From positions 1 through 64,000 of the forward strand of contig CALSME010000002.1 in assembly GCA_943787375.1 (NCBI GenBank): a DNA stretch of 64,000 nucleotides, given 5' to 3'. Source of the stretch: an uncultured Polaribacter sp. Its GTDB lineage: Bacteria > Bacteroidota > Bacteroidia > Flavobacteriales > Flavobacteriaceae. Shown in pieces: positions 1 to 64,000 of this stretch. The position numbers and the translations under genes are program-made. Each line of letters opens with the position of its first letter. Position 1 is the stretch's first letter. The notes below the pieces were generated by a model that did no database searches, was not told the origin of the DNA, and saw only the letters and a list, made by a program, of their open reading frames with translations.

Positions 1-1170
1 CTTTTTATTGATCACTTTTACAACTTGACCGTTATTCACGCTTCTTGCCCCTTCGATGATAATTTCTGCGTCTGCGGATAGATTTTTAACAACTTCAATA
101 AGGTCTCCTTGTGTTTTACCAGTTTCAATAATGCGTCTTTTTGCAATAGCTTTTTGGTCTTTTTTATCGGTAACAACATACACAAACTGCGCACCTTCTG
201 CGTTTTCTGAAATAATAGATTGCGGAATTAAAATGGCTTTGGGATTGGTGTAATCATTCAATTTTAAACGTGCCGTTAGATTCGGTTTGATGTTTCCATT
301 TGAATTTGGAACGTCAATTTCTATTTTAAAGGACCTGTTGTTTGGGTTGATAAAGTTTCCAACTTGTCGAATCGTAGACTGCATCGTTTGGTTTAGAATC
401 GGAAAATTTACTTCTACCGTTTTATTTTTGGTAATGCTACGGATATAGGTTTCTGGAACTTCTGTTTCTATGTACATGTTCGAAAGATTTACAATTCTAA
501 AAATTTCAGAACCTTGTCCGGGAGCAACAACAACTCCTTTTTCTTTAAAAACAGCGTCTATAACTCCTGAAAAGGGAGCAGTTACCACCGATTTTTGAAG
601 TTGTTGCTTTAATTGACTTACGGCGCTTTTTTGAGATTCATAGGCGGTTTTGGTTTGCAAAAACTGAATTTCGGAGCCAATTTTTTGTGCCCACAATCGT
701 TGCTGGCGCTCAAAGGTTGTTTTTGCCAATTGTACATTGGTTTCTAACTGTGCCAATTGTTGCGACATACCTCCGTCATCAATCGATGCTAAAATTTGCC
801 CTTGCTTTACTCGCTGTCCTTCTTTAACCAAAACACTTTTTAAAATTCCTGGCATCTCTGGGTACACCAACACATTTTGTTTTGTTTTTACATTTCCTTG
901 CAGTGCGATAAAGTGGGTAAAAACTTGTTCTTTTACTTTAAGGGTAGTAATCAGCGGGACGTTTTTATCTTCATCTAAAGCATCTAACTTGTCGTTTATC
1001 TTTTTTAAATCTTGCGTCAATGCTTGTTGTTGTAGATCAATTTCGGACTTCTTGGCTTTTATTTGCTTCAAGTCATTTGATGCCAAAATCGTATTTAAAG
1101 AAATCTCTTTTTGCTCTCCACAAGAGGCTAACAACAGTGCGGTAAATAATGTTAAATATATATTTTTCAT
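1..1170 (-). CDS. RND efflux membrane fusion protein (HlyD/AcrA family), partial at 3' end
   Basis: Periplasmic adaptor that links an inner-membrane RND pump to an outer-membrane TolC channel. The reading frame is open from an ATG at 1168-1170 to the left edge (390 codons, no stop), so the C-terminus is missing. The N-terminus is a lipoprotein signal with lipobox LLASC (Cys17), followed by a coiled-coil-rich stretch, then the barrel-sandwich lipoyl halves (VYPEMPGILKSVLVKEGQRV and VVTAPFSGVIDAVF) and a beta-barrel domain. It follows the TolC gene by 10 bp on the same strand, in a tetR-tolC-MFP operon; the RND pump gene is expected next, outside the window. The substrate cannot be read from the sequence. 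Confidence 0.93.
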   Translation of the reverse strand, partial: MKNIYLTLFTALLLASCGEQKEISLNTILASNDLKQIKAKKSEIDLQQQALTQDLKKINDKLDALDEDKNVPLITTLKVKEQVFTHFIALQGNVKTKQNVLVYPEMPGILKSVLVKEGQRVKQGQILASIDDGGMSQQLAQLETNVQLAKTTFERQQRLWAQKIGSEIQFLQTKTAYESQKSAVSQLKQQLQKSVVTAPFSGVIDAVFKEKGVVVAPGQGSEIFRIVNLSNMYIETEVPETYIRSITKNKTVEVNFPILNQTMQSTIRQVGNFINPNNRSFKIEIDVPNSNGNIKPNLTARLKLNDYTNPKAILIPQSIISENAEGAQFVYVVTDKKDQKAIAKRRIIETGKTQGDLIEVVKNLSADAEIIIEGARSVNNGQVVKVINKK

Positions 1171-1180
1171 GATCATTTTT

Positions 1181-2518
1181 TTATTTGTTGGATACGTTTA
1201 AGGCGTTTTCTAAGGCTACTTTTTTAGCAATTACATCCAACATCGATTGTACATAATTTTGCTGCTGAGTATATAACTGATTTTGTGCTTGCAACAAATC
1301 GAAGCTTGAAGAGATGCCTTCAAAAAACTTGATGCGTTGCTTTTTTTCGATGCGCTCGGACAATTGAACGTTTCTTTTTGCAGTGGTGTAATTTTCGACA
1401 CTGAGTTGATACTCATTTTTTGCTTTCTGCGCCATTAAACTTAAACGCTGCTTGGTTTCTTCTAAACGAATATCTGAGGTTTCTAAAGCAATTCTGGCCT
1501 GCGCCGTTCTTGCTTTTCTGGAAAAACTACTAAAAATAGGTACTTTTAAACTGACTCCTAACAGGGAGGAATCGAACCATTGTTGGCTTCTATTAAAAAA
1601 GCTAAAGGAATCGGAAAAGGCTTGATTTCCATAGTTGACAAATGCGGACAAACTGGGTAAGGCTTTGCTTCTCTCGAGTTGCATGAGCAAGCGTTTTGAT
1701 TCTCGATCGTTTTCTGCAATTTTAAAATCGATATGATTGGAAAAATTAAAGGTTTCTGAAAGAAGCCCCAGGTCGATATTCGTTGTTGCCAAGGTATCTA
1801 AACTATCGGTTAACACTAAAACGGTGTTGATTGAATTCCCCAATGCCAAATTTAACATTTGATAGGCAATGCCTTTCATTTTCTCGAGATTATTCCGCTG
1901 ATTTTTTAAGGTCCCTAAAGTAATTTCTAATTGCTCAACATCTTCTTGCTCGTTAAATCCATTTTCGTAAATCTTTTGAGCATCGTGTAAATTTTTCTCT
2001 AAAATATTTACATTTCCAGCTAAAATAAGCAAGCTTTTTTCAGCAACTAAAACGGCTCCATAGGCATTTACTACAGCTTCTCTAGTTAATATCTCCGTTT
2101 TCTCATTGGCTTGTTCTGAAATTTTTAAATAGGCTTTTGATGCTTGCAGTGCGACCAGATAAGACCCGTCAAAAATTAACTGTGACAGGGTAACCGATGC
2201 GCTAAGATTCTGTTTTTTTCCGAAGACAAATTGCTCATCAATTCCATCATCATTAAAATCGGCCAAACTTACGGGTTGTTTTAAAAAATTCTGATAGTCA
2301 AAACTTGCGTTTATTTGTGGCAATCCAGTAGCGGAAGTTTCTCTAACGGTTTCTTTTGCAGAGGAAATTCCGTTTTTAGAGGCCTTGGTGTTGTAACTAT
2401 TTTCGATGGCAAAAGCAATTGCTTCGTCTAGGGAGATGCGCATGCTTTTTTCTTGAGCATGAAGGCCTAAACCCCAGATAATCACAAAAAGTAGGATTAA
2501 TTTTTGTTTCATTTTCAT
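1181..2518 (-). CDS. TolC family outer-membrane efflux protein
   Basis: Outer-membrane channel component of a tripartite efflux pump, 445 residues, the usual size for the family. It has a Sec signal peptide ending near LGLHAQ, then two repeats rich in long amphipathic helices and coiled coil, as in the TolC alpha-barrel. The start ATG overlaps the stop of the upstream TetR gene (ATGA), which indicates translational coupling, and the adaptor gene follows 10 bp downstream. It is probably controlled by the TetR protein encoded in the same operon. A second, more distant TolC homologue lies at 41079-42410. Confidence 0.93.
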   Translation of the reverse strand: MKMKQKLILLFVIIWGLGLHAQEKSMRISLDEAIAFAIENSYNTKASKNGISSAKETVRETSATGLPQINASFDYQNFLKQPVSLADFNDDGIDEQFVFGKKQNLSASVTLSQLIFDGSYLVALQASKAYLKISEQANEKTEILTREAVVNAYGAVLVAEKSLLILAGNVNILEKNLHDAQKIYENGFNEQEDVEQLEITLGTLKNQRNNLEKMKGIAYQMLNLALGNSINTVLVLTDSLDTLATTNIDLGLLSETFNFSNHIDFKIAENDRESKRLLMQLERSKALPSLSAFVNYGNQAFSDSFSFFNRSQQWFDSSLLGVSLKVPIFSSFSRKARTAQARIALETSDIRLEETKQRLSLMAQKAKNEYQLSVENYTTAKRNVQLSERIEKKQRIKFFEGISSSFDLLQAQNQLYTQQQNYVQSMLDVIAKKVALENALNVSNK

Positions 2519-3114
2519 TTTTTTGTCAATTGAGTTTCTAATTGTTTAATTCCTTTTTGTGTTGCTATTCCTCTTAAATGATATTCTAAGTAATAATCCA
2601 TAAGTGTATTCATGGAGTACTTTTTTAACGGGAACAGTTCTTGGTCTTTTATCCCCACCATTCCATTAAAATACATTCTACTAATAAAATCTTTGTCAAT
2701 GGATTCTCGGAACAACCCAGATTGGATGCCCCGTTCTAAATTATCTTGAATGGTTTCGTGCATCATATGAAACTGCTTTTGTTTTAAGGATGCATATATC
2801 TTCGGATAGTATTTTTGCAATTGGTAAACCGGGGATGATTTTTCGTCATTTAAATGGTCTAAAACGGCCCTTTTAATGAAAAAAAGTTCATCAATTGGAT
2901 TTAGTTTTCGTGCACATATTTCATCGATACTATTGCAAATAGTATCAAACATAAACCCTGTTACGGCATCTACAAGGCTGGTTTTATTGGTGAAATACTT
3001 GTAAATGGTTTTTTTAGAAACCCCCAATGCATTCGCAATCTCGTCCATAGTAACGCTCTTAAAACCTAAGTTTAAAAAGAGTTCTTTGGATTTTTCTAAA
3101 ATTTTTTGTTTCAT
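2515..3114 (-). CDS. TetR/AcrR family transcriptional regulator
   Basis: One-component repressor of 199 residues. The N-terminal helix-turn-helix is clear (SVTMDEIANALGVSKKTIYK, about residues 20-40), followed by an all-helical ligand-binding domain. The start used here is the ATG at 3112-3114; a longer frame reaches 3153, but that would place the promoter -7 element and operator inside the coding sequence. It is the first gene of the efflux operon and overlaps tolC by 4 bp. The inverted repeat at 3135-3166 surrounds its promoter, so autoregulation is likely. The inducer is unknown. Confidence 0.92.
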   Translation of the reverse strand: MKQKILEKSKELFLNLGFKSVTMDEIANALGVSKKTIYKYFTNKTSLVDAVTGFMFDTICNSIDEICARKLNPIDELFFIKRAVLDHLNDEKSSPVYQLQKYYPKIYASLKQKQFHMMHETIQDNLERGIQSGLFRESIDKDFISRMYFNGMVGIKDQELFPLKKYSMNTLMDYYLEYHLRGIATQKGIKQLETQLTKK

Positions 3115-3123
3115 AATCGAGCG

Positions 3124-3166
3124 CAAAGATACACTTGGAAACTTTAGAAACAATAATAGTTTCCAA
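3124..3166 (-). promoter_or_regulatory. Promoter of the tetR-tolC-MFP operon inside a TetR-type operator
   Basis: On the minus strand, TTG (plus-strand 3151-3153) is followed by exactly 19 bp and then TATCTTTG (3124-3131), matching the Bacteroidetes primary sigma consensus. A perfect 9-bp inverted repeat, TTGGAAACT (3135-3143) and AGTTTCCAA (3158-3166), flanks the -33 element. Binding there would block RNA polymerase. Assignment to the adjacent TetR protein is inference. Confidence 0.75.
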
Positions 3167-3237
3167 AGTTTTACAATTATTTAACATTTCATTCTTACGA
3201 CAAATTTCTTTATATTATTTTTACAAAAAAATTAAAG

Positions 3238-4209
3238 GTGGACATACTACATTATCAAAAGGAGTTTCTCAACTATTTGGAATCTAAAAATTGGATTGAT
3301 GAGCCTAAAAACTTGTACGAACCTATTGATTACATCTTAAAATTGGGCGGAAAAAGAATTCGACCTGTACTGACTTTAATGGCTGCCGATATTTTTTCTG
3401 CCGATTTTAAAAAAGCCTTACCTGCTTCATTGGCAGTAGAGGTTTTTCATAACTTTACTTTGGTACATGATGATATTATGGATGCGGCACCTTTGCGAAG
3501 AGGGAAAGCAACGGTTCATGAAAAATGGGATATCAATACGGGAATTCTTTCTGGTGATGCGATGCTCATTTTGGCATATCAATATTTTGAAAACTATGAC
3601 CCTGTTGTCTTTCAGAAGCTCGCAAAATTATTTAGCAGAACGGCTTTAGAGGTTTGTGACGGGCAACAGTTGGATGTTGATTTTGAAACCAGAAATGACG
3701 TTACCATTCCTGAATACATTAACATGATTCGTTTAAAAACTTCGGTTTTGGTGGCTGCAGCACTACAAATGGGCGCTATTGTTGCAGAAACTTCTGAAGA
3801 GAACGCGCAACTGATGTATGATTTTGGCTTGAATTTAGGGTTGGCTTTTCAATTGCAAGACGATTATTTGGATACTTTTGGGGATCCTGAAACCTTTGGA
3901 AAACAAATTGCAGGAGATATCATTGAAAATAAAAAAACATTCTTGTTTTTAAAATGCATGGCGATTGCAAATGAAGAAGATCAACAGAAACTGGCTTTTT
4001 TCTTCAAACAAAAACTGGAAGATAACTCTATAAAAATTGCAGAAGTGACGCGCATTTTTGAATTGTACGAAATCCCTGCCTTAGTCAAAGAACAAATAAA
4101 TAAGTACACTGAAAAGGCTTTTGAAACCTTGGAAGGAATGAAAATAAATACGGAAAGCAAACAAAATTTAAAGAATTTTGGGCTTTGGTTGATGAATCGA
4201 TCGGTGTAA
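3238..4209 (+). CDS. Polyprenyl diphosphate synthase (trans-isoprenyl type)
   Basis: Chain-elongating prenyltransferase that condenses isopentenyl diphosphate onto allylic diphosphates to make quinone or carrier-lipid side chains. It has 323 residues. Both aspartate-rich motifs are present: DDIMD in the first (after LVH) and DDYLD in the second (after LAFQLQ), along with the GGKRIRP substrate-binding segment. The start is GTG at 3238; no good in-frame ATG lies nearby and the N-terminus MDILHYQKEF fits flavobacterial homologues. It is transcribed alone, divergent from the efflux operon. Chain length cannot be fixed from the sequence. Confidence 0.92.
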   Translation: MDILHYQKEFLNYLESKNWIDEPKNLYEPIDYILKLGGKRIRPVLTLMAADIFSADFKKALPASLAVEVFHNFTLVHDDIMDAAPLRRGKATVHEKWDINTGILSGDAMLILAYQYFENYDPVVFQKLAKLFSRTALEVCDGQQLDVDFETRNDVTIPEYINMIRLKTSVLVAAALQMGAIVAETSEENAQLMYDFGLNLGLAFQLQDDYLDTFGDPETFGKQIAGDIIENKKTFLFLKCMAIANEEDQQKLAFFFKQKLEDNSIKIAEVTRIFELYEIPALVKEQINKYTEKAFETLEGMKINTESKQNLKNFGLWLMNRSV

Positions 4210-4250
4210 TAATTTTTTCGATTATAGGGATAACTATTTAAAAATAATAG

Positions 4251-4258
4251 TACATTTG
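4251..4258 (+). promoter_or_regulatory. Putative -7 element of the tRNA promoter
   Basis: TACATTTG matches TAnnTTTG and lies 14 bp before the tRNA 5' end, the right distance for a tRNA promoter. No clear -33 TTG is seen at the ideal spacing. Confidence 0.5.
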
Positions 4259-4272
4259 CCCACCAATATTTC

Positions 4273-4346
4273 GGTCCCATAGCTCAGTTGGTTAGAGCAT
4301 CTGACTCATAATCAGAGGGTCCTTGGTTCGAGCCCAAGTGGGACCA
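4273..4346 (+). tRNA. tRNA with CAT anticodon (elongator Met or Ile2)
   Basis: A 74-nt cloverleaf: acceptor stem GGTCCCA (4273-4279) pairs with TGGGACC (4339-4345), discriminator A, D-loop AGCTCAGTTGGTTAGAGC, anticodon loop CTCATAA and T-arm GGTTCGAGCC. CCA is not encoded. CAT-anticodon genes can be elongator tRNA-Met or lysidine-modified tRNA-Ile2; the sequence alone does not let me separate them. The gene borders the accessory island to its right. Confidence 0.95.
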
Positions 4347-4359
4347 CACTTTAAAACCA

Positions 4360-4388
4360 AGCACTTACATTTGTAGGTGCTTTTTTTA
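4360..4388 (+). terminator. Intrinsic terminator after the tRNA
   Basis: Arms AGCACTTACA (4360-4369) and TGTAGGTGCT (4372-4381) form a hairpin with one G-T pair, followed by a run of T. Confidence 0.75.
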
Positions 4389-4670
4389 TGCCCCCTCTTC
4401 CCTTTACTGATATGCTCTAAACCATTATTCAACAATTCAATTTGAATCGCATCTCTTTTTATAGCACTTCCAAAGATGAAACCAGGAGAACGGTTTTATC
4501 AACGCATTTGGCACACTTTGAAAATTGAATGGTCTTAAACATCTGTTGTAACCAACACCCGTTAGCTATGGAATCTCTACAAGTAGATAATTCTTTCAAA
4601 GTAACTACAGTTAATGTTCCTGTACCGATAAGTTCCGTTGTTAGAATAGGTGAGAGTAGCTAAAAATATA
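4388..4670 (+). other. Island left-edge spacer without a convincing gene
   Basis: No ORF of useful size. A 31-codon frame begins with ATG at 4567 (reads MESLQVDNSFKVTTVNVPVP, then ends in RIGESS) but has no recognisable family. A short open stretch also exists on the minus strand near 4390-4480. Both may be debris of past insertions beside the tRNA. Confidence 0.4.
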
Positions 4671-4718
4671 AATGGACTCATTATGGGCTAAATCTGCGTA
4701 TTGTTTTTGCTAAATTTG
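4671..4718 (+). promoter_or_regulatory. Direct-repeat promoter element A, upstream of the surface module
   Basis: ATGGACTCATTATGGGCT (4672-4689) contains two heptamers related to ATGGGCT with 11 bp from start to start, one helical turn. TAAATTTG, a match to TAnnTTTG, follows 21 bp later (4711-4718). Related elements stand at 10651 and 11516 in the same orientation. The layout suggests an activator site or an alternative -35 element. The start codon at 4725 is so close to the -7 box that the transcript would be nearly leaderless if the box is used. Confidence 0.5.
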
Positions 4719-4724
4719 TTATTT

Positions 4725-5231
4725 ATGATATACCCCAAAAAGCTACGGTTTTTTTTGCATTATTTACTATTCGCTATTCTGTGTTTATCCAATAATGATA
4801 TTTCAGGACAGTTACATCATCAAATGCTATCTTCTCAAGGGGGGCTAAATACTACCCAAAGCGGTATCATTGTTTCTCAAACGATTGGACAAACTTCTGT
4901 GACTGGTAATTATTCAAGCACGAACTCCAAGATAGGACAAGGCTTTCAGCAACCAACAAAGGGAAAATTGTTAATAAAAGGTCTTAATCCAGCTATTTCA
5001 AGCACAATCTATCCCAACCCTTTTGAAAATCAAATAACGATAAGCTATAGTTTACAGGAACTCGTATCCATAACAGTATTTGATATGGCAGGGAAACTTA
5101 TTTATAAAAACAAACTTTCTTTTGAGTTAGGCGACAGGTCTATTGATGTTTCTAATTTAAAATCAGGTGTTTATCTAATTCAATTACAATCAAAATCAAA
5201 TACTTCTTATTCTAAAATCGTAAAACGATGA
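4725..5231 (+). CDS. Secreted protein with T9SS type A sorting domain
   Basis: A 168-residue exported protein. The ATG at 4725 gives a normal signal peptide (MIYPKKLRFFLHYLLF to about DISGQ); an upstream TTG only adds hydrophobic residues. The middle part (HQMLSSQGGLNTTQSG, then VSQTIGQTSVTGNY) is a small Gly/Ser/Thr-rich segment. The C-terminus is a classic T9SS type A sorting domain: YPNPFENQITISY, then GKLIYK, GVYLIQLQ and a basic end. This domain directs export across the outer membrane and is normally cleaved. Its stop overlaps the next gene by 4 bp (ATGA), so the two are coupled, with the collagen-like gene third. No catalytic motif is seen; a structural or anchoring role is inference. 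Confidence 0.85.
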   Translation: MIYPKKLRFFLHYLLFAILCLSNNDISGQLHHQMLSSQGGLNTTQSGIIVSQTIGQTSVTGNYSSTNSKIGQGFQQPTKGKLLIKGLNPAISSTIYPNPFENQITISYSLQELVSITVFDMAGKLIYKNKLSFELGDRSIDVSNLKSGVYLIQLQSKSNTSYSKIVKR

Positions 5232-5863
5232 AATACAGCATCACTTTTTTATTACTCTTAGGAGTAACTTATTCATTAAGCGCCCAAGATGTTTATTTTA
5301 GTATTGGAAGAAACTTCACAACGTATGATTACGTTGATTCATCAGGAGCGTCTAATTCGAACATTAAAGGAGGTACAGGTAGTTCTTATGAAATAGGAGT
5401 TCTCTTAAAACCTTACGATAATATTGGAGTTGCTTTGGGAGTTACCTTAAATGAATTCAATGCTACTGGAGGGACATTAGTTGATAACTATATCTGGGAT
5501 ACTAATTATTTAGGACTTCAGGGAGTTCTTAAATACAAATTAATAGGAGGCAGTGGAAAGTGGTCTAACCGAAATGAAGGTTTTTCAATGTATCTTAATG
5601 CTGGTGTTAATTTTAACAGTTTAATACACGGTCAACAAAAAATAAATGGTCAAACTTTTGATTTGACACAGAGTAGTGAGTTTAATGGTTTCTTTATGCA
5701 ACCTCTTGTTGGCTTTGATTTGAGCTATTCAATAACAGACAGTATTTCTTTTGGCTTAGGGTACCATTTCTCAAAAAACTTTAGGGCCTCTACTAGTGGA
5801 GATGAAACCCTAAAAATAAATAACAGTCAACTTCAGTTTAACGTATTAATGTCTTTATACTAG
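5228..5863 (+). CDS. Outer-membrane beta-barrel protein (porin-like) of the collagen module
   Basis: 211 residues with signal peptide [20 protein letters not shown]. The mature part is a series of alternating-residue strands separated by short turns ([30 protein letters not shown]) and ends in a strand with a terminal aromatic, [10 protein letters not shown], typical of small 8- to 10-stranded barrels assembled by BamA. It overlaps the upstream T9SS-tagged gene and lies one base before the collagen-like gene, so the three are almost certainly one operon. It could anchor or help assemble the collagen-like protein, which lacks a sorting domain; that is inference. Confidence 0.8.
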
Positions 5864-5864
5864 T

Positions 5865-8864
5865 ATGAAAAAGTATTTATTAATTTTCTTATTTATTTCG
5901 AGTTACACATTTTCACAAAGCAATGGTATTACCTACCAAGCTGTGATATACAATCCAAGAGGAGAACAATTACCAGGCGCAAACAATCCATATTCACTGA
6001 TTACAAACCAACAAGTTTGTATCCAATTTGGAATCGTTGATGCAAATGGCTCCTTGGAATATCAAGAAAATGTTCAAGTAGTTACAGATGGTTTTGGAAT
6101 GGTAAACGTGCTCATAGGCGCTTATACACAAACAGCTGGTTATGCAACTGGATTCAATAATGTGAATTGGGGTCCAGAGGCCAAGTTTTTAAAAGTAGAC
6201 ATCGCTATCAAGGGCGAATGTGCGGAGTTTGAGGAACTTTCCTATCAACCATTTACGTACGTTCCCTTTGCATATTATTCACCTGCATCAGACATACCTG
6301 GTCCACAAGGTATTCAAGGTGAGGTTGGTCCACAAGGAGCCACAGGTGCAACGGGTGCTCAAGGTATTCAAGGAGAAGTAGGTCCACAAGGAGCCACAGG
6401 CGCAACGGGTGCTCAAGGTATTCAAGGAGAAGTAGGTCCACAAGGACCAGCAGGTACTAACGGAACGAATGGTTCAGATGGCGCAACAGGTGCAACCGGT
6501 CCACAAGGAGCCACAGGAGCCCAAGGTATCCAAGGAGAAATAGGCCCACTAGGAGCAACAGGCGCAACGGGTGCTCAAGGTATTCAAGGCGAGGTTGGTC
6601 CGCAAGGAGTCACAGGCGCAACGGGTGCTCAGGGTATTCAAGGTGAAGTAGGTACCCAAGGTATCCAAGGAGCCACAGGTACTCAAGGAGCTCAAGGTGA
6701 AGTAGGACCTCAAGGAGAAACTGGTGCAACGGGTGCTCAAGGCGAAGTCGGTCCACAAGGACAGACAGGCGCAACAGGCGCTCAAGGTATTCAAGGAGAA
6801 GTAGGCCCGCAAGGACTAGCTGGAACTAACGGAACGAATGGTTCAGATGGAGCCACAGGCGCAACAGGAGCTCAAGGTATTCAAGGAGAAGTAGGTCCGC
6901 AAGGACTAGCAGGAACTAACGGAACGAATGGTTCAGATGGAGCCACAGGCGCAACGGGTGCTCAGGGTGTTCAAGGAGAGGTTGGTCCCCAAGGAGCCAC
7001 TGGAACTACAGGAGCTCAAGGCATCCAAGGAGAAATAGGCCCACTAGGAGCCACAGGCGCTACAGGTGCTCAAGGTATTCAAGGAGAAGTAGGTCCGCAA
7101 GGAGCCACAGGTGCAACGGGTGCTCAGGGTATTCAAGGAGAGGTTGGTCCGCAAGGAGCCACAGGTGCAACAGGGATTCAAGGTGAAGTAGGACCTCAAG
7201 GAGAAACTGGTGCAACGGGTGCTCAAGGTATTCAAGGTGACGTAGGTCCCCAAGGAGAAACTGGTGCTCAAGGCATCCAAGGCGAAGTAGGCCCTCAAGG
7301 AGCAACAGGTGCAACGGGTGCTCAGGGTATTCAAGGTGAAGTAGGACCTCAAGGAGAAACTGGTGCAACGGGTGCTCAAGGTATTCAAGGTGACGTAGGT
7401 CCCCAAGGAGAAACTGGTGCTCAAGGCATCCAAGGCGAAGTAGGCCCTCAAGGAGCAACAGGTGCAACGGGTGCTCAGGGTATTCAAGGAGAGGTTGGTT
7501 CTCAAGGAGCCACAGGTGCAACGGGTACCCAAGGTATTCAAGGCGAGGTTGGCTTTCAAGGAGCCACAGGCGCAACAGGTGCTCAAGGACCAGCAGGAAC
7601 TAACGGAACGAATGGAGCAGATGGAGCCACAGGTGCAACAGGTCCTCAAGGGAGTACTGGATTAACCGGTCCACAAGGTTCTCCTGGAATTAATGGAGAA
7701 AATGGACAAGACGGTATTAATGGATTATCTGCTTATGAAATATGGATTTCACTTGGAAATACAGGAACCGAACAAGAATTTATTGATTCTTTAGTCGGAC
7801 CTGCCAGTTCTGGAGGTAATTCAGGTTCAGCTAATTTTACTAATGGAATACCATCAAGTATTGATGAATATACTTCTTGTAATGATGAGGATTCTTGTAA
7901 TCTTTTAATTCAAGATGGTTGGGTTCCATTTGGAGGAATTTCAATTGATGAATCTAGAGCTGGAACAGGAGGAAATACTTATAGTTATGGTGTTAGACAA
8001 GCTATGATAAAATATGAAAATTCTCCAACTATCGATGCCTACAGGATAGCAGTATCAATTCAAGAAGTTACAGATGATATAGCAGATGGATTTATACCCT
8101 ATGGAGGTGTATCATATACAGAATCGAGAGCAGGTACTGGTGGTCGTAATTTTTCAAAGAAAGAGTATCAAGCAATGATATTATTAAGTTCTGAGAATGA
8201 AAACACTAATGATTCTTCTTCTTCTTCAGATTCAATTGTAGCTGAACATATTTCACCAATCGAAGATTATAACTGGGATATTCCTGGATGGGAATTTGAT
8301 GCAATGGGCGAAGGTACAAGTTTAATAAAAAGTAGAATTACAAATAATTCAATTACATTCTATCCTATTTTTGTTTCAAAACAAACAGATTATTCTGCAC
8401 TAGGATTTTTTAGAGGTAGTTCGTCAAATAATACTAGCAATGTAAATAATATAGATATTAGAATAGGAATATTTTCTTTTTCTAACGGTAAGCCAGGTGA
8501 ATTGGTGAAAGAGTTTGATTTGATAAATTATTCAACATTACCTAGGTTTTTTGAAGTTGAAACATTTTTTTCTTTAAATGCAGGTAATTATTTTGTTGGT
8601 GTCACTAGTGAGACACAAGGTTTACAATCTTATTCTGATTTTTATAATGTAGTCAGAAATGCTAATGAGGGTCAAACTTTTGGAATTTCACCAAATGGGA
8701 CCTTATCAAAAATGAGTGTTGTTAATGGAAGTTCATATTTAGAAACAGGGGATTCATATATTTATTCGAAAAATTCATCCCAAGTTGGTTTTGGAAATAT
8801 AGATTCCGCTAACTTTATTCAAATGACTAATAGCGGATTCATTTTTTTTAAACAAGTATTATAA
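5865..8864 (+). CDS. Collagen-like repeat surface protein
   Basis: 999 residues. A signal peptide (to about SYTFSQS) precedes an N-terminal domain ([19 protein letters not shown] to about residue 142) that I recognise from many Bacteroidetes tail-fibre-like and collagen-like surface proteins. Residues 146-622 are about 159 unbroken Gly-X-Y triplets dominated by [12 protein letters not shown] and GEV, expected to form a collagen triple helix and thus a trimer. The helix ends in [18 protein letters not shown], a motif often found after bacterial collagen repeats. Two similar DGWxPFGG-type units (about residues 670-770, DUF1737-like) and a beta-rich C-terminal domain follow. No T9SS sorting domain is visible. 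Likely a stalked adhesin or fibre. Confidence 0.88.
7176..7481 (+). repeat. Perfect 153-bp tandem duplication inside the collagen region
   Basis: Bases 7176-7328 and 7329-7481 are identical as far as I can read, and the first 8 bases of the unit recur at 7482. The unit is 51 codons, exactly 17 Gly-X-Y triplets, so gain or loss keeps the frame. Identity at synonymous sites shows a recent duplication. Confidence 0.92.
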
Positions 8865-8954
8865 AATCATCTTATAATACAGAAAGGTAGGGGTTTTCTT
8901 TTACTGATTAATCTCAATTTGAAACTCTGTTGACATTTGATTGATGCTTAACAA

Positions 8955-9292
8955 CTAAACCATAGGCATATCCTCTTCTTTTAATTCAGGGAGTTCTAAA
9001 CCTCTTAAATAGGTTAAACTTACATTTATAGAGAATGTCCCATCGCTTTCTTTAGCTTGGTTATAGAGCCTGTACGCTTAAAGATTTCTATAACACCAGC
9101 GTGTCTAAAAGAGTAGAGTGTTTGTCCTTGTTCAAGTGTGCTTGATTGTCTCTTAAAACATGTCCAAAGGGTTTTAAAGTAATCTTAGTTTAAAGGTTTA
9201 TGTTTTCCAGAAAAGATATTATGATGCCCTTCTCCTTTTACAAATAGTTTTCTAATGTGTGTTGGAACTGGAACGATGCTATTCCTAGCTTT
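8955..9292 (-). pseudogene. Remnant of a tyrosine recombinase (phage-type integrase)
   Basis: Minus-strand translation gives the C-terminal catalytic half of a Bacteroidetes tyrosine recombinase: RNSIVPVPTHIRKLF, then LYSFRHAGVIEIFKR (box II Arg/His), KKAMGHS, then NVSLTYLRGLELPELKEED with the nucleophilic Tyr in TYLRG. It is broken three ways: an in-frame stop at 9185-9187, a one-base loss near 9025-9036 that shifts frame between GHS and NVSLTY, and no N-terminal half, since the sequence upstream of 9292 belongs to the DUF6090 gene. The frame ends at a stop at 8955-8957. It cannot encode an active enzyme and marks past integration. Confidence 0.82.
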
Positions 9293-9965
9293 TAACCCTA
9301 TCAGATAGCTCGTTATCTATGAGTGCAATTAGTAGCAAAAAATCTTCTCTTAGTTCTGGTCCTTCTTTAATTATTGATTCTAACCACAATTGCATATCAT
9401 AAATTTTATTTCTAAATGGAGTTGATAGAATTAGGTCTACGCACTTTTTTTTCTCTGTATCATTTCTTGGGTTATAAACATAATGTTCTGTTAAATAATA
9501 CCCCATATTCACACATACTAATTCTGTGCGTTTTTCTTCCTCTGTATAATCTTCAATTAAAAAAGGCATACGAGAAACTAATTTTTTAATAGCATCATTT
9601 TTTATCAACTCAATATAACCAGAACTAATTAGCGAATTTGTAGCCCCCAGATTCGGATTAAATGACCAATTTAAAGTTAAAATATTAAGAATAGAGTCCA
9701 TTTCCTTAAAGCTATCTTTATTTGAGAATTTATAGAATCTATCCAGATTTTCCCAACGTGGTTTGTGATAACTAAAAGACTCATCAAAGCCTTCTAAATT
9801 ACTAACATACTCTTCTTTGAGACTTCTCAAATACTTAATTTCTAAAGCTTCATCTCGCTTCGTTTCTTTCCAATTATTAATAATAAAAGAAAGTGAAATT
9901 CCCAAAAAAATAACGAGAAACTCCAGAGTGTATTTAAAAACGTATTTTTTTGTTTTTTTATTCAT
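9285..9965 (-). CDS. DUF6090 family membrane-anchored protein
   Basis: 226 residues with one N-terminal membrane helix (YTLEFLVIFLGISLSFIINN, about 12-31) followed by NWKE and a long helical soluble domain, the layout of the DUF6090 family common in Flavobacteriia. The soluble part contains the family-like segment GATNSLISSGYIELIKND. Function is unknown. The last few codons run into the integrase remnant, so the native C-terminus may have been altered by the rearrangement that truncated that gene. It stands alone in opposite orientation to its neighbours. Confidence 0.75.
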   Translation of the reverse strand: MNKKTKKYVFKYTLEFLVIFLGISLSFIINNWKETKRDEALEIKYLRSLKEEYVSNLEGFDESFSYHKPRWENLDRFYKFSNKDSFKEMDSILNILTLNWSFNPNLGATNSLISSGYIELIKNDAIKKLVSRMPFLIEDYTEEEKRTELVCVNMGYYLTEHYVYNPRNDTEKKKCVDLILSTPFRNKIYDMQLWLESIIKEGPELREDFLLLIALIDNELSDRVKS

Positions 9966-10158
9966 CGATTGAATTTACTTTCAAATATAATCAAATACTA
10001 ACAACTGAAATTGAAGTATACAAGATGTTTCATAAAACGGCTCCAAACACTCATAAATCAGTCTTATTATTAGGGCGCGATAAAACTTAAGGGACTGAAT
10101 ATTTGTTATTTGCGAAAATTATTATTAAATTTAAATCTTCTAACCAAAAAAGAATACC

Positions 10159-10386
10159 ATGGATGAAAACAAAGCAATGTCAGTTGGTGATTGGATAATC
10201 ACAATGATCGTTACAGCAATTCCTCTTGTAGGATTTATTATGCTATTTGTTTGGGCATTTAGCTCAGGCACAAACTTAAGTAAAAAAAATTGGGCCAAAG
10301 CAGCGCTCATATTTTACGCAATTATTATCGTATTATATTTCTTGTTTTTCGCTGCCATTATGGGAGCAATGGCATCGGGATATTAA
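10159..10386 (+). CDS. Small two-helix membrane protein
   Basis: 75 residues from an ATG at 10159 with two hydrophobic segments (about 10-32 and 46-70) separated by SSGTNLSKKNWAKA. This matches a family of small Bacteroidetes inner-membrane proteins of unknown function. It is followed by a strong terminator, so it is a single-gene unit inside the accessory island. Confidence 0.75.
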   Translation: MDENKAMSVGDWIITMIVTAIPLVGFIMLFVWAFSSGTNLSKKNWAKAALIFYAIIIVLYFLFFAAIMGAMASGY

Positions 10387-10410
10387 GTTTTCAATACGCA
10401 TTCCTAAAGA

Positions 10411-10438
10411 AACCCTCTATGTTGAGGGTTTTTTTTAT
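10411..10438 (+). terminator. Intrinsic terminator after the small membrane protein gene
   Basis: AACCCTC (10411-10417) and GAGGGTT (10424-10430) form a perfect 7-bp stem with a 6-nt loop, followed by TTTTTT. Confidence 0.85.
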
Positions 10439-10649
10439 GTCAATAGAAACCCATTAGTAAAAGCTAAATAACACTTAGACCTCCCTTCGTCTGTTAAGGA
10501 AACACCTAAACACTTGAATACGTTAGCAGAAGTACATTTGTAACAAATATCCCACACCTTCCTTTCATTTGAATAGAGAACGCTTTCTTTTAAAGGTTAA
10601 AAACGAAGCTGTCTGCAACAGCAGTCTTCATTTCAAAATGAATTAAAAT
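10435..10649 (-). other. Spacer with a 53-codon start-less open stretch on the minus strand
   Basis: Between 10435 and 10596 the minus strand is open for 53 codons and rich in Cys (segments WDICYKCTSANVFKCLG and SKCYLAFTNGF), but it has no start codon and follows a stop directly. It may be the tail of a lost gene. I do not recognise it, and no other gene is visible in the spacer. Confidence 0.25.
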
Positions 10650-10697
10650 AATGGGCTAATTATGGGCTTTATTGCTCAAGGGTGATTTCTATCTTTG
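10650..10697 (+). promoter_or_regulatory. Direct-repeat promoter element B
   Basis: ATGGGCTAATTATGGGCT (10651-10668) has two perfect ATGGGCT heptamers, 11 bp apart start to start. TATCTTTG (10690-10697), a match to TAnnTTTG, begins 21 bp after it, the same distance as in element A. The small ORF at 10714 follows 16 bp later. Confidence 0.55.
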
Positions 10698-10713
10698 AGC
10701 TTTTAAATAAAAC

Positions 10714-10836
10714 ATGGAAAAATTAAAAGAAAATACGCGTTTAGAAAAAGAGGATCCTAAAATTCTTATTGAAAAAGAAAAAGGGGAAGTACGATTTAAA
10801 ATTGTTGAAAACATGAAGTGTTTCAAGGAAAATTAA
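10714..10836 (+). CDS. Very small charged ORF (40 residues)
   Basis: ATG at 10714 opens 40 codons reading MEKLKENTRLEKEDPKILIE and continuing to CFKEN, ending TAA. It is Lys/Glu-rich with no membrane segment and no family I recognise. Support for a real gene is positional: element B with a good -7 box lies just upstream and a strong terminator just downstream, so a short transcript is likely. It may instead be a small RNA. Confidence 0.45.
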   Translation: MEKLKENTRLEKEDPKILIEKEKGEVRFKIVENMKCFKEN

Positions 10837-10853
10837 CACCCCCTATGAAACAA

Positions 10854-10881
10854 AAAACCGCTTTTTATGAGCGGTTTTTTT
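10854..10881 (+). terminator. Intrinsic terminator after the 40-residue ORF
   Basis: AACCGCT (10856-10862) and AGCGGTT (10870-10876) form a perfect stem with a 7-nt loop, followed by a T run. Confidence 0.85.
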
Positions 10882-11093
10882 ATGGTTGCTATTGAATCTA
10901 CAAACTTTTCTTTTACCAATAACATCTTCACCTGAACTTTGCAATTACATGCTAATTGAAAAAAAATGCTTATTTTGATATACGTAACAAAGCAATATTG
11001 AATCGCGCACACTTAAAAAGAACCAGATAGGGTTTACATATAAATTCTAACAGGATTTAATGTTGTATCTTAGAAAAATAAAACAAGAAACAC

Positions 11094-11261
11094 ATGAAAT
11101 TTATCAACACTTGGTATCCAGTTATTTTAGCATTTGGGTGTTTACTATATTCTGTAACCTACGGAATATTGGGAATGTACGAAGAGGCACAATACTCAGC
11201 ACATTGGCCAGGCACTATTTTATTATTTGCAATTGCAATTAGACAACGAAGAAAAACATAA
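11094..11261 (+). CDS. Small hydrophobic protein (55 residues)
   Basis: ATG at 11094 reads MKFINTWYPVILAFGCLLYS and continues to FAIAIRQRRKT. There are two hydrophobic stretches (about 8-27 and 39-48) and a positively charged C-terminus, as for a small inner-membrane protein with the tail in the cytoplasm. Its TAA overlaps the next ATG (TAATG), so the two are translationally coupled. TATCTTAG upstream at about 11066 could be a weak -7 box. No family is recognised. Confidence 0.55.
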   Translation: MKFINTWYPVILAFGCLLYSVTYGILGMYEEAQYSAHWPGTILLFAIAIRQRRKT

Positions 11262-11410
11262 TGGGAATTCAATTTTTCATAGTGGGTGGTGTTATTTTTG
11301 CAACATATATGGGATTAACTATATGGAACATCATCTACTCTAACAGAAAGCAAAAGGAAGAAAACTATCCATCAACACAAAGTGACGTTGATAAGAAGGG
11401 ACTTAAATAA
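11261..11410 (+). CDS. Small single-pass membrane protein (49 residues)
   Basis: The ATG at 11261 overlaps the preceding stop codon. The product has one strong membrane helix (IQFFIVGGVIFATYMGLTIW) followed by a short hydrophilic tail rich in Lys, Glu and Asp. A terminator follows 27 bp downstream. With its neighbour it forms a two-gene unit of tiny membrane proteins; function unknown. Confidence 0.5.
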   Translation: MGIQFFIVGGVIFATYMGLTIWNIIYSNRKQKEENYPSTQSDVDKKGLK

Positions 11411-11436
11411 CGATTTAAAGAAAACGATTACACTTC

Positions 11437-11466
11437 AACCTCATCCTACAGATGAGGTTTTTTTAT
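11437..11466 (+). terminator. Intrinsic terminator (first copy of a duplicated hairpin)
   Basis: AACCTCATC (11437-11445) and GATGAGGTT (11451-11459) with loop CTACA, then a T run. The same hairpin with the same loop and CTTC flank recurs at 12511. Confidence 0.88.
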
Positions 11467-11514
11467 GCAATGAAAAAGAGACGGTATACATTCCTTTATA
11501 CCACACATAATAAA

Positions 11515-11557
11515 CATGGGCTAGTTATGGGCAAATACTTAAATTCTTATATCTTAA
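11515..11557 (+). promoter_or_regulatory. Direct-repeat promoter element C, upstream of the lipoprotein gene
   Basis: ATGGGCTAGTTATGGGCA (11516-11533) repeats the 18-bp pattern of element B with two differences. The following TATATCTTAA is only a weak -7 candidate. The lipoprotein start lies 54 bp after the element. Confidence 0.45.
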
Positions 11558-11586
11558 ATTAGTTGCTAATTTAAATTAATGTTAAA

Positions 11587-12486
11587 ATGAGAAAAATACT
11601 AAGTACAAGTCTTTTATTTGCTTTTATCTTTTTAATTGGATGTAAAGACAAGAAAAAACAAGTAACTGTAAAAACATTAGATGCGAAAATTTTAATGGAT
11701 GCATCTTCTGAGAGATTTAAGAAATATTGGGGTATGGGCGACGCAACTGCTATTTCAGAAGAATTTACAGCAGAGGCAACCAGAGTTATTTCGAATCCTG
11801 CGAGTCCAATAGAAGGAAAACAAAAAATTAAAAACGCATTTACAGCAACATTTTCAGAAGGTAGTGAACTCAAGGGAAGTAACATCAACATCTCCCTTTT
11901 AGAAACTCGATTGGTTTCAGAAGATATCTTGTTAGGTGCTGGAACTTTTGAGATCATAGATGCAAACAAAAATATTCTTGAAAGTGGTAAATGGGGAAAC
12001 GTATATAAAGTATCGGAAGGAAAAATTAAATTTTTACTAGAATCTGCACATCGAAAGATTGACCCAGCAAAAATGGTTGGAAAAGCACCTACAGCACTTA
12101 AAAATTCGATTGCTTCAGAAGCGCTTCATTTCGAAAAAATACAAGCGAGCGTTTCCAATTATATAAAATTTGCAAATGAAGGGAATTCAGATCAATTAGC
12201 AATGCTATTCGCTGAAGACGGAATTCAAAGCGTAAGCTCAAAAGAAGGAGTGGTAATGGGGCGTGAAAAAATTAAGGCAACCGAAGCATATGCAGAAGGT
12301 CAAGTTTTAAACGCCAACATTTTAGGATATAAATATCTTGGGAATTCATTGGCCGTAGGGTATGGTAACTGGAATCAACTTGATGAAAAATCAAATACAA
12401 TGGTTTTTGGGCAATGGGGGAATCTATTTAAAATAGAGGGAGACACTGCCTACTTATTAATGGAATCTGCAGGGCGCATAGAATAA
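11587..12486 (+). CDS. Lipoprotein with two SnoaL/DUF4440-like (NTF2-fold) domains
   Basis: 299 residues with a lipoprotein signal, lipobox LIGC (Cys19), then a Lys-rich linker. Two similar halves follow (about 35-160 and 170-299), each with the NTF2-like pattern of an N-terminal helix, a DATAISEEFTAEA or NSDQLAMLFAEDG segment, a G-x-E/R-KIK turn and C-terminal strands (WGNVYKVSEGKIKFLLESA versus WGNLFKIEGDTAYLLMESA). This indicates an internal duplication. Homologues are annotated as ketosteroid-isomerase-like or SnoaL-like; ligand and function are unknown. It has its own terminator and element C upstream. Confidence 0.78.
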   Translation: MRKILSTSLLFAFIFLIGCKDKKKQVTVKTLDAKILMDASSERFKKYWGMGDATAISEEFTAEATRVISNPASPIEGKQKIKNAFTATFSEGSELKGSNINISLLETRLVSEDILLGAGTFEIIDANKNILESGKWGNVYKVSEGKIKFLLESAHRKIDPAKMVGKAPTALKNSIASEALHFEKIQASVSNYIKFANEGNSDQLAMLFAEDGIQSVSSKEGVVMGREKIKATEAYAEGQVLNANILGYKYLGNSLAVGYGNWNQLDEKSNTMVFGQWGNLFKIEGDTAYLLMESAGRIE

Positions 12487-12510
12487 ATTATACCTAAATT
12501 TTAAAACTTC

Positions 12511-12540
12511 AACCTCATCCTACAGATGAGGTTTTTTTAT
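12511..12540 (+). terminator. Intrinsic terminator (second copy of the duplicated hairpin)
   Basis: AACCTCATC (12511-12519), loop CTACA, GATGAGGTT (12525-12533), then a T run, the same as the hairpin at 11437. Confidence 0.88.
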
Positions 12541-12593
12541 TTAGTGAAGAAGGCATGCAATCGGTTTAAAAAAATTCTCCACGCCTCATTAAA

Positions 12594-13130
12594 TTATAGC
12601 AGCTTCGTAATTTTTTTACTCATTGGTTTTGTCATCGAATAAAAAACATCCATCAATGCGCCATCCTCATCGATCAAGTATTTTTGAAAATTCCATTTTA
12701 CGGAAGAATTCTTCTTTCCGTTTTTCTCCTTCTTCGTTAACCACTGATATAATGGATGTTGCGCATCTCCTTTTACTGATATCTTTACGCTCATCGGAAA
12801 ATCTACCCCATAATTCAAACGACAAAAAGTTTGTATTTCTGCTGCGGTACCTGGTTCTTGACCTCTAAATTGATTGCAAGGCAAACCAATGACAACGAGG
12901 TTTTCTTTATAGGTTGTGTATAACTCCTGCAACCCCTCATATTGGTTGGTAAACCCACACTCCGAAGCAACATTGACAAATAATATTTTTTTACCCTTGT
13001 AGGCGTTTAAATCAATTATTTCTCCATCAATTCCTTCAATTTCAATATCGTATAATGCAGAACTAGTGACTTGAGAAAAGGACGAGAAACAAATACATAA
13101 AAAAAATAATAAAAGCGTTTTTTTCATCAT
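12594..13130 (-). CDS. Glutathione peroxidase family thiol peroxidase, exported
   Basis: 178 residues, Cys-type GPx that reduces peroxides, in bacteria probably with thioredoxin as electron donor. The catalytic set is visible: peroxidatic Cys58 in NVASECGFTNQY, Gln91 in CNQFRGQEPG, and Trp146-Asn147 in VKWNFQKYL; Cys103 is a candidate resolving Cys. Residues 1-20 (MMKKTLLLFFLCICFSSFSQ) are a signal peptide, so it acts in the periplasm or envelope. It is read after the HxlR regulator gene, 110 bp apart on the same strand. Confidence 0.93.
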   Translation of the reverse strand: MMKKTLLLFFLCICFSSFSQVTSSALYDIEIEGIDGEIIDLNAYKGKKILFVNVASECGFTNQYEGLQELYTTYKENLVVIGLPCNQFRGQEPGTAAEIQTFCRLNYGVDFPMSVKISVKGDAQHPLYQWLTKKEKNGKKNSSVKWNFQKYLIDEDGALMDVFYSMTKPMSKKITKLL

Positions 13131-13240
13131 TTAAATGAGATTTACCAGAATTCGATTGGTTGTAAAGGTAAGCATCTTGACAAGAAAAAAACAACTTCAG
13201 CGATTTCAGTCTGATTTACCCCTAGAATTAGCAATGCAAA

Positions 13241-13696
13241 TTATACAGCAGGCAGCGTGGTACTTTTTTGCAGCCCTTGCACAAAATCGATATACGCTTT
13301 TGTTTTTTTCTCTTTAAGGCGAGCTGCATCTAAAAGAAATTCTTTTTTAAACGCTAATTCTTCTTCACTCATCGTCGTTTCGTCTATAGAATGAACTGAA
13401 AATAAATACAACTCAAAAAGAATCGGCAAGGTTAAAAGCCCTTTTTCGGTAACAATATACTGACGGCTTTTTTTGGTTCCTAATGGATTCAAATACTCAA
13501 CAAACCCCTCTGCTAAAAGCATCTTTAATCTGTTGGTGAGAATGTTGGTGGCAATGTTCCTTTTGGAAGCAATTAATTCTTTAAAGCGCGTTTTTTTATC
13601 TAAAATTAAATCTCTTAAAATGAGCAGGGTCCATTTGTCTCCAACATAACGAATAGATAGCGCTATTGGGCAATAGGGTGTTTTTTGATACGACAT
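13241..13696 (-). CDS. HxlR family transcriptional regulator
   Basis: 151 residues with a winged helix-turn-helix: CPIALSIRYVGDKWTLLILR, then FKELIASKRNIATNILTNRL and the wing LNPLGTKKSRQYIVTEKG. The Cys near the N-terminus (Cys9) sits where HxlR/HypR/QorR proteins carry a redox- or electrophile-sensing Cys. It precedes the glutathione peroxidase gene, consistent with a thiol-stress role, but the target is inferred only from position. Confidence 0.9.
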   Translation of the reverse strand: MSYQKTPYCPIALSIRYVGDKWTLLILRDLILDKKTRFKELIASKRNIATNILTNRLKMLLAEGFVEYLNPLGTKKSRQYIVTEKGLLTLPILFELYLFSVHSIDETTMSEEELAFKKEFLLDAARLKEKKTKAYIDFVQGLQKSTTLPAV

Positions 13697-13736
13697 ACTA
13701 CAAGCTTATTAAACGGGGAAGTTCGCTACTAAACTA

Positions 13737-13744
13737 CAAAGGTA
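13737..13744 (-). promoter_or_regulatory. Putative -7 element for the HxlR gene
   Basis: TACCTTTG on the minus strand matches TAnnTTTG and lies 41 bp upstream of the start codon. No good -33 TTG is seen at 19 bp. Confidence 0.45.
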
Positions 13745-13944
13745 TTTTTGCATTTTACTTAAAAAAAGACTAAAAATTCGTTTTTTTAATAACAAAAATT
13801 GAACAGATCCTAAATTGCTTATAAATCCATCCAAAAAAATCAAAGTTCGTACAATTAAAAATCGATACACCGCTTTTTAAATCTAGGGGCACCTAGACAA
13901 TAAGGTTTAATTCCCTATCTTGTAAAGAATTAACTTTTTAGAAA

Positions 13945-14826
13945 ATGAAAAATTGGCAATCTAAAGTAGACTATTTGTTTGAAATTGTCTTTTCAGACAC
14001 AAATCAAAAAAAACTTGAAAAAGCAACCTTATGGCTTTCCATCATTGGTTTTATCATTCACCTACTTCTTATTTACGCAAAAAAGTTTCACCTTTTCGAA
14101 ATTCCATTTGAAGCAGGATTGTTAATCAACCCTATTTCTGCAATCTACACCCCGTTTACCATTATTCTAATTTATGAAATCTATTTATTAGTATTAAATC
14201 TTCCACGATCTTTTACCACATCAGTCTCGAAACAATTTGAAATCATTTCATTAATTTTAATTCGTCGCATCTTTGCAGACATTCCAAAAATTGATCTTAC
14301 CAACGAATGGCATACCACGCCCGCCAATTTGCAATTAATTTATGATGTCTTAGGAATTTTAATCCTGTTTTTCTTAATTCATCTTTTTAATAAAGGACGT
14401 TTAAAATTGCATAAAAAACCAACAAATACTAGTATTGAAAAATTTGTAAGCTCTAAAAAAATAGTCAGTTTAGTGTTGCTTTTCTTGTTAATAGGGGTGT
14501 CTTTTACCAGTGTTTTTAGTTGGAGTAAAGCACTTATTTACAATACAAGTAGTGGAGATATCAACGCCATTTTTTACAATGAATTTTTCTCTGTGCTTAT
14601 ACTAGCAGATGTGTTTATCTTATTGCTTTCTTTTCAATACACAGAACGTTACAACCAAATTATTAGAAATACCGGATTTATCATTTGCACCATTTTAATT
14701 CGCCTCTCTTTTGGTGTACCTGGCTTAACGAATGTGGTATTGATCATTTCAAGTGTATTATTTGGACTTTTAATCCTCACTATTTATAACTTGAGTGAAA
14801 GAGCACTAAATGACAAAATCTCTTGA
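13945..14826 (+). CDS. Multi-pass membrane protein of unknown function
   Basis: 293 residues with about six to seven hydrophobic helices (roughly 29-44, 58-82, 130-146, 172-190, 213-228, 241-255 and 260-282). A conserved-looking cytoplasmic segment, SVSKQFEIISLILIRRIFAD, follows the second helix; I associate this pattern with a widespread uncharacterised family in Bacteroidetes and cyanobacteria. There is no transporter or enzyme signature I can name. It is a single-gene unit, with about 250 bp of gene-free sequence on either side. Confidence 0.6.
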   Translation: MKNWQSKVDYLFEIVFSDTNQKKLEKATLWLSIIGFIIHLLLIYAKKFHLFEIPFEAGLLINPISAIYTPFTIILIYEIYLLVLNLPRSFTTSVSKQFEIISLILIRRIFADIPKIDLTNEWHTTPANLQLIYDVLGILILFFLIHLFNKGRLKLHKKPTNTSIEKFVSSKKIVSLVLLFLLIGVSFTSVFSWSKALIYNTSSGDINAIFYNEFFSVLILADVFILLLSFQYTERYNQIIRNTGFIICTILIRLSFGVPGLTNVVLIISSVLFGLLILTIYNLSERALNDKIS

Positions 14827-15084
14827 CTTTTAAAAAACACCCAGAGTCCTACAAAAAATTAAACCGACAAGTGTTCGTTTTGTTTTTTTAACTTACTGAA
14901 ACGGTCTTTTTCTTTGTAAGTTTATTTTTTAGCGTGTTAAACGGTTCCTCAATATAAGCAACCACAAGTCTTGACACTAAACAGTAGCAAAGATAGAAAT
15001 GACAAAATTGAGTAATACGATATCGAGACTAGTTAAGAAATCGGAACTTAAGTGCATCGGTTTTAAAGTGTTTTATATTTACCT

Positions 15085-15669
15085 TTATTGCTGAGTCAAT
15101 CGAGCAACATATTTCCCAATAACATCAAATTCTAAATTCACAACCGAACCTACCACCATGTTTTTAAACATCGTGTTTTCCATCGTATACGGTATAATAG
15201 CTACGCTAAATTCCGTTACAGTGGAATTAAAAACCGTTAAACTGACTCCATTTATTGTAATCGATCCCTTTTCAATCGTTACATTTCCATTTTCAGCCGC
15301 ATATGAAAAAGTAAAAACGGTACTTCCTCCTTGATCTTTTACGCTTGTACAAACCCCTGTTTGATCTACATGTCCTTGCACAAGGTGCCCGTCAAGTCGA
15401 TCGCCCAATTTCATGCCTCTTTCTAAATTTACAAGATCATGCAATGCAAAACCCCCAATATTGGTTTTGTCGATGGTCTCTTTAATTGCGGTCACTTTAT
15501 ACACATCCTCTTCGATAGCAACTACGGTTAAACACACCCCATTATGCGCAACACTTTGATCTACTTTAAGTGCAGAAGAAATTGTGCTTTTAATGTGCAA
15601 ATGAAGGTTTTCTTGTTCTCTTTCCATCCTAACAACCTCTCCGAGGGTTTCTATAATACCTGTAAACAT
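15085..15669 (-). CDS. ribE: Riboflavin synthase alpha subunit
   Basis: Dismutates two molecules of 6,7-dimethyl-8-ribityllumazine to riboflavin, the last step of riboflavin synthesis. 194 residues, slightly under the usual 200-215. It has the invariant N-terminus MFTGIIE and two lumazine-binding barrel repeats with matching motifs NGVCLTVV (first) and NGVSLTVF (second). It is divergent from pdxA with only 59 bp between the start codons. No FMN riboswitch could fit in that space. Confidence 0.95.
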   Translation of the reverse strand: MFTGIIETLGEVVRMEREQENLHLHIKSTISSALKVDQSVAHNGVCLTVVAIEEDVYKVTAIKETIDKTNIGGFALHDLVNLERGMKLGDRLDGHLVQGHVDQTGVCTSVKDQGGSTVFTFSYAAENGNVTIEKGSITINGVSLTVFNSTVTEFSVAIIPYTMENTMFKNMVVGSVVNLEFDVIGKYVARLTQQ

Positions 15670-15685
15670 ATCCGTAAATTTTAAC

Positions 15686-15708
15686 TACTTTTGTAGCATT
15701 CAAAAATA
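15686..15708. promoter_or_regulatory. Facing -7 elements of the ribE / pdxA divergent promoter
   Basis: TACTTTTG on the plus strand (15686-15693, for pdxA) and TATTTTTG on the minus strand (15701-15708, for ribE), 7 bp apart. Each predicted start site lies in or next to the other's -7 box, so the two polymerases would compete. Confidence 0.55.
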
Positions 15709-15728
15709 CGAATATTAGACAGTAAAAA

Positions 15729-16763
15729 ATGGATAAAGCAAACAAAATAATTGTTGGGATTTCGATAGGAGATTTAAACGGAATCGGAATTGAAGTTATT
15801 TTAAAAACATTTGAAGATAAAAGAATGTTAGACTTCTGTACCCCTGTCCTATTTGGATCTACAAAAGTGGTGTCCTACCATAAAAAAGCTTTAGACAATC
15901 CAACTCAAATTCATGGGATTCTAGACATGAATCAAATCAACCACAACAAAGTAAATTTACTGAATATATGGAAAGAAGAGGTTGAAATTGAACTAGGAAA
16001 AGCAACAAAAACAGGAGGCGAGTATGCTGCAAAATCTCTAGAAACTGCAGTAAGCCATTTAAAAGAAAAGAAAATTGATGTGTTGCTAACGGCTCCCATC
16101 AATAAAGAGACCATACAATCAGAAACTTTTGATTTCCCGGGCCATACAGAATTTTTAGACGGAAAGTTAGACGGAAAAAGTTTAATGATATTAATGACTC
16201 GTGAATTAAAAATTGGCCTCATTACTGGGCACATTCCAATTTCGAAAGTTGCTGAGACAGTGACCCCAGAGTTGATCAAAGAAAAAGTGGCAATCATGCA
16301 GCATTCTTTACAACAAGATTTTGGAATTAGAAGGCCAAAAATTGCCATTTTAGGGCTCAATCCACACAATGGAGACAAAGGCGTTATTGGCCAAGAAGAA
16401 GATGAAATGATCAAACCAACAATTGACGAACTAAAAGAAAATGGCATATTGGTCTATGGTCCTTACGCAGCCGATGGTTTTTTTGGTGCGAAAACATACA
16501 CTCAATTTGATGGAATTTTAGCCATGTATCACGACCAAGGCCTTGCGCCTTTTAAAGCATTGTCTTTTGGGAATGGCGTTAACTATACAGCAGGTTTATC
16601 TGAAATAAGAACCTCGCCAGATCATGGAACAGGATTTGAAATTGCAGGAAAGAACACCGCAAACAATGAATCCTTTAAAGAAGCACTGTTCACAGCAATT
16701 GCCATTTATAGAGCAAGAAAAGAGTATGTGGAACTTACTAAAAATCCTTTAAAAAAAAAATAA
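15729..16763 (+). CDS. pdxA: 4-hydroxythreonine-4-phosphate dehydrogenase
   Basis: NAD-dependent oxidation and decarboxylation of 4-phosphohydroxy-L-threonine in the DXP-dependent pyridoxal phosphate pathway. 344 residues. Metal- and substrate-binding residues are in place: His139 in FPGHTEFLDG, His213 in NPHNGDKG and His268 in MYHDQGLAPFK, with the late HGTGFEIAGK segment. The start ATG lies 36 bp after a good -7 box. It heads a rightward group of DUF177, rpmF, fabH, accB and accC genes. Confidence 0.96.
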   Translation: MDKANKIIVGISIGDLNGIGIEVILKTFEDKRMLDFCTPVLFGSTKVVSYHKKALDNPTQIHGILDMNQINHNKVNLLNIWKEEVEIELGKATKTGGEYAAKSLETAVSHLKEKKIDVLLTAPINKETIQSETFDFPGHTEFLDGKLDGKSLMILMTRELKIGLITGHIPISKVAETVTPELIKEKVAIMQHSLQQDFGIRRPKIAILGLNPHNGDKGVIGQEEDEMIKPTIDELKENGILVYGPYAADGFFGAKTYTQFDGILAMYHDQGLAPFKALSFGNGVNYTAGLSEIRTSPDHGTGFEIAGKNTANNESFKEALFTAIAIYRARKEYVELTKNPLKKK

Positions 16764-16816
16764 ACCAGTGAGCATAGATTTTTTAATATAAAAGATGGTA
16801 TCCATACAATTTTTTG

Positions 16817-16824
16817 TATCTTTG
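16817..16824 (+). promoter_or_regulatory. Putative -7 element upstream of the DUF177-rpmF pair
   Basis: TATCTTTG matches TAnnTTTG and lies 22 bp before the ATG at 16847, so DUF177-rpmF may have its own start site separate from pdxA. Confidence 0.5.
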
Positions 16825-16846
16825 CACGCTCAATTGATAATTGATA

Positions 16847-17386
16847 ATGAAAGACTTGAAAGAATTTAACATACATTTTGTAGGTTTTAAAGAAGGAAGT
16901 CATTTATTTAACTATGAGATTGACAACACGTTCTTTGAAGCTTTTAATTATGATGACTTTTTAAATTCATCTATTAAAATCGAATTAAATTTTACAAAGA
17001 AAAGCACACATTTTGAGCTTGAATTTCGTGCTAATGGGCATGTAACCATTCCTTGCGACACCACGAATGAACCTTTTGACTTAGTTGTAAATCCTGCTAT
17101 TTCAATGGTTGTAAAATTTGGTCCAGAATTTAATGATGACAATGAAGACATTATAATTATACCCTATGACGCAAATAAAATAGACGTTTCACAATATATA
17201 TATGAAATGATTATTTTAGCAATTCCACAAAAAAGAGTGCACCCTAAAGTTTTAGATGGCACTATGGAATCGGAAGCTTTATCAAAATTAGAAGAACTAC
17301 AAATTAAAGAAGAAAAAAATGTTTCTAACGAAACAGACCCAAGGTGGGACAAATTAAAGAATATAACAACAGAAAAAAATACATAA
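16847..17386 (+). CDS. DUF177 (YceD) family protein
   Basis: 179 residues from the ATG at 16847; an in-frame TTG two codons earlier is less likely. DUF177 proteins sit upstream of rpmF in most bacteria. The characterised homologue in E. coli and plants is linked to 23S rRNA accumulation. Visible features are the [22 protein letters not shown] core, with a single Cys where the family often has paired Cys, and an acidic C-terminal tail with [10 protein letters not shown]. It is one base before rpmF and is certainly co-transcribed with it. Confidence 0.88.
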
Positions 17387-17387
17387 A

Positions 17388-17582
17388 ATGGCACATCCTA
17401 AAAGAAAAATATCTAAAACAAGAAGAGATAAAAGGAGAACACATTACAAAGCTGCTTCTCAACAAATAGCAACAGACCCAACAACTGGTGAAGCACACTT
17501 GTATCACAGAGCGCACTGGCACGAAGGAAAACTATACTATAGAGGTCAAATAGTATTAGAATCTGCAATCGCAGAAGCATAG
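17388..17582 (+). CDS. rpmF: 50S ribosomal protein L32
   Basis: 64 residues, the usual size. The N-terminus [20 protein letters not shown] is diagnostic. The zinc-binding Cys residues found in some L32 proteins are absent, so this is the zinc-free form. It is translated directly after DUF177 and closed by a strong terminator, so fabH probably uses its own promoter. Confidence 0.97.
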
Positions 17583-17605
17583 AAAATATTTTTATTTTTA
17601 TAATA

Positions 17606-17633
17606 AAACCCTCAGTTTTGAGGGTTTTTTTTA
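17606..17633 (+). terminator. Intrinsic terminator after rpmF
   Basis: AAACCCTCA (17606-17614) and TGAGGGTTT (17619-17627) form a perfect 9-bp stem, followed by a T run. Confidence 0.9.
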
Positions 17634-17737
17634 TGTTTTATCGCAAAAAATACTGTTTTTTGCTGTTTTTGATTAAAAAGTGAAATAAATTTCATTTCTT
17701 TGATTCCGAAATTTTCATTCGCTAGAAATAACTATTT

Positions 17738-18733
17738 ATGAAAAAAATTACTGCAGCAATTTCAGCTGTTGGGAAATATGTTCCTGAATATATTCTTACA
17801 AATAAAGAATTAGAGAAGTTGGTTGACACCAATGACGAATGGATTACCTCAAGAACCGGAATCAAAGAAAGAAGGATTCTGAAAGGCGAAAATAAAGGAA
17901 CTTCCTTTATGGCCATTAAAGCAGCTGAAGAAGTTCTTCAGAAGTCTAAGATTAACCCTGAAGAAATCGACTTAGTTATTGTAGCAACTGCAACTCCCGA
18001 CATTATGGTTGCATCTACAGCAGTTTATGTAGCTACAGAAATCGGCGCAACAAATGCATTTGGATACGACTTACAAGCAGCCTGTTCAAGCTTTCTATAT
18101 GGAATGTCTACAGCAGCAAGCTACATAGAATCTGGAAGGTATAAAAAAGTACTTTTAATTGGGGCAGATAAAATGTCTTCAATTATAGATTACACAGACA
18201 GAGCAACTTGTATTATTTTTGGAGATGGAGCTGGAGCAGCATTGTTTGAACCAGATACGGAAGGATTAGGACTGCAAGATGAATACTTAAGGAGTGATGG
18301 CGCAGGAAGAGAATTTTTGAAAATTGCAGCCGGAGGGTCGATATTACCTGCTTCAGAAGACACCCTGAAAAACGGACAACACTTTATACACCAAGAGGGA
18401 AAAACGGTATTTAAACACGCCGTTTCTAACATGGCCGATGTTTCCGAAAAAATGCTGACTCGAAATAATTTAACCAAAGAAGACATTCAATGGTTAGTGC
18501 CGCATCAAGCAAACAAAAGAATTATTGAAGCAACCGCAAATAGAGTTGGATTAGAATCAGACAAAGTGATGATGAATATTCATCGCTACGGAAATACTAC
18601 CTCTGCAACACTACCATTATTACTCGCAGATTACGAAAATCAATTAAAAAAAGGAGACAATTTAATATTTGCTGCATTTGGTGGAGGCTTCACTTGGGGG
18701 TCTATCTATCTTAAATGGGCATACAATTCATAA
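17738..18733 (+). CDS. fabH: Beta-ketoacyl-ACP synthase III
   Basis: Starts fatty-acid synthesis by condensing an acyl-CoA primer with malonyl-ACP. 331 residues. The catalytic triad is visible: Cys116 in LQAACSSF, His256 in VPHQANKR and Asn286 in RYGNTTSA; the GGGFTWGS motif is at the end. In flavobacteria branched primers are expected, to give iso-fatty acids, but that is general knowledge. It is followed closely by accB. There is no plsX between rpmF and fabH, unlike proteobacteria. Confidence 0.97.
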   Translation: MKKITAAISAVGKYVPEYILTNKELEKLVDTNDEWITSRTGIKERRILKGENKGTSFMAIKAAEEVLQKSKINPEEIDLVIVATATPDIMVASTAVYVATEIGATNAFGYDLQAACSSFLYGMSTAASYIESGRYKKVLLIGADKMSSIIDYTDRATCIIFGDGAGAALFEPDTEGLGLQDEYLRSDGAGREFLKIAAGGSILPASEDTLKNGQHFIHQEGKTVFKHAVSNMADVSEKMLTRNNLTKEDIQWLVPHQANKRIIEATANRVGLESDKVMMNIHRYGNTTSATLPLLLADYENQLKKGDNLIFAAFGGGFTWGSIYLKWAYNS

Positions 18734-18760
18734 AAAACAAATAATTAAATAATAAGAAAA

Positions 18761-19231
18761 ATGGATATTAAAGAAATTCAAAATCTTATAAAATTTGTAG
18801 CAAAATCTGGCGCAAGCGAGGTAAAGTTAGAAATGGAAGATATTAAAATTACCATTAAGACAGGTTCTGAAAAAACAGAAACTACCATTGTACAAGCAGC
18901 TCCAATGGGCGCTATGCAACAAATGGCAGCTCCAGTAGCTCCAGCAGCACAGCCTATTGCACCAGCAGCAGCAAGCAATGAAGAAGACAAATATATAACT
19001 GTTAAGTCTCCAATTATTGGTACCTTTTACAGAAAACCCTCTCCAGACAAAGCCAACTTTGTAGAAGTAGGAACTGAAATTAACGAAGGAGACACGGTTT
19101 GTGTGATTGAAGCAATGAAATTATTCAATGAAATCGAATCTGAAATTTCTGGTAAGATTGTAAAGGTTTTAGTAGATGATTCTTCTCCAGTCGAATTTGA
19201 TCAACCTTTATTTTTGGTAGACCCATCATAA
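18761..19231 (+). CDS. accB: Biotin carboxyl carrier protein of acetyl-CoA carboxylase
   Basis: 156 residues. It carries the carboxybiotin between biotin carboxylase and carboxyltransferase. Layout: N-terminal helix-strand part, an Ala/Pro-rich mobile linker (about 47-73), then the biotinyl domain with EAMKLFNE and biotin-accepting Lys120. It lies 27 bp after fabH and 82 bp before accC. Confidence 0.96.
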   Translation: MDIKEIQNLIKFVAKSGASEVKLEMEDIKITIKTGSEKTETTIVQAAPMGAMQQMAAPVAPAAQPIAPAAASNEEDKYITVKSPIIGTFYRKPSPDKANFVEVGTEINEGDTVCVIEAMKLFNEIESEISGKIVKVLVDDSSPVEFDQPLFLVDPS

Positions 19232-19313
19232 CAATTAAACATACGATTTTAAATGGGCAAGTGCAAACTTCCAAAGTTTGACTCTCAACCTTTAAACTTT
19301 AAACGCTAAAAAT

Positions 19314-20651
19314 ATGTTTAAAAAAATATTAATTGCCAATAGAGGTGAAATAGCACTTCGTGTTATTAGAACCTGTAAAGAAATGGGTATTAAAACGGTT
19401 GCAGTATACTCTACTGCAGACGCAGAAAGCTTGCACGTACGTTTTGCAGATGAAGCAGTTTGTATTGGCCCAGCACCCAGTTCTGAATCTTATTTAAAAA
19501 TGTCGAATATTATTGCTGCTGCAGAAATTACAAATGCAGATGCAATTCATCCAGGGTACGGATTCTTATCTGAAAATGCTAAATTTTCAAACTTGTGTGA
19601 AGAGCATCACATTAAATTTATCGGCGCAACGGGTGCAATGATCGACCAAATGGGAGACAAAGCAAACGCTAAATCTACCATGAAAGCTGCTGGGGTTCCT
19701 TGTGTTCCCGGAAGTGAAGGTACGATTGCAGACTTTGCCGAATGCAAAAAACTAGCCACAGAAACAGGATACCCTGTCATGCTTAAAGCATCTGCTGGTG
19801 GAGGTGGAAAAGGAATGCGTGCTGTATGGAAATCAGAAGACTTAAAAGAAGCATGGGATGCTGCAAGGCAAGAATCTAAAGCCGCTTTTGGGAACAATGA
19901 TATGTACATGGAAAAACTCATTGAAGAGCCAAGACATATTGAGATTCAAATTATTGGAGATTCATATGGGAAAGCCTGTCATTTATCGGAAAGAGATTGT
20001 TCGGTACAACGTCGTCATCAAAAATTGACGGAGGAAACTCCTTCTCCATACATGACTGATGAATTGAGAGAGAAAATGGGAGACGCTGCCGTAAAAGCAG
20101 CAGAATTTATTAAATATGAAGGTGCAGGAACTGTAGAATTTTTGGTCGATAAACACCGAAATTTTTATTTCATGGAAATGAATACCCGAATCCAAGTAGA
20201 ACACCCCATTACCGAAGAGGTTGTAAATTATGATCTCATTCGAGAACAAATCTTAGTGGCAGCGGGAACTCCAATCTCTGGAAAAAATCATTATCCAAAG
20301 ATGCATTCTATAGAATGTAGAATCAATGCAGAAGATCCTTACAACAATTTTAGACCTTCACCTGGTAAAATTACCACACTACATGCCCCAGGTGGTCATG
20401 GAGTGCGCATAGATACACATGTCTACGCAGGTTACATGATTCCGTCTAATTATGACTCAATGATTGCAAAATTAATTACAACTGCTCAAACACGAGAAGA
20501 GGCAATTAATAAAATGAAAAGAGCCTTAGATGAATTTGTTATTGAAGGGGTAAAAACCACCATTCCATTCCACAGACAATTAATGGATGATCCAGCCTAT
20601 GTTGCCGGAGACTACACCACCAAGTTTATGGAAGATTTCGAAATGAAATAA
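19314..20651 (+). CDS. accC: Biotin carboxylase subunit of acetyl-CoA carboxylase
   Basis: ATP-dependent carboxylation of the biotin on AccB. 445 residues, standard length. The N-terminal motif [19 protein letters not shown], the ATP-grasp glycine loop [10 protein letters not shown], the [13 protein letters not shown] metal and active-site segment and the C-terminal [16 protein letters not shown] are all present. It ends the fabH-accB-accC run; a 13-bp stem terminator follows. Confidence 0.97.
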
Positions 20652-20682
20652 AAAAACACAATTTTAATAAAATTAGTAATTA

Positions 20683-20720
20683 AAAATAGAGAATATAGTT
20701 TGTATTCTCTATTTTTTTTA
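20683..20720 (+). terminator. Intrinsic terminator after accC
   Basis: A perfect 13-bp stem, AAAATAGAGAATA (20683-20695) with TATTCTCTATTTT (20703-20715), then T residues. The stem is AT-rich but long. Confidence 0.75.
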
Positions 20721-20743
20721 TATTTATACCTTATCTATTTAAA

Positions 20744-21193
20744 ATGAAAATTGACGGTATTGACAAAATTATCATTCGAAGATTAGTAACAGATGCAAGA
20801 ACCCCCATTCTAAGTATTGCAAGAGAGGTGGGCATTTCTGGTGCTGCAATTCATCAAAGATTACGAAAATTAGAAAAAGCCAAACTCATTGATGGATATC
20901 GAATGACCATCAACCCAAAATCTTTAGGCTATACTACAACAGCATTTGTAGGGGTTTTTTTAGATTCTTCTAGCCAGTACTCTTCCGCAATAAAAAGATT
21001 GAAAGACATTCCAGAAGTTGTAGAGAGTCACTATACAACAGGAAACTATGCAATCTTCATTAAAATTTTATGTAAGCACAATGAGGATTTAATGGAGTTG
21101 TTAAACAAAGACATTCAGAATATTAAAGGGGTGTTACGAACGGAGACTTTTATTTCTTTAGATCAACAAATTGACCGCCAGATAAGTATTTAA
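20744..21193 (+). CDS. Lrp/AsnC family transcriptional regulator
   Basis: 149 residues. N-terminal winged HTH (IDKIIIRRLVTDARTPILSI, then VGISGAAIHQRLRKLEKAKL) and C-terminal RAM/ligand domain (FVGVFLDSSSQYSS to VESHYTTGNYAIFIKI). Members of this family sense amino acids and form octamers. Target genes are not evident; the Hpt gene follows 4 bp later, probably in the same transcript. Confidence 0.93.
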   Translation: MKIDGIDKIIIRRLVTDARTPILSIAREVGISGAAIHQRLRKLEKAKLIDGYRMTINPKSLGYTTTAFVGVFLDSSSQYSSAIKRLKDIPEVVESHYTTGNYAIFIKILCKHNEDLMELLNKDIQNIKGVLRTETFISLDQQIDRQISI

Positions 21194-21197
21194 AACG

Positions 21198-21515
21198 ATG
21201 CAAACGCCCAGCTTACAATACATCAATGATTTGGCCGATGGAGATCAATCGTTTGTCCTAGAAATTACATCACTTCTGAAGAAAGAATTTACAAAAGACC
21301 TAAAGCTGTTTTACAAACGATTGGAGGAAAACGACCTGAAAGGAGTTGCGAGCAGTATCCATAAAATCAAATATAAATTTGGACTGTTAGGCTTGGAAGA
21401 AGATGTAATAATTGCTTCTAAGTTTGAAAATGAGATTAAAACAGGAAACAAAGAACTCTTGATAAAATTTGAAGAAATCCTGCTCAAGATCAATCAATAT
21501 ATTCAAACACTCTAG
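21198..21515 (+). CDS. Histidine phosphotransfer (Hpt) domain protein
   Basis: 105 residues, all helical, the size of a stand-alone Hpt protein. The phospho-accepting His55 lies in SIHKIKYKFGLLGLEE, which fits the HxxKxxxxxLG pattern of the family. It would relay phosphate between a hybrid histidine kinase and a response regulator, neither of which is in the window. Four bases separate it from the Lrp gene. Confidence 0.85.
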   Translation: MQTPSLQYINDLADGDQSFVLEITSLLKKEFTKDLKLFYKRLEENDLKGVASSIHKIKYKFGLLGLEEDVIIASKFENEIKTGNKELLIKFEEILLKINQYIQTL

Positions 21516-22035
21516 CGATCAATCTCAAAATTACCTAAAAGAACCAACTAAAAAGAACAGAAAAAGTACTGTTTTTGCACCCCTGGAAAAGTATTTTTGG
21601 ATCAAGGCTTTCCTCTAAAAAAATGAACAAAATCTACAAGACTTCATTTTTCAAAAAACCACCCCAACTTTAGGGGCGGTAAATTTTCTTTCTTCTTCAC
21701 TATTCTTTATATGAGCACAACCACTATTAACAGAACATCTATGAATGGATTGATTGTACTAGGTTCTGGAATCAAGTTAAATAGATCAACTATACAAAGG
21801 ACACAAACTAGTGCGCGCACAAAAATGAAAATACTTTTTATGTCTCACAAAAAAACTACGCGCTATTAGACGTTACCCTATATGTTGAAATGTAAAATGT
21901 GCCCACAAACTGTGTTGATTCGCGGAGATATAATACCCGAAAATACAGTTTCGTGCATTGTTTTTTTACGCTCAAGTTTTCAAATCATTGAAAACAAATT
22001 TTATATCTTCGTATTTCATTTACAGAAATAAAAAT
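21516..22035 (+). other. Gene-free spacer of about 520 bp
   Basis: I see no ORF with support. A weak hairpin, ACCxCCCC and GGGGxGGT around AACTTTA (21658-21680), may terminate the Lrp-Hpt transcript. The rest is AT-rich with no repeat or RNA gene that I recognise. Confidence 0.5.
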
Positions 22036-23418
22036 TTGAATAAAATACCCCTCTCAGTAGTAATGCTCTTTATGAGCATTCAGAGCATTGCACAAACCAA
22101 TTTCAAAATTGAAAACAATTTTCTACTATTCGAAGATGCCTATACAAAAGAACCTGTTCTCATCTACAATGATAGTACTTTAGCTACTGGTTTTAATTTC
22201 ACCAATGCAAATATCAAAACCTCTTTTCCGAAAGAGTTAAAAAAAAATGATTTTAATTTCTATCAGTTCGCTATTCAGGAGAAAACCTACCTTGTAGCTG
22301 CAGGTTGTGGTCCTGTAGTCCACTATGAGGACACTAAATTTACCCGCGTCGATAAATCCTTTCAACATAAAAGTCAATTCTACGCAATTCCGTTTCAATA
22401 CAAAAATGAAATCTATTTGTGGGGAGGTTACGGATTGTTTAGCTACAAAAACATTCTCACTAAATACAACTTTAAAACCCAGGAATGGGGAAGTATGCCC
22501 CAAAATTTTGAAAAGGAAATTCCTCCGGCACAATCTTCAATGATATACGCAAAAACAAAAGATAAAGTATATATTTTGGGCGGTAGAACTTATGATTATG
22601 AAAATGTTTTTAAGAGCAAATACTTAGAAGATCTTGTATGGGAGTTCAACTTAAAAACAAACACTTGGAAGAAAATCAGAAAACATAACCTGCAGAAATT
22701 TATCAAAAATAAAACCGCTACAAGAAAAATTATTTTTCAACGAAAAAACAAAACCGTCATCTTAAATGATGAACTTACTGAAATTGATATTGAAAAGGAT
22801 CGCATTCAAATGTTTCATCAAAAAGATTACAAACAAATTCTTGGAGCGGTATATCACGAGTCAACAGACAAAATCAGTTATGTCTACAGAAAATCAAACC
22901 AGCAACTTGTTGGAGTTACAGAAGATTTCGAGTTTTTTAGAGGAGATCTCATTGGTGAAGATTCTTTTTACGCTCCCAGAAAAATAAAATACGAATTATG
23001 GGGAGGCTTATTATTGGGCATTCTTTTGCTTGTATGGATTCTTTACAAAAGGAAAAGAAATCAACACACACTTTTTGAAAACAAAATCGTGTATGATAAA
23101 ACAGCAGATGCCTTCTCATTCAACAGAAAAGTATTAAAAAATCTTAGTGAGCACAAAAAAAGAATACTAAAAATTCTTATACAAAATCAAAAAGAATTTC
23201 TACCCCTCAATGCATTGAATGTAGCCATCACAGAAGACCCCAAAAAAGAAAGCTATGACGCTATTAAAAAACGAAGAGAGGTACTCCTAAAAGAATTGAG
23301 GCAAGAGTTCTCTTTGTTATTGGCTATTGATAGAGATACTATTTTTGAGACACAAAAGAACAGTACAGACCGACGTATTAAAGAAATAAGATTGAAGATC
23401 GAAATCGAAATTAGATAG
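22036..23418 (+). CDS. Membrane protein with kelch-like periplasmic domain and cytoplasmic winged-helix-like tail
   Basis: About 460 residues. A TTG at 22036 gives a normal signal peptide (MNKIPLSVVMLFMSIQSIAQ); the first ATG (22063) would leave only 11 residues of signal, and the frame extends back to 21958. The exported part has kelch-type units (EIYLWGGYGLFSYKN with YNFKTQEWGSMP; KVYILGGRTYDYEN with WEFNLKTNTWKKI). One membrane helix (LWGGLLLGILLLVWILYKRK, about residues 321-340) leads to a charged cytoplasmic tail of about 115 residues (HKKRILKILIQNQKEFLPLN, then YDAIKKRREVLLKELRQEF) that looks like a DNA-binding winged helix. This would be a one-component membrane regulator; function is inference. 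Confidence 0.7.
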   Translation: MNKIPLSVVMLFMSIQSIAQTNFKIENNFLLFEDAYTKEPVLIYNDSTLATGFNFTNANIKTSFPKELKKNDFNFYQFAIQEKTYLVAAGCGPVVHYEDTKFTRVDKSFQHKSQFYAIPFQYKNEIYLWGGYGLFSYKNILTKYNFKTQEWGSMPQNFEKEIPPAQSSMIYAKTKDKVYILGGRTYDYENVFKSKYLEDLVWEFNLKTNTWKKIRKHNLQKFIKNKTATRKIIFQRKNKTVILNDELTEIDIEKDRIQMFHQKDYKQILGAVYHESTDKISYVYRKSNQQLVGVTEDFEFFRGDLIGEDSFYAPRKIKYELWGGLLLGILLLVWILYKRKRNQHTLFENKIVYDKTADAFSFNRKVLKNLSEHKKRILKILIQNQKEFLPLNALNVAITEDPKKESYDAIKKRREVLLKELRQEFSLLLAIDRDTIFETQKNSTDRRIKEIRLKIEIEIR

Positions 23419-23447
23419 GAAAAAAAGATCGAAATATGTACACTAAA

Positions 23448-23482
23448 AAAAGCAGTACCGTTTTAGAAACGGTGCTTTTTTT
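23448..23482 (+). terminator. Intrinsic terminator after the kelch regulator gene
   Basis: Core stem ACCGTTT/AAACGGT with outer AGC/GCT pairing and a 3-nt bulge, followed by nine T residues. Confidence 0.75.
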
Positions 23483-23544
23483 TTGAAATAAAAATCCTGA
23501 ACAAAGCACAAAAAAAAACCGTAACAATTTAATGTTACGGTCTT

Positions 23545-23633
23545 TGGTACTGAAGGCGGGACTTGAACCCGCACGGCCATTACTGACCACTGGATTTTAA
23601 GTCCAGCGTGTCTACCAATTCCACCACTTCAGC
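23545..23633 (-). tRNA. tRNA-Leu (TAA anticodon)
   Basis: Long-variable-arm tRNA: acceptor GCTGAAG pairs with CTTCAGT, anticodon loop CTTAAAA (TAA), variable arm TGGTCAGTAATGGCC and T-arm GGGTTCAAGTCC. The CCA tail is encoded, unlike in the other tRNAs of this window. First of a cluster of three on the minus strand. Confidence 0.95.
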
Positions 23634-23651
23634 ATTGGTAATTTAAAATAG

Positions 23652-23723
23652 AGCGAAAGACGGGATTTGAACCCGCGACCCCCACCTTGGCAAGGTGATG
23701 CTCTACCCCTGAGCTACTTTCGC
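23652..23723 (-). tRNA. tRNA-Gly (GCC anticodon)
   Basis: 72 nt: acceptor GCGAAAG pairs with CTTTCGC, discriminator T, anticodon stem CACCTTGCCAAGGTG with GCC, T-arm GGGTTCGAATCCC. CCA not encoded. Confidence 0.96.
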
Positions 23724-23768
23724 AGTCATTATTTTTTAAGAACTTAAGCACTATTTTACTATAATTTG

Positions 23769-23842
23769 CTCCTCCTTTAGGACTCGAACCTAAGACCCTC
23801 TGATTAACAGTCAGATGCTCTAACCAACTGAGCTAAGGAGGA
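23769..23842 (-). tRNA. tRNA-Asn (GTT anticodon)
   Basis: 74 nt: acceptor TCCTCCT pairs with AGGAGGA, discriminator G as usual for tRNA-Asn, anticodon loop CTGTTAA. CCA not encoded. It is the promoter-proximal gene of the three-tRNA cluster. Confidence 0.96.
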
Positions 23843-23976
23843 GTTTGCCTCACATTTGTGATAAGCGAGTGCAAATATATATCTTTTTAGAGTATCACCA
23901 AATGTTTTGATTAAAAATATTTATTTATTTTATCCTTTTATCACAGAAAAAAAATTATCGTTTATTACAAATATTG

Positions 23977-23984
23977 TATTTTTG
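23977..23984 (+). promoter_or_regulatory. Putative -7 element of sucA
   Basis: TATTTTTG matches TAnnTTTG and lies 39 bp before the ATG at 24024. It falls inside a longer in-frame extension, which supports the downstream start. Confidence 0.55.
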
Positions 23985-24023
23985 TGCTACGAATCTGCTT
24001 ACACAAAAAGCACAAACTATTAT

Positions 24024-26765
24024 ATGGACAAATTTTCGTTCTTAAACGCAGCGCACACTGGCTTTATCGCCGACTTATACGATCAATATCTACAAAATCC
24101 AGACGCGGTGGAACCGAGTTGGAGAAGTTTTTTTCAGGGCTATGATTTGGCCAACGAAAACTACTCCCTTAAAGACAGCGAGGAGGAAACGGTTTCTAGT
24201 GAGATCCCGGAAGAAGTAAAAAAAGAATTCTTAGTCGTAGACTTAATCAACGGATATCGATCTCGTGGGCACCTGTTTACAAAAACAAATCCAGTAAGAG
24301 AAAGAAGACAATACCAACCTACTCTAGAAATAGAAAACTTTGGTTTATCGGACAATGATTTAGACACAGAATTTTCTGCAGGATCAATTTTAGGTTTAGG
24401 GAAAACCAAACTAGCAACCATTATACAGCATTTAAAAAGTATTTACTGCGACTCTATTGGAGTAGAATATACGTACATGCGGAATCCAGAAAAATTAAAG
24501 TGGTGGCAAGATCGTTTGAATAAAAACGACAATCATCCTGATTATTCTGTGGATGCAAAAAAATACATCCTTTCAAAATTAAATCACGCCGTAACTTTCG
24601 AAAACTTTTTACAAACAAAATATGTGGGTCAAAAACGTTTTTCGCTAGAGGGTGGAGAAACTTTAATACCAGGTATTAGCGTTGCATTAAGAGATGCATC
24701 TGAAAAATTTGGTGTAGAAGAATGTGTTTTAGGAATGGCACACAGAGGGCGTTTAAACACCTTAGTAAATATCTTTAAAAAACCCGTTCGTGAATTGTTT
24801 AGCGAATTTGAAGGAAAAGATTTTGAAGATCAAAACATTGATGGTGATGTAAAATATCACTTAGGATTAACTCTCAGTAAAACCTATAGAGACGGAAAAC
24901 AAATCAAGATGAATTTGGTTCCAAATCCATCGCATTTAGAAACCGTAGCTGCGGTTGCTGAAGGAATTACCAGAGCAAAAATAGATCGAAAATACAACGG
25001 AGATTCGAGTAAAATACTCCCTATAATTATTCATGGAGATGCTGCAATTGCTGGGCAAGGAATTGCCTATGAAATTACACAAATGTCCAAATTAAATGGG
25101 TATAAAACAGGGGGAACCATTCATATTGTAGTTAACAATCAAGTTGGTTTTACCACCAACTATTTAGATGCTCGTTCAAGCACCTATTGTACAGATGTTG
25201 CCAAAGTAACGCTCTCTCCAGTATTGCATGTAAATGCAGATGATGCAGAAGCGGTTTGCCATGCAATGGAAATGGCCTTGGAATTTCGAATGAAGTTTAA
25301 AACCGATGTTTTTATTGATCTTTTAGGATACAGAAAATACGGTCACAACGAAGGAGATGAGCCTCGTTTTACACAACCAAAACTATACAAAGCGATTGCA
25401 AAGCACCAGAATCCAAGAGATCTTTATGCTGCACAATTGCTTCAAGAAGGCACAATTAACAGTACTTATTTAGATGAAATAACGGCTGAGTTTAAAAATA
25501 TGCTTTCAGCAGAATTCGATAAATCGAAAGAAGACAGCTCCTCGAAAGTAAAAGAGTTTATGCAATCTACCTGGAAAGGATATGCGCGTAAGCAATTAAA
25601 ATCAATGCTAGAAATTGTCGACACAACTTACGGAGTCGAGAAATTAAAGCACATTGCAAAAGTAGTTTCTACGGTTCCTGAAAAAGTGCAATTTGTTCGA
25701 AAAGCAGAACGTATTTTACAGGGAAGAGCAAAAATGACTTTTGAAACCAATACCTTAGACTGGGGAATGGCAGAAAATCTTGCCTACGGAAGTTTAATGG
25801 AAGAAGGTTTTAATGTTCGTATTTCAGGACAAGATGTAGAAAGAGGAACGTTTTCTCACCGACATGCAATTTTGCGTGATGAAATTACCGAAGAAAGAAT
25901 CAATTTATTAAACACAAATCCTAAGAGCAAAGGACAAATGACGATTTACAACTCGTTGTTATCTGAATACGGCGTTTTAGGATTTGACTATGGGTATGCA
26001 ATGGCAAACCCAGATACACTCACAATTTGGGAAGCACAATTTGGAGATTTCTCCAATGGCGCTCAAATTATGTTTGACCAGTACATTTCTGCTGCTGAAG
26101 ACAAATGGAAATTACAAAACGGAATTGTTGTTTTACTTCCTCACGGATATGAAGGACAGGGTTCTGAACATTCTTCTGCAAGAATAGAACGGTATCTACA
26201 ATTGTGTGCAATAGACAATATGACGGTTGCAAACTGTACAACGCCAGCAAACTTTTATCATTTGCTGCGAAGACAAATGAAACGCGATTATAGAAAACCC
26301 TTAATTGTTTTCACGCCTAAGAGTTTATTACGTCACCCAAAAGCAGTGAATACTATTGAAGAATTGGCTACTGGTGAATTCCAGGAAGTAATTGATGATA
26401 CCATTAACCCAGAGAAAGTAACAAAAGTGGTCTTTTGTATGGGAAAATTCTACTACGATTTATTGGCAGAGCGTGAAATTTTAGAGCGAGAAGATATTGC
26501 TTTGGTAAGAATAGAACAACTCTTTCCGCTCCATTTAGAAAAGTTACAGAAAGCCATCGATCGATATCCAAACGCAAAAGACTATGTTTGGGCACAAGAG
26601 GAACCTAGAAATATGGGTGCATGGAGTTTTATGTTAGAACGTTTTGATCTTGTAAGATTGAATGTTTGTTCTCGTAAATACTATGCAGTACCGGCAGCGG
26701 GTTCTAGTACACGATTTAAAAAACGTCATAAAGCCGTTATTGATAGTGTTTTTAGTAATGACTAA
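24024..26765 (+). CDS. sucA: 2-oxoglutarate dehydrogenase E1 component
   Basis: Thiamine-diphosphate-dependent decarboxylase of the TCA cycle; 913 residues from the ATG at 24024 (MDKFSFLNAAHTGFIADLYD), which matches family N-termini. The upstream 39-codon extension is rejected because it covers the promoter. Motifs: EPSWRSFFQGY near the start, GMAHRGRLNTLVN, IHGDAAIAGQGIAYE for the ThDP/Mg site, and the transketolase-like C-terminal half with LPHGYEGQGSEHSSARIER. The E2 gene odhB follows after 153 bp; E3 is elsewhere. Confidence 0.97.
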   Translation: MDKFSFLNAAHTGFIADLYDQYLQNPDAVEPSWRSFFQGYDLANENYSLKDSEEETVSSEIPEEVKKEFLVVDLINGYRSRGHLFTKTNPVRERRQYQPTLEIENFGLSDNDLDTEFSAGSILGLGKTKLATIIQHLKSIYCDSIGVEYTYMRNPEKLKWWQDRLNKNDNHPDYSVDAKKYILSKLNHAVTFENFLQTKYVGQKRFSLEGGETLIPGISVALRDASEKFGVEECVLGMAHRGRLNTLVNIFKKPVRELFSEFEGKDFEDQNIDGDVKYHLGLTLSKTYRDGKQIKMNLVPNPSHLETVAAVAEGITRAKIDRKYNGDSSKILPIIIHGDAAIAGQGIAYEITQMSKLNGYKTGGTIHIVVNNQVGFTTNYLDARSSTYCTDVAKVTLSPVLHVNADDAEAVCHAMEMALEFRMKFKTDVFIDLLGYRKYGHNEGDEPRFTQPKLYKAIAKHQNPRDLYAAQLLQEGTINSTYLDEITAEFKNMLSAEFDKSKEDSSSKVKEFMQSTWKGYARKQLKSMLEIVDTTYGVEKLKHIAKVVSTVPEKVQFVRKAERILQGRAKMTFETNTLDWGMAENLAYGSLMEEGFNVRISGQDVERGTFSHRHAILRDEITEERINLLNTNPKSKGQMTIYNSLLSEYGVLGFDYGYAMANPDTLTIWEAQFGDFSNGAQIMFDQYISAAEDKWKLQNGIVVLLPHGYEGQGSEHSSARIERYLQLCAIDNMTVANCTTPANFYHLLRRQMKRDYRKPLIVFTPKSLLRHPKAVNTIEELATGEFQEVIDDTINPEKVTKVVFCMGKFYYDLLAEREILEREDIALVRIEQLFPLHLEKLQKAIDRYPNAKDYVWAQEEPRNMGAWSFMLERFDLVRLNVCSRKYYAVPAAGSSTRFKKRHKAVIDSVFSND

Positions 26766-26790
26766 GTGCGTTAAGGATTGAAACAGCATC

Positions 26791-26899
26791 CTTTTTAATT
26801 TTGACTGTGAAGGAAAAAATTAAAAAGATATCGTGGAAAGCCTGTGAAAACGCCCAAAATATAAAAAGTAAAATAATTAAATGCTGATACATGTTCAGC
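26791..26899 (+). repeat. Inverted repeats in the sucA-odhB spacer
   Basis: A perfect 12-bp inverted repeat, CTTTTTAATTTT (26791-26802) with AAAATTAAAAAG (26816-26827), and a second short one, GCTGA and TCAGC (26883-26899), just before odhB. The first is too AT-rich and lacks a T tail for a classic terminator. They could be an mRNA processing hairpin and an operator; low certainty. Confidence 0.35.
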
Positions 26900-26918
26900 G
26901 CAAGTAAAATAAGAAACC

Positions 26919-28127
26919 ATGAGTGTTTTAGAAATGAAAGTTCCTTCTCCGGGAGAATCAATTACAGAAGTAGAAATTGCAGCTTGGTTAGTTGAGGATG
27001 GAGATTATGTTGAAAAAGATCAACCGATTGCAGAAGTAGATTCTGACAAAGCTACCTTGGAATTACCGGCAGAAGAAAGTGGCATTATCACTTTAAAAGC
27101 GGAAGAAGGGGATGCTGTAAATGTTGGCGAAGTCGTTTGTTTGATTGATACAAGTGCTGCAAAACCAGCTGGTAACGCTCCTCAAGCAGCAGCAGCAAAG
27201 CCCGTAGAAAAAGTGGCGGTAAAAGAGGCCCCAAAAGCAGCTACTTATGCTACTGGAACGGCTTCACCGGCAGCGAAGAAAGTATTGGCTGAAAAAGGAA
27301 TGACGGCTTCGACCGTAAAAGGAACCGGTAAAGATGGACGCATAACCAAAGAGGATGCTGTAAAAGCAGTGCCTTCTATGGGAACGCAACCCGCAAACGG
27401 TGCTCGTGGTACGGAACGTAAGAAAATGTCGATGCTTCGTAGAAAAGTTGCCGAGCGTTTGGTAGCTGTAAAAAGTGAAACAGCCATGTTAACGACCTTT
27501 AACGAGGTAAACATGCAACCTATTTTTGATTTGCGAACGGAATACAAAGAGGCTTTTAAAGCAAAACACGGTGTTGGATTAGGCTTTATGTCTTTCTTTA
27601 CATTGGCGGTTGTAAGAGCCTTGGAAATGTATCCTGATGTGAATTCTATGATTGATGGAGACTTTCAAATAAAACATGATTTTCAAGACATTTCAATTGC
27701 TGTTTCTGGACCGAAAGGATTGATGGTTCCAGTGATTAGAAATGCAGAAGGCCTCTCTTTTAGAGGGGTAGAAAGCGAAGTAAAACGCTTGGCTTTGAGA
27801 GCAAGAGATGGACAAATAACGATTGATGAAATGACGGGTGGAACTTTTACAATTACCAATGGTGGTGTTTTTGGTTCGATGCTGTCTACTCCTATTATAA
27901 ACCCTCCTCAAAGTGGAATTTTAGGAATGCACAATATTGTAAACAGACCCATGGCTGTAAATGGTGAAGTGGTCATTCAACCGATTATGTATGTTGCGTT
28001 GTCGTATGATCATAGAATTGTAGATGGTAGAGAATCTGTTGGATTTTTAGTGGCGGTAAAAGAGGCATTGGAAAACCCAGTAGAATTGTTAATGAACAAC
28101 GACCCTACAAAAGCATTGGAAATGTAA
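26919..28127 (+). CDS. odhB: Dihydrolipoyllysine-residue succinyltransferase (E2 of 2-oxoglutarate dehydrogenase)
   Basis: 402 residues. One lipoyl domain with Lys44 in [11 protein letters not shown], an Ala/Pro linker, a peripheral-subunit-binding domain ([13 protein letters not shown] to [12 protein letters not shown], about 116-150) and a C-terminal catalytic domain with [11 protein letters not shown] (His365, Asp369). Assignment to the 2-oxoglutarate rather than the pyruvate complex rests on the single lipoyl domain and the adjacent sucA. Confidence 0.96.
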
Positions 28128-28152
28128 GCAACCATGTTGCCCAATACATATT

Positions 28153-28190
28153 AAAAATCCCGAGCTTAGCGCTTGGGATTTTTATTTTTT
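28153..28190 (+). terminator. Intrinsic terminator after odhB
   Basis: A 13-bp stem, AAAAATCCCGAGC (28153-28165) with GCTTGGGATTTTT (28171-28183; one G-T pair), followed by more T residues. Confidence 0.88.
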
Positions 28191-28248
28191 AAATGTATTT
28201 GAAAATTTAAATCCTACGAGAGTCCACAAATCTACACTTCAATTAAAC

Positions 28249-28256
28249 TATCTTTG
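28249..28256 (+). promoter_or_regulatory. Putative -7 element of the dus gene
   Basis: TATCTTTG matches TAnnTTTG, 17 bp before the ATG at 28274. Confidence 0.5.
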
Positions 28257-28273
28257 CCCCACTAAATACAATC

Positions 28274-29218
28274 ATGGCTTTTACGTTACTTTCCTCTCCT
28301 TTACAGGGGTTTACTGATTTTAGATTTCGCAATGCTTTTCACCATTACTTTGGGGGTATAGACACTTTTTATGCGCCTTATATTCGCTTGAACGGAAAAC
28401 TAAAAATAAAACAATCTTATCAAAATGATTTGTTACTGGAAAACAATTCGACATTGGAAGTCATTCCGCAGGTGATTACCAATGATCCTGATGAGTTTTT
28501 ATATGTAGCGAAATATGTACAAAGTTTAGGCTATAAAGAATTGAATTGGAATTTGGGATGCCCCTACCCAATGGTCACTAAATCTGGAATGGGTTCTGGC
28601 CTAATTTGCAATCCAGCAAGAATCGACGAAGTTTTACACAAAGCACACAATGAAACGGATATTTTGGTATCTATGAAAATGCGAATGGGGTATGAAAATT
28701 CCCAAGAAATTTTAGCTGCTTTTCCGACTTTAGACAAGTATCCACTCAAAAATATTGCCATTCATGCTCGTATTGGGAAGCAACTGTACAAAGGTCCTGT
28801 AGACTTGGATGCTTTTGAGAAATGCATTAATAGTACAAAACACAAACTGTATTACAACGGAGATATTACGAGTGTTGCAGCTTTTAAAAAAATACAAGAA
28901 CGTTTCCCAAGTATGGATCATTTTATGATTGGTAGGGGGCTGATTGCGGATCCTTTTTTGCCACAGATGATTAAAGATGATACCACAGAATACCCAAAAG
29001 ATCGTTGGAAAATTTTCTCAGAATTTCACGATACCATTTACAATCAATATGACGAATACCTTTCTGGACCAACACCTATAAAAATGAAAATGTTGGGTTT
29101 TTGGGAATTCTTCTCTCAGTCGTTTCCCAATCCTCAAAAAACCTTTAAGGCGATTAAAAAAGCAGGAAATCCAAAAAAATACCAACAGGCTGTAGCTGGA
29201 ATTTTAAAGCAGATTTAA
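28274..29218 (+). CDS. tRNA-dihydrouridine synthase family protein
   Basis: FMN-dependent reduction of uridine to dihydrouridine in tRNA D-loops. 314 residues. TIM-barrel start LSSPLQGFTDFRFR, catalytic Cys96 in NWNLGCPYPMVTKSGMGSGL, substrate loop MKMRMGYEN, HARIGKQLYKG in the FMN phosphate region, and MIGRGLIADPFL near the end. The length and C-terminal helical part look DusC-like. Single-gene unit. Confidence 0.92.
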   Translation: MAFTLLSSPLQGFTDFRFRNAFHHYFGGIDTFYAPYIRLNGKLKIKQSYQNDLLLENNSTLEVIPQVITNDPDEFLYVAKYVQSLGYKELNWNLGCPYPMVTKSGMGSGLICNPARIDEVLHKAHNETDILVSMKMRMGYENSQEILAAFPTLDKYPLKNIAIHARIGKQLYKGPVDLDAFEKCINSTKHKLYYNGDITSVAAFKKIQERFPSMDHFMIGRGLIADPFLPQMIKDDTTEYPKDRWKIFSEFHDTIYNQYDEYLSGPTPIKMKMLGFWEFFSQSFPNPQKTFKAIKKAGNPKKYQQAVAGILKQI

Positions 29219-29306
29219 ATAAAAGACAGGTGAAAAATTCCAACAAAAAATAATACAATTTTTAGGAACTAATTTTTAATTATTTATCTTGCTAAAAAAA
29301 GTGCAA

Positions 29307-31715
29307 ATGCCCAAAAATCCTGAATTAGAACTTGCCTTGCAGTTTATTGATAAAACAGATCGAAACTTGTTTATCACTGGAAAAGCGGGTACAGGAAAAA
29401 CGACTTTTCTACATCAAATTAAAAAGGAATCTCTAAAAAGAATGGTTATTGTGGCCCCCACCGGTGTTGCAGCAATTAACGCAAAAGGGGTGACGATTCA
29501 TTCCTTTTTTCAAATGCCTTTCGGCCCTATTCTACCGAATCAGATAGCAAACACTTCCAACCAACAGCGGAAGTTTTCGAAAACAAAAATCGATATTATT
29601 AAATCTTTAGACCTGGTCATCATTGATGAAATTAGTATGGTGCGCGCAGATTTGTTGGACGGTATAGACCAAGTAATGCGGCGCTATAAAAACAGAAACA
29701 AAGTCTTTGGAGGCGCACAAGTATTAATGATTGGAGACTTGCAGCAGTTGGCACCAGTAGTAAGACCTAACGAATGGGGTTTGCTACAATCGCATTACGA
29801 AACGGTTTACTTTTTTAGCTCAAAAGCCTATCAAGAAGCCAATGTGGTTTCTATTGAATTAAAACATATTTACCGTCAAAAAAACGAAGATTTTATTACC
29901 ATTTTGAATGAAATTAGAAATGATGATTTGTCTGAAAAGTCTGCGAAAATTTTAAACAAACGATACAATCCCAACTTCTCTCCAAGCAAAGAAGAGGGCT
30001 ATATTACACTTACGACTCATAATAACAGGGCCAATTTAATCAACGACTCTGAACTGAATAAAGTAAAAAGTAAAAGCACTTTTTTTCAAGCTGAAATTTC
30101 TGGAAAATTCAATGAAAATGCATTTCCAAATGCTGAAAAATTAGAATTGAAAGTGGGTGCTCAAGTGATGTTCATCAAAAATGATTCTTCACTAGAAAAA
30201 AGATACTACAATGGAAAAATAGGAATTATTACGGCAATTTCTAGCGAAACGGTTCATGTACAATGTGCCAATGAGGTAGACGAAATTGTAACCGAAAAGG
30301 AAATGTGGGACAACATTAACTATTCGATTCATGAGGAAACTAAAGCGTTAAAAGAGGATATTGTCGGATCCTTTAAACAAATGCCGTTGCGATTGGCATG
30401 GGCAATTACCATTCATAAAAGTCAGGGACTAACCTTTGAAAGGGCCATTATAGATGCGGAGGCTTCTTTTGCGCATGGACAAACCTATGTCGCTTTAAGT
30501 AGATGTACTTCACTGGAAGGATTGGTTTTAAAAACCCCCATTACTGCTAGTGCGATTATTAATGACAATACGGTGCGTATCTTTAATCAAGGCGTAGAAG
30601 AAAACCACCCTGATGAAACAATTTTGACGGAGTCTGAAAAAGAATTTCAACTCAATTTAATTACGGAATTATTAGATTACCAACCCTTTTTATATCCAGT
30701 CACACGTTTGATTGATATTTTCTACAAGAATCAAACCAGCATTAATGGTGCCGTAATTGAACATTTACATACGATAAAAGATGACGGAGTTGTTGCTTTA
30801 ATGAAGGTAGCTGCTGGATTTAGAAATCAACTATTAGTGCTTTCTGAGGAGGGCATTCTCCCAGAAAACAGCAGTGCAGTACAAGAACGATTTACAAAAG
30901 CGATGGCTTATTTTCTAACGCAAACTCAAAATAACATTCAGAAACCTTTAGACGCCATTTCGTTCTCTACAGACAACAAAGCGGTTAAAAAAGATTTTGT
31001 GAAACAGTTTGACTCCTTGCAAGAGAAATTAGAAGAAAAGTTATTTGCGCTTCAAAAAATGACCAAAGGCTTTCAAGTGCATGACTATCTTAAAGTAAGA
31101 GCAAAAGCGGTCTTGCTAAAGAGTGCACCGACTAAAAAGAAGAAAGTCATTTCGAAACGCGATCCTATTTTGGCGATAAAATTGCGGGAATTAAGAGATG
31201 AAATTTTTAATGATGAAAAGATTCCTCATTATCAGATTTTCACTCAAGAAACCTTGTATGCGCTCTGCGATAATTTACCAAGAACAGCTGCTGCTTTGTT
31301 AAAAATAGTGGGCATGGGTAAAACGCGTGTTACGAAGTATGGGGGTCGAATCTTAGATATTATTGAAGCATATTGCAAAGAAAACGGGATTAATCAATTC
31401 AATGAACAGAAAAAAGAGGACAAGAAATCTACCAAACAGATTACTTTTGAGTTGTTCAGATCGGGGCTTTCTATCAAAGAGATTGCGAAAGAAAGAAGTC
31501 TTACTACTGGCACCGTAGAAAATCATTTGGCCAACTATATTGTTTCTGGTGAGGTTGATGTTTTGGAATTGATGGAATTGAAGCGATATAAAAAAATTCG
31601 AAATGAAATTGAGGGCGCTGGTAAAGTAAAAGGCTTAACGGCTCTTAAAGAAAAAGTAGATCCTGGATTTACCTACATGGAACTAAAAATGGTTTTAATG
31701 TCTATGGAGCGCTAA
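29307..31715 (+). CDS. PIF1/RecD-like SF1B DNA helicase with C-terminal HRDC and HTH domains
   Basis: 802 residues from the ATG at 29307 (earlier in-frame TTG and GTG codons are less likely). Helicase motifs: Walker A GKAGTGKTT (25-33), Walker B LVIIDEISMV, motif III GDLQQLAP, and a late AWAITIHKSQGLTFERAI with VALSRC, typical of the PIF1/RecD branch. After about residue 610 an HRDC-like domain (LRELRDEIFNDEKIPHYQIF, then LPRTAAALLKIVGMGKTRVT) and a helix-turn-helix of the HTH_40 type (GLSIKEIAKERSLTTGTVEN) follow. This domain set is frequent in Bacteroidetes; a genome-maintenance role is inference. Confidence 0.9.
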   Translation: MPKNPELELALQFIDKTDRNLFITGKAGTGKTTFLHQIKKESLKRMVIVAPTGVAAINAKGVTIHSFFQMPFGPILPNQIANTSNQQRKFSKTKIDIIKSLDLVIIDEISMVRADLLDGIDQVMRRYKNRNKVFGGAQVLMIGDLQQLAPVVRPNEWGLLQSHYETVYFFSSKAYQEANVVSIELKHIYRQKNEDFITILNEIRNDDLSEKSAKILNKRYNPNFSPSKEEGYITLTTHNNRANLINDSELNKVKSKSTFFQAEISGKFNENAFPNAEKLELKVGAQVMFIKNDSSLEKRYYNGKIGIITAISSETVHVQCANEVDEIVTEKEMWDNINYSIHEETKALKEDIVGSFKQMPLRLAWAITIHKSQGLTFERAIIDAEASFAHGQTYVALSRCTSLEGLVLKTPITASAIINDNTVRIFNQGVEENHPDETILTESEKEFQLNLITELLDYQPFLYPVTRLIDIFYKNQTSINGAVIEHLHTIKDDGVVALMKVAAGFRNQLLVLSEEGILPENSSAVQERFTKAMAYFLTQTQNNIQKPLDAISFSTDNKAVKKDFVKQFDSLQEKLEEKLFALQKMTKGFQVHDYLKVRAKAVLLKSAPTKKKKVISKRDPILAIKLRELRDEIFNDEKIPHYQIFTQETLYALCDNLPRTAAALLKIVGMGKTRVTKYGGRILDIIEAYCKENGINQFNEQKKEDKKSTKQITFELFRSGLSIKEIAKERSLTTGTVENHLANYIVSGEVDVLELMELKRYKKIRNEIEGAGKVKGLTALKEKVDPGFTYMELKMVLMSMER

Positions 31716-31771
31716 GAGCATGGTTGGGCTAAACTACCATTTTTATTGATCCATGGGTATCAATTAGAAAT

Positions 31772-31803
31772 AGAAAAACCCGAGCAAATGCTCGGGTTTT
31801 TCT
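31772..31803. terminator. Bidirectional terminator between helicase and phosphate transporter genes
   Basis: A perfect 14-bp stem, AGAAAAACCCGAGC (31772-31785) with GCTCGGGTTTTTCT (31790-31803), and a 4-nt loop. A/T tracts on both sides serve the convergent genes. Confidence 0.9.
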
Positions 31804-31827
31804 ATTTTAAAAGAACTGAATCTTTCT

Positions 31828-34080
31828 TTATTTTACTTCTTTTGTACTTAAATGAAACTCTTCATAGGTTTGTAATAAACTCATTAAAGCAGCAATTAAA
31901 TCCTTGGTTTCTAATAAAACACTAAAATACAAGGTGGTATTCTTAGGACTGGTTTCATCAGTTCTGATTCGGGCTACTTGGTTTTCAATAGAAGTAGATA
32001 CATCATTTAATAAAGCTTTCTTTTGAGTTAAAACAGCATCTAAATCGTCAAAAGTTCTATTAGCAAACACATCGCTTACTTTATTTAATAGTACCGTTAA
32101 CTCATTGTCTATTTCTTTTAAATCTTTTAACTGTGGCTTTTTTAAATTTTTGTGATTGTTATTTACGTGCTTGTAACTCGCTCGAGAAATATAACTAATC
32201 GATTGTGCTACGTCTTGTAAATACCCTAAGACCATGATGTAAAATCTACTCGCCTGAACAGAAGTTTCATCTAATGATTTAATGAAATAGAATACACCGT
32301 CTTTTAAGTCATCAATTTCGTCATTCAACTTCCCAACGTGTTTGTCAGTTTTACGCAATTTGTTTAAGTCGTGGTTGGCTAAATCGTTCACCACATTTGT
32401 GTATAGTTTATTAACCCGAGCAGCTACTTCAGAAATATGATCTGCACTTTCTTCAATGACTCCATTAATGGTAATCAACTCCGATCTTTCAATATATACT
32501 TGTTTTTTTACTTCCTTCTTTTTTCTTCTGTGAATTAAGGTATTTCTTCCTATTAATAGCGCTACTACTGCTAATAAAACAGGAATCATCAACATGTCAA
32601 AACGAATTAAATAAGCAACGATTGCTGCTGCTAAAAATGCGGTAATTGCAGTTAAAAACCAACCCCCAATTACATTGATTACACCTGCAACTCTATATAC
32701 TGCGCTTTCTCTACCCCAAGCTCTATCGGCTAAAGAAGTACCCATAGCCACCATGAAGGTTACATAAGTGGTAGATAATGGCAATTTCATTGAAGTTGCA
32801 ATTGAAATTAGAATCCCTGCTACAATTAAATTAACAGCAGCTCTTACTAAATCGAATGCTGGCAATTCATAGGTTTTATCTTTTGGCAATTCGATGACAG
32901 GTTTCTGAAACTTAGCATCTACAAATGCCAATGTTTTTTGAGGAACGATATAGCTAATTCCTTTGTTGATTGTCATCGCAAACCTTACCACCACTCTTGA
33001 TAATGGGTTGGGTTGAAATTTTTCATGCCCCTCACCCTGTCTCGACAAATCAATACCGGTTTTAATTACATTCTGTGCCTTACTAGAGGTCCACAAAGTA
33101 ACGACCATAATTCCTCCAGCGATTAGTAATAACCAAACGTTAGAAGGTACTTTCTTTGCCAATACTCCCATAGAAAAAGCATCTGCTGCAACACCAGAAA
33201 CTTCCCACGCTTGGTAAGAATTCCAGGCAGCAATAGGAACTCCTACGAAGTTCACCAAGTCATTTCCAGAGAATGCCATTGCTAAAGAAAATGTTCCAAC
33301 ACCAATAATTAGCTTTAATATATTTATTTTAAAAATTTGAATTAAGACTTGAGATATTAAAGACCATATAACAAAACTCCCTGCTATAATGGAGAGCGTA
33401 TTTCCTTCTATTAAAAATTTAATGTCTTTATAAAAAGGCGTTCCTTTCATTCCCTTTATGATAATGAAATACGTAATTGCAGTAATGGCAAAACCACCAA
33501 ACAATGCGTTGATGTATATGGCTCTTTTTTCAAAATTAAAAGAATAGATTAATCGAGAAACAAATTGAACGATTGCACCCACTGAAAAAGCAACAACAAC
33601 GGAGAGAAGAATTCCTGAGATAATTTTGATGGCTGTTTCATGATTGATATACTCCCAAATTGCATCGATAGATTGGCTATCATTTGCAGATATTTTTAAT
33701 AATGAAATTGCAACCGCAGCACCCAGTAATTCAAATACAATTGAAACTGTTGTTGATGTTGGCATTCCTAAGGAATTAAAAATATCTAACAGTAAAATAT
33801 CGGTAATCATTACGGCCATAAAAATGAACATAATGTCTTGAAACATAAACATGTTTGGATTAAAAATTCCTTTCCGTGCTACTTCCATCATACCACTTGA
33901 AGTAATCGCTCCGAAGAACACCCCCAAACTGGCAATGATCATGATGTTTCTAACAGATATTGCTTTTGAACCAATCGCTGAATTTAAAAAATTAACAGCA
34001 TCATTACTTACTCCGACAACTAAGTCGACAACCGCTAAAACAGCTAAAGCGACTAACATTAAGATATATGGATCTCCCAT
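31828..34080 (-). CDS. PiT family inorganic phosphate transporter with C-terminal soluble domain
   Basis: 750 residues, much longer than the roughly 420-500 of a plain PiT. Two PiT signature segments are visible: GVSNDAVNFLNSAIGSKA near residue 25 and AFSGNDLVNFVGVPIAAW near 270, among about 12 membrane helices. The last 210 or so residues are hydrophilic and helical (ADHISEVAARVNKLYTNVVN, then LNDEIDDLKDGVFYFIKSLD), resembling a PhoU-like helical domain and possibly regulating transport. It lies downstream of the phosphate-type porin gene on the same strand, 98 bp apart. Energized by H+ or Na+ coupling; which is not visible. Confidence 0.9.
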   Translation of the reverse strand: MGDPYILMLVALAVLAVVDLVVGVSNDAVNFLNSAIGSKAISVRNIMIIASLGVFFGAITSSGMMEVARKGIFNPNMFMFQDIMFIFMAVMITDILLLDIFNSLGMPTSTTVSIVFELLGAAVAISLLKISANDSQSIDAIWEYINHETAIKIISGILLSVVVAFSVGAIVQFVSRLIYSFNFEKRAIYINALFGGFAITAITYFIIIKGMKGTPFYKDIKFLIEGNTLSIIAGSFVIWSLISQVLIQIFKINILKLIIGVGTFSLAMAFSGNDLVNFVGVPIAAWNSYQAWEVSGVAADAFSMGVLAKKVPSNVWLLLIAGGIMVVTLWTSSKAQNVIKTGIDLSRQGEGHEKFQPNPLSRVVVRFAMTINKGISYIVPQKTLAFVDAKFQKPVIELPKDKTYELPAFDLVRAAVNLIVAGILISIATSMKLPLSTTYVTFMVAMGTSLADRAWGRESAVYRVAGVINVIGGWFLTAITAFLAAAIVAYLIRFDMLMIPVLLAVVALLIGRNTLIHRRKKKEVKKQVYIERSELITINGVIEESADHISEVAARVNKLYTNVVNDLANHDLNKLRKTDKHVGKLNDEIDDLKDGVFYFIKSLDETSVQASRFYIMVLGYLQDVAQSISYISRASYKHVNNNHKNLKKPQLKDLKEIDNELTVLLNKVSDVFANRTFDDLDAVLTQKKALLNDVSTSIENQVARIRTDETSPKNTTLYFSVLLETKDLIAALMSLLQTYEEFHLSTKEVK

Positions 34081-34178
34081 TTTGATTTATTTTAATTATT
34101 TAATTATTTAATTTCTATTTGGTAAAATTACAGACTTACAAAGTCCCCTATGTTAGGTTTGTGTTATGTTTTTCGTGC

Positions 34179-35381
34179 TTAAAAGTGAATGTCTACTTGC
34201 ACTCTGTACAACAACTGGTTTGTTTTAAATCCAATATCTGTATAGCTTAGATCTGTTTGGACCTTTAATTTATGCCCAACAATATATTTAGACAAACCTA
34301 AGGTGTATTGATTCTCTGAACCTTTTCCAGTAATCGATTTGTTTAAAGCAATGTTTGTATAACGTGTAGAAAGCTCTACTGTTTTTGAAAGTAAATAACC
34401 CGATTGTACATTTAATCCATTTCCTACCTGAACTTCTGCACCTGTTAAACTCCCATCAGAATTTTTTGCATACGGATCTGCTGCATCTCTACTGGCATAT
34501 TCGGCCATCAAAGAAAATCCTTTGTGTTTGTAAATCGCATCTACAAATAGTGTGGAAATATTTGTTTCGTAAAAACCGGTATCATTGGTCATGTAAGATC
34601 CTTGATTACTTCGGTTTTTTACTGCGTTGTTGTTAAAGTCATAAGTAACACCAATCGCTAATTTTGGAGAGGTTTCAAACTTTAAATCGCTTCCTCTGTA
34701 GTCTCCTTTACTTGCAAAATTTCCAAAAGGTAATATTTCTAATCTAGAGGTATATTGGTGTCCTCCTAGATTTCCAGTAGTCACATTTCGACCCTCACCT
34801 TGCGAGATAGAAAACACTTCTTTTACAATAAAAGTATCTGTAAGATTAAAATGATGTCTTAATTGTAAACCAATATCACGGTCAATATTAAAACGACTGT
34901 TTAATAAAGATCGATCTACCATTTGTAAATCTCCTGAAGAAACCACACGTTCTCTGTTTCCGGCTAACTTTGTTTGACCCGCCCATAAAACAAAATTTCC
35001 TGAAAAATTCCATTTCAATACTGCATCTAAGATATATCTAGGTGAATTACTCGTAAATGCTGAAGCTCCAGACATATCTCTGTTAGATAATCCTAACTCT
35101 AATTTATATTTTAATTTTGGTGAATACGCAAAACCGTCAAATTTTAATCGAGACCTTCTAATTAACATTGAAGCAGACGGATTATTTAGGCCCCCATTAA
35201 CATCCCAACCAGAAGTTGCTAAGGTTTGAAAACGCATCCCAACTTTCATTGTCCAAGTACTGTCTTTCCCTTTCAGGTTAAAAAGTCCTTTTCCAAATTT
35301 TGGAGCATTTGTTTCTTGTGCATTGATATTTAAAGAAATAAAAAGAACACAGAGTACTGAAAGAAAAATCTTATTAATCAT
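34179..35381 (-). CDS. Phosphate-selective porin O/P family protein
   Basis: 400 residues from the ATG at 35379-35381, which gives signal peptide MINKIFLSVLCVLFISLNIN; a TTG 24 bp earlier is less likely. The mature protein is all beta strand: KVGMRFQTLATSGWD, SRLKFDGFAYSPKLKYKLEL, VLWAGQTKLAGNRERVVSSG, and a C-terminal YRVQVDIHF strand. The family is 16-stranded anion or phosphate porins of the outer membrane. Position before the PiT transporter supports a phosphate role. Confidence 0.9.
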   Translation of the reverse strand: MINKIFLSVLCVLFISLNINAQETNAPKFGKGLFNLKGKDSTWTMKVGMRFQTLATSGWDVNGGLNNPSASMLIRRSRLKFDGFAYSPKLKYKLELGLSNRDMSGASAFTSNSPRYILDAVLKWNFSGNFVLWAGQTKLAGNRERVVSSGDLQMVDRSLLNSRFNIDRDIGLQLRHHFNLTDTFIVKEVFSISQGEGRNVTTGNLGGHQYTSRLEILPFGNFASKGDYRGSDLKFETSPKLAIGVTYDFNNNAVKNRSNQGSYMTNDTGFYETNISTLFVDAIYKHKGFSLMAEYASRDAADPYAKNSDGSLTGAEVQVGNGLNVQSGYLLSKTVELSTRYTNIALNKSITGKGSENQYTLGLSKYIVGHKLKVQTDLSYTDIGFKTNQLLYRVQVDIHF

Positions 35382-35450
35382 AATTATTAGTTTTTGTCGC
35401 TGCAAAGAACTGATAGTTATGTTAAGATAATGTTAATGAAGTATTATTAA

Positions 35451-35481
35451 ATAAAAAAAACTGCCTTGGCCAAAGGCAGTT
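35451..35481 (-). terminator. Orphan intrinsic terminator upstream of the porin gene
   Basis: On the minus strand the stem ACTGCCTTTGGCCAAGGCAGT is followed by eight T residues. No minus-strand gene ends here; the nearest gene upstream, at 35718, is on the other strand. It therefore ends either a small RNA or an attenuated porin leader. Confidence 0.75.
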
Positions 35482-35717
35482 CGTCACATAAAATAGTTGA
35501 CAAAAACTAATTAATTTAAAATGACATTTATTCTTCAAAGAATAAAATAAAAGTAAAAATTTATTTAATACTCAATGTTATCATCTGGTAAAGAAACAGT
35601 TAAATATTTTTTACATTTTAACATTTAGATAAAGATTTCATAATACAAGCATAATTTTCTAATAATATCAATTTTACAATGCTACCCGAATTTTGCATCA
35701 TAATTATAAAAACAATT
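35482..35717. other. AT-rich spacer between phosphate porin and TonB receptor genes
   Basis: No ORF with support on either strand. It must hold the promoters of both divergent transcripts and of whatever RNA ends at 35451. I could not fix a convincing promoter with both elements. Confidence 0.4.
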
Positions 35718-38435
35718 ATGAATAAAAAGATCTTACTTATTACATTGTTCATTAGCTTCATAGTCAATGCACAAGACAAAGGAAATGTAAAAGGTTTATT
35801 AACAGATAAAGAGTATAATAACGCCCCTTTACCCTTTGCTAATGTTCAATTAAAAGGAACAACCATTGGAACAACAACTGATTTTGATGGGTTGTACACC
35901 TTGTCCTTGGCTCCAGGAAACCATACCATAGTCTTTAGCTTTTTAGGATATAAAAAAATTGAAAAACCCTTCATTATTTTACCGGGTAAAACAATTACCA
36001 TAAACCAATTAATGTCTGCAGAAGAAGGTGTTGCTTTAGAGGAAGTGATCGTAAAGTCTTCTACTAGTAAAGAGAAAGTAAGCGCTTTAATTATTGAACA
36101 GAAAAAAGCAATTTCCATAAAGACAACGATTGGAGCCCAAGAATTGTCTAAAAAAGGAGTTTCTGATGCTGCAGGAGCCGTTACAAAAACCGCCGGAGTC
36201 TCTAAGGGTTCTAAAAATGTAATTGTAAGAGGTTTGGGCGATCGTTACAATTCTACAACACTAAATGGATTGCCATTACCTTCTGAAGATCCAGAATACA
36301 AAAATATTTCTCTCAACTTTTTTGACACTAGTATCATAAAAAATATTGGTGTAAATAAAGTTTTTTCTAGTGACATTGGAGGTGATGTTGGTGGCGCTAA
36401 TATTAATATTGTTTCTAAAGAATTAACAAAAAGAAAAGAAGCAAGTATTGGATTTGGTTCTGGAATCAACACGCAAACGGTTGCTAAAGAATTTTTAACT
36501 ATTGATGGAGCAAATAGTTTTGGAACACAAAAATTAAATCACAGCATTCGTGATTTTAGTTCCTATAATTTTCAAAACTCTTTCAATCCAAACAGTCAAA
36601 ACTTTCAACTAAACAATAGTATTTCTTTTAAATACGGTAAGAAATATGAGGTAGGAAAAGACAATACATTAAGTTTCTTTTTGGTTGGTGGATCGGATGC
36701 TAACTACAACTACCAAGATGGAAATATCAAACAAAATACAAATGGTGGTTTGGTTTTTAGAGATCAAGAATTTTCTAAATACACGTATAATGTTTCTCAA
36801 TTGTTAATGGGAAACATAAAATTTAAATCGGAAATTTATTCGATCGCTTTCAATCATTTATTTATACATAATAATAAACAATCTATTGGCGATTATTTAG
36901 GGTTAGATGATCCGCAGCAGGAGAGTGATTTGTCTTTTCAAAGAAGACAACAAACCAATAATAACGAACTATATGTAAATCAATTAATAGGGAACTATAA
37001 ATTTACAGAAAGATTGGATTTTGAGGCTAAAGGTGCTTTAAACTTCATAAGAGGAAATGAACCTGATAGAAGATCTAACGAATATTTAATTCGAAACGGA
37101 GAAACGAGACCCAACACCAATTCTGACGGAACAAATGAGCGTTACTTTTCTAAATTACAAGAAAACGATTATGCTGCAAAAGCAAAATTAACCTATCAAT
37201 TGCATGCTGATGAAGATAACAAAAGTGCTATCGATTTTGGAGTAGATTACAGATACACAGAGCGTTTATTTGCAGCCACTATCTTTAATCATAAGTTCAC
37301 AGGAAATGGACCCATTATTTCCATTGACAATCCTGATGCTATTTTTAATCAAAACTCAATAGACACTAATATTTTTTCTTTAACGTCTTTAAATGTAAAA
37401 GCATCGAATCCTAATGAAATTATTCCTTTTACCTACAGAGGGAAAAGATTGGTAAGTGGTGCATTTACAAATCTTGTATATCAATTTAGTAACAACCTAA
37501 TTGTTTCTGGTGGATTAAAATTTGAGAAATCTGAGCAAAGAGTTACGTACGCAACCAACATTGGTAAAAGTGCTATCGATGGACCTTCCACCATTAATAC
37601 CTCTTACATTTTACCAAGTTTGAATATAAAGTATAATATTAATGAGGATCATATTTTACGTTTTGCTGCAAGCCAGACTTATACGTATCCACAATTTAAA
37701 GAAACAGCTCCTTTTAAATATCAAGACATCAACTTTGCAAGTCAAGGGAATCCAGATTTAAACCCTTCAGACAATTATAATGTAGATGTAAAATACGAAC
37801 GCTATTTTTCTTCAAGCGAATTGATTTCTATTACTGGATTTTACAAGTATATTTTAAATCCGATTTCAAGAAGTGAAATTTCGAGTGCTGGAAATACCCT
37901 AACCTATTTAAATGTTGGTGATGATGCTGCAATTCTTGGAATAGAAGTAGAAGCCAGAAAAAATATTTTAAAAAGTGATGATACTGTAGAAAATCAATAT
38001 GAAGTTAATGCAGGATTAAATGCTTCCTACTTACATTCTCAAGTAAATTTAGACAGCGGTTCTATTGCGCAATTTCAGCAGAAATCTTCTCAATTAGAGG
38101 GCGCAACTCCATTTTTAATGAATGCAGATATCTCCTTCAATAAAAAATATGAAAATGACGAATTTACTGCTACTATGGTTCTTAACTATTTCAGTGATCG
38201 TGTATATTCTATTGGTACAAGAGGTTTTAAAAACATCATCGAAAAAGGAATACCCACTTTAGATCTTGTCTCTTCTTACCATCTAAATAAAAAGTATCGT
38301 TTTAATTTAAAAGCAACGAACTTACTAAACCCTTCTTTTCAACTAAGTAGAGATAATGCTTCTGGAAGTAATGTCATATTAAGTAATTATAAAAAAGGTG
38401 TTAATCTAAGCATAGGGATTTCTTACGATTTTTAA
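35718..38435 (+). CDS. TonB-dependent outer-membrane receptor with carboxypeptidase-like N-terminal domain
   Basis: 905 residues from the ATG at 35718 (MNKKILLITLFISFIVNAQ signal peptide); an ATG 39 bp earlier adds an unlikely extension. A CarboxypepD_reg-like domain (about 22-105; LPFANVQLKGTTIGTTTDFD and FSFLGYKKIE) precedes the plug (DAAGAVTKTAGVSKGSKNVI, VRGLGDRYNSTTLNGLPLPS) and a 22-stranded barrel ending LSIGISYDF. Transport is energized by TonB-ExbBD. Lying beside the phosphate porin and followed by a beta-helix lipoprotein, it may serve phosphorus acquisition, but the substrate is not visible. Confidence 0.92.
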   Translation: MNKKILLITLFISFIVNAQDKGNVKGLLTDKEYNNAPLPFANVQLKGTTIGTTTDFDGLYTLSLAPGNHTIVFSFLGYKKIEKPFIILPGKTITINQLMSAEEGVALEEVIVKSSTSKEKVSALIIEQKKAISIKTTIGAQELSKKGVSDAAGAVTKTAGVSKGSKNVIVRGLGDRYNSTTLNGLPLPSEDPEYKNISLNFFDTSIIKNIGVNKVFSSDIGGDVGGANINIVSKELTKRKEASIGFGSGINTQTVAKEFLTIDGANSFGTQKLNHSIRDFSSYNFQNSFNPNSQNFQLNNSISFKYGKKYEVGKDNTLSFFLVGGSDANYNYQDGNIKQNTNGGLVFRDQEFSKYTYNVSQLLMGNIKFKSEIYSIAFNHLFIHNNKQSIGDYLGLDDPQQESDLSFQRRQQTNNNELYVNQLIGNYKFTERLDFEAKGALNFIRGNEPDRRSNEYLIRNGETRPNTNSDGTNERYFSKLQENDYAAKAKLTYQLHADEDNKSAIDFGVDYRYTERLFAATIFNHKFTGNGPIISIDNPDAIFNQNSIDTNIFSLTSLNVKASNPNEIIPFTYRGKRLVSGAFTNLVYQFSNNLIVSGGLKFEKSEQRVTYATNIGKSAIDGPSTINTSYILPSLNIKYNINEDHILRFAASQTYTYPQFKETAPFKYQDINFASQGNPDLNPSDNYNVDVKYERYFSSSELISITGFYKYILNPISRSEISSAGNTLTYLNVGDDAAILGIEVEARKNILKSDDTVENQYEVNAGLNASYLHSQVNLDSGSIAQFQQKSSQLEGATPFLMNADISFNKKYENDEFTATMVLNYFSDRVYSIGTRGFKNIIEKGIPTLDLVSSYHLNKKYRFNLKATNLLNPSFQLSRDNASGSNVILSNYKKGVNLSIGISYDF

Positions 38436-38532
38436 AAAACCATAACAATAAGTAACAATTCTTTAATAAAAAAGAAGCTTAAAAGAAACATTCACAATGC
38501 AAATTTGTACTGTTAATTAAACAAATATAAAA

Positions 38533-39717
38533 ATGAAAAAAATGAAAAAATTATCTGTATCCATCTTAGCAACAGTAGCAATCCTATTATCAAGCTGTTC
38601 ATTAGATAACGACGATGAAAACCAAGGTATAATTCCGGGTACCGAAGTTACTTCGCAAAATTTAGCCGGAAATTTAACCACCGATTTAAGGTTAACTTCT
38701 GGAATTGCACACAACTTAATTGGAGCACTTTTGGTAAAAGACGGGGCAACTTTAACAATAGATGCTGGAACGAGGATTAATGCTTTGGCAGGAGGAACAG
38801 ATGTTTATATTTTAGTTGAAAAAGGAGGTAAAATTATTGCAGATGGTACTGCTGATAATCCAATTGTATTTACTTCGAATGCAACAAACCCTCAACCTGG
38901 AGATTGGGGAGGAATCATTGTAAATGGAAAAGCTCCTTTGAGTAGACAAGCAGGCTCTGAGAGCAACTCTGCTGCTGAGGTAAATGCAGCAATCTTATAT
39001 GGTGGCGCTGTTAGTGAGGACAATTCTGGAATTTTAAATTATGTAAAAATTGAATATACCGGAGCAAGAATAGATGACGAAGCAGAACACAATGGTTTAA
39101 CTTTAAATGCAGTTGGTGCAGGAACGGTCATTTCTAACATCGCAATTTTAAATGGAGATGATGATGGAATTGAGTTTTTTGGAGGAACAGTAAATGCTAC
39201 AAACATTTTAGTTGTAAATGCAAAAGATGATATGTTCGATTTCACACAAGGTTATGTAGGTACTTGTACCAACTTATATGGAGTGAGAGAAAACGGATAT
39301 ACTGCTGTAACTTCGGATCCAAGAGGAATTGAAGCCGATGGAAACCTAGATGGTAATACGCCAACAGACATCGATCAATCACTATTTACAATTGATAAAA
39401 TCACCATTATTAACAATGCAAGTGGTGTGGATATGTCTGACGGAATTAAAGTGAGGCGTGGTGCTACCGCGACAATTACAAATGCTTATTTAAGCTTAGG
39501 AACTGGTGCAACCTATTCTGATTTAGTAGATTTAACAGATGGTAAAGGAGACGGTACCGATGCAATTTCAATTACTGGAAATGCGAATACTGCAAATGGT
39601 TTAGACATCACAGATATAAAAAACACTACTTCTGGAGGCGCTTCTGTTTCTATAACAGCAGCTACTACTGGGGGAGCAGATTCAAGCGTTTTTGCATGGT
39701 CTGGATATAGTTTCTAA
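38533..39717 (+). CDS. Beta-helix surface lipoprotein paired with the TonB receptor
   Basis: 394 residues with lipoprotein signal, lipobox LLSSC (Cys22), followed by an Asp/Glu-rich stretch (SLDNDDENQ), the kind of acidic signal linked to surface export of lipoproteins in Bacteroidetes. The rest is repeated short strands with Gly/Asn/Asp turns (LLVKDGATLTIDAGTRINAL, GGKIIADGTADNPIVF, ITNAYLSLGTGATYSDLVDL), a right-handed parallel beta-helix. It is 97 bp after the receptor gene, like a SusD-type partner although not homologous. Homologues are sometimes misnamed multidrug transporter. Ligand unknown. Confidence 0.8.
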   Translation: MKKMKKLSVSILATVAILLSSCSLDNDDENQGIIPGTEVTSQNLAGNLTTDLRLTSGIAHNLIGALLVKDGATLTIDAGTRINALAGGTDVYILVEKGGKIIADGTADNPIVFTSNATNPQPGDWGGIIVNGKAPLSRQAGSESNSAAEVNAAILYGGAVSEDNSGILNYVKIEYTGARIDDEAEHNGLTLNAVGAGTVISNIAILNGDDDGIEFFGGTVNATNILVVNAKDDMFDFTQGYVGTCTNLYGVRENGYTAVTSDPRGIEADGNLDGNTPTDIDQSLFTIDKITIINNASGVDMSDGIKVRRGATATITNAYLSLGTGATYSDLVDLTDGKGDGTDAISITGNANTANGLDITDIKNTTSGGASVSITAATTGGADSSVFAWSGYSF

Positions 39718-39736
39718 TCCTGAAATTAAGATTCAT

Positions 39737-39771
39737 AAAAAAAAGCAGACTTTTAAGTCTGCTTTTTTTTT
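39737..39771. terminator. Bidirectional terminator
   Basis: AGCAGACTT (39744-39752) and AAGTCTGCT (39755-39763) flanked by A and T runs. It serves the beta-helix gene and the convergent MORN-type gene. Confidence 0.9.
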
Positions 39772-39794
39772 ATGAATAAATATTTGTAAAAATA

Positions 39795-40145
39795 TTACCT
39801 ATTTTGTGCTACATTAAGTTTTGGTTTCAATAAATTAACACTTACAATCGCATTATCATCATAGTTAATTTCCTTAAGCCCTGCCGTATCCCAAACAAAC
39901 CAGGTACCAACTTTTTTTCCTACTTTATAATGTGCGCGCTGTATAATGTTCCCTTTTTTATCAAAACGAACCCACTCACCCGTTAATTTTTTATCTTTAA
40001 AATAACCTTCAACACTTACAGATCCATCTTCGTGATAATACGTTGCTTTTACTAAATCTCCTTGTGTAGTATATGTGGCTTGGTCATTCTGAGAATATCC
40101 AACTAGGCTTATGCTAAATAATGCAATTAAAATTACTTTTTTCAT
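39795..40145 (-). CDS. Exported MORN-like repeat protein
   Basis: 116 residues with signal peptide MKKVILIALFSISLVGYSQ. The mature part has three YHEDGSVSVEGYFKDKKLTG-type repeats (also GEWVRFDKKGNIIQRAHYKV, then GTWFVWDTAGL), the MORN_2 variant common in Bacteroidetes. Such proteins are often misannotated as nicotinate-nucleotide adenylyltransferase. Function unknown, probably periplasmic. Confidence 0.8.
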   Translation of the reverse strand: MKKVILIALFSISLVGYSQNDQATYTTQGDLVKATYYHEDGSVSVEGYFKDKKLTGEWVRFDKKGNIIQRAHYKVGKKVGTWFVWDTAGLKEINYDDNAIVSVNLLKPKLNVAQNR

Positions 40146-40303
40146 GGATATTGATTTTTAAATTTCTAGTATTATACTACAAATCTAGTAATTTAATTAC
40201 AATTTACCAACATTTAAGTAACGTTAAATTAACATTGGGGGCTAAAATGCACTTCCACTCATTCGTAATACGAATAATCCTTAATTTCATTCGTCAGAAT
40301 TCT

Positions 40304-40990
40304 TTAAAAAGTAGGTTGTTTTTTCTTTTCAGGAACTACCAGAAAATCTTTTAGATAAAAAGGCTCAAAATAGGCAACGTCTTCAAATTGATGTTGTTGA
40401 AACTTTTCAAACGAAAGCGTTGCCATTTCTTTTGCTGATGGAAATTTATCGGCAACAAAAACCGCATTCTTATGCGTCAAAATAGGCTGACACTTCTTTG
40501 CACCATCTCCTAAAAAGTATACATTTCCTTTTTCTAGATAGTCAGAAAAAGAATGTGTATCAATAATTTCTGCTTTAATTTCTCGAATCGCTTTGTTGTC
40601 TGCAGAAAAAACAGCAGCATAGACTTCCATTCTTCGAGCATCTAACATGGGTACCACTACTCCTGCATCAATAGAGATTGCGGTTGACAAGGAAGTTAAC
40701 GTATCGATTGAGATCAATGGTTTATCGATGGCGAAACAAATGCCTTTTGCTGCAGACACACCGATTCGAAGACCTGTATATGAGCCAGGTCCTTTGCTCA
40801 CTGCAACGGCATCTATTTCATTAATTGTAAGATTCGCTTCTTTTAAAGCTGCGTTTATAAAAGGGTGTAACTTTTCTGCATGTGAATAGTTTAGGTCGTT
40901 CAACTCTTTTAAAACGAGTACTGCACCATTATTAGCAATGCTTACAGAACAATTTTTAGTTGCTGTTTCAATATTTAGAATAATCGCCAC
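40304..40990 (-). CDS. tsaB: tRNA threonylcarbamoyladenosine biosynthesis protein TsaB
   Basis: 228 residues starting at GTG (40988-40990), giving the standard N-terminus AIILNIETATKNCSVSI; the frame extends to 41041 but only through a terminator hairpin. It has the ASKHA fold with SHAEKLHPFI and KGPGSYTGLRIG, the family hallmarks. TsaB is the inactive homologue of TsaD and scaffolds the TsaBDE complex that makes t6A37 in ANN-decoding tRNAs. Confidence 0.92.
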   Translation of the reverse strand: MAIILNIETATKNCSVSIANNGAVLVLKELNDLNYSHAEKLHPFINAALKEANLTINEIDAVAVSKGPGSYTGLRIGVSAAKGICFAIDKPLISIDTLTSLSTAISIDAGVVVPMLDARRMEVYAAVFSADNKAIREIKAEIIDTHSFSDYLEKGNVYFLGDGAKKCQPILTHKNAVFVADKFPSAKEMATLSFEKFQQHQFEDVAYFEPFYLKDFLVVPEKKKQPTF

Positions 40991-41021
40991 AATTTGAAAA
41001 TTTTTACAAATATAAAGGTTC

Positions 41022-41052
41022 CAAAAAATAAAACCTCGCAAAATTGCGAGGT
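41022..41052 (-). terminator. Intrinsic terminator after the TolC-family gene
   Basis: On the minus strand, ACCTCGCAA and TTGCGAGGT (plus 41033-41052) form a 9-bp stem followed by TTTATTTTTT. Confidence 0.85.
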
Positions 41053-41078
41053 CTTCTTATAGTAAGCATAAAAAGGTG

Positions 41079-42410
41079 TTATTCTAAAACCAATTCATCG
41101 GAATAGAATTGTAATATTTTTGTTTTAAACACATAATCGTATTTTGAACGAATCATGGCGCCTTCAGCATTGACCAATCTGGTTCTGACTTGATCAAAAT
41201 CGAACAAGGTCATATCTCCAAAATTATATCGTTGTTGTGAATTTTTAAATGCTTCTTTTTGTGCGGCTAAAGAAACTTTTGCAGCTTGATAGGATTTAGC
41301 TGCGGCTTTTACGTCTAAAAAAGCTTGCTCTATGGTTTGTTTTAACTGGATCTTTTCATTTTCTAGTCGTGTAATAGAGATTTCTTTGTTGATCTTTGAT
41401 TTCGCTACATTGTTTTTGGTTTGAAAACGATTAAAAATAGGAACGCTTACATTAAAGCCGATCCCATATTGAAAACGATCGGCAGTTTGTGATATAAAAT
41501 CATCATTAAAACGAGTAGGTAAAAGGTTATTAAATTGATGATAATAAGAAGTTCCTGCGCTGAGGCTATACGTCAATGTTGGCTTGTAGGCACTTTTTGC
41601 AATTTCGATACTTAAATCAGCACTTTCGATTGCTAGTTTTGCACTTTCAATTTCAGGTCGGTTCAATAACGATTTCTCAAACACGATCTCTGAATTTGTA
41701 TACAATAGGTTTTCAGAAGGCGTCCCCAATTCTATGGGTGCAATATCAAAATTAACGATCGGAACTTGAAGAGTTTGCGCTAAGTTGAGTAGCGCTAAAT
41801 TCAATACATTCTCCTGTGCAACGACACTTTGCAAGTTGGCTGCAGCAGTAGATTGAATGTTTAAAACCTCCCCTTTTGCAACGACTCCAGCTTCAAATCT
41901 ACTTTTAACTGCTTCTATTTGTTTGACGCTTATTTCATATTGCACATTAGCAACATTTAAATTTTCTTTGGCAAACAACACATTCAGATATCCGTTGACA
42001 ACGAATAATGAAATGTCATTCTCTATCTTTTTTAAGTTGTATTCACTAGACAATACTCCTAACTGTGCTTGTTTGTAAGTGTTTGTATTCCGGTAACCAT
42101 TGAAGATGGTACCAGAACTCCGTAAACTAAAAGAACCGTTAAAGTTATTTGTGTTTGTTAGAACACCATTCCAGTCTGGTGATAATCCTGAATTGAAATT
42201 ACCACTTGATCCACCAGTTACATTTGGTAAAAAATTACCATTGGCAATCGCAACATCTTTTACTGCTAATTTTAAATTAAGCTTGCTTTGTTGTACAGAA
42301 ATATTTCTTTCTAAGGCTTGGTCTACACATTCCTTAAGCGTCCATTTCTTTTGAGAAAAACCTGCTAATGAGGTGAAGACTGCAACTGCGAGTATAAGTT
42401 TAGTTTTCAA
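41079..42410 (-). CDS. TolC family outer-membrane protein
   Basis: 443 residues, signal peptide MKTKLILAVAVFTSLAGFSQ, then two coiled-coil-rich repeats (WTLKECVDQALERNISVQQS near the start; IEQAFLDVKAAAKSYQAAKV later). It has no adaptor or pump gene beside it here; it follows the cytochrome-oxidase genes with a 127-bp gap. It could serve as a channel for several exporters. It is distinct from the TolC at 1181-2518. Confidence 0.9.
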   Translation of the reverse strand: MKTKLILAVAVFTSLAGFSQKKWTLKECVDQALERNISVQQSKLNLKLAVKDVAIANGNFLPNVTGGSSGNFNSGLSPDWNGVLTNTNNFNGSFSLRSSGTIFNGYRNTNTYKQAQLGVLSSEYNLKKIENDISLFVVNGYLNVLFAKENLNVANVQYEISVKQIEAVKSRFEAGVVAKGEVLNIQSTAAANLQSVVAQENVLNLALLNLAQTLQVPIVNFDIAPIELGTPSENLLYTNSEIVFEKSLLNRPEIESAKLAIESADLSIEIAKSAYKPTLTYSLSAGTSYYHQFNNLLPTRFNDDFISQTADRFQYGIGFNVSVPIFNRFQTKNNVAKSKINKEISITRLENEKIQLKQTIEQAFLDVKAAAKSYQAAKVSLAAQKEAFKNSQQRYNFGDMTLFDFDQVRTRLVNAEGAMIRSKYDYVFKTKILQFYSDELVLE

Positions 42411-42537
42411 TTTGTATTTTTTTAATGGGTGTATTTGTTGTTTTTAATAATATAGAAAAAGAGTTTCCATCTCTCTGACTTTTAATAGGACGATTAAGAG
42501 TAAAAGATGTTACAAGAAAAAACGTAGATTGAAAATA

Positions 42538-42756
42538 TTAATCTTTAGCGTTTTTCTTATACCGATATAACGCAAAAAATAACCCACCAATGAGCAAGTA
42601 AGGAAAAACCATTAAATAAGTAATTCCATTGTTTACTCCTTCTGCCATAGAAATGTCTCCGTTCTCTACAACGGCCTTACACATGGCACATTGTGCATTG
42701 AAAACAATGGAAGTAAAAACAAATAAAAAAAGAAGTGCTATTTTTTTATTGAACAT
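42538..42756 (-). CDS. Small membrane protein at the end of the cytochrome oxidase operon
   Basis: 72 residues: signal peptide (MFNKKIALLFLFVFTSIVFN), a periplasmic AQCAMCKAVVENG segment with a CxxC pair, then one membrane helix (GITYLMVFPYLLIGGLFFAL) and a basic tail. The CAMC pair next to SCO genes suggests a thiol or copper role, which is inference. It overlaps the DUF420 gene by 11 bp. Conserved small proteins of this form accompany oxidase genes in flavobacteria. Confidence 0.7.
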   Translation of the reverse strand: MFNKKIALLFLFVFTSIVFNAQCAMCKAVVENGDISMAEGVNNGITYLMVFPYLLIGGLFFALYRYKKNAKD

Positions 42757-43321
42757 AGTATGGGGATATCATTATATAAACGATTACGCCAGTTACGGCA
42801 ACATATAGCCAAAGTGGAAAGGTAATTTTTGCAATCTTTTTATGGGCTGGAAAATCTGTTAATTTTGCGCGCATGTAAGTCGTTAAAACAAAAGGGATGA
42901 CTATGATTGATAGGGCAATATGTGTAATTAAGATAAAATAGTAGAATGGAAACGTTTTCAATTTAGTTAACAAATCATATTTTGCAGCAGCTGCACCTCC
43001 ATAACTCGTGGAATTCGAGGTCATGTGATACGCTACATACATCACTAAAAACAAGAGTGAACAAAAAATTGCAAAGGTATTTAAACCTTCGTGCAATTTT
43101 CGGTTTCCTTTTTTAATGGCAATGACAGCAGCAACTAAAACAATGGCTGTTATTGCGTTTACAGATGCATAAATAGGCGGCAAAAAAGTAAGTGGTTCCA
43201 CATCGAAACCTAATTTTTGTAAATTGATACCAAACAATGCGGCAACAGCAATCGGAATGATAATAGAAAGTGCCGTAATTATTCTCTTGTACTTTTTTTC
43301 TTGTGCTAAATTCTTATTCAT
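42746..43321 (-). CDS. DUF420 family membrane protein (oxidase-associated)
   Basis: 191 residues with about five membrane helices. Conserved His residues occur in RKLHEGLNTFA, YHMTSNST and LITHIALSI, in keeping with the DUF420/CtaM-like family found with heme-copper oxidases and thought to aid their assembly. It overlaps the SCO gene by 8 bp and the small CxxC gene by 11 bp, so translation is coupled. Confidence 0.85.
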   Translation of the reverse strand: MNKNLAQEKKYKRIITALSIIIPIAVAALFGINLQKLGFDVEPLTFLPPIYASVNAITAIVLVAAVIAIKKGNRKLHEGLNTFAIFCSLLFLVMYVAYHMTSNSTSYGGAAAAKYDLLTKLKTFPFYYFILITHIALSIIVIPFVLTTYMRAKLTDFPAHKKIAKITFPLWLYVAVTGVIVYIMISPYYVQ

Positions 43322-43958
43322 GTAATAAAATTTTAATATCTTCTTTTAATTCTTTGATCTGATCTGGAAACGAGTGTTCATCCAATGCTCTATAAAACTT
43401 AATTGGATTGCCATAGGTATCTTTTCTTGAGCGAATGTTTCCTTCTTTGTCCACAAGGGCAAACAGACCAGAATGTTCAAAACCGCCATGAGCTGCATCT
43501 CCTTTTCCAGCGTATAAGGTAAAACCTTTGTTCGATAATTTTGAAACTACATCATACGGTTTTCCAGTTAACAAATGCCAATTTCTGTGGGTAATCTCAT
43601 TCTCTTTTGCATAGGTTTTAAGCACTTCTGGCGTATCGATATCTGGAGTAATGGATATGGAAGCAATCCCGAAATCTGGATTTCCAAAAAATTCATCTTG
43701 AAGCAACAACATTTTTTTTGTCATTAAAGGACAAATTGTTGGACATGTTGAAAAGAAAAACTCAACTACATATACTTTGTCTGCATAGGTTTTGTTGTTT
43801 ATTTTTTTTCCTTCTTGATTTGTAAATTCAAAAGCAGGTACTTTTTCAAAGGTATACAAATCGGATTTTTGAAAGCGTGACTCAATATTTCTAACCACGT
43901 AGATCCCAAATAATAGGATGACAAAAGCAACACCGACATAAGAGTACTTTTTATTCAT
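43314..43958 (-). CDS. SCO1/SenC family copper chaperone
   Basis: 214 residues, with an N-terminal membrane anchor (YVGVAFVILLFGIYVV) and a periplasmic thioredoxin fold. The copper site is intact: Cys72 and Cys76 in STCPTICPLM and a distal His162 in EHSGLFALVD. It delivers copper to, or reduces, the CuA site of cytochrome oxidase subunit II. It lies in the leftward oxidase operon, directly after a Cys-less SCO-like paralogue. Confidence 0.94.
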   Translation of the reverse strand: MNKKYSYVGVAFVILLFGIYVVRNIESRFQKSDLYTFEKVPAFEFTNQEGKKINNKTYADKVYVVEFFFSTCPTICPLMTKKMLLLQDEFFGNPDFGIASISITPDIDTPEVLKTYAKENEITHRNWHLLTGKPYDVVSKLSNKGFTLYAGKGDAAHGGFEHSGLFALVDKEGNIRSRKDTYGNPIKFYRALDEHSFPDQIKELKEDIKILLHE

Positions 43959-43961
43959 AAC

Positions 43962-44609
43962 TTACTTTTCTTTTCTATCTGCCTTTTTTCTATCTTTAAA
44001 TGCGGCATAGTACTCATAATAAAGCACACTAATATCGTCTTTCATAGGCCCTTTTAAATCAGACACAGATCTCATATTATATCCAATAAACTTTCTGTTT
44101 GGATTTTTCATGTCATCTGTTCTTCCTCTGAGACTTCCTTTCTTATCAATTAAAAAAGCATCGTTAGAATAGAAGTTCGAGAGCTTGCTATTGTTTTTAA
44201 AACTGAAATAAAATGTATTTATTTGTTCCTTAGAACCTGTTATAAATTTCCACTTACTCATGTCTGTAAATGCGCCAATCTCATCTTTAAGAATTTGCGC
44301 TTCTTTTTCTTTTCCTTCTGGAACAATCGCAATAATTTGAAATTTTTTATGTTCGATAAATTTTTTGTACACTTTCTCGTTCAAATTAAACAAGCCTCCT
44401 TTGATTTTATTTAAATCATCTCCTAAAAAACAGATTACAGAAACCTTGTTCTGTAAAGTTTCGGTAGAATCAATGATAGAGATATCGATCACATTATTAT
44501 TTACCACTGGCAATTTATTGAAGCCATTTATTCCTGTAGAAAGTAATAAGAAAGCGATCAATGGAAATATAAAAAGTAAAAAAAGTACAACTCTTTTTTT
44601 TGTAATCAT
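43962..44609 (-). CDS. SCO-like thioredoxin-fold membrane protein lacking the Cys pair
   Basis: 215 residues from the ATG at 44607-44609. N-terminal membrane anchor (KRVVLFLLFIFPLIAFLLLS), then a domain that aligns by pattern with SCO proteins (KVSVICFLGDDLNKIKGGLF where the Cys motif should be; SNDAFLIDKKGSLRGRTDD near the end). The CxxxC motif is missing; a single Cys remains. It lies 3 bp upstream of the true SCO gene. A catalytically different or structural oxidase-assembly role is inference. Confidence 0.75.
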   Translation of the reverse strand: MITKKRVVLFLLFIFPLIAFLLLSTGINGFNKLPVVNNNVIDISIIDSTETLQNKVSVICFLGDDLNKIKGGLFNLNEKVYKKFIEHKKFQIIAIVPEGKEKEAQILKDEIGAFTDMSKWKFITGSKEQINTFYFSFKNNSKLSNFYSNDAFLIDKKGSLRGRTDDMKNPNRKFIGYNMRSVSDLKGPMKDDISVLYYEYYAAFKDRKKADRKEK

Positions 44610-44628
44610 GATGTATCGAATTTTAAGC

Positions 44629-44660
44629 AAAAAAAAAGTGGTTATCAAAAACCACCTTTT
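44629..44660 (-). terminator. Hairpin after oxidase subunit IV, possible partial terminator
   Basis: On the minus strand GTGGTT and AACCAC pair and are followed by seven or more T residues. Since SCO-like genes follow on the same strand, it may lower expression of the assembly genes relative to the subunits. Confidence 0.65.
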
Positions 44661-44667
44661 ATTTTTA

Positions 44668-45009
44668 TTACCATTTTACAAGTGGTCCTAGTGTATCGTA
44701 GATATATCCTCCTTCTATTAATAACAAGGTTACTAAAAAGCAGATCAGAAAAATAGGTGTCCATACAATGGCACGTCTAAACCATGTTTTCTCCCCTTCT
44801 AAATGCATAAAAGACCATGCAATAAAGTAGGCTTTTAGAAGTGTTAGTATAATAAAAATCCAGTTTAACCAACTTGTTCCCAAAAAGTTTGACAAATATA
44901 AAAAATCTGGTTTTAAAATTCCTAACCAAACTTCAACTCCAGTTATTACAGTTAAAATGATTAGTACTATCCAAATTTTCTTTGTATTCGATTCGTGTGC
45001 GTGTCCCAT
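44668..45009 (-). CDS. Cytochrome c oxidase subunit IV (CyoD/CtaF-like)
   Basis: 113 residues with a His-rich start MGHAHE and three membrane helices (about 11-29, 46-66, 77-98). The order after two subunit III genes identifies it as the small subunit of a caa3/aa3-type heme-copper oxidase. Confidence 0.88.
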   Translation of the reverse strand: MGHAHESNTKKIWIVLIILTVITGVEVWLGILKPDFLYLSNFLGTSWLNWIFIILTLLKAYFIAWSFMHLEGEKTWFRRAIVWTPIFLICFLVTLLLIEGGYIYDTLGPLVKW

Positions 45010-45028
45010 TTTATGTGCTATTTTTTTA

Positions 45029-46009
45029 TTAAACTAAGTAGAAGAATGTGAATACGAATACCCAAACTAAATCTACAAAGTGCCAATACAATCCTACCTT
45101 TTCTACCATTTCATAATGCCCTCTTTTCTCGTAGGTTCCAATGATTACATTGAAGAAAATAATGATATTGATTAAAATTCCTGTGATTACGTGAAAACCG
45201 TGGAAACCAGTAATGAAAAAGAAGAAATCTGCAAAAATGGTATTTCCATATTCATTTACTTCTAGGTTTGCACCTTCTACAACCAATCTTGTTTTTGCCA
45301 ATTGTGCACTACCTTCTTCTCTGGAGAGTATTGTTTTTTTCTTTTGGTCCGTTATCAACTCTGTTCTTACTTGAACTTCTGGATGTGCGTTATAAGAAGT
45401 AATAATTTGATCTATTGAATAGGTAGCAATGGTTGGTTCCTCTACAAACCACAAGCCATTCTTTTTGGTGTGTTGCTCTCTACCATCTAATCTTTCTGTA
45501 GTCACAAAATCTGCCAACGCAATTTGTTTTCCATCTTCATTTACAAATTGTAAAATCTTTCCTTCTGTGGTTTTTACAGCTCCATAAGAACCTTTGATAA
45601 AAGTATTCCATTCCCAAGCTTGAGAGCCAACAAAAATAATTCCAAAAATAATCGTAGCAAACATGTACCAAGCTACTTTGTTTTTCTGCATTTTATGACC
45701 TGCATCTACAGCCAATACCATGGTTACAGAAGAGACAATTAAGATAAATGTCATAATCGCAACATAAATCATTGGATACTCTCCATGTACAAATGGAACG
45801 TGTGTAAAAACTTCATCGGCAATTGGCCATGAGTCAATAAACTTAAAACGGGTTAAACCGTACGCTGCTAAAAACCCTGAAAAAGTTAATGCATCCGAAA
45901 CGATAAAAAACCACATCATCATTTTACCGTAGCTTGCGCCAAATGGTTTTACACCACCTCCACTCCAGGTTTCTTTTTTATTAGAAGATACAGCTGAATT
46001 TGATTTCAT
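45029..46009 (-). CDS. Cytochrome c oxidase subunit III, long form
   Basis: 326 residues. Helices and motifs typical of subunit III are present (KMMMWFFIVSDALTFSGFLA; GFHGFHVITG; YWHFVDLVWVFVFTFFYL). Between two helices lies an insertion of about 110 hydrophilic residues (roughly 135-250) not found in short subunit III proteins. It directly follows the shorter subunit III gene at 46064, so the oxidase has two subunit III-type proteins. Subunits I and II are not in the window. Confidence 0.92.
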   Translation of the reverse strand: MKSNSAVSSNKKETWSGGGVKPFGASYGKMMMWFFIVSDALTFSGFLAAYGLTRFKFIDSWPIADEVFTHVPFVHGEYPMIYVAIMTFILIVSSVTMVLAVDAGHKMQKNKVAWYMFATIIFGIIFVGSQAWEWNTFIKGSYGAVKTTEGKILQFVNEDGKQIALADFVTTERLDGREQHTKKNGLWFVEEPTIATYSIDQIITSYNAHPEVQVRTELITDQKKKTILSREEGSAQLAKTRLVVEGANLEVNEYGNTIFADFFFFITGFHGFHVITGILINIIIFFNVIIGTYEKRGHYEMVEKVGLYWHFVDLVWVFVFTFFYLV

Positions 46010-46063
46010 AAATTATTCTATTAAATAGTTCTTTAATTGTTTGCCAAAATTAATCATTTTTCA

Positions 46064-46651
46064 TCACTTAATAAAAGAGAAAAAGAAAAATAGATAAATC
46101 CATAATATATCCACAAAATGCCAGAAGATTGCGCCTAGTTCAAACCCCAGCAAATCATTTGGTTTGTATTTATATTTAAAATGATTATAAATAACAACCA
46201 ACAGTACAATAACCCCTGCTAAAAGGTGTAAAACATGCAAAAACGTGATCCCAATTATAAACGATGTTGATACCGTGCTTTCTGGTCCTGTAAAATATAA
46301 TCCGATACTTTTCAATTGATTAAAGCCAACATATTGTTGCCAAATAAAACCAACCCCTAATAAAAAGGTGAGTACCACTAAAACTAATGATAGTTGCCTT
46401 TTGTTGGTCTTTATAAAATATTGAGAAAATTGTAAGGTAATACTACTCAATACGATTAGAAAAGTACTTACATAAAATGCTTGCGGCAACTCAAATGAAA
46501 CCCAATCATCTCTTCGCATACTAATTACATATGCACTTGTAAGTCCTGCAAAAAACATGACCATACTTATCATAGAAACCCAAAGCATAGGTTTTGCTGC
46601 TTTTCTTCTAGCAACAAGTAATTCTTCTTGTAATTTTTCTTCTGTTATCAT
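46064..46651 (-). CDS. Cytochrome c oxidase subunit III, short form
   Basis: 195 residues with five membrane helices and the standard motifs LHVLHLLAGVI and FWHFVDILWIYLFFFF. It lies 5 bp after cyoE and 54 bp before the long-form subunit III gene. Confidence 0.92.
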   Translation of the reverse strand: MITEEKLQEELLVARRKAAKPMLWVSMISMVMFFAGLTSAYVISMRRDDWVSFELPQAFYVSTFLIVLSSITLQFSQYFIKTNKRQLSLVLVVLTFLLGVGFIWQQYVGFNQLKSIGLYFTGPESTVSTSFIIGITFLHVLHLLAGVIVLLVVIYNHFKYKYKPNDLLGFELGAIFWHFVDILWIYLFFFFSFIK

Positions 46652-46656
46652 TTTTC

Positions 46657-47559
46657 TTAATGTAAAAATTTATCGATCACATATATTATTTGAACCAATG
46701 TTATGTACAATACACTTGCTAACATTAACTTTCTTGCTTCTGTATTGTGCAACGTTTTATATAATTGCACTGCATAAAACAACATTATACAACCTAACAA
46801 GGCTACTACAATAGCCGTTACTGGATAAATATAAAAGGCCCCAGTTACTTTTAAAACAGGGGCTATAGAAACAACGATCATGATCACCGTATAAAAAATT
46901 ATTTGTTTTACAGCGCCCGTATCTTTTGTATTCATGGGAAGCATATTAAATCCCGCTTTTTTATATTCCTCATCTTGCAACCATCCGATAGACCAAAAAT
47001 GTGGAAATTGCCAAAAAAATTGAATCATAAACAAAATCCCAGCCTCAATACCAAATTGATTGGTTGCTGCTACCCAACCTAGCATAAATGGAATGGCACC
47101 TGGAATGGCACCCACAAAAACCGTTAATGGTGTTACCGATTTTAAAGGCGTATATGCACTTGTGTACAAAAAAATTGAAATCGCACCAAAAAAAGCACTT
47201 TTTGCATTGATGTTATACAAAATTCCCAAACCTAAAACGGTAAAAAGAATTGCGATTGTTAATGCCGAATTTACAGACATTCTACCTGTTGGTAAAGGTC
47301 TGTTTTTTGTACGTAGCATTAATGCATCAGTATCTATTTCTATAATTTGATTAAAAGCATTGGAAGCACCAACCATTAAAAACCCACCAACAGCAAGCAA
47401 TATAAGCGTTGCATAATTCACAGTTTCTACAGCGAGTAAATACCCTGCAACTGAAGAAAAAACAACACTTAAAGACAACCCAACTTTAACAAGTTGCTTT
47501 ACGTCCGTAATTGTTGATTTTATGGAGGAAGTATTCTCTGTAATACTCGTAGAATTCAT
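46657..47559 (-). CDS. cyoE: Protoheme IX farnesyltransferase (heme O synthase)
   Basis: UbiA-family prenyltransferase that attaches farnesyl to heme B, giving heme O for the oxidase. 300 residues with about nine membrane helices. Active-site motif NAFNQIIEIDTDALMLRTKN and the second motif region (LQDEEYKKAGFNMLP) are present. First gene of the leftward oxidase operon, with a near-ideal promoter 19 bp upstream. Also called ctaB in oxidase operons of this type. Confidence 0.95.
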   Translation of the reverse strand: MNSTSITENTSSIKSTITDVKQLVKVGLSLSVVFSSVAGYLLAVETVNYATLILLAVGGFLMVGASNAFNQIIEIDTDALMLRTKNRPLPTGRMSVNSALTIAILFTVLGLGILYNINAKSAFFGAISIFLYTSAYTPLKSVTPLTVFVGAIPGAIPFMLGWVAATNQFGIEAGILFMIQFFWQFPHFWSIGWLQDEEYKKAGFNMLPMNTKDTGAVKQIIFYTVIMIVVSIAPVLKVTGAFYIYPVTAIVVALLGCIMLFYAVQLYKTLHNTEARKLMLASVLYITLVQIIYVIDKFLH

Positions 47560-47577
47560 GATCTATTTACTTGATTG

Positions 47578-47607
47578 CAAAGATATTTCATAATTCTGAA
47601 TTTACAA
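47578..47607 (-). promoter_or_regulatory. Promoter of the cytochrome oxidase operon
   Basis: Minus strand: TTG (plus 47605-47607), 19-bp spacer, TATCTTTG (47578-47585), matching the Bacteroidetes consensus. The predicted start site leaves a 5' leader of only about 12 nt before cyoE. Confidence 0.7.
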
Positions 47608-47627
47608 TACGTTTTAACGCTTAAAAA

Positions 47628-47668
47628 AGAAAAAACCCACTCAAAAAGGAATCCTTTATGAGTGGGAA
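47628..47668 (-). terminator. Terminator after the acetyltransferase gene
   Basis: CCCACTCA (47636-47643) pairs with TGAGTGGG (47659-47666), with further inner pairing, and the minus strand reads into TTTTTTC. Confidence 0.75.
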
Positions 47669-47691
47669 ATTGCTATGAAAAAGAAAAAAGT

Positions 47692-47710
47692 GTGATTATT
47701 AGATAATCAC
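47692..47710. repeat. Perfect 8-bp inverted repeat
   Basis: GTGATTAT and ATAATCAC separated by TAG. No T run follows. It could be an operator for the cyoE operon, 107 bp upstream of its promoter, or an RNA hairpin; undetermined. Confidence 0.3.
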
Positions 47711-47780
47711 GACATAAATATATACTATTTTTTTAATTTTAATTATCGTTTCATGAAATTTAAGCACTTAAAGATTTCTT

Positions 47781-48377
47781 TTATTCCATTTTTTCTTCTT
47801 TTGACTCCATCTTCTTGACGAAATCATTTCTCAATTGATATTGTTGCTTACTTTCTTTACAAGTTGCAAAACCTGCTTCATTAAACTGTAAGCGATGTCC
47901 ATACTCACTTACCCAACCAATTTGTTGGGACGGATTTCCAACCACCAAAGCATACGGTTTTATTTCTTTGGTAACCACTGCACCTGCGCCAACAAAAGCG
48001 TATTCACCAATATTATTCCCACAAACAATCGTTGCATTGGCACCAATACTAGCACCCTTTTTTACAATTGTTTTTAGATACTCCTTCTTTCTTATAATGG
48101 CACTTCTAGGGTTAATGACGTTTGTAAAGACCATCGACGGTCCCAAGAAAACATCCGCTTCGCAAATAACCCCTGTATAAATAGAAACATTATTTTGAAC
48201 TTTTACATTTTTACCTAAAATTACCTGTGGAGATACAACAACATTCTGACCAAGATTGCATCCTTCTCCAATAATACAATTGGACATAATATGGCTAAAA
48301 TGCCATATTTTAGTATCATTCCCAATACTGCAATTCTCGTCGATTATTGCAGTTTCATGTGCGAAAAAATTCTTCAA
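47781..48377 (-). CDS. Left-handed beta-helix N-acetyltransferase (WbpD/WlbB-like)
   Basis: 198 residues of hexapeptide repeats (IGNDTKIWHFSHIMSNCIIG, VQNNVSIYTGVICEADVF, IGANATIVCGNNIGEYAF) and a C-terminal tail ending in charged residues. The IWHFSHI and FTNVINPRSA segments resemble UDP-2-acetamido-3-amino-2,3-dideoxyglucuronate N-acetyltransferases used in surface polysaccharide synthesis. It overlaps deoC by 4 bp (ATGA). The substrate is not certain. Confidence 0.82.
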   Translation of the reverse strand: MKNFFAHETAIIDENCSIGNDTKIWHFSHIMSNCIIGEGCNLGQNVVVSPQVILGKNVKVQNNVSIYTGVICEADVFLGPSMVFTNVINPRSAIIRKKEYLKTIVKKGASIGANATIVCGNNIGEYAFVGAGAVVTKEIKPYALVVGNPSQQIGWVSEYGHRLQFNEAGFATCKESKQQYQLRNDFVKKMESKEEKME

Positions 48378-49126
48378 TATTGATCTATTTTATTTGAGTT
48401 AATTACATTTTTTACAATTTCTTTTGCAGAAGACGTTCCAATTCTGTCCACTCCCAAAGCAATCATTTGTCTTGCCATTTCGTGGGTCTTAACACCTCCT
48501 GCAGCTTTTACTTTTAATGGTTTTGCATGTGCAATTATCATCCGCATATTTTCTAGCGTTGCGCCGTTTGGCATATGGTTCGCTGTTTTGTAAAATCCAG
48601 TTGATGATTTTATAAAAACAGTTTTTGCAGATGCTCTCTTAAAATGCTTCAAGACAATATTGCGGATGCGCTGTGAAATTACAACTATTTCCTCATTTGT
48701 TAAAGCAGCCGTTTCTATAATCCATTTTATAACTTTCTGTTTCTCTAAACAATATTTGGTACATGCAATAATTTCTTGGTCAATTAACTGGAAGTTTCCT
48801 TCTTTAAATGCCGAATAATTCAATACAAAATCAAGTTCATCTGCCCCTAAATAAATGGCTTCTTTTGCTTCAGCTAATTTTTTAGCAACAGCGGAAGTTC
48901 CTTCATGAAAACCAATCACGGTACCGATTATCGTAGGAGCGTTTGCAATGCGTAATAATTGTTTTACTTTGGGAATGTACTTTGCCCGAATCATTAGAAG
49001 TTTGTAATTATAAGCAATCGCTTCTTTTGTAAGCGATTCGACAATCTCCAAATTCTCCGCTTCTGTAACTCCTGCTTGTGCTGCTGTTTTTAAATAGGTA
49101 GCATCTAAAAATTGGTGCATCTTCAT
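48374..49126 (-). CDS. deoC: Deoxyribose-phosphate aldolase
   Basis: Cleaves 2-deoxyribose-5-phosphate to glyceraldehyde-3-phosphate and acetaldehyde. 250 residues. The TIM barrel has the Schiff-base Lys in KTVFIKSSTGFYK and the second Lys in VKAAGGVKT. A -7-like TATTTTTG lies only 5 bp before the start, which favours the second ATG (49120) or a nearly leaderless message. Confidence 0.93.
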   Translation of the reverse strand: MKMHQFLDATYLKTAAQAGVTEAENLEIVESLTKEAIAYNYKLLMIRAKYIPKVKQLLRIANAPTIIGTVIGFHEGTSAVAKKLAEAKEAIYLGADELDFVLNYSAFKEGNFQLIDQEIIACTKYCLEKQKVIKWIIETAALTNEEIVVISQRIRNIVLKHFKRASAKTVFIKSSTGFYKTANHMPNGATLENMRMIIAHAKPLKVKAAGGVKTHEMARQMIALGVDRIGTSSAKEIVKNVINSNKIDQY

Positions 49127-49160
49127 TTAACAAAAATAGTGAATAATGTTTTTCAATATA

Positions 49161-49197
49161 AAAAGAAACCCAATCTAATTAGATCGGGTTTCTTTTT
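49161..49197. terminator. Bidirectional terminator
   Basis: AAAGAAACCC and GGGTTTCTTT arms around ATCTAATTAGAT, with flanking A and T tracts. It overlaps the stop of the TonB gene at 49196. Confidence 0.8.
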
Positions 49198-49942
49198 ATT
49201 CTACTAGAAAGGAAATGGGCAAGGTGTATTTTACTTTTACCGGTTTTCTTCGTTGTTTACCTGGTGTAAATTGGGGCAACTTATTCAAAATTCTTTTTGA
49301 TTCTTTTTCCAATTGTTTGTGAGGAGCTTTTACAAAAACTACTCTAACAGCTCCATGCTTGTCAATGATAAACTGAGAATGTATTTTGTGCTTCCCAGAA
49401 TGAAGTCCTAATTCTTGCGCTAGTTCAGCATCAAAATTCTTTATAAAAAATTGAGCTATGCTTTTTTCGAAACACTTTTTGTTGGCTTCTTTGGAGAGTC
49501 CTTCACAGCCTTTATAAATGGGTGCATCTTCTATTAATATATACGGTACAGGATCGGGCTCATTTACTTCAGGAGCCACGATGAATTCAACAGAATCGAT
49601 GTCCAATACTAAAGGGTCTTCATCTATCAATTCATCTGGGAAAGGCGTTTCTTCGACAGTGTTATTTCCTTTTGTAAGATCAATCAAATCGATAAGCTTT
49701 GGCGTTGCAACTTTAATTTTTGGTTTTACTTTTACTTCTTTTTGAAAAACAACATGCTGAAGATCTTCTGGAATGTATACCGTTTCTATTTCACCAGGAT
49801 CATCAATTGCATAGTGTACTTGTTCGGATTCATGCTCAAAAAGTGTGTACACGACAAAAAGTACGAATACTAAGCCTAACTGCATAAATACAGTAGAGAA
49901 CTTTTCTAATTGTTTGGTTGGGTCTTTTTTTAGGTGTTTCAT
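49196..49942 (-). CDS. TonB-family energy transducer, paralogue 1
   Basis: 248 residues. Membrane anchor about residues 17-36 (FMQLGLVFVLFVVYTLFEHE), an acidic/Pro spacer and a C-terminal TonB domain (DKHGAVRVVFVKAPHKQLEK to VKYTLPISFLVE). It shares the whole layout and a Cys pair (GCEGLSKEANKKC) with the neighbouring paralogue. It would contact receptor TonB boxes in the periplasm. exbB/exbD are not in the window. Confidence 0.85.
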   Translation of the reverse strand: MKHLKKDPTKQLEKFSTVFMQLGLVFVLFVVYTLFEHESEQVHYAIDDPGEIETVYIPEDLQHVVFQKEVKVKPKIKVATPKLIDLIDLTKGNNTVEETPFPDELIDEDPLVLDIDSVEFIVAPEVNEPDPVPYILIEDAPIYKGCEGLSKEANKKCFEKSIAQFFIKNFDAELAQELGLHSGKHKIHSQFIIDKHGAVRVVFVKAPHKQLEKESKRILNKLPQFTPGKQRRKPVKVKYTLPISFLVE

Positions 49943-49994
49943 AATTAGAAAATTTTAGATGATTACACCTAGCCTAAACCAAACAGCATGCCAC

Positions 49995-50026
49995 AAAAAA
50001 AGCGCAACCAAATGGTTGCGCTTTTT
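49995..50026. terminator. Terminator between the two TonB-family genes
   Basis: AAAAAGCGCAACCA and TGGTTGCGCTTTTT form a perfect 14-bp stem with a 2-nt apex, flanked by A and T runs. It separates the paralogues into two transcripts. Confidence 0.88.
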
Positions 50027-50050
50027 AGAACGATCTGTTTTTTTTATTCT

Positions 50051-50770
50051 TTACTCTACAATTAAAGTAAATGGAATGCTATATTTTACACCAACAGCTT
50101 TTCCTCTTTGTCTTCCTGGCTTCATTTTAGGCAACATTTTCATTACCTTCACAACCTCTTTTTTAATCTTCGGGTGTGGCGCTCTCGCTTGGATATTTAC
50201 TACATTTCCGTTTCTATCAATTTTAAACCCAATAAAAACTTTTTTTCTCCCTGCATCCAATCCTAATTCGTTTGGAAGGTCCGCATCAAATTTTCTAGAA
50301 AAATGCTTTTGAACCATTTTGCTAAAACATGTTTTTAATGCTGCTTTGTTCCCTTTACAACCTGGAAAAACAGGTACATCTTCAATAATCATAAAACTTA
50401 CGTCTTCGATTACTTCTTCTGACTCTTCTACCTCTTCTATTTCTTCAACAATAATTTCTTCAGTTTCATCGGTTTCTGTACTCTCGATAACCGTTTCTTC
50501 TACTTCTTTTTCGTCTTCTACAATTTCAATTTTTTCAGGTGCTGGTGGCGGTGGCGTTTTAGGCTTTATTTCCTCAATACGCTCTGTGATAACCGTTTCT
50601 TCTTCCATCTCAGCATTCATATTTGCCAAACCAAATTCTCCAAGATCTTTCTCAAAAGTTTTGTGTTCTATCGCTGCATAGGTAACAAATAGTGCCAAAA
50701 CGAGGCCTAGTTGCATGAAAATCTTACTATAATTTTCTAAGTTAGATTTTGGATTTTTCTTAATTTCCAT
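50051..50770 (-). CDS. TonB-family energy transducer, paralogue 2
   Basis: 239 residues. N-terminal anchor (IFMQLGLVLALFVTYAAIEH), a Pro-rich then strongly Glu/Val-rich spacer (KPKTPPPPAPEKIEIVEDEK; many EE pairs) and a C-terminal domain (DRNGNVVNIQARAPHPKIKK to VKYSIPFTLIVE). The spacer is the usual type for flavobacterial TonB. Likely ancestor or sister of the gene at 49196. Confidence 0.88.
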   Translation of the reverse strand: MEIKKNPKSNLENYSKIFMQLGLVLALFVTYAAIEHKTFEKDLGEFGLANMNAEMEEETVITERIEEIKPKTPPPPAPEKIEIVEDEKEVEETVIESTETDETEEIIVEEIEEVEESEEVIEDVSFMIIEDVPVFPGCKGNKAALKTCFSKMVQKHFSRKFDADLPNELGLDAGRKKVFIGFKIDRNGNVVNIQARAPHPKIKKEVVKVMKMLPKMKPGRQRGKAVGVKYSIPFTLIVE

Positions 50771-50815
50771 TGTAAAAAGTTTTTAGTAGTTCGCTAATTT
50801 AGTTAAATTATTGAC

Positions 50816-51211
50816 TTATTTACAAGTCTTGGGGTTAATTAAATGCTTTTTTTTTAAAAAAAGGTTAAAAATCAGTAGAGCAAGAAGCACCCCGACTGAA
50901 TTTGCTAGAAAATCGAACAATTCTCCTGCTCTATACTCCGTTAATGTCGTTTGTAATACCTCAAGAATAATACCATAAAGCACACAAGCAATTAGCACTT
51001 TGTATTTATATTTTGGCTTTTTTAAAGCAAATAACCAACTAGAAGTGAGCCCAAAATAGGCCACAAGATGGTATATCTTATCTATATTAGAAAAAGCGAT
51101 ATCTGGAAAATTAGTTGTTTTAATTAGACTTAAATAGGCAATACAAATTGTAATCGCAATTGCGAACCAAAGCGTACTAGCCTGCAATAAGTGTTTTATA
51201 CGCTGCTGCAT
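50816..51211 (-). CDS. VanZ-like membrane protein
   Basis: 131 residues with four membrane helices and the VanZ-like pattern [20 protein letters not shown], then [20 protein letters not shown]. It overlaps gcvH by 35 bp, so its start lies inside gcvH and expression is probably coupled. Function unknown; named after a teicoplanin-resistance accessory protein but not evidence of resistance. Confidence 0.8.
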
Positions 51212-51557
51212 CTAATAAAGCTTCTATTTGAGAATCATCTGAAATGGTAATTTTAATCATCCATCCCGCTCCATAAGGGTCTGTATTTACTAATTCTGGA
51301 GCATCTTCCAATGCTTCATTAAATTCAGCAACTTCTCCGGATAAGGGCATGAATAAATCAGAAACTGTTTTTACCGCTTCTACAGAACCGAATACGTCTC
51401 CTTCTTCTACGGTATCGTCTAAGGTGTCTACATCTACATAAACAATATCTCCTAACTCTCCTTGTGCAAAATCAGTAACTCCTACTATTGCAGTGTTACC
51501 CTCAATTTTAATCCACTCGTGGTCTTTTGTGTATTTTAATTCTGATGGGATATTCAT
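51177..51557 (-). CDS. gcvH: Glycine cleavage system H protein
   Basis: 126 residues. Lipoyl-carrier that shuttles the aminomethyl group between GcvP, GcvT and GcvL. Lipoyl-accepting Lys63 is in [11 protein letters not shown], with [12 protein letters not shown] at the start and [11 protein letters not shown] near the end. It lies 27 bp after sprA on the same strand and overlaps the VanZ-like gene. Confidence 0.96.
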
Positions 51558-51584
51558 GATTTTTTATAATATATAATGATTTTT

Positions 51585-54500
51585 TTAATTGCCTCCTAAA
51601 TTGTAAATAATATTGAATCCTCCATTAATTGCCTGTCTTGGGAATGTTGTAGAAATCGCATATTTTGACGTTTGATGATTGTAATAAAACGACGCGGTAA
51701 AATTACTATTTAATCTATAATCCGCCGTAAATTTTAATGAAAATAATCGTTGACCTCCACTAATTTGATTGTTATCAATATCTACCGATCTAATTTGGGT
51801 TAAATTATCTCTTAAAGAGAGGTCGGCTCTTAGGTTAATATCTCCTTTTAGCGTTTCTTTTTTCCCGGTAAATCGAGTACTAAATTTCACATCTTTTAAA
51901 ACATAACCCATTCCTAAAACATATTCTGTTCCTCTGATATCTGTCAACGTACTATTATTGAAATTCATCGTCAATGTTCGATCTCTTTTTACTTCACCTC
52001 TTAATGAGAAAGAATTTTTCATTTTCATGTCTACTTTTATCAATGGAGAAAACTCATCGACCAAAGTAACTGCAGAGACTAATAATTCGGGTTCATAATT
52101 TGCTGCGGCATTAAAATTTGGATTGGCAAGGTCATCACTAAACTGAAGGTTATTTGTGAAACTAGAGACCGTATACGAGGAACGATACCCATGTGATATT
52201 ACAAAAGTGCTAAAGTTTTTTTGAAACCATTTTCGCTTCATGAAGCCGTTATAACGCAAGGTCCAATTGGGTATTGGAATATCTCTAAACAGACCTGTAC
52301 TAATTTTCTCTGGATCACGACCCGAATACGCAGCCATAAAGGCGGGTAGTAAGACTTGTTGGCTTGTTGCTCCAAAACCAGCAACTGGCAAACCGCTTTC
52401 GGCAGACAATCTATTGGCAATGGTACTTCGATACGCTTTCATTTTCTGAAACAACGCGTCTCCGTCAGAAAAAGAAGTGCCAATCATGGCATAACTGGTA
52501 CTAAAATTACCGTTTTCAAAGGCGGCAGCTCTGGTATCTATAATTCCAAAAAGATTGTCTGGATTGCTACTGTCCGCAATCACATCTAATTGTTGTTGCA
52601 AATCTCTTGTTTGAATTTTATTCCCAATCACATCGATATTTAAATCTTTAAATGGCTTTAATGTAAAAGAATAGTCTAATTTGTTGTAATGTGTTTTGCG
52701 ATAGGTTTTATTGAAATAGGCGCTTTCATCAATGTCTGGGGTTGAAGGGTCATCTTCTAAGGCTCTTGGAGCTACCAACCAGCCATTCATTAAGGCTTTA
52801 TTTCGAATGTCTACCTGACTCCCGAAAGCAAAGGAAGTGGGGGCTCCTCCTAAAAAACCAACGGTTTCATCGTAACCAGGCAATAGCTGTCCGTTGTTTT
52901 CAGAATAACTAATTTTCCCCTGTTTCACAGAAGTAACAACGTCAAAGGCTCCTTTTAATAGTCGCTTTCCTAGCGGTAATTTTTTATTTTTGTTTCGTCG
53001 AATAGGTGGTACTAATTTACCGGATCGTCTGAGTGCTCTATTTCTTTTACGTTGTGCTTTTGTGAGTAAAAACCTTTCGAAATTTAATTTTTTATACAAT
53101 TTCTCAAAAGCAAAAGTCGTATTGATATTATGAGTGTTTGCATTCTGAATGACATTTCCTATTCGATCATTGATCGAATTGTCTTGAGATGTAACTTGCC
53201 AATCAAAATCTGCAGTATATGCATAGTCGGCTTTCATAAAGTCTAAAAAAGGGATTTTATCGATAGGTGTTCGATAAGTACCGTTTAACTTTTGATGGTA
53301 TTGATTGGGTCTTCCTGTATTAAAAAAGTTGTCAAAAACAACCAAATCTTCTCCAGATCCAAAAGCGTCATAAATATTACTATTGGTAGCATTAAAGTTT
53401 ACTTGAATCGATTTTGTCAAATCAAAAGCAATTGCATAATCCCAATCAAATAGAAATCTACGTTGTTTTAATTCTGGTTGTGCAGACAAACCATCTACTA
53501 AATTTCGAGATTCCTGCGCACTAAATTGTCTGTTTATTCTTGAGTTAATAGCGACTGTTTTTGGAATTGGATTGAAATTTAAATCCTTAAACAATTGCCA
53601 ATACTTTCCTTTTAAAGAATCTAGATTTTTAAAAGGAGCTATTCCTTTGGACTGAAAACTAAAATTATAGGCTGCGGAAGCATTTACATTTTCGTTTACA
53701 TATTTTTTAATATTGTAATCTCTGTGGAATTCTTTGTTGTGTGCATAGGAAACAGAAACATTTTCTACATCGTAAAACTGTGGTTTTTTTGATGAGCCTG
53801 GATTTCTGTTCTTTTTTACATTATTAAAACTAATGCTAGTCCGTTTAGTATAATCTCTAGAAAATGCACTATTTGGGTTTTCAGCGATGGCGTCTGCCAA
53901 TTCCACATCTTGATATTGTGGGTCAAATTTTGGATCAATAAATTGCTCTCCAATACTGTAACTCATTGGCAACTGAATCCCCCATTTCTTAGGAGTTAAA
54001 ACGCTTCCTAAATTAACAGTCGTTGCAAAGTTATATTCTTTTGTTTCGTTTAAACTACGCTGCCCTATTCGATCTTCTACATTTCCAAAACCAACGGTTT
54101 GCATGCTTCCCGATAAGGAAACATTGGCAACATCTGCAAAATTTGCATCGGCATTTACAACGGCTGCCCAACCGCCTTTGTTGTCAAAACCTGCAGAACG
54201 CAGTTCGTTAAACCAAATTTTCGCACTCTTTGGCAACGGTGCATTGTTCTTTAGCCCTAACATCACAGTTCTTACTTGTGCTAATGTGGGATTTCCTTTT
54301 ACACTTACTTTAATGGATTCTTCTGTTTCAGGAGTGTAAAGTTCATTAATCGTAGCATTTGCAGCATCTCGTTCTAGTTTAACCGCTCCAAAGCGCTTTA
54401 AGAGTACTTCTAAATTATTTTCTTCAGGCCAAATATCGACCGCAGCAGTGGCATTATTTTCTGTAACTATTAAAGGAATTTCTACTTGATAAAAATTATC

Positions 54501-57500
54501 ATTTAAATCTGTTCCCAATCTTATAACGGCGGACATATCTCCTTCATTAATTGCACCTATTGTTTTAATTTCCTCTAAGTGCATAAACATTTTAAGCTCT
54601 TTAAAACGTCTTAAATCGATGCTTATGTTTTTATAGATGGCTCTAATTTTGTCGGTTTCTAGATTCAAAACACTTAAGGTAACCGATTGCTCATTTTGCT
54701 GCTGTACTGTTGTGCTTCCTTGTAGGTTTTCTCTTACAATCCCTGGAGGCAATACATAACTGCCTTCATTTTGTTCGATACTAATAACGCCTACTTCAAA
54801 ATTATTCAATTCTGTTTGATCTAATTCTCGATCTGGATTGATGTTTGGATCTAAGGTTCTTACATAACGTCTCCAATCTCCACGCACTAAATCCAACTCT
54901 CCAAAACGCAAAACAACGGGCATTTTAAATCCAGAGAGAAACATTCTCATAAAACGAATACTGTTAAAATCTGAAATTCCATTGATGGGTGTTCCACTTC
55001 GAATGGGTACTCGAAATTGATACCATTTTGACTGTTGTGAATTCCCATTCTCTAGTGTAATTGTAGTGGTCTTTTCATCCACAATAAAGTTTCTTCCAGG
55101 AACCAAATCGGCCTTGTCCATAGAAATTTTATATTGATAGTAGCTTTCGACCGTATTCATGGTTTGATCTCTGTTAATATCTTCTACATCGGGATAGGTC
55201 GTAGCTGCCGTTGGATAGGATTCAGTAGATTGATTGATGGTCGGAGAGTTCCCTTGGGTATTGTTGAAGTTCTTGTATCTTTTAATGACTGAGGCATCTT
55301 CATCGTCCAATTGACCACCTCTAAAAAACTGGAAGTTATCGGAGGCAGGATCTGCTATAAAGTAGCTTGGCAAACTTGCCTCTGGAACGCCTAAGTTTTC
55401 AGATAATTTTGTTAACTCGTCCACATCATTCAACCCATCAAAACCTAAATCCTGATTTGCTCTTGCTGCATCTTCTTCGCTAAACGCATAAATAATGGAT
55501 TGATTTGAGGGTACTTTTCCCCAAATCGTTTCTATGGTGTTTTGGTCTAACCCGGATTCTGGCAGTCCGTTCTCATACATTTTTCGACTGTCCTTATTTA
55601 CATCTTCTGAAATGTTTCCGAGGTTTAAATACAAGTCTCCTACTTGATTTGCAGGGTCTTGTGCATCGACTCCAATAGGCAAACCTTCTTCGTTTGTAAT
55701 GGAATAATTTTCATACGGATCCATAATCCAAAACTGAATGTATTCTACATTGGCTTGGTCAAAATTATTGGTGGTTAGAGGACGGGTAATTCCTGCCCAA
55801 CGTGCTTCTGGATTGTCAAAAGTTCCGTCTGGCTTTACATTTGCTCCGGTATCAAAATTATAGGATCCTCTTTCGTTGGGGAAATACGCCAAATCTAAGG
55901 TTCTTAGCAAACTATTTTGGGTGATGTCTAATTGCTGATTTGGGAATAATTCTCTATAATTTATCTGTCTGGTTTCAGCTCTCGACAAATCGTCTGCACC
56001 AATTCCGGACGGAGTGTCTCCCAAACCGTAAAAAACTTGATCGATACTGTACCAGGCTAATTTTGCTCTTTGAAAATTGTATTCAATACTATTAAGGCCT
56101 CCATTAAAAACATCGTTGGTATTGTTTTTTGGGGTACTTGCTAAATACCACTGTAAGGGTGATAATAATGAAATTGGTATTTGAGAGGCTTCAAAATCAT
56201 CTATATAAGAAGTTGCTGCACCCGCAACATCAATACCACTTGGAGTCCCCGGCAATAAATAGGCCATGTCTGCTCTTACCGATACATTAGAAGGAACATC
56301 GGTATCTACAAAGGGCAGTTTGTTTGCTAACTTTGTGAAAAAAGGCACCTCTGCTGCATAATCTACATTCAATCCCAACATGGTATTGTTTATCGGTTCC
56401 GATCCAAAATTTACTTTTGGTGTTAAGGGTCTTTCTTCCACATTTAAAACCGTCCCTCCCAAGGTAAATTTATCCGAAAAACGATGCTCTACGTCAACTC
56501 CCATAAAGGTTTTCCGTTGCTGATTGAATACGGCATTATTTTCTGTAGAAACACTAATAGGCACTCCAGATGCTTGCAGTCCTGGATCTATAATTTGTAC
56601 TTTTCCGGCTAAATAGTCTACCACAAAATCTACCCCTTCGAGCAATTGCCTTCCACCGGCAGTTACTTTTACAGAACCTCTTGGAACATTAAAAGCGCCT
56701 ATTGGAATTCCGCCAGAATTCTCTGATTTAAAGTATCCTTTTAATAAAAATTTATCTTTGTTCTGATAGTTGTTTTTTGCATTTATTTTAGTGTCTAAAT
56801 ACAGTTCTTTAAAAACGTAATTATCTTTGTCTTGCTGACTCGTTAGTTGCTCCTCTAAATTTACACCAAAAGGTTCTGGCTCTGGGAAAAAGATGAATCC
56901 ATTTTGTGAATTTACAGTAATCCCCTCTACATAATCAAAATACCCATCGGCATCTCGAAATTGACTTTGGTCTAATTGGTCCAAACGCAATACTTGCAAT
57001 AATGGCTTGTTGGCGATGTCTTGTGTTTGTGCGTTTTGGAGTGTGTTTGAAGGAATTCCTGTTGCGTCATCTCGATACTGAACTTCAAAACGAAATCCGT
57101 CTTGCGACAATGGAAAGGCGCCTAAAGCATACACGTTTTTCATCATCAATCGCCAGGTAGGAAATTGTTCTAAACCGCCATTTCGATCGTCTCTTTTGGT
57201 GGTTAATATTTCACTTCTTAATAATTTTACAGCTAAATTATTAGGTGCTTGTATTCCATCATTAGAGAATTCTCCAACTTTAAATGAATTCTGATTGATT
57301 GGAGCACCTGTTGCATTGGTCACATTTCCTGCAACCGTATATTCGTAAGCAACAGCTAAAACTTCTCCATCATTTAATCTTCTATTTAAAGAAATAAATC
57401 CGAGTTGTGGATTGAGTGTATATTCGTTTGTTTGTAATTTTCTTGCATTTTGAAGCAGTGAGTAATCACTTCCTTCTTGCATGTTGTAAGGACTACTTTG

Positions 57501-58877
57501 TAGGGTTGTATTTACCGTTCCCACATCTCTAATACCGCTAGACTGTGTTAACAAATCGGCAATCGTATTTGTGTTATTGGAAGGGATGTTTTGCAAAGAA
57601 ACAAAAGGGCTATCTGGATTGGGTGTAATGTCTGTAAAATTCACCAAATTCGATGTTCCTACTTCCCCAATATCTGCAAAGGCAACAATACTTCTAAAAT
57701 CTTCGGTACTCGCATTTCTGTTGGTAATCCAAACTTCAATTCTGGTAATATTAATTTGACTGTTTATCAAAGGGTATTGCTCCAATGACTTTGCGTAATT
57801 ATCAACAAAATATTGTGATAAGAAAAAGTGTCGGTCATTGTCGTAATCTGTAGTTCTTAATTCAAAAGGTTGAATGGAGGCTCCTCCTTCTGATGTAACC
57901 GTTTTACTTTCAGAATTTTGCTGTGAAAAAACAGCCGTTATTTTGGTGTTTCCAAATTTTAAATCGGTTTTCACTCCAAATAAACTTTGTGCGCCATTAA
58001 TTAACGAATTCTTGATGGGCATCGAAATATTACCCGCTTCAAGTCCTTGAATAATGCCGTCTTCTGAAAAATTTGTTAAATCATCTTTATAACTTTCAAC
58101 CTTATCCCCAAGAGCTCCAACTTTTTTCTTAATGCCTCCCAATTTATCATTAAGACCACTTGTATTGTTTCCTGATTCTTGCGATTCATCTGAATTTTCC
58201 GAAGGAAGAAACTGAACTTTCACTAAGTTTTGAAAATCGAATGTAGATTGTGTATCATAGTTTGCTGTGAACTGCAATCGCGTCCCAACTTTCGCTTGCA
58301 AACTGACATTAATTTGTTGATCAAAATCAAAAGTAAGACTGCTCCTGTTTTCTTCTGAAATTTGTGGGTTCTCTGTATTTTGATAGATTACTCCTAACTT
58401 TAAATTTAAATTTCCCGTAGGAATTACCTCTACCTTGTTACTCCCAAAAATAGTTTCAAAGAATTTAGAATTTACATAATAGGCGGGTAGTAAGTTTTTT
58501 CGAGCAGCTACTGCATCTCCAGTTTTCCCATTCGCTGCATTAACTTTCTCCTTGAAGTACACCAGCATATCTCTTTTTAAGCGATATCTTTTGTATTGTT
58601 CGGGCGTTAAATAAATAGGAGTTCTTGTATAATAATCTCCAATTTTCTCTAAAATTACATACTTATTAAGGACCTTATCAAAAATAATTTCTTTTTCTGC
58701 TAAATAGTCTAGAAACAGCCCTCCTGTTTGGTTTTTTGTAAAGTTATAGGTTAAATCTAGTGTGTCTTTTTCAACTTCTGGAGCACTGCTACCTGCCATA
58801 AATTGTGAAAACGAAGAAGTGCTTGCCAATAACACAAACACGACAAACAAAAATATATTTTTTAGATTCTTTTTCAA
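51585..58877 (-). CDS. sprA: SprA, outer-membrane translocon of the type IX secretion system
   Basis: 2430 residues, the expected size for SprA/Sov. Signal peptide MKKNLKNIFLFVVFVLLAST ends near SFSQ. Features seen: the N-terminal DYYTRTPIYLTPEQYKRYRL segment, a very long series of beta strands and repeated large loops, and a strand-type C-terminus (GGFNIIYNLGGN). SprA forms the very large single-chain beta-barrel through which CTD-tagged proteins cross the outer membrane. The T9SS-tagged protein at 4725 is a candidate client. It is read after ruvA with a 4-bp gap, the standard flavobacterial order. Confidence 0.97.
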   Translation of the reverse strand: MKKNLKNIFLFVVFVLLASTSSFSQFMAGSSAPEVEKDTLDLTYNFTKNQTGGLFLDYLAEKEIIFDKVLNKYVILEKIGDYYTRTPIYLTPEQYKRYRLKRDMLVYFKEKVNAANGKTGDAVAARKNLLPAYYVNSKFFETIFGSNKVEVIPTGNLNLKLGVIYQNTENPQISEENRSSLTFDFDQQINVSLQAKVGTRLQFTANYDTQSTFDFQNLVKVQFLPSENSDESQESGNNTSGLNDKLGGIKKKVGALGDKVESYKDDLTNFSEDGIIQGLEAGNISMPIKNSLINGAQSLFGVKTDLKFGNTKITAVFSQQNSESKTVTSEGGASIQPFELRTTDYDNDRHFFLSQYFVDNYAKSLEQYPLINSQINITRIEVWITNRNASTEDFRSIVAFADIGEVGTSNLVNFTDITPNPDSPFVSLQNIPSNNTNTIADLLTQSSGIRDVGTVNTTLQSSPYNMQEGSDYSLLQNARKLQTNEYTLNPQLGFISLNRRLNDGEVLAVAYEYTVAGNVTNATGAPINQNSFKVGEFSNDGIQAPNNLAVKLLRSEILTTKRDDRNGGLEQFPTWRLMMKNVYALGAFPLSQDGFRFEVQYRDDATGIPSNTLQNAQTQDIANKPLLQVLRLDQLDQSQFRDADGYFDYVEGITVNSQNGFIFFPEPEPFGVNLEEQLTSQQDKDNYVFKELYLDTKINAKNNYQNKDKFLLKGYFKSENSGGIPIGAFNVPRGSVKVTAGGRQLLEGVDFVVDYLAGKVQIIDPGLQASGVPISVSTENNAVFNQQRKTFMGVDVEHRFSDKFTLGGTVLNVEERPLTPKVNFGSEPINNTMLGLNVDYAAEVPFFTKLANKLPFVDTDVPSNVSVRADMAYLLPGTPSGIDVAGAATSYIDDFEASQIPISLLSPLQWYLASTPKNNTNDVFNGGLNSIEYNFQRAKLAWYSIDQVFYGLGDTPSGIGADDLSRAETRQINYRELFPNQQLDITQNSLLRTLDLAYFPNERGSYNFDTGANVKPDGTFDNPEARWAGITRPLTTNNFDQANVEYIQFWIMDPYENYSITNEEGLPIGVDAQDPANQVGDLYLNLGNISEDVNKDSRKMYENGLPESGLDQNTIETIWGKVPSNQSIIYAFSEEDAARANQDLGFDGLNDVDELTKLSENLGVPEASLPSYFIADPASDNFQFFRGGQLDDEDASVIKRYKNFNNTQGNSPTINQSTESYPTAATTYPDVEDINRDQTMNTVESYYQYKISMDKADLVPGRNFIVDEKTTTITLENGNSQQSKWYQFRVPIRSGTPINGISDFNSIRFMRMFLSGFKMPVVLRFGELDLVRGDWRRYVRTLDPNINPDRELDQTELNNFEVGVISIEQNEGSYVLPPGIVRENLQGSTTVQQQNEQSVTLSVLNLETDKIRAIYKNISIDLRRFKELKMFMHLEEIKTIGAINEGDMSAVIRLGTDLNDNFYQVEIPLIVTENNATAAVDIWPEENNLEVLLKRFGAVKLERDAANATINELYTPETEESIKVSVKGNPTLAQVRTVMLGLKNNAPLPKSAKIWFNELRSAGFDNKGGWAAVVNADANFADVANVSLSGSMQTVGFGNVEDRIGQRSLNETKEYNFATTVNLGSVLTPKKWGIQLPMSYSIGEQFIDPKFDPQYQDVELADAIAENPNSAFSRDYTKRTSISFNNVKKNRNPGSSKKPQFYDVENVSVSYAHNKEFHRDYNIKKYVNENVNASAAYNFSFQSKGIAPFKNLDSLKGKYWQLFKDLNFNPIPKTVAINSRINRQFSAQESRNLVDGLSAQPELKQRRFLFDWDYAIAFDLTKSIQVNFNATNSNIYDAFGSGEDLVVFDNFFNTGRPNQYHQKLNGTYRTPIDKIPFLDFMKADYAYTADFDWQVTSQDNSINDRIGNVIQNANTHNINTTFAFEKLYKKLNFERFLLTKAQRKRNRALRRSGKLVPPIRRNKNKKLPLGKRLLKGAFDVVTSVKQGKISYSENNGQLLPGYDETVGFLGGAPTSFAFGSQVDIRNKALMNGWLVAPRALEDDPSTPDIDESAYFNKTYRKTHYNKLDYSFTLKPFKDLNIDVIGNKIQTRDLQQQLDVIADSSNPDNLFGIIDTRAAAFENGNFSTSYAMIGTSFSDGDALFQKMKAYRSTIANRLSAESGLPVAGFGATSQQVLLPAFMAAYSGRDPEKISTGLFRDIPIPNWTLRYNGFMKRKWFQKNFSTFVISHGYRSSYTVSSFTNNLQFSDDLANPNFNAAANYEPELLVSAVTLVDEFSPLIKVDMKMKNSFSLRGEVKRDRTLTMNFNNSTLTDIRGTEYVLGMGYVLKDVKFSTRFTGKKETLKGDINLRADLSLRDNLTQIRSVDIDNNQISGGQRLFSLKFTADYRLNSNFTASFYYNHQTSKYAISTTFPRQAINGGFNIIYNLGGN

Positions 58878-58881
58878 GGGC

Positions 58882-59463
58882 CTATAAATTCTTTAGCGCT
58901 AACTTTATAAGTTGTTCAACGGAAGCATCTTTTTGTGTTTTTATAATGGAAGAAATCACCTTTTCAGATTGTTTTCTTGCAAAACCTAATACCTCCAAAG
59001 CAGATAACGCTTCTTCTTTGTTTGTATTGTTTGTATAGACGGAAACTTCGTCTAAGTCAAATGTTTTTAGGATTTTATCTTTAAGATCTACAATCACTCT
59101 TTGCGCTGTTTTGGCACCGATTCCTTTTACAGATTGAATTACGGGCACATTTTCTGAGGCAATTGCTTGTTGTATTTCTTCAGAAGTCATCGACGACAAC
59201 ATGGTTCTTGCAATACTTGGTCCAACACCAGAAACAGAAATTAAAAGTCTAAAAACTTCTCTTTCTGTTTTGTTAATAAAACCAAACAACGTATGTGCAT
59301 CTTCTCGAATTAATAAATGGGTATATAAGACCACGGCTTCCTGGTCTGGGAGACTCGAAAACGTTTGTAAAGAGATGTGCAATAGATATCCAACCCCATT
59401 ACAATCAACCACGGCATAGGTAGGGTTTTTCTCTACCAGTTTTCCTCTTATTTGTGTAATCAT
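58882..59463 (-). CDS. ruvA: Holliday junction branch migration protein RuvA
   Basis: 193 residues: N-terminal OB fold (MITQIRGKLVEKNPTYAVVD), two helix-hairpin-helix motifs (FRLLISVSGVGPSIARTML; IQSVKGIGAKTAQRVIVDLK) and a C-terminal RuvB-binding domain (EEALSALEVLGFARKQSEKV). Middle gene of maeB-ruvA-sprA. Confidence 0.97.
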   Translation of the reverse strand: MITQIRGKLVEKNPTYAVVDCNGVGYLLHISLQTFSSLPDQEAVVLYTHLLIREDAHTLFGFINKTEREVFRLLISVSGVGPSIARTMLSSMTSEEIQQAIASENVPVIQSVKGIGAKTAQRVIVDLKDKILKTFDLDEVSVYTNNTNKEEALSALEVLGFARKQSEKVISSIIKTQKDASVEQLIKLALKNL

Positions 59464-59493
59464 ACCCGTCTATTTATGCTCCTAATGAGCCTT

Positions 59494-61773
59494 TTATTTT
59501 GAATTTTTTTCTTTTTCCTGTGCATCTACAGCAGCTAGAGCTGCCATATTTACCATTTCGTCAACACTTGATCCCAATTGCAAAATATGCACTGGCTTGC
59601 TAAACCCTAAAATAACGGGACCAATCGATTCTGCTCCATCAATTTGTTTTAATAATTTGTAGGTAATGTTTGCCGATTCTAAATTTGGAAAAATAAGCAC
59701 ATTTACTTTTTTACCATTCAACTTTGAAAAAGGAAATTCTTTTGCCAACATTTCTGGGTTGAGCGCAAAGTCTGCTTGAATTTCTCCATCAACTACTACG
59801 TTTGGAAAATTACGATGGATGTAGGATACTGCTTCTCTAATTTTTACGGAAGTTTCTGTGTTTGAAGATCCAAAATTAGAAAATCCTAACATTGCAATAT
59901 TGGGTTTCATTCCAAACATCGTCACCAATTTGGAAGTCATCTGAGAGATTTTTGCTAAATCTTTTGCTGATGGATTCACATTAATGGTGGTATCTGCTAA
60001 AAATAAAGGTCCTTGTTTGGTCAACATCAAATTACAGGCAGCGATTCTAGAAACTCCTTTCGATTTTTCGATGAGCTCCAACATGGGTTTTACTACGGTT
60101 GGATAAGGCCTAGAATATCCGGTAATTAGAGCATCTGCTTCTCCTTCATTGACCAACATTGCTGCAAAATAATTACGCTCTCGCATTAATTTTACTGCTT
60201 CTGAGTAGGTTTTCCCTTTCCGCTGTCTACTTTTCCAATAAACAGCACCAAAACGTTCTCTTCTTTCTTTTTCTTCGTCTGTTTTTGGATCAATAATTGG
60301 TACATCTGCTGTAAAACCAATTTCTTCTTTCAATGCTAGAATCAAATCTTTTCGTCCTAATAAAATAGGCTTTCCTAATTTTTCGTCATGCACTCTTTGA
60401 GCTGCTTTTAGCACATCTAAATGATCTGCTTCTGCGAAAACAATCCGCTTTGGATTGCTTTTAGCTCTGTTATGTAATATTCTAATTTCTTTACTCCCAG
60501 AACCCGATCTTTCCATCAATTGTTCACGGTATTTACCCCAATCTTCAATCGGCTCTAGGGCCACTCCAGAGTCCATTGCAGCTTTTGCAACGGCTGGTGG
60601 AATTTCATAAATAAGTCTTGGATCAAAAGGTTTTGGAATGATGTATTCCTTCCCATAGGTCAAACTCACCTCGTCATACACAATATTTACTTGCTCGGGC
60701 ACTGATTTTTTAGCCAAATCTGCCAATGCGTGTACCGCGGCCATTTTCATTTCTTCATTAATTTTAGTTGCTCTAACATCTAAAGCTCCTCTAAAAATAA
60801 ATGGAAAACCCAGTACATTGTTTACCTGGTTTGGATGATCAGAACGACCAGTAGCCATTAAAATATCATTTCTTGTTGCAACTGCTAAATCATATTCTAT
60901 TTCTGGTTCTGGATTTGCCATGGCAAATACAATTGGATTTTTAGCCATCGACAACAACATTTCTGGAGTCACTACATTTCCTGTAGAGAGTCCGATAAAA
61001 ACATCGGTATTGTGCATCGCTTCTTCCAAAGTATTGAGGTCTTCGCTCGTGGCAAACTCAGCTTTTTGTGAAGTAAGGTTGTTGCGGTCTTTTCGAATGA
61101 CTCCTTTACTATCACACATGATAATGTTTTCTTTTTTAGCCCCTAACTTCAAATACAATCTTGTACAAGAAATTGCAGCTGCACCAGCTCCATTAACAAC
61201 TATTTTAACATTAGCAAAACTTTTCTCAGCAATATCAATTGCATTTTTTAACGCGGCCGCAGAAATAATAGCGGTTCCATGTTGATCATCGTGCATTACA
61301 GGAATATCTAATTCCTCTTTCAATCTTCTTTCTATTTCAAAAGCTTCTGGAGCCTTAATATCTTCTAAGTTAATTCCACCAAAAGTAGGGGCAATCGCCT
61401 TTACTGTTTCTATGAATTTATCGACATCTGTGGCATCTACTTCAATGTCAAAAACATCGATATCCGCAAATATTTTAAACAATAACCCCTTCCCTTCCAT
61501 TACAGGTTTTGAGGCTTCTGGTCCAATATTTCCCAATCCTAAAACAGCCGTACCATTTGTAATCACGGCAACTAGATTTCCTTTAGCGGTATACTTATAA
61601 ACGTTATTTCTATCTTTTGCGATTTCTAAACATGGTTCTGCAACGCCCGGCGAATAGGCCAGAGCCAAATCGTGCTGAGTAGCATACTTTTTAGTAGGCA
61701 CAACAGCAATCTTCCCTGGTTTTGGTTTTGCGTGGTATAGTAAGGCTTCATGTCTTTTTCTAGAATCACTCAT
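59494..61773 (-). CDS. maeB: NADP-dependent malic enzyme with phosphotransacetylase-like C-terminal domain
   Basis: 759 residues. Oxidative decarboxylation of malate to pyruvate. N-terminal malic domain (about 1-420) with LAYSPGVAEPCLEIAKD, the catalytic DIKAPEAFEIERRL and PVMHDDQHGTAIISAAALKN and the nucleotide fold VKIVVNGAGAAAISC. The C-terminal part (about 430-759) is a phosphate acetyltransferase-like domain (PILLGRKDLI, then EGEADALITGY), usually regulatory and binding acetyl-CoA. First gene of maeB-ruvA-sprA. Confidence 0.96.
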   Translation of the reverse strand: MSDSRKRHEALLYHAKPKPGKIAVVPTKKYATQHDLALAYSPGVAEPCLEIAKDRNNVYKYTAKGNLVAVITNGTAVLGLGNIGPEASKPVMEGKGLLFKIFADIDVFDIEVDATDVDKFIETVKAIAPTFGGINLEDIKAPEAFEIERRLKEELDIPVMHDDQHGTAIISAAALKNAIDIAEKSFANVKIVVNGAGAAAISCTRLYLKLGAKKENIIMCDSKGVIRKDRNNLTSQKAEFATSEDLNTLEEAMHNTDVFIGLSTGNVVTPEMLLSMAKNPIVFAMANPEPEIEYDLAVATRNDILMATGRSDHPNQVNNVLGFPFIFRGALDVRATKINEEMKMAAVHALADLAKKSVPEQVNIVYDEVSLTYGKEYIIPKPFDPRLIYEIPPAVAKAAMDSGVALEPIEDWGKYREQLMERSGSGSKEIRILHNRAKSNPKRIVFAEADHLDVLKAAQRVHDEKLGKPILLGRKDLILALKEEIGFTADVPIIDPKTDEEKERRERFGAVYWKSRQRKGKTYSEAVKLMRERNYFAAMLVNEGEADALITGYSRPYPTVVKPMLELIEKSKGVSRIAACNLMLTKQGPLFLADTTINVNPSAKDLAKISQMTSKLVTMFGMKPNIAMLGFSNFGSSNTETSVKIREAVSYIHRNFPNVVVDGEIQADFALNPEMLAKEFPFSKLNGKKVNVLIFPNLESANITYKLLKQIDGAESIGPVILGFSKPVHILQLGSSVDEMVNMAALAAVDAQEKEKNSK

Positions 61774-61798
61774 AAAAATATTATTTGTTTGTGACTAA

Positions 61799-61806
61799 CA
61801 AATATA
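61799..61806 (-). promoter_or_regulatory. Putative -7 element of the maeB-ruvA-sprA operon
   Basis: TATATTTG on the minus strand matches TAnnTTTG and lies 25 bp before the maeB start. No TTG at 19 bp. Confidence 0.45.
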
Positions 61807-62032
61807 AGGTTTTCAAGTGAAGCTCTGCCCTTTATTTCATTCTTTTGAAATCCTTCATTCTTAGAAAATTGAACTTCAAAAAAGAGGCATACTCTTTACA
61901 TTTATAGCAATAATACAAAGTACTTTTTTCTGGGAGATTCTTATTTTTTTTTTAAACTACAGGCTCATTAACTAAAAAAAATCGGTTCTTGTAACAATAA
62001 AGAAAAACATACGTCTACTAAGAAAAATTCCA

Positions 62033-64000
62033 ATGAAAAAAATAGCGCTACTTATTTTAATTTTAATATCTGTTTCTCTTTCTTCTCAAATCAAAGGAAA
62101 AATTACGGATACTAACGGAAAACCACTTTCTTTTGTTAATGTTTATCTAGAAAAAACAATAACGGGAACTACTTCAAACGACAATGGAGACTATGTTTTA
62201 AACATTAAAAAACTAGGGAACTACATTGTTTACTTTCAATTTTTGGGATATAAAACAGTGAAAAAAAAGGTAAGTATTAACAGTTTTCCGCTGATCTTAG
62301 ATATCACTTTAGTGGATGAAAGTATTGAATTAGAAGAAATTTTAATTTCTACGAAAGACAACCCTGCAAATGCAATTATTAGAAATGTCATTGCCAACAA
62401 AGATAAAATTACAGATAAATTTTCAACATATACTGCAAATTTTTACTCGCGAGGGTTGTATAAGATCAAAGATGCTCCTGAGAAATTCATGGGTCAATCC
62501 TTGGGCGATTTTGGGGGTGGATTGGACACTACCAGAAGTGGCATAATTTATCTTTCCGAAACCATTTCTGAAATTACCTATCAAAAAAGACCTAAAAAAT
62601 TTAAAGAAAAAATTACCGCTTCTAAAGTTTCAGGAACCGACAACGGCCCTAGTTTTAATAGAGCTGAAGATGCAAACATCAACTTTTATAACAATCGTGT
62701 TGAGCTTGGAAATGATTTAATTTCACCGCTTTCTACCAACGCATTTAGTTATTATCGTTTTAAACTTATTGGTACTTTTTATACGAAAAGCGGTAAACTC
62801 ATCAATAAAATAACGCTCCTTCCAAAACGGAAAAATGACCCTGTTTTTAATGGCAATATTTATGTTGTGGAAGACGATTGGGCCGTCTATGGTGCAGATG
62901 TTACGGTTACAGGTGCCCAAGCAAACTTCCCCGCAATAGATCTTTTGTCTTTAAAGCAAGATTACAATTATTCAGAAGAAAATGATTCTTGGGTGCTCAT
63001 TAGTCAAGCTATTGGATTTCAAGTCAACTTTCTTGGATTGAAGTTTGATGGTAAATTTTCGTCCGCCTATTCAAACTATAATTTCACACCAAATATTAAT
63101 GAAAACACATTTTCAAATGAGGTCTTAACCTTTGCCAAAACAGCTACTAAAAAAGACTCTGTTTACTGGAAGAAAATTCGTCCAGTTCCCCTAACACTAG
63201 AAGAGATAAAAGACTACACCTTTAAAGATAGCATTAAAGTAATTCGAAAGTCTAAAAAGTATTTAGACTCTCTGGATACCAAAAGAAATAAACTAGGTTG
63301 GTTCGATCCAATCACAGGGTATACCTTCCGAAACTCTTATAAAGACTGGTCAATTTCCTACAATGGTCCTTTGCTAAAAACAAGTTTTAATCCTGTACAA
63401 GGATTTCACTCTTCTGCTGGAATTCGCTATTTTAAAAGACAAAATGATGCTGGAAAATGGTGGAATGCAGGGATAAATGTAAACTATGGCTTTGCAGATA
63501 AAAGAGCTAGGCCCACCATCTTTTTTACCAAAAAATGGAATAATATATCGCGGCCAAGAGTCTCAATAACTGGTGGAGTTACAACAGCTCAATTTAATGA
63601 TAGAAATTCATTTTTATTAGCGAACAATAGTTTTAGCGCTCTTTTTGATAAGGAAAATTACTTAAAAATATACGAAAAATCATTTGCAAGAATTAGCTAT
63701 TCTAATGAGGTAAAAAATGGTGTTTTTCTAAACACTTCTTTAGAGTATGCGAATCGGAAACCTCTTTTTAATACCACTAATTATTCTTTTAAAAACAAAG
63801 AACTAAACTATACCTCAAACAATCCATTGGATGAAACCGATTATTCGAATGCTGCTTTTTCTGAACACACCATTGCAACTTTAAATATAGGGGCACGTTT
63901 TGTGTTTGGTCAAAAATACCTCTCCTATCCAAATCGGAAATTCAATATTGGAAATGAAAAGTATCCAACATTCAATCTGAATTATAGAAAAACATTTGGT
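62033..64000 (+). CDS. DUF5686 family outer-membrane protein with carboxypeptidase-like domain, partial at 3' end
   Basis: The frame opens with ATG at 62033 and is still open at the right edge (656 codons). Signal peptide MKKIALLILILISVSLSS, then a CarboxypepD_reg-like domain (about 20-100; GKITDTNGKPLSFVNVYLEK, VYFQFLGYKT) and the DUF5686 region (NPANAIIRNVIANKDK, FYSRGLYKI, then strands such as YNGPLLKTSFNPVQGF). This is the usual order for the family, whose C-terminal part is a predicted barrel. Function unknown. It is divergent from maeB across about 260 bp that hold no other gene. Confidence 0.88.
   Translation, partial: MKKIALLILILISVSLSSQIKGKITDTNGKPLSFVNVYLEKTITGTTSNDNGDYVLNIKKLGNYIVYFQFLGYKTVKKKVSINSFPLILDITLVDESIELEEILISTKDNPANAIIRNVIANKDKITDKFSTYTANFYSRGLYKIKDAPEKFMGQSLGDFGGGLDTTRSGIIYLSETISEITYQKRPKKFKEKITASKVSGTDNGPSFNRAEDANINFYNNRVELGNDLISPLSTNAFSYYRFKLIGTFYTKSGKLINKITLLPKRKNDPVFNGNIYVVEDDWAVYGADVTVTGAQANFPAIDLLSLKQDYNYSEENDSWVLISQAIGFQVNFLGLKFDGKFSSAYSNYNFTPNINENTFSNEVLTFAKTATKKDSVYWKKIRPVPLTLEEIKDYTFKDSIKVIRKSKKYLDSLDTKRNKLGWFDPITGYTFRNSYKDWSISYNGPLLKTSFNPVQGFHSSAGIRYFKRQNDAGKWWNAGINVNYGFADKRARPTIFFTKKWNNISRPRVSITGGVTTAQFNDRNSFLLANNSFSALFDKENYLKIYEKSFARISYSNEVKNGVFLNTSLEYANRKPLFNTTNYSFKNKELNYTSNNPLDETDYSNAAFSEHTIATLNIGARFVFGQKYLSYPNRKFNIGNEKYPTFNLNYRKTFG

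Follow-up and report, generated by a model that had tools for sequence, protein, structure and literature searches.

The RRNPP(A) receptors of Firmicutes and their phages (PlcR, PrgX, NprR, Rap, ComR, and AimR) combine an N-terminal lambda-repressor-like HTH with a C-terminal TPR superhelix, and their sites are often palindromes. The Pho box, of the OmpR/PhoB type, consists of direct repeats in a 7-4-7 arrangement. MalT, a LuxR-family activator, carries a TPR-like sensor domain (domain III) along with an ATPase domain and a C-terminal LuxR-type HTH. To our knowledge, few Bacteroidota transcription factors outside polysaccharide utilization systems have a known operator. The likely reader of the tandem heptamer described here is a DNA-binding protein family that has so far had no name and that, in other bacteria of marine and fresh waters, also sits next to exopolysaccharide and collagen-like surface genes. 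From sequence comparisons, we consider it very probable that this element is the operator of a ~430-aa HTH-TPR regulator, which would activate its targets, probably repress its own gene in many relatives, and probably sense a ligand. A candidate regulator, an operator code (half-site ~RNYNCAW in an 11-bp tandem), a promoter geometry, and a set of putative targets (an exopolysaccharide cluster, a collagen-like surface operon, lipoproteins, and small secreted proteins) thus emerge together for an unnamed family.

A pattern search of the window, the whole 64-kb stretch of DNA that we analyzed, returned the three tandem heptamers of the preliminary description, all on the plus strand: operator A (ATGGACT-CATT-ATGGGCT; ATGGACTCATTATGGGCT, 4672-4689; profile R1, E = 2.0e-6), operator B (ATGGGCT-AATT-ATGGGCT; ATGGGCTAATTATGGGCT, 10651-10668; E = 6.4e-6), and operator C (ATGGGCT-AGTT-ATGGGCA; ATGGGCTAGTTATGGGCA, 11516-11533; E = 5.1e-8). 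Nothing else in the 64 kb matches ATGGRCTNNNTATGGGCW without a mismatch, in agreement with the earlier impression, gained by eye, that the window holds no further double copy; the reported 11-bp offset between the heptamers of each element was also correct. A −7 box follows each operator at 21 nt on the same strand (TAAATTTG, 4711-4718, after A; TATCTTTG, 10690-10697, after B; TAAATTAG, 11555-11562, after C). The box had been reported for A and B alone; that of C, one letter off TAnnTTTG and exactly 21 nt after its operator, has to be added.

As stated earlier, the elements precede gene starts, with start codons 35, 45, and 53 nt after operators A, B, and C, respectively, and all of the genes concerned lie on the plus strand. 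Operator A precedes a collagen operon. Its first gene (4725-5231) encodes a small secreted protein sorted by the T9SS (Pfam Por_Secre_tail, E = 2e-17), of 168 aa if counted from the first ATG after the operator (the Pfam query began at 4728). The second (5228-5863) encodes a 211-aa protein, perhaps an outer membrane beta-barrel (OMP_b-brl, E = 3e-4, below the cutoff), and the third (5865-8864) encodes a 999-aa collagen-repeat surface protein (Pfam Collagen, E = 5e-75). The 40-residue open reading frame (ORF) after operator B (10714-10836) has no family in Pfam or NCBIfam, and operator C precedes a gene for a 299-aa NTF2/SnoaL-like protein (11587-12486; SnoaL and TIGR02246, both below the cutoff) with a lipoprotein-like start, judged by eye. 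The shared sites support the earlier proposal that the collagen operon, the 40-aa ORF, and the NTF2-like lipoprotein form one regulon.

When up to three mismatches were allowed, the window yielded five matches, compared to a mean of 3.13 in shuffled sequence, and 19 of 100 shuffles reached five; the window by itself is thus not above chance at this threshold, and proof has to come from elsewhere. Genome-wide in this Polaribacter assembly (G000), ATGGGCTNNTTATGGGCT matched 24 times at ≤3 mismatches versus 7 for the reversed pattern, and 6 times versus 0 at ≤2 mismatches. The element is not limited to the island: we located additional copies at C2:348248, C2:519617 (without a clear −7 box), C2:553255, C6:57514, and C8:18591-, and a weaker copy on C5 adjoins the regulator gene discussed below. 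Because the assembly (2.12 Mb) is 79% complete, this list of the candidate regulon is incomplete. In a test independent of the box, a TAnnTT box was found at 20 to 21 nt after five of six G000 sites (≤2 mismatches); C6:57514 (L019) is not counted there, since it was picked from 18 three-mismatch matches after its box had been seen.

Across the genus, we obtained 15 matches to a 47-letter pattern, spread over 6 of 116 genomes, versus 3 for the reversed pattern. We also built a sequence-only profile, R1, from 27 sites, with G125 and G030 absent from the model. A search of 112 genus genomes with R1 identified 25 sites at E < 1e-3, all in seven genomes (G000, 8; G023, 7; G125, 3; G116, 2; G085, 2; G019, 2; G030, 1). 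Matches with E up to 0.3 occur in 108 of the 112 genomes, so those above 1e-3 were treated as noise and kept only when they adjoined a regulator gene or an orthologous target; three genomes that lack the regulator (G018, G021, and G086) have one match each just above the cutoff (E = 0.0012 to 0.0022). All but one of the 25 sites fall outside every ORF of ≥100 aa, the exception (L038) lying both in a stretch that extends its target ORF upstream and in a ~114-codon ORF on the reverse strand. A TAnnTT box follows 22 of the 25 sites at 20 to 21 nt, a count that is not independent because R1 includes the box columns; L005, L036, and L126 have no box at 20 to 22 nt. A further genome, G138, has one site and stands outside the regulator count given below.

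The consensus of the element is WTGGGCT-RNTT-WTGGGCT, and these comparisons indicate that it is a conserved part of the predicted promoters. Scans put the element above the reversed pattern in G000 and the genus, but at chance level across the family: the family-wide pattern scan (395 genomes) returned 3 non-self matches versus 17 for the reversed pattern and, being below its control, is not used as evidence. Since the pattern is at chance outside the carrier genomes, the element is patchy rather than general. Literature searches with the motif as letters returned unrelated matches only. The TAACTGA heptamer repeats, which in the part of their description available to us lie mostly just upstream of start codons and are possible post-transcriptional sites (PMC4679880), were judged unrelated; their letters are different.

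The site is kept before orthologous genes while its spacer and flanks vary, and the candidate regulon extends well beyond the island. A WecA-like glycosyltransferase gene lies under the operator in four genomes (G023, G116, G125, and G085); it is the first gene of an exopolysaccharide cluster, matches Pfam Glycos_transf_4 in G125, and in G023 precedes a NusG/UpxY-like gene as well as genes that by eye are Wza-like or belong to sugar metabolism. Five genomes (G000, G023, G125, G019, and G085) have a 117-aa ORF under the operator, although the G085 sites before this ORF and the WecA-like gene are weak (R1, E = 0.005 to 0.007). Also shared are a zinc-ribbon-like ORF (G000 and G019), an ABC-F gene (G000 and G023), and a secreted ORF of 43 to 44 aa (G000 and G030; L006 and L127), which lies away from the regulator genes.

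The preliminary description had suggested looking for the regulator by co-occurrence, with LytTR and ECF σ types in mind. Neighboring genes led to a protein of a different type, ~430 aa long and co-inherited with the element, whose gene in this genome lies outside the window (G000:C5:277190-278470). Scanning named genomes for the exact pattern plus box gave 18 loci, 8 of which contain a homologous regulator gene. In seven of these the gene is divergent and starts 1 to 116 bp from the site; in the eighth, L048, it lies within the same 8 kb. The proteins are 426 to 437 aa long where complete (the L050 and L063 copies run off the contig or locus), and those of L047, L050, and L060 are close relatives, ~80% identical. 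The L063 sequence is labeled Rhodobacteraceae, and the part compared matches a Flavobacteriaceae genome, G405. At three of the pattern loci (L052, L053, and L055) no regulator gene is present: L052 belongs to G023, which carries the regulator elsewhere, and L053 (a triple repeat) and L055 (coding) were left out as evidence. The other seven loci (L049, L051, L056, L058, L059, L061, and L062) were dismissed as chance matches of cyanobacterial, Paenibacillus, or gammaproteobacterial origin; five are inside coding ORFs and one is in a repeat array.

A search of 112 genus genomes, taken to be the same set as for R1, with a regulator profile (A2) found eight genomes at E < 1e-130, the next best match being at E = 1e-45. 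All seven motif genomes are among these eight, compared to 1 of the 105 others (Fisher's exact P = 2.2e-10, a value inflated by shared ancestry and obtained with motif and regulator cutoffs chosen after the lists had been seen). The eighth, G124, whose own protein is part of A2, has a weaker site (R1, E = 0.005) directly adjoining its regulator gene. The physical linkage of regulator and site in other genera is independent of the Fisher test. Sites of 14 to 22 bits start ≤100 bp upstream of seven of the eight Polaribacter regulator genes; G116 has the regulator and two sites, yet no site of >13 bits adjoins its regulator gene. The clade with G000 has its operator 87 to 89 bp upstream of the regulator start.

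Among ORFs of ≥60 aa, the usual Polaribacter neighbor is an EamA-like permease gene downstream of the regulator (8 of 8 loci by eye, with Pfam run on the G000 copy), and such a permease gene also neighbors the regulator in 5 of 18 further loci (L046, L057, L250, L252, and L262). The regulator itself matched no family in Pfam, NCBIfam, PHROGs, PADLOC (four proteins each for the latter two), or PDB sequences (one protein), with sub-threshold noise only; Pfam gave no HTH, receiver, winged-helix, or ATPase match for six regulator proteins, and plasmid and phage records gave no match for one. Judged from titles and abstract openings, we recognized no described regulator of this kind in the literature.

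The predicted structure is all-helical (pLDDT 83.8, pTM 0.73). VIA-align listed eight entries for the N-terminal 100 residues, each of them an HTH protein of repressor or antitoxin type, with weak scores (Z = 5.0 to 3.2); the 12 Foldseek matches to this part all have E > 2 (best, 2.2) and after the first are mostly unrelated folds. The C-terminal part has MalT domain III as its best structural match (1hz4; Z = 16.4 over 275 residues, root mean square deviation [RMSD] 4.2), followed among the RRNPP proteins by NprR (12.7), Rap (12.5), PlcR (12.1), AimR (11.1), and ComR (11.0), scores to be read with the caution that Z values up to 13 to 14 can be background for helical models; Foldseek gave no match to it at E ≤ 0.001. 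The PlcR match spans the whole length, but at an RMSD of 9.6, and eukaryotic TPR proteins score as high as RRNPP ones. These models are consistent with a predicted N-terminal lambda-repressor/XRE-like HTH followed by a TPR-like superhelix.

In this predicted layout the regulator resembles the RRNPP(A) receptors, but it occurs in Bacteroidota, its candidate sites are tandem direct repeats, and its usual neighbor among ORFs of ≥60 aa is the EamA-type permease gene. We have not filed the family under RRNPP because TPR folds are common and neither a peptide gene nor a ligand is in hand. The likeness to MalT is confined to the C-terminal part; the regulator's HTH is N-terminal, and Pfam finds no ATPase. 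In the part of its text available to us, a 2023 survey sought RRNPP receptors in Firmicutes and viruses (PMC10075063). That the present family is a Gram-negative counterpart of RRNPP, in which Bacteroidia HTH-TPR receptors with their own tandem operators switch exopolysaccharide and collagen-like fibers in response to a secreted peptide or metabolite, with the 43-aa secreted ORF or the EamA permease in the signal route, is a tentative idea that we regard as rather unlikely. Should the TPR part bind a ligand, the result would be a signaling system not found in the literature that we searched for marine Bacteroidota.

The family is present in at least 23 of 396 Bacteroidia genomes at E ≤ 1e-12, G000 included, in a survey that scored at most four candidates per genome and in which many matches cover the N-terminal part only. 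Diverged relatives in other Bacteroidia families have their own tandem repeats with an 11-bp period and other letters. Just before start codons we found TTAGTACAAGT twice (in five close copies, one with 1 to 2 letters changed), and other relatives have TAGGTACATTT, ATTTGGCTCAT, CACTTGATACA, TTTGATACAWA, AAATGATACAT, or GTTCCATAAKT. Such a repeat (≥9/11 identities) occurs in the 60 bp upstream of 17 of 35 regulator genes: 12 of the 27 that only protein similarity had turned up and 5 of the 8 at motif-found loci; each control period from 6 to 22 other than 11 was seen at 0 to 4 of the 35 genes. In relatives, the 60 bp ahead of the regulator gene often suffice to read off a candidate operator. 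With half-sites placed and register set by eye, the half-site on the regulator strand is ~RNYNCAW (C in 64 of 64, A in 56, and W in 56). No clear 11-bp repeat was seen upstream of the short-domain relatives L272-L283, L286, and L287 (L276 excepted) or of the partial L285; this whole set was left out of the counts of 35, 32, and 16 genes or loci, some of which include close relatives.

For 21 of 32 regulator genes, the gene's own TAnnTT box begins 6 to 8 nt ahead of the first half-site (background, 6.7%). At loci with non-GGGCT operators, a divergent TAnnTT[TG] lies at 20 to 22 nt in 10 of 16 (background, 4.3%; P = 1e-10), and the remaining 6 have no divergent box; with near-copies collapsed, P is ~9e-5, an approximate value because the binomial used n = 12 while grouping gives 11 groups, 5 of them positive. 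Both counts cover only loci with a marked tandem site (L242, L268, and L271 had none). Because the 16 loci were found by protein similarity, the divergent-box test is independent of the way the window sites were discovered. When mapped on a 33-protein tree, operator type requires 10 changes versus 17.2 when shuffled (near-copies help), and a 100/99 branch sets apart the 15 GGGCT members, joined by 2 proteins without an operator; the putative operator type thus follows the protein tree.

These arrangements suggest how the element may work. Two regulator protomers would probably sit side by side on one face of the DNA, one turn apart. The flavobacterial σA box TAnnTTTG is placed at −12 to −5 in the part of the report available to us (PMC9723704), so at targets the operator would cover about −51 to −34, centered near −42 and 20 to 21 nt upstream of that −7 box; we infer that the regulator acts there as a class II activator that recruits RNA polymerase. 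In many relatives the operator comes straight after the −7 box of the regulator gene and covers the start site, and from this one operator the regulator would probably repress its own gene while activating the divergent target. With the operator 87 to 89 bp upstream, this autorepression geometry is not kept in the G000 clade, where self-control may differ. The probable role of the TPR part is the sensing of a small ligand.

The same protein could instead be mainly a repressor at target promoters, or change sign with its ligand. Its predicted lambda-repressor-like HTH would suit such a role, as would the overlap of the operator with the regulator's own start region in the 21 of 32 genes above. 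We nevertheless think this improbable, as target sites lie mostly 20 to 22 nt upstream of the −7 box (22 of 25 R1 sites; 10 of 16 loci with other operators), as contact by an activator needs.

Binding by an OmpR/PhoB-type response regulator is suggested by the geometry, 7-bp direct repeats with a 4-bp spacer, one turn apart and next to a −10/−7 element. Several observations make it very unlikely. Pfam, run on six copies of the linked protein, gives neither a receiver nor a winged-helix match, and the relatives' heptamers differ; a response regulator would also leave the adjacent, co-inherited HTH-TPR gene unexplained. Proteins with PF00486 number two per genome in the seven motif genomes and two to four in seven compared genomes, and by counts and lengths no response regulator (PF00486 or PF00072) stood out as special to the motif genomes. 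Riemerella belongs to the same order. Its PhoP core, as given in the part of the report available to us, is TTTAACA (PMC9603813). A NarL-type response regulator appears shortened in G023 (172 aa versus 221 aa in G000).

The preliminary description had offered two readings of the geometry, an activator dimer site or the −35 region of an alternative σ. The 20- to 21-nt spacing, the conservation before orthologous genes, and the co-inherited protein argue for the first. The second heptamer does end near −34, as a −35 element might, and two of the boxes in G023 have the form TAnnTTGY, which is the SM5 box in Flavobacterium psychrophilum according to the part of the source at hand (PMC9723704), so that mixed σ use is possible there. 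The alternative σ is nonetheless not favored, and we consider it highly improbable, because the σA-type −7 box is kept (22 of 25 sites, including the two TAnnTTGY boxes), the one-turn offset between two near-identical heptamers points to a pair of proteins, and relatives keep the geometry with other heptamers. That the copies are recombinase attachment sites or mobile repeats, for which L053 speaks, with three repeats beside an integrase-like gene (by eye), has next to no probability, given a core kept in orthologous promoters while flanks and spacer vary and a regular distance from element to promoter box; the preliminary description's caveat that the copies might be att sites is largely contradicted by that conservation.

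Predicted targets travel with the regulators. At L054, a GGGCT operator is followed by genes for a T9SS-sorted small protein (Por_Secre_tail, E = 2e-8) and a collagen protein (Collagen, E = 3e-50), and at L048 operon A is partly kept after a GGGCT operator (the second gene is similar at its N terminus, E = 1e-9; Collagen gave no match). The same protein pair is divergent from a GATACA-type regulator and operator at L284 (Por_Secre_tail, E = 2e-10; Collagen, E = 9e-17). Likewise, in G085 a relative of the 117-aa ORF (29% identity; E = 8e-16) is divergent from a GGCTCA-type regulator.

A divergent target with the motif FTKY...LQGxKGVVR...NQWG, picked out by eye, recurs at four loci (L265, L269, L293, and L044) and sits downstream of tandem operators of several types. 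In Pfam searches of two such targets, the sole match was a weak one to TerB, in one of them. Matches to the regulator protein profile in other Bacteroidia families (loci L272-L283, L286, and L287) lie mainly over its N-terminal 85-215 positions; their host ORFs encode 137 to 854 aa, and no clear 11-bp tandem repeat was found upstream of them.

Two adjacent genes of the Polaribacter genome G023 (L040 and L042; G023:C1:1496009 and 1497057), both under a GGGCT-type operator, have −7 boxes of the form TAnnTTGY, which is the SM5 box of Flavobacterium psychrophilum (PMC9723704). At L053 (Bacteroidetes ZE-Jul18-35), GGGCT is repeated three times at 11-bp steps ahead of a gene judged by eye to be integrase-like; the locus does not contain the regulator gene. 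The L063 contig, labeled uncultured Rhodobacteraceae, is identical to Flavobacteriaceae genome G405 in site, spacer, and adjoining gene starts over the part compared, and is perhaps misbinned.

Upstream of the regulator in G085, another Polaribacter genome, a GATA microsatellite of ∼15 copies lies right past the operator (L246); it was not seen in the other six regulator upstream stretches examined. A 43- to 44-aa ORF, similar in the source genome (L006, G000:C2:553255) and in Polaribacter genome G030 (L127, G030:C5), lies downstream of the operator. It has a signal-peptide-like start and a short, basic tail, and may encode a signal peptide or another small secreted factor. The window also contains a Flavo-1 sRNA motif (Rfam RF01705, 45.1 bits) at 26750-26851 on the positive strand.
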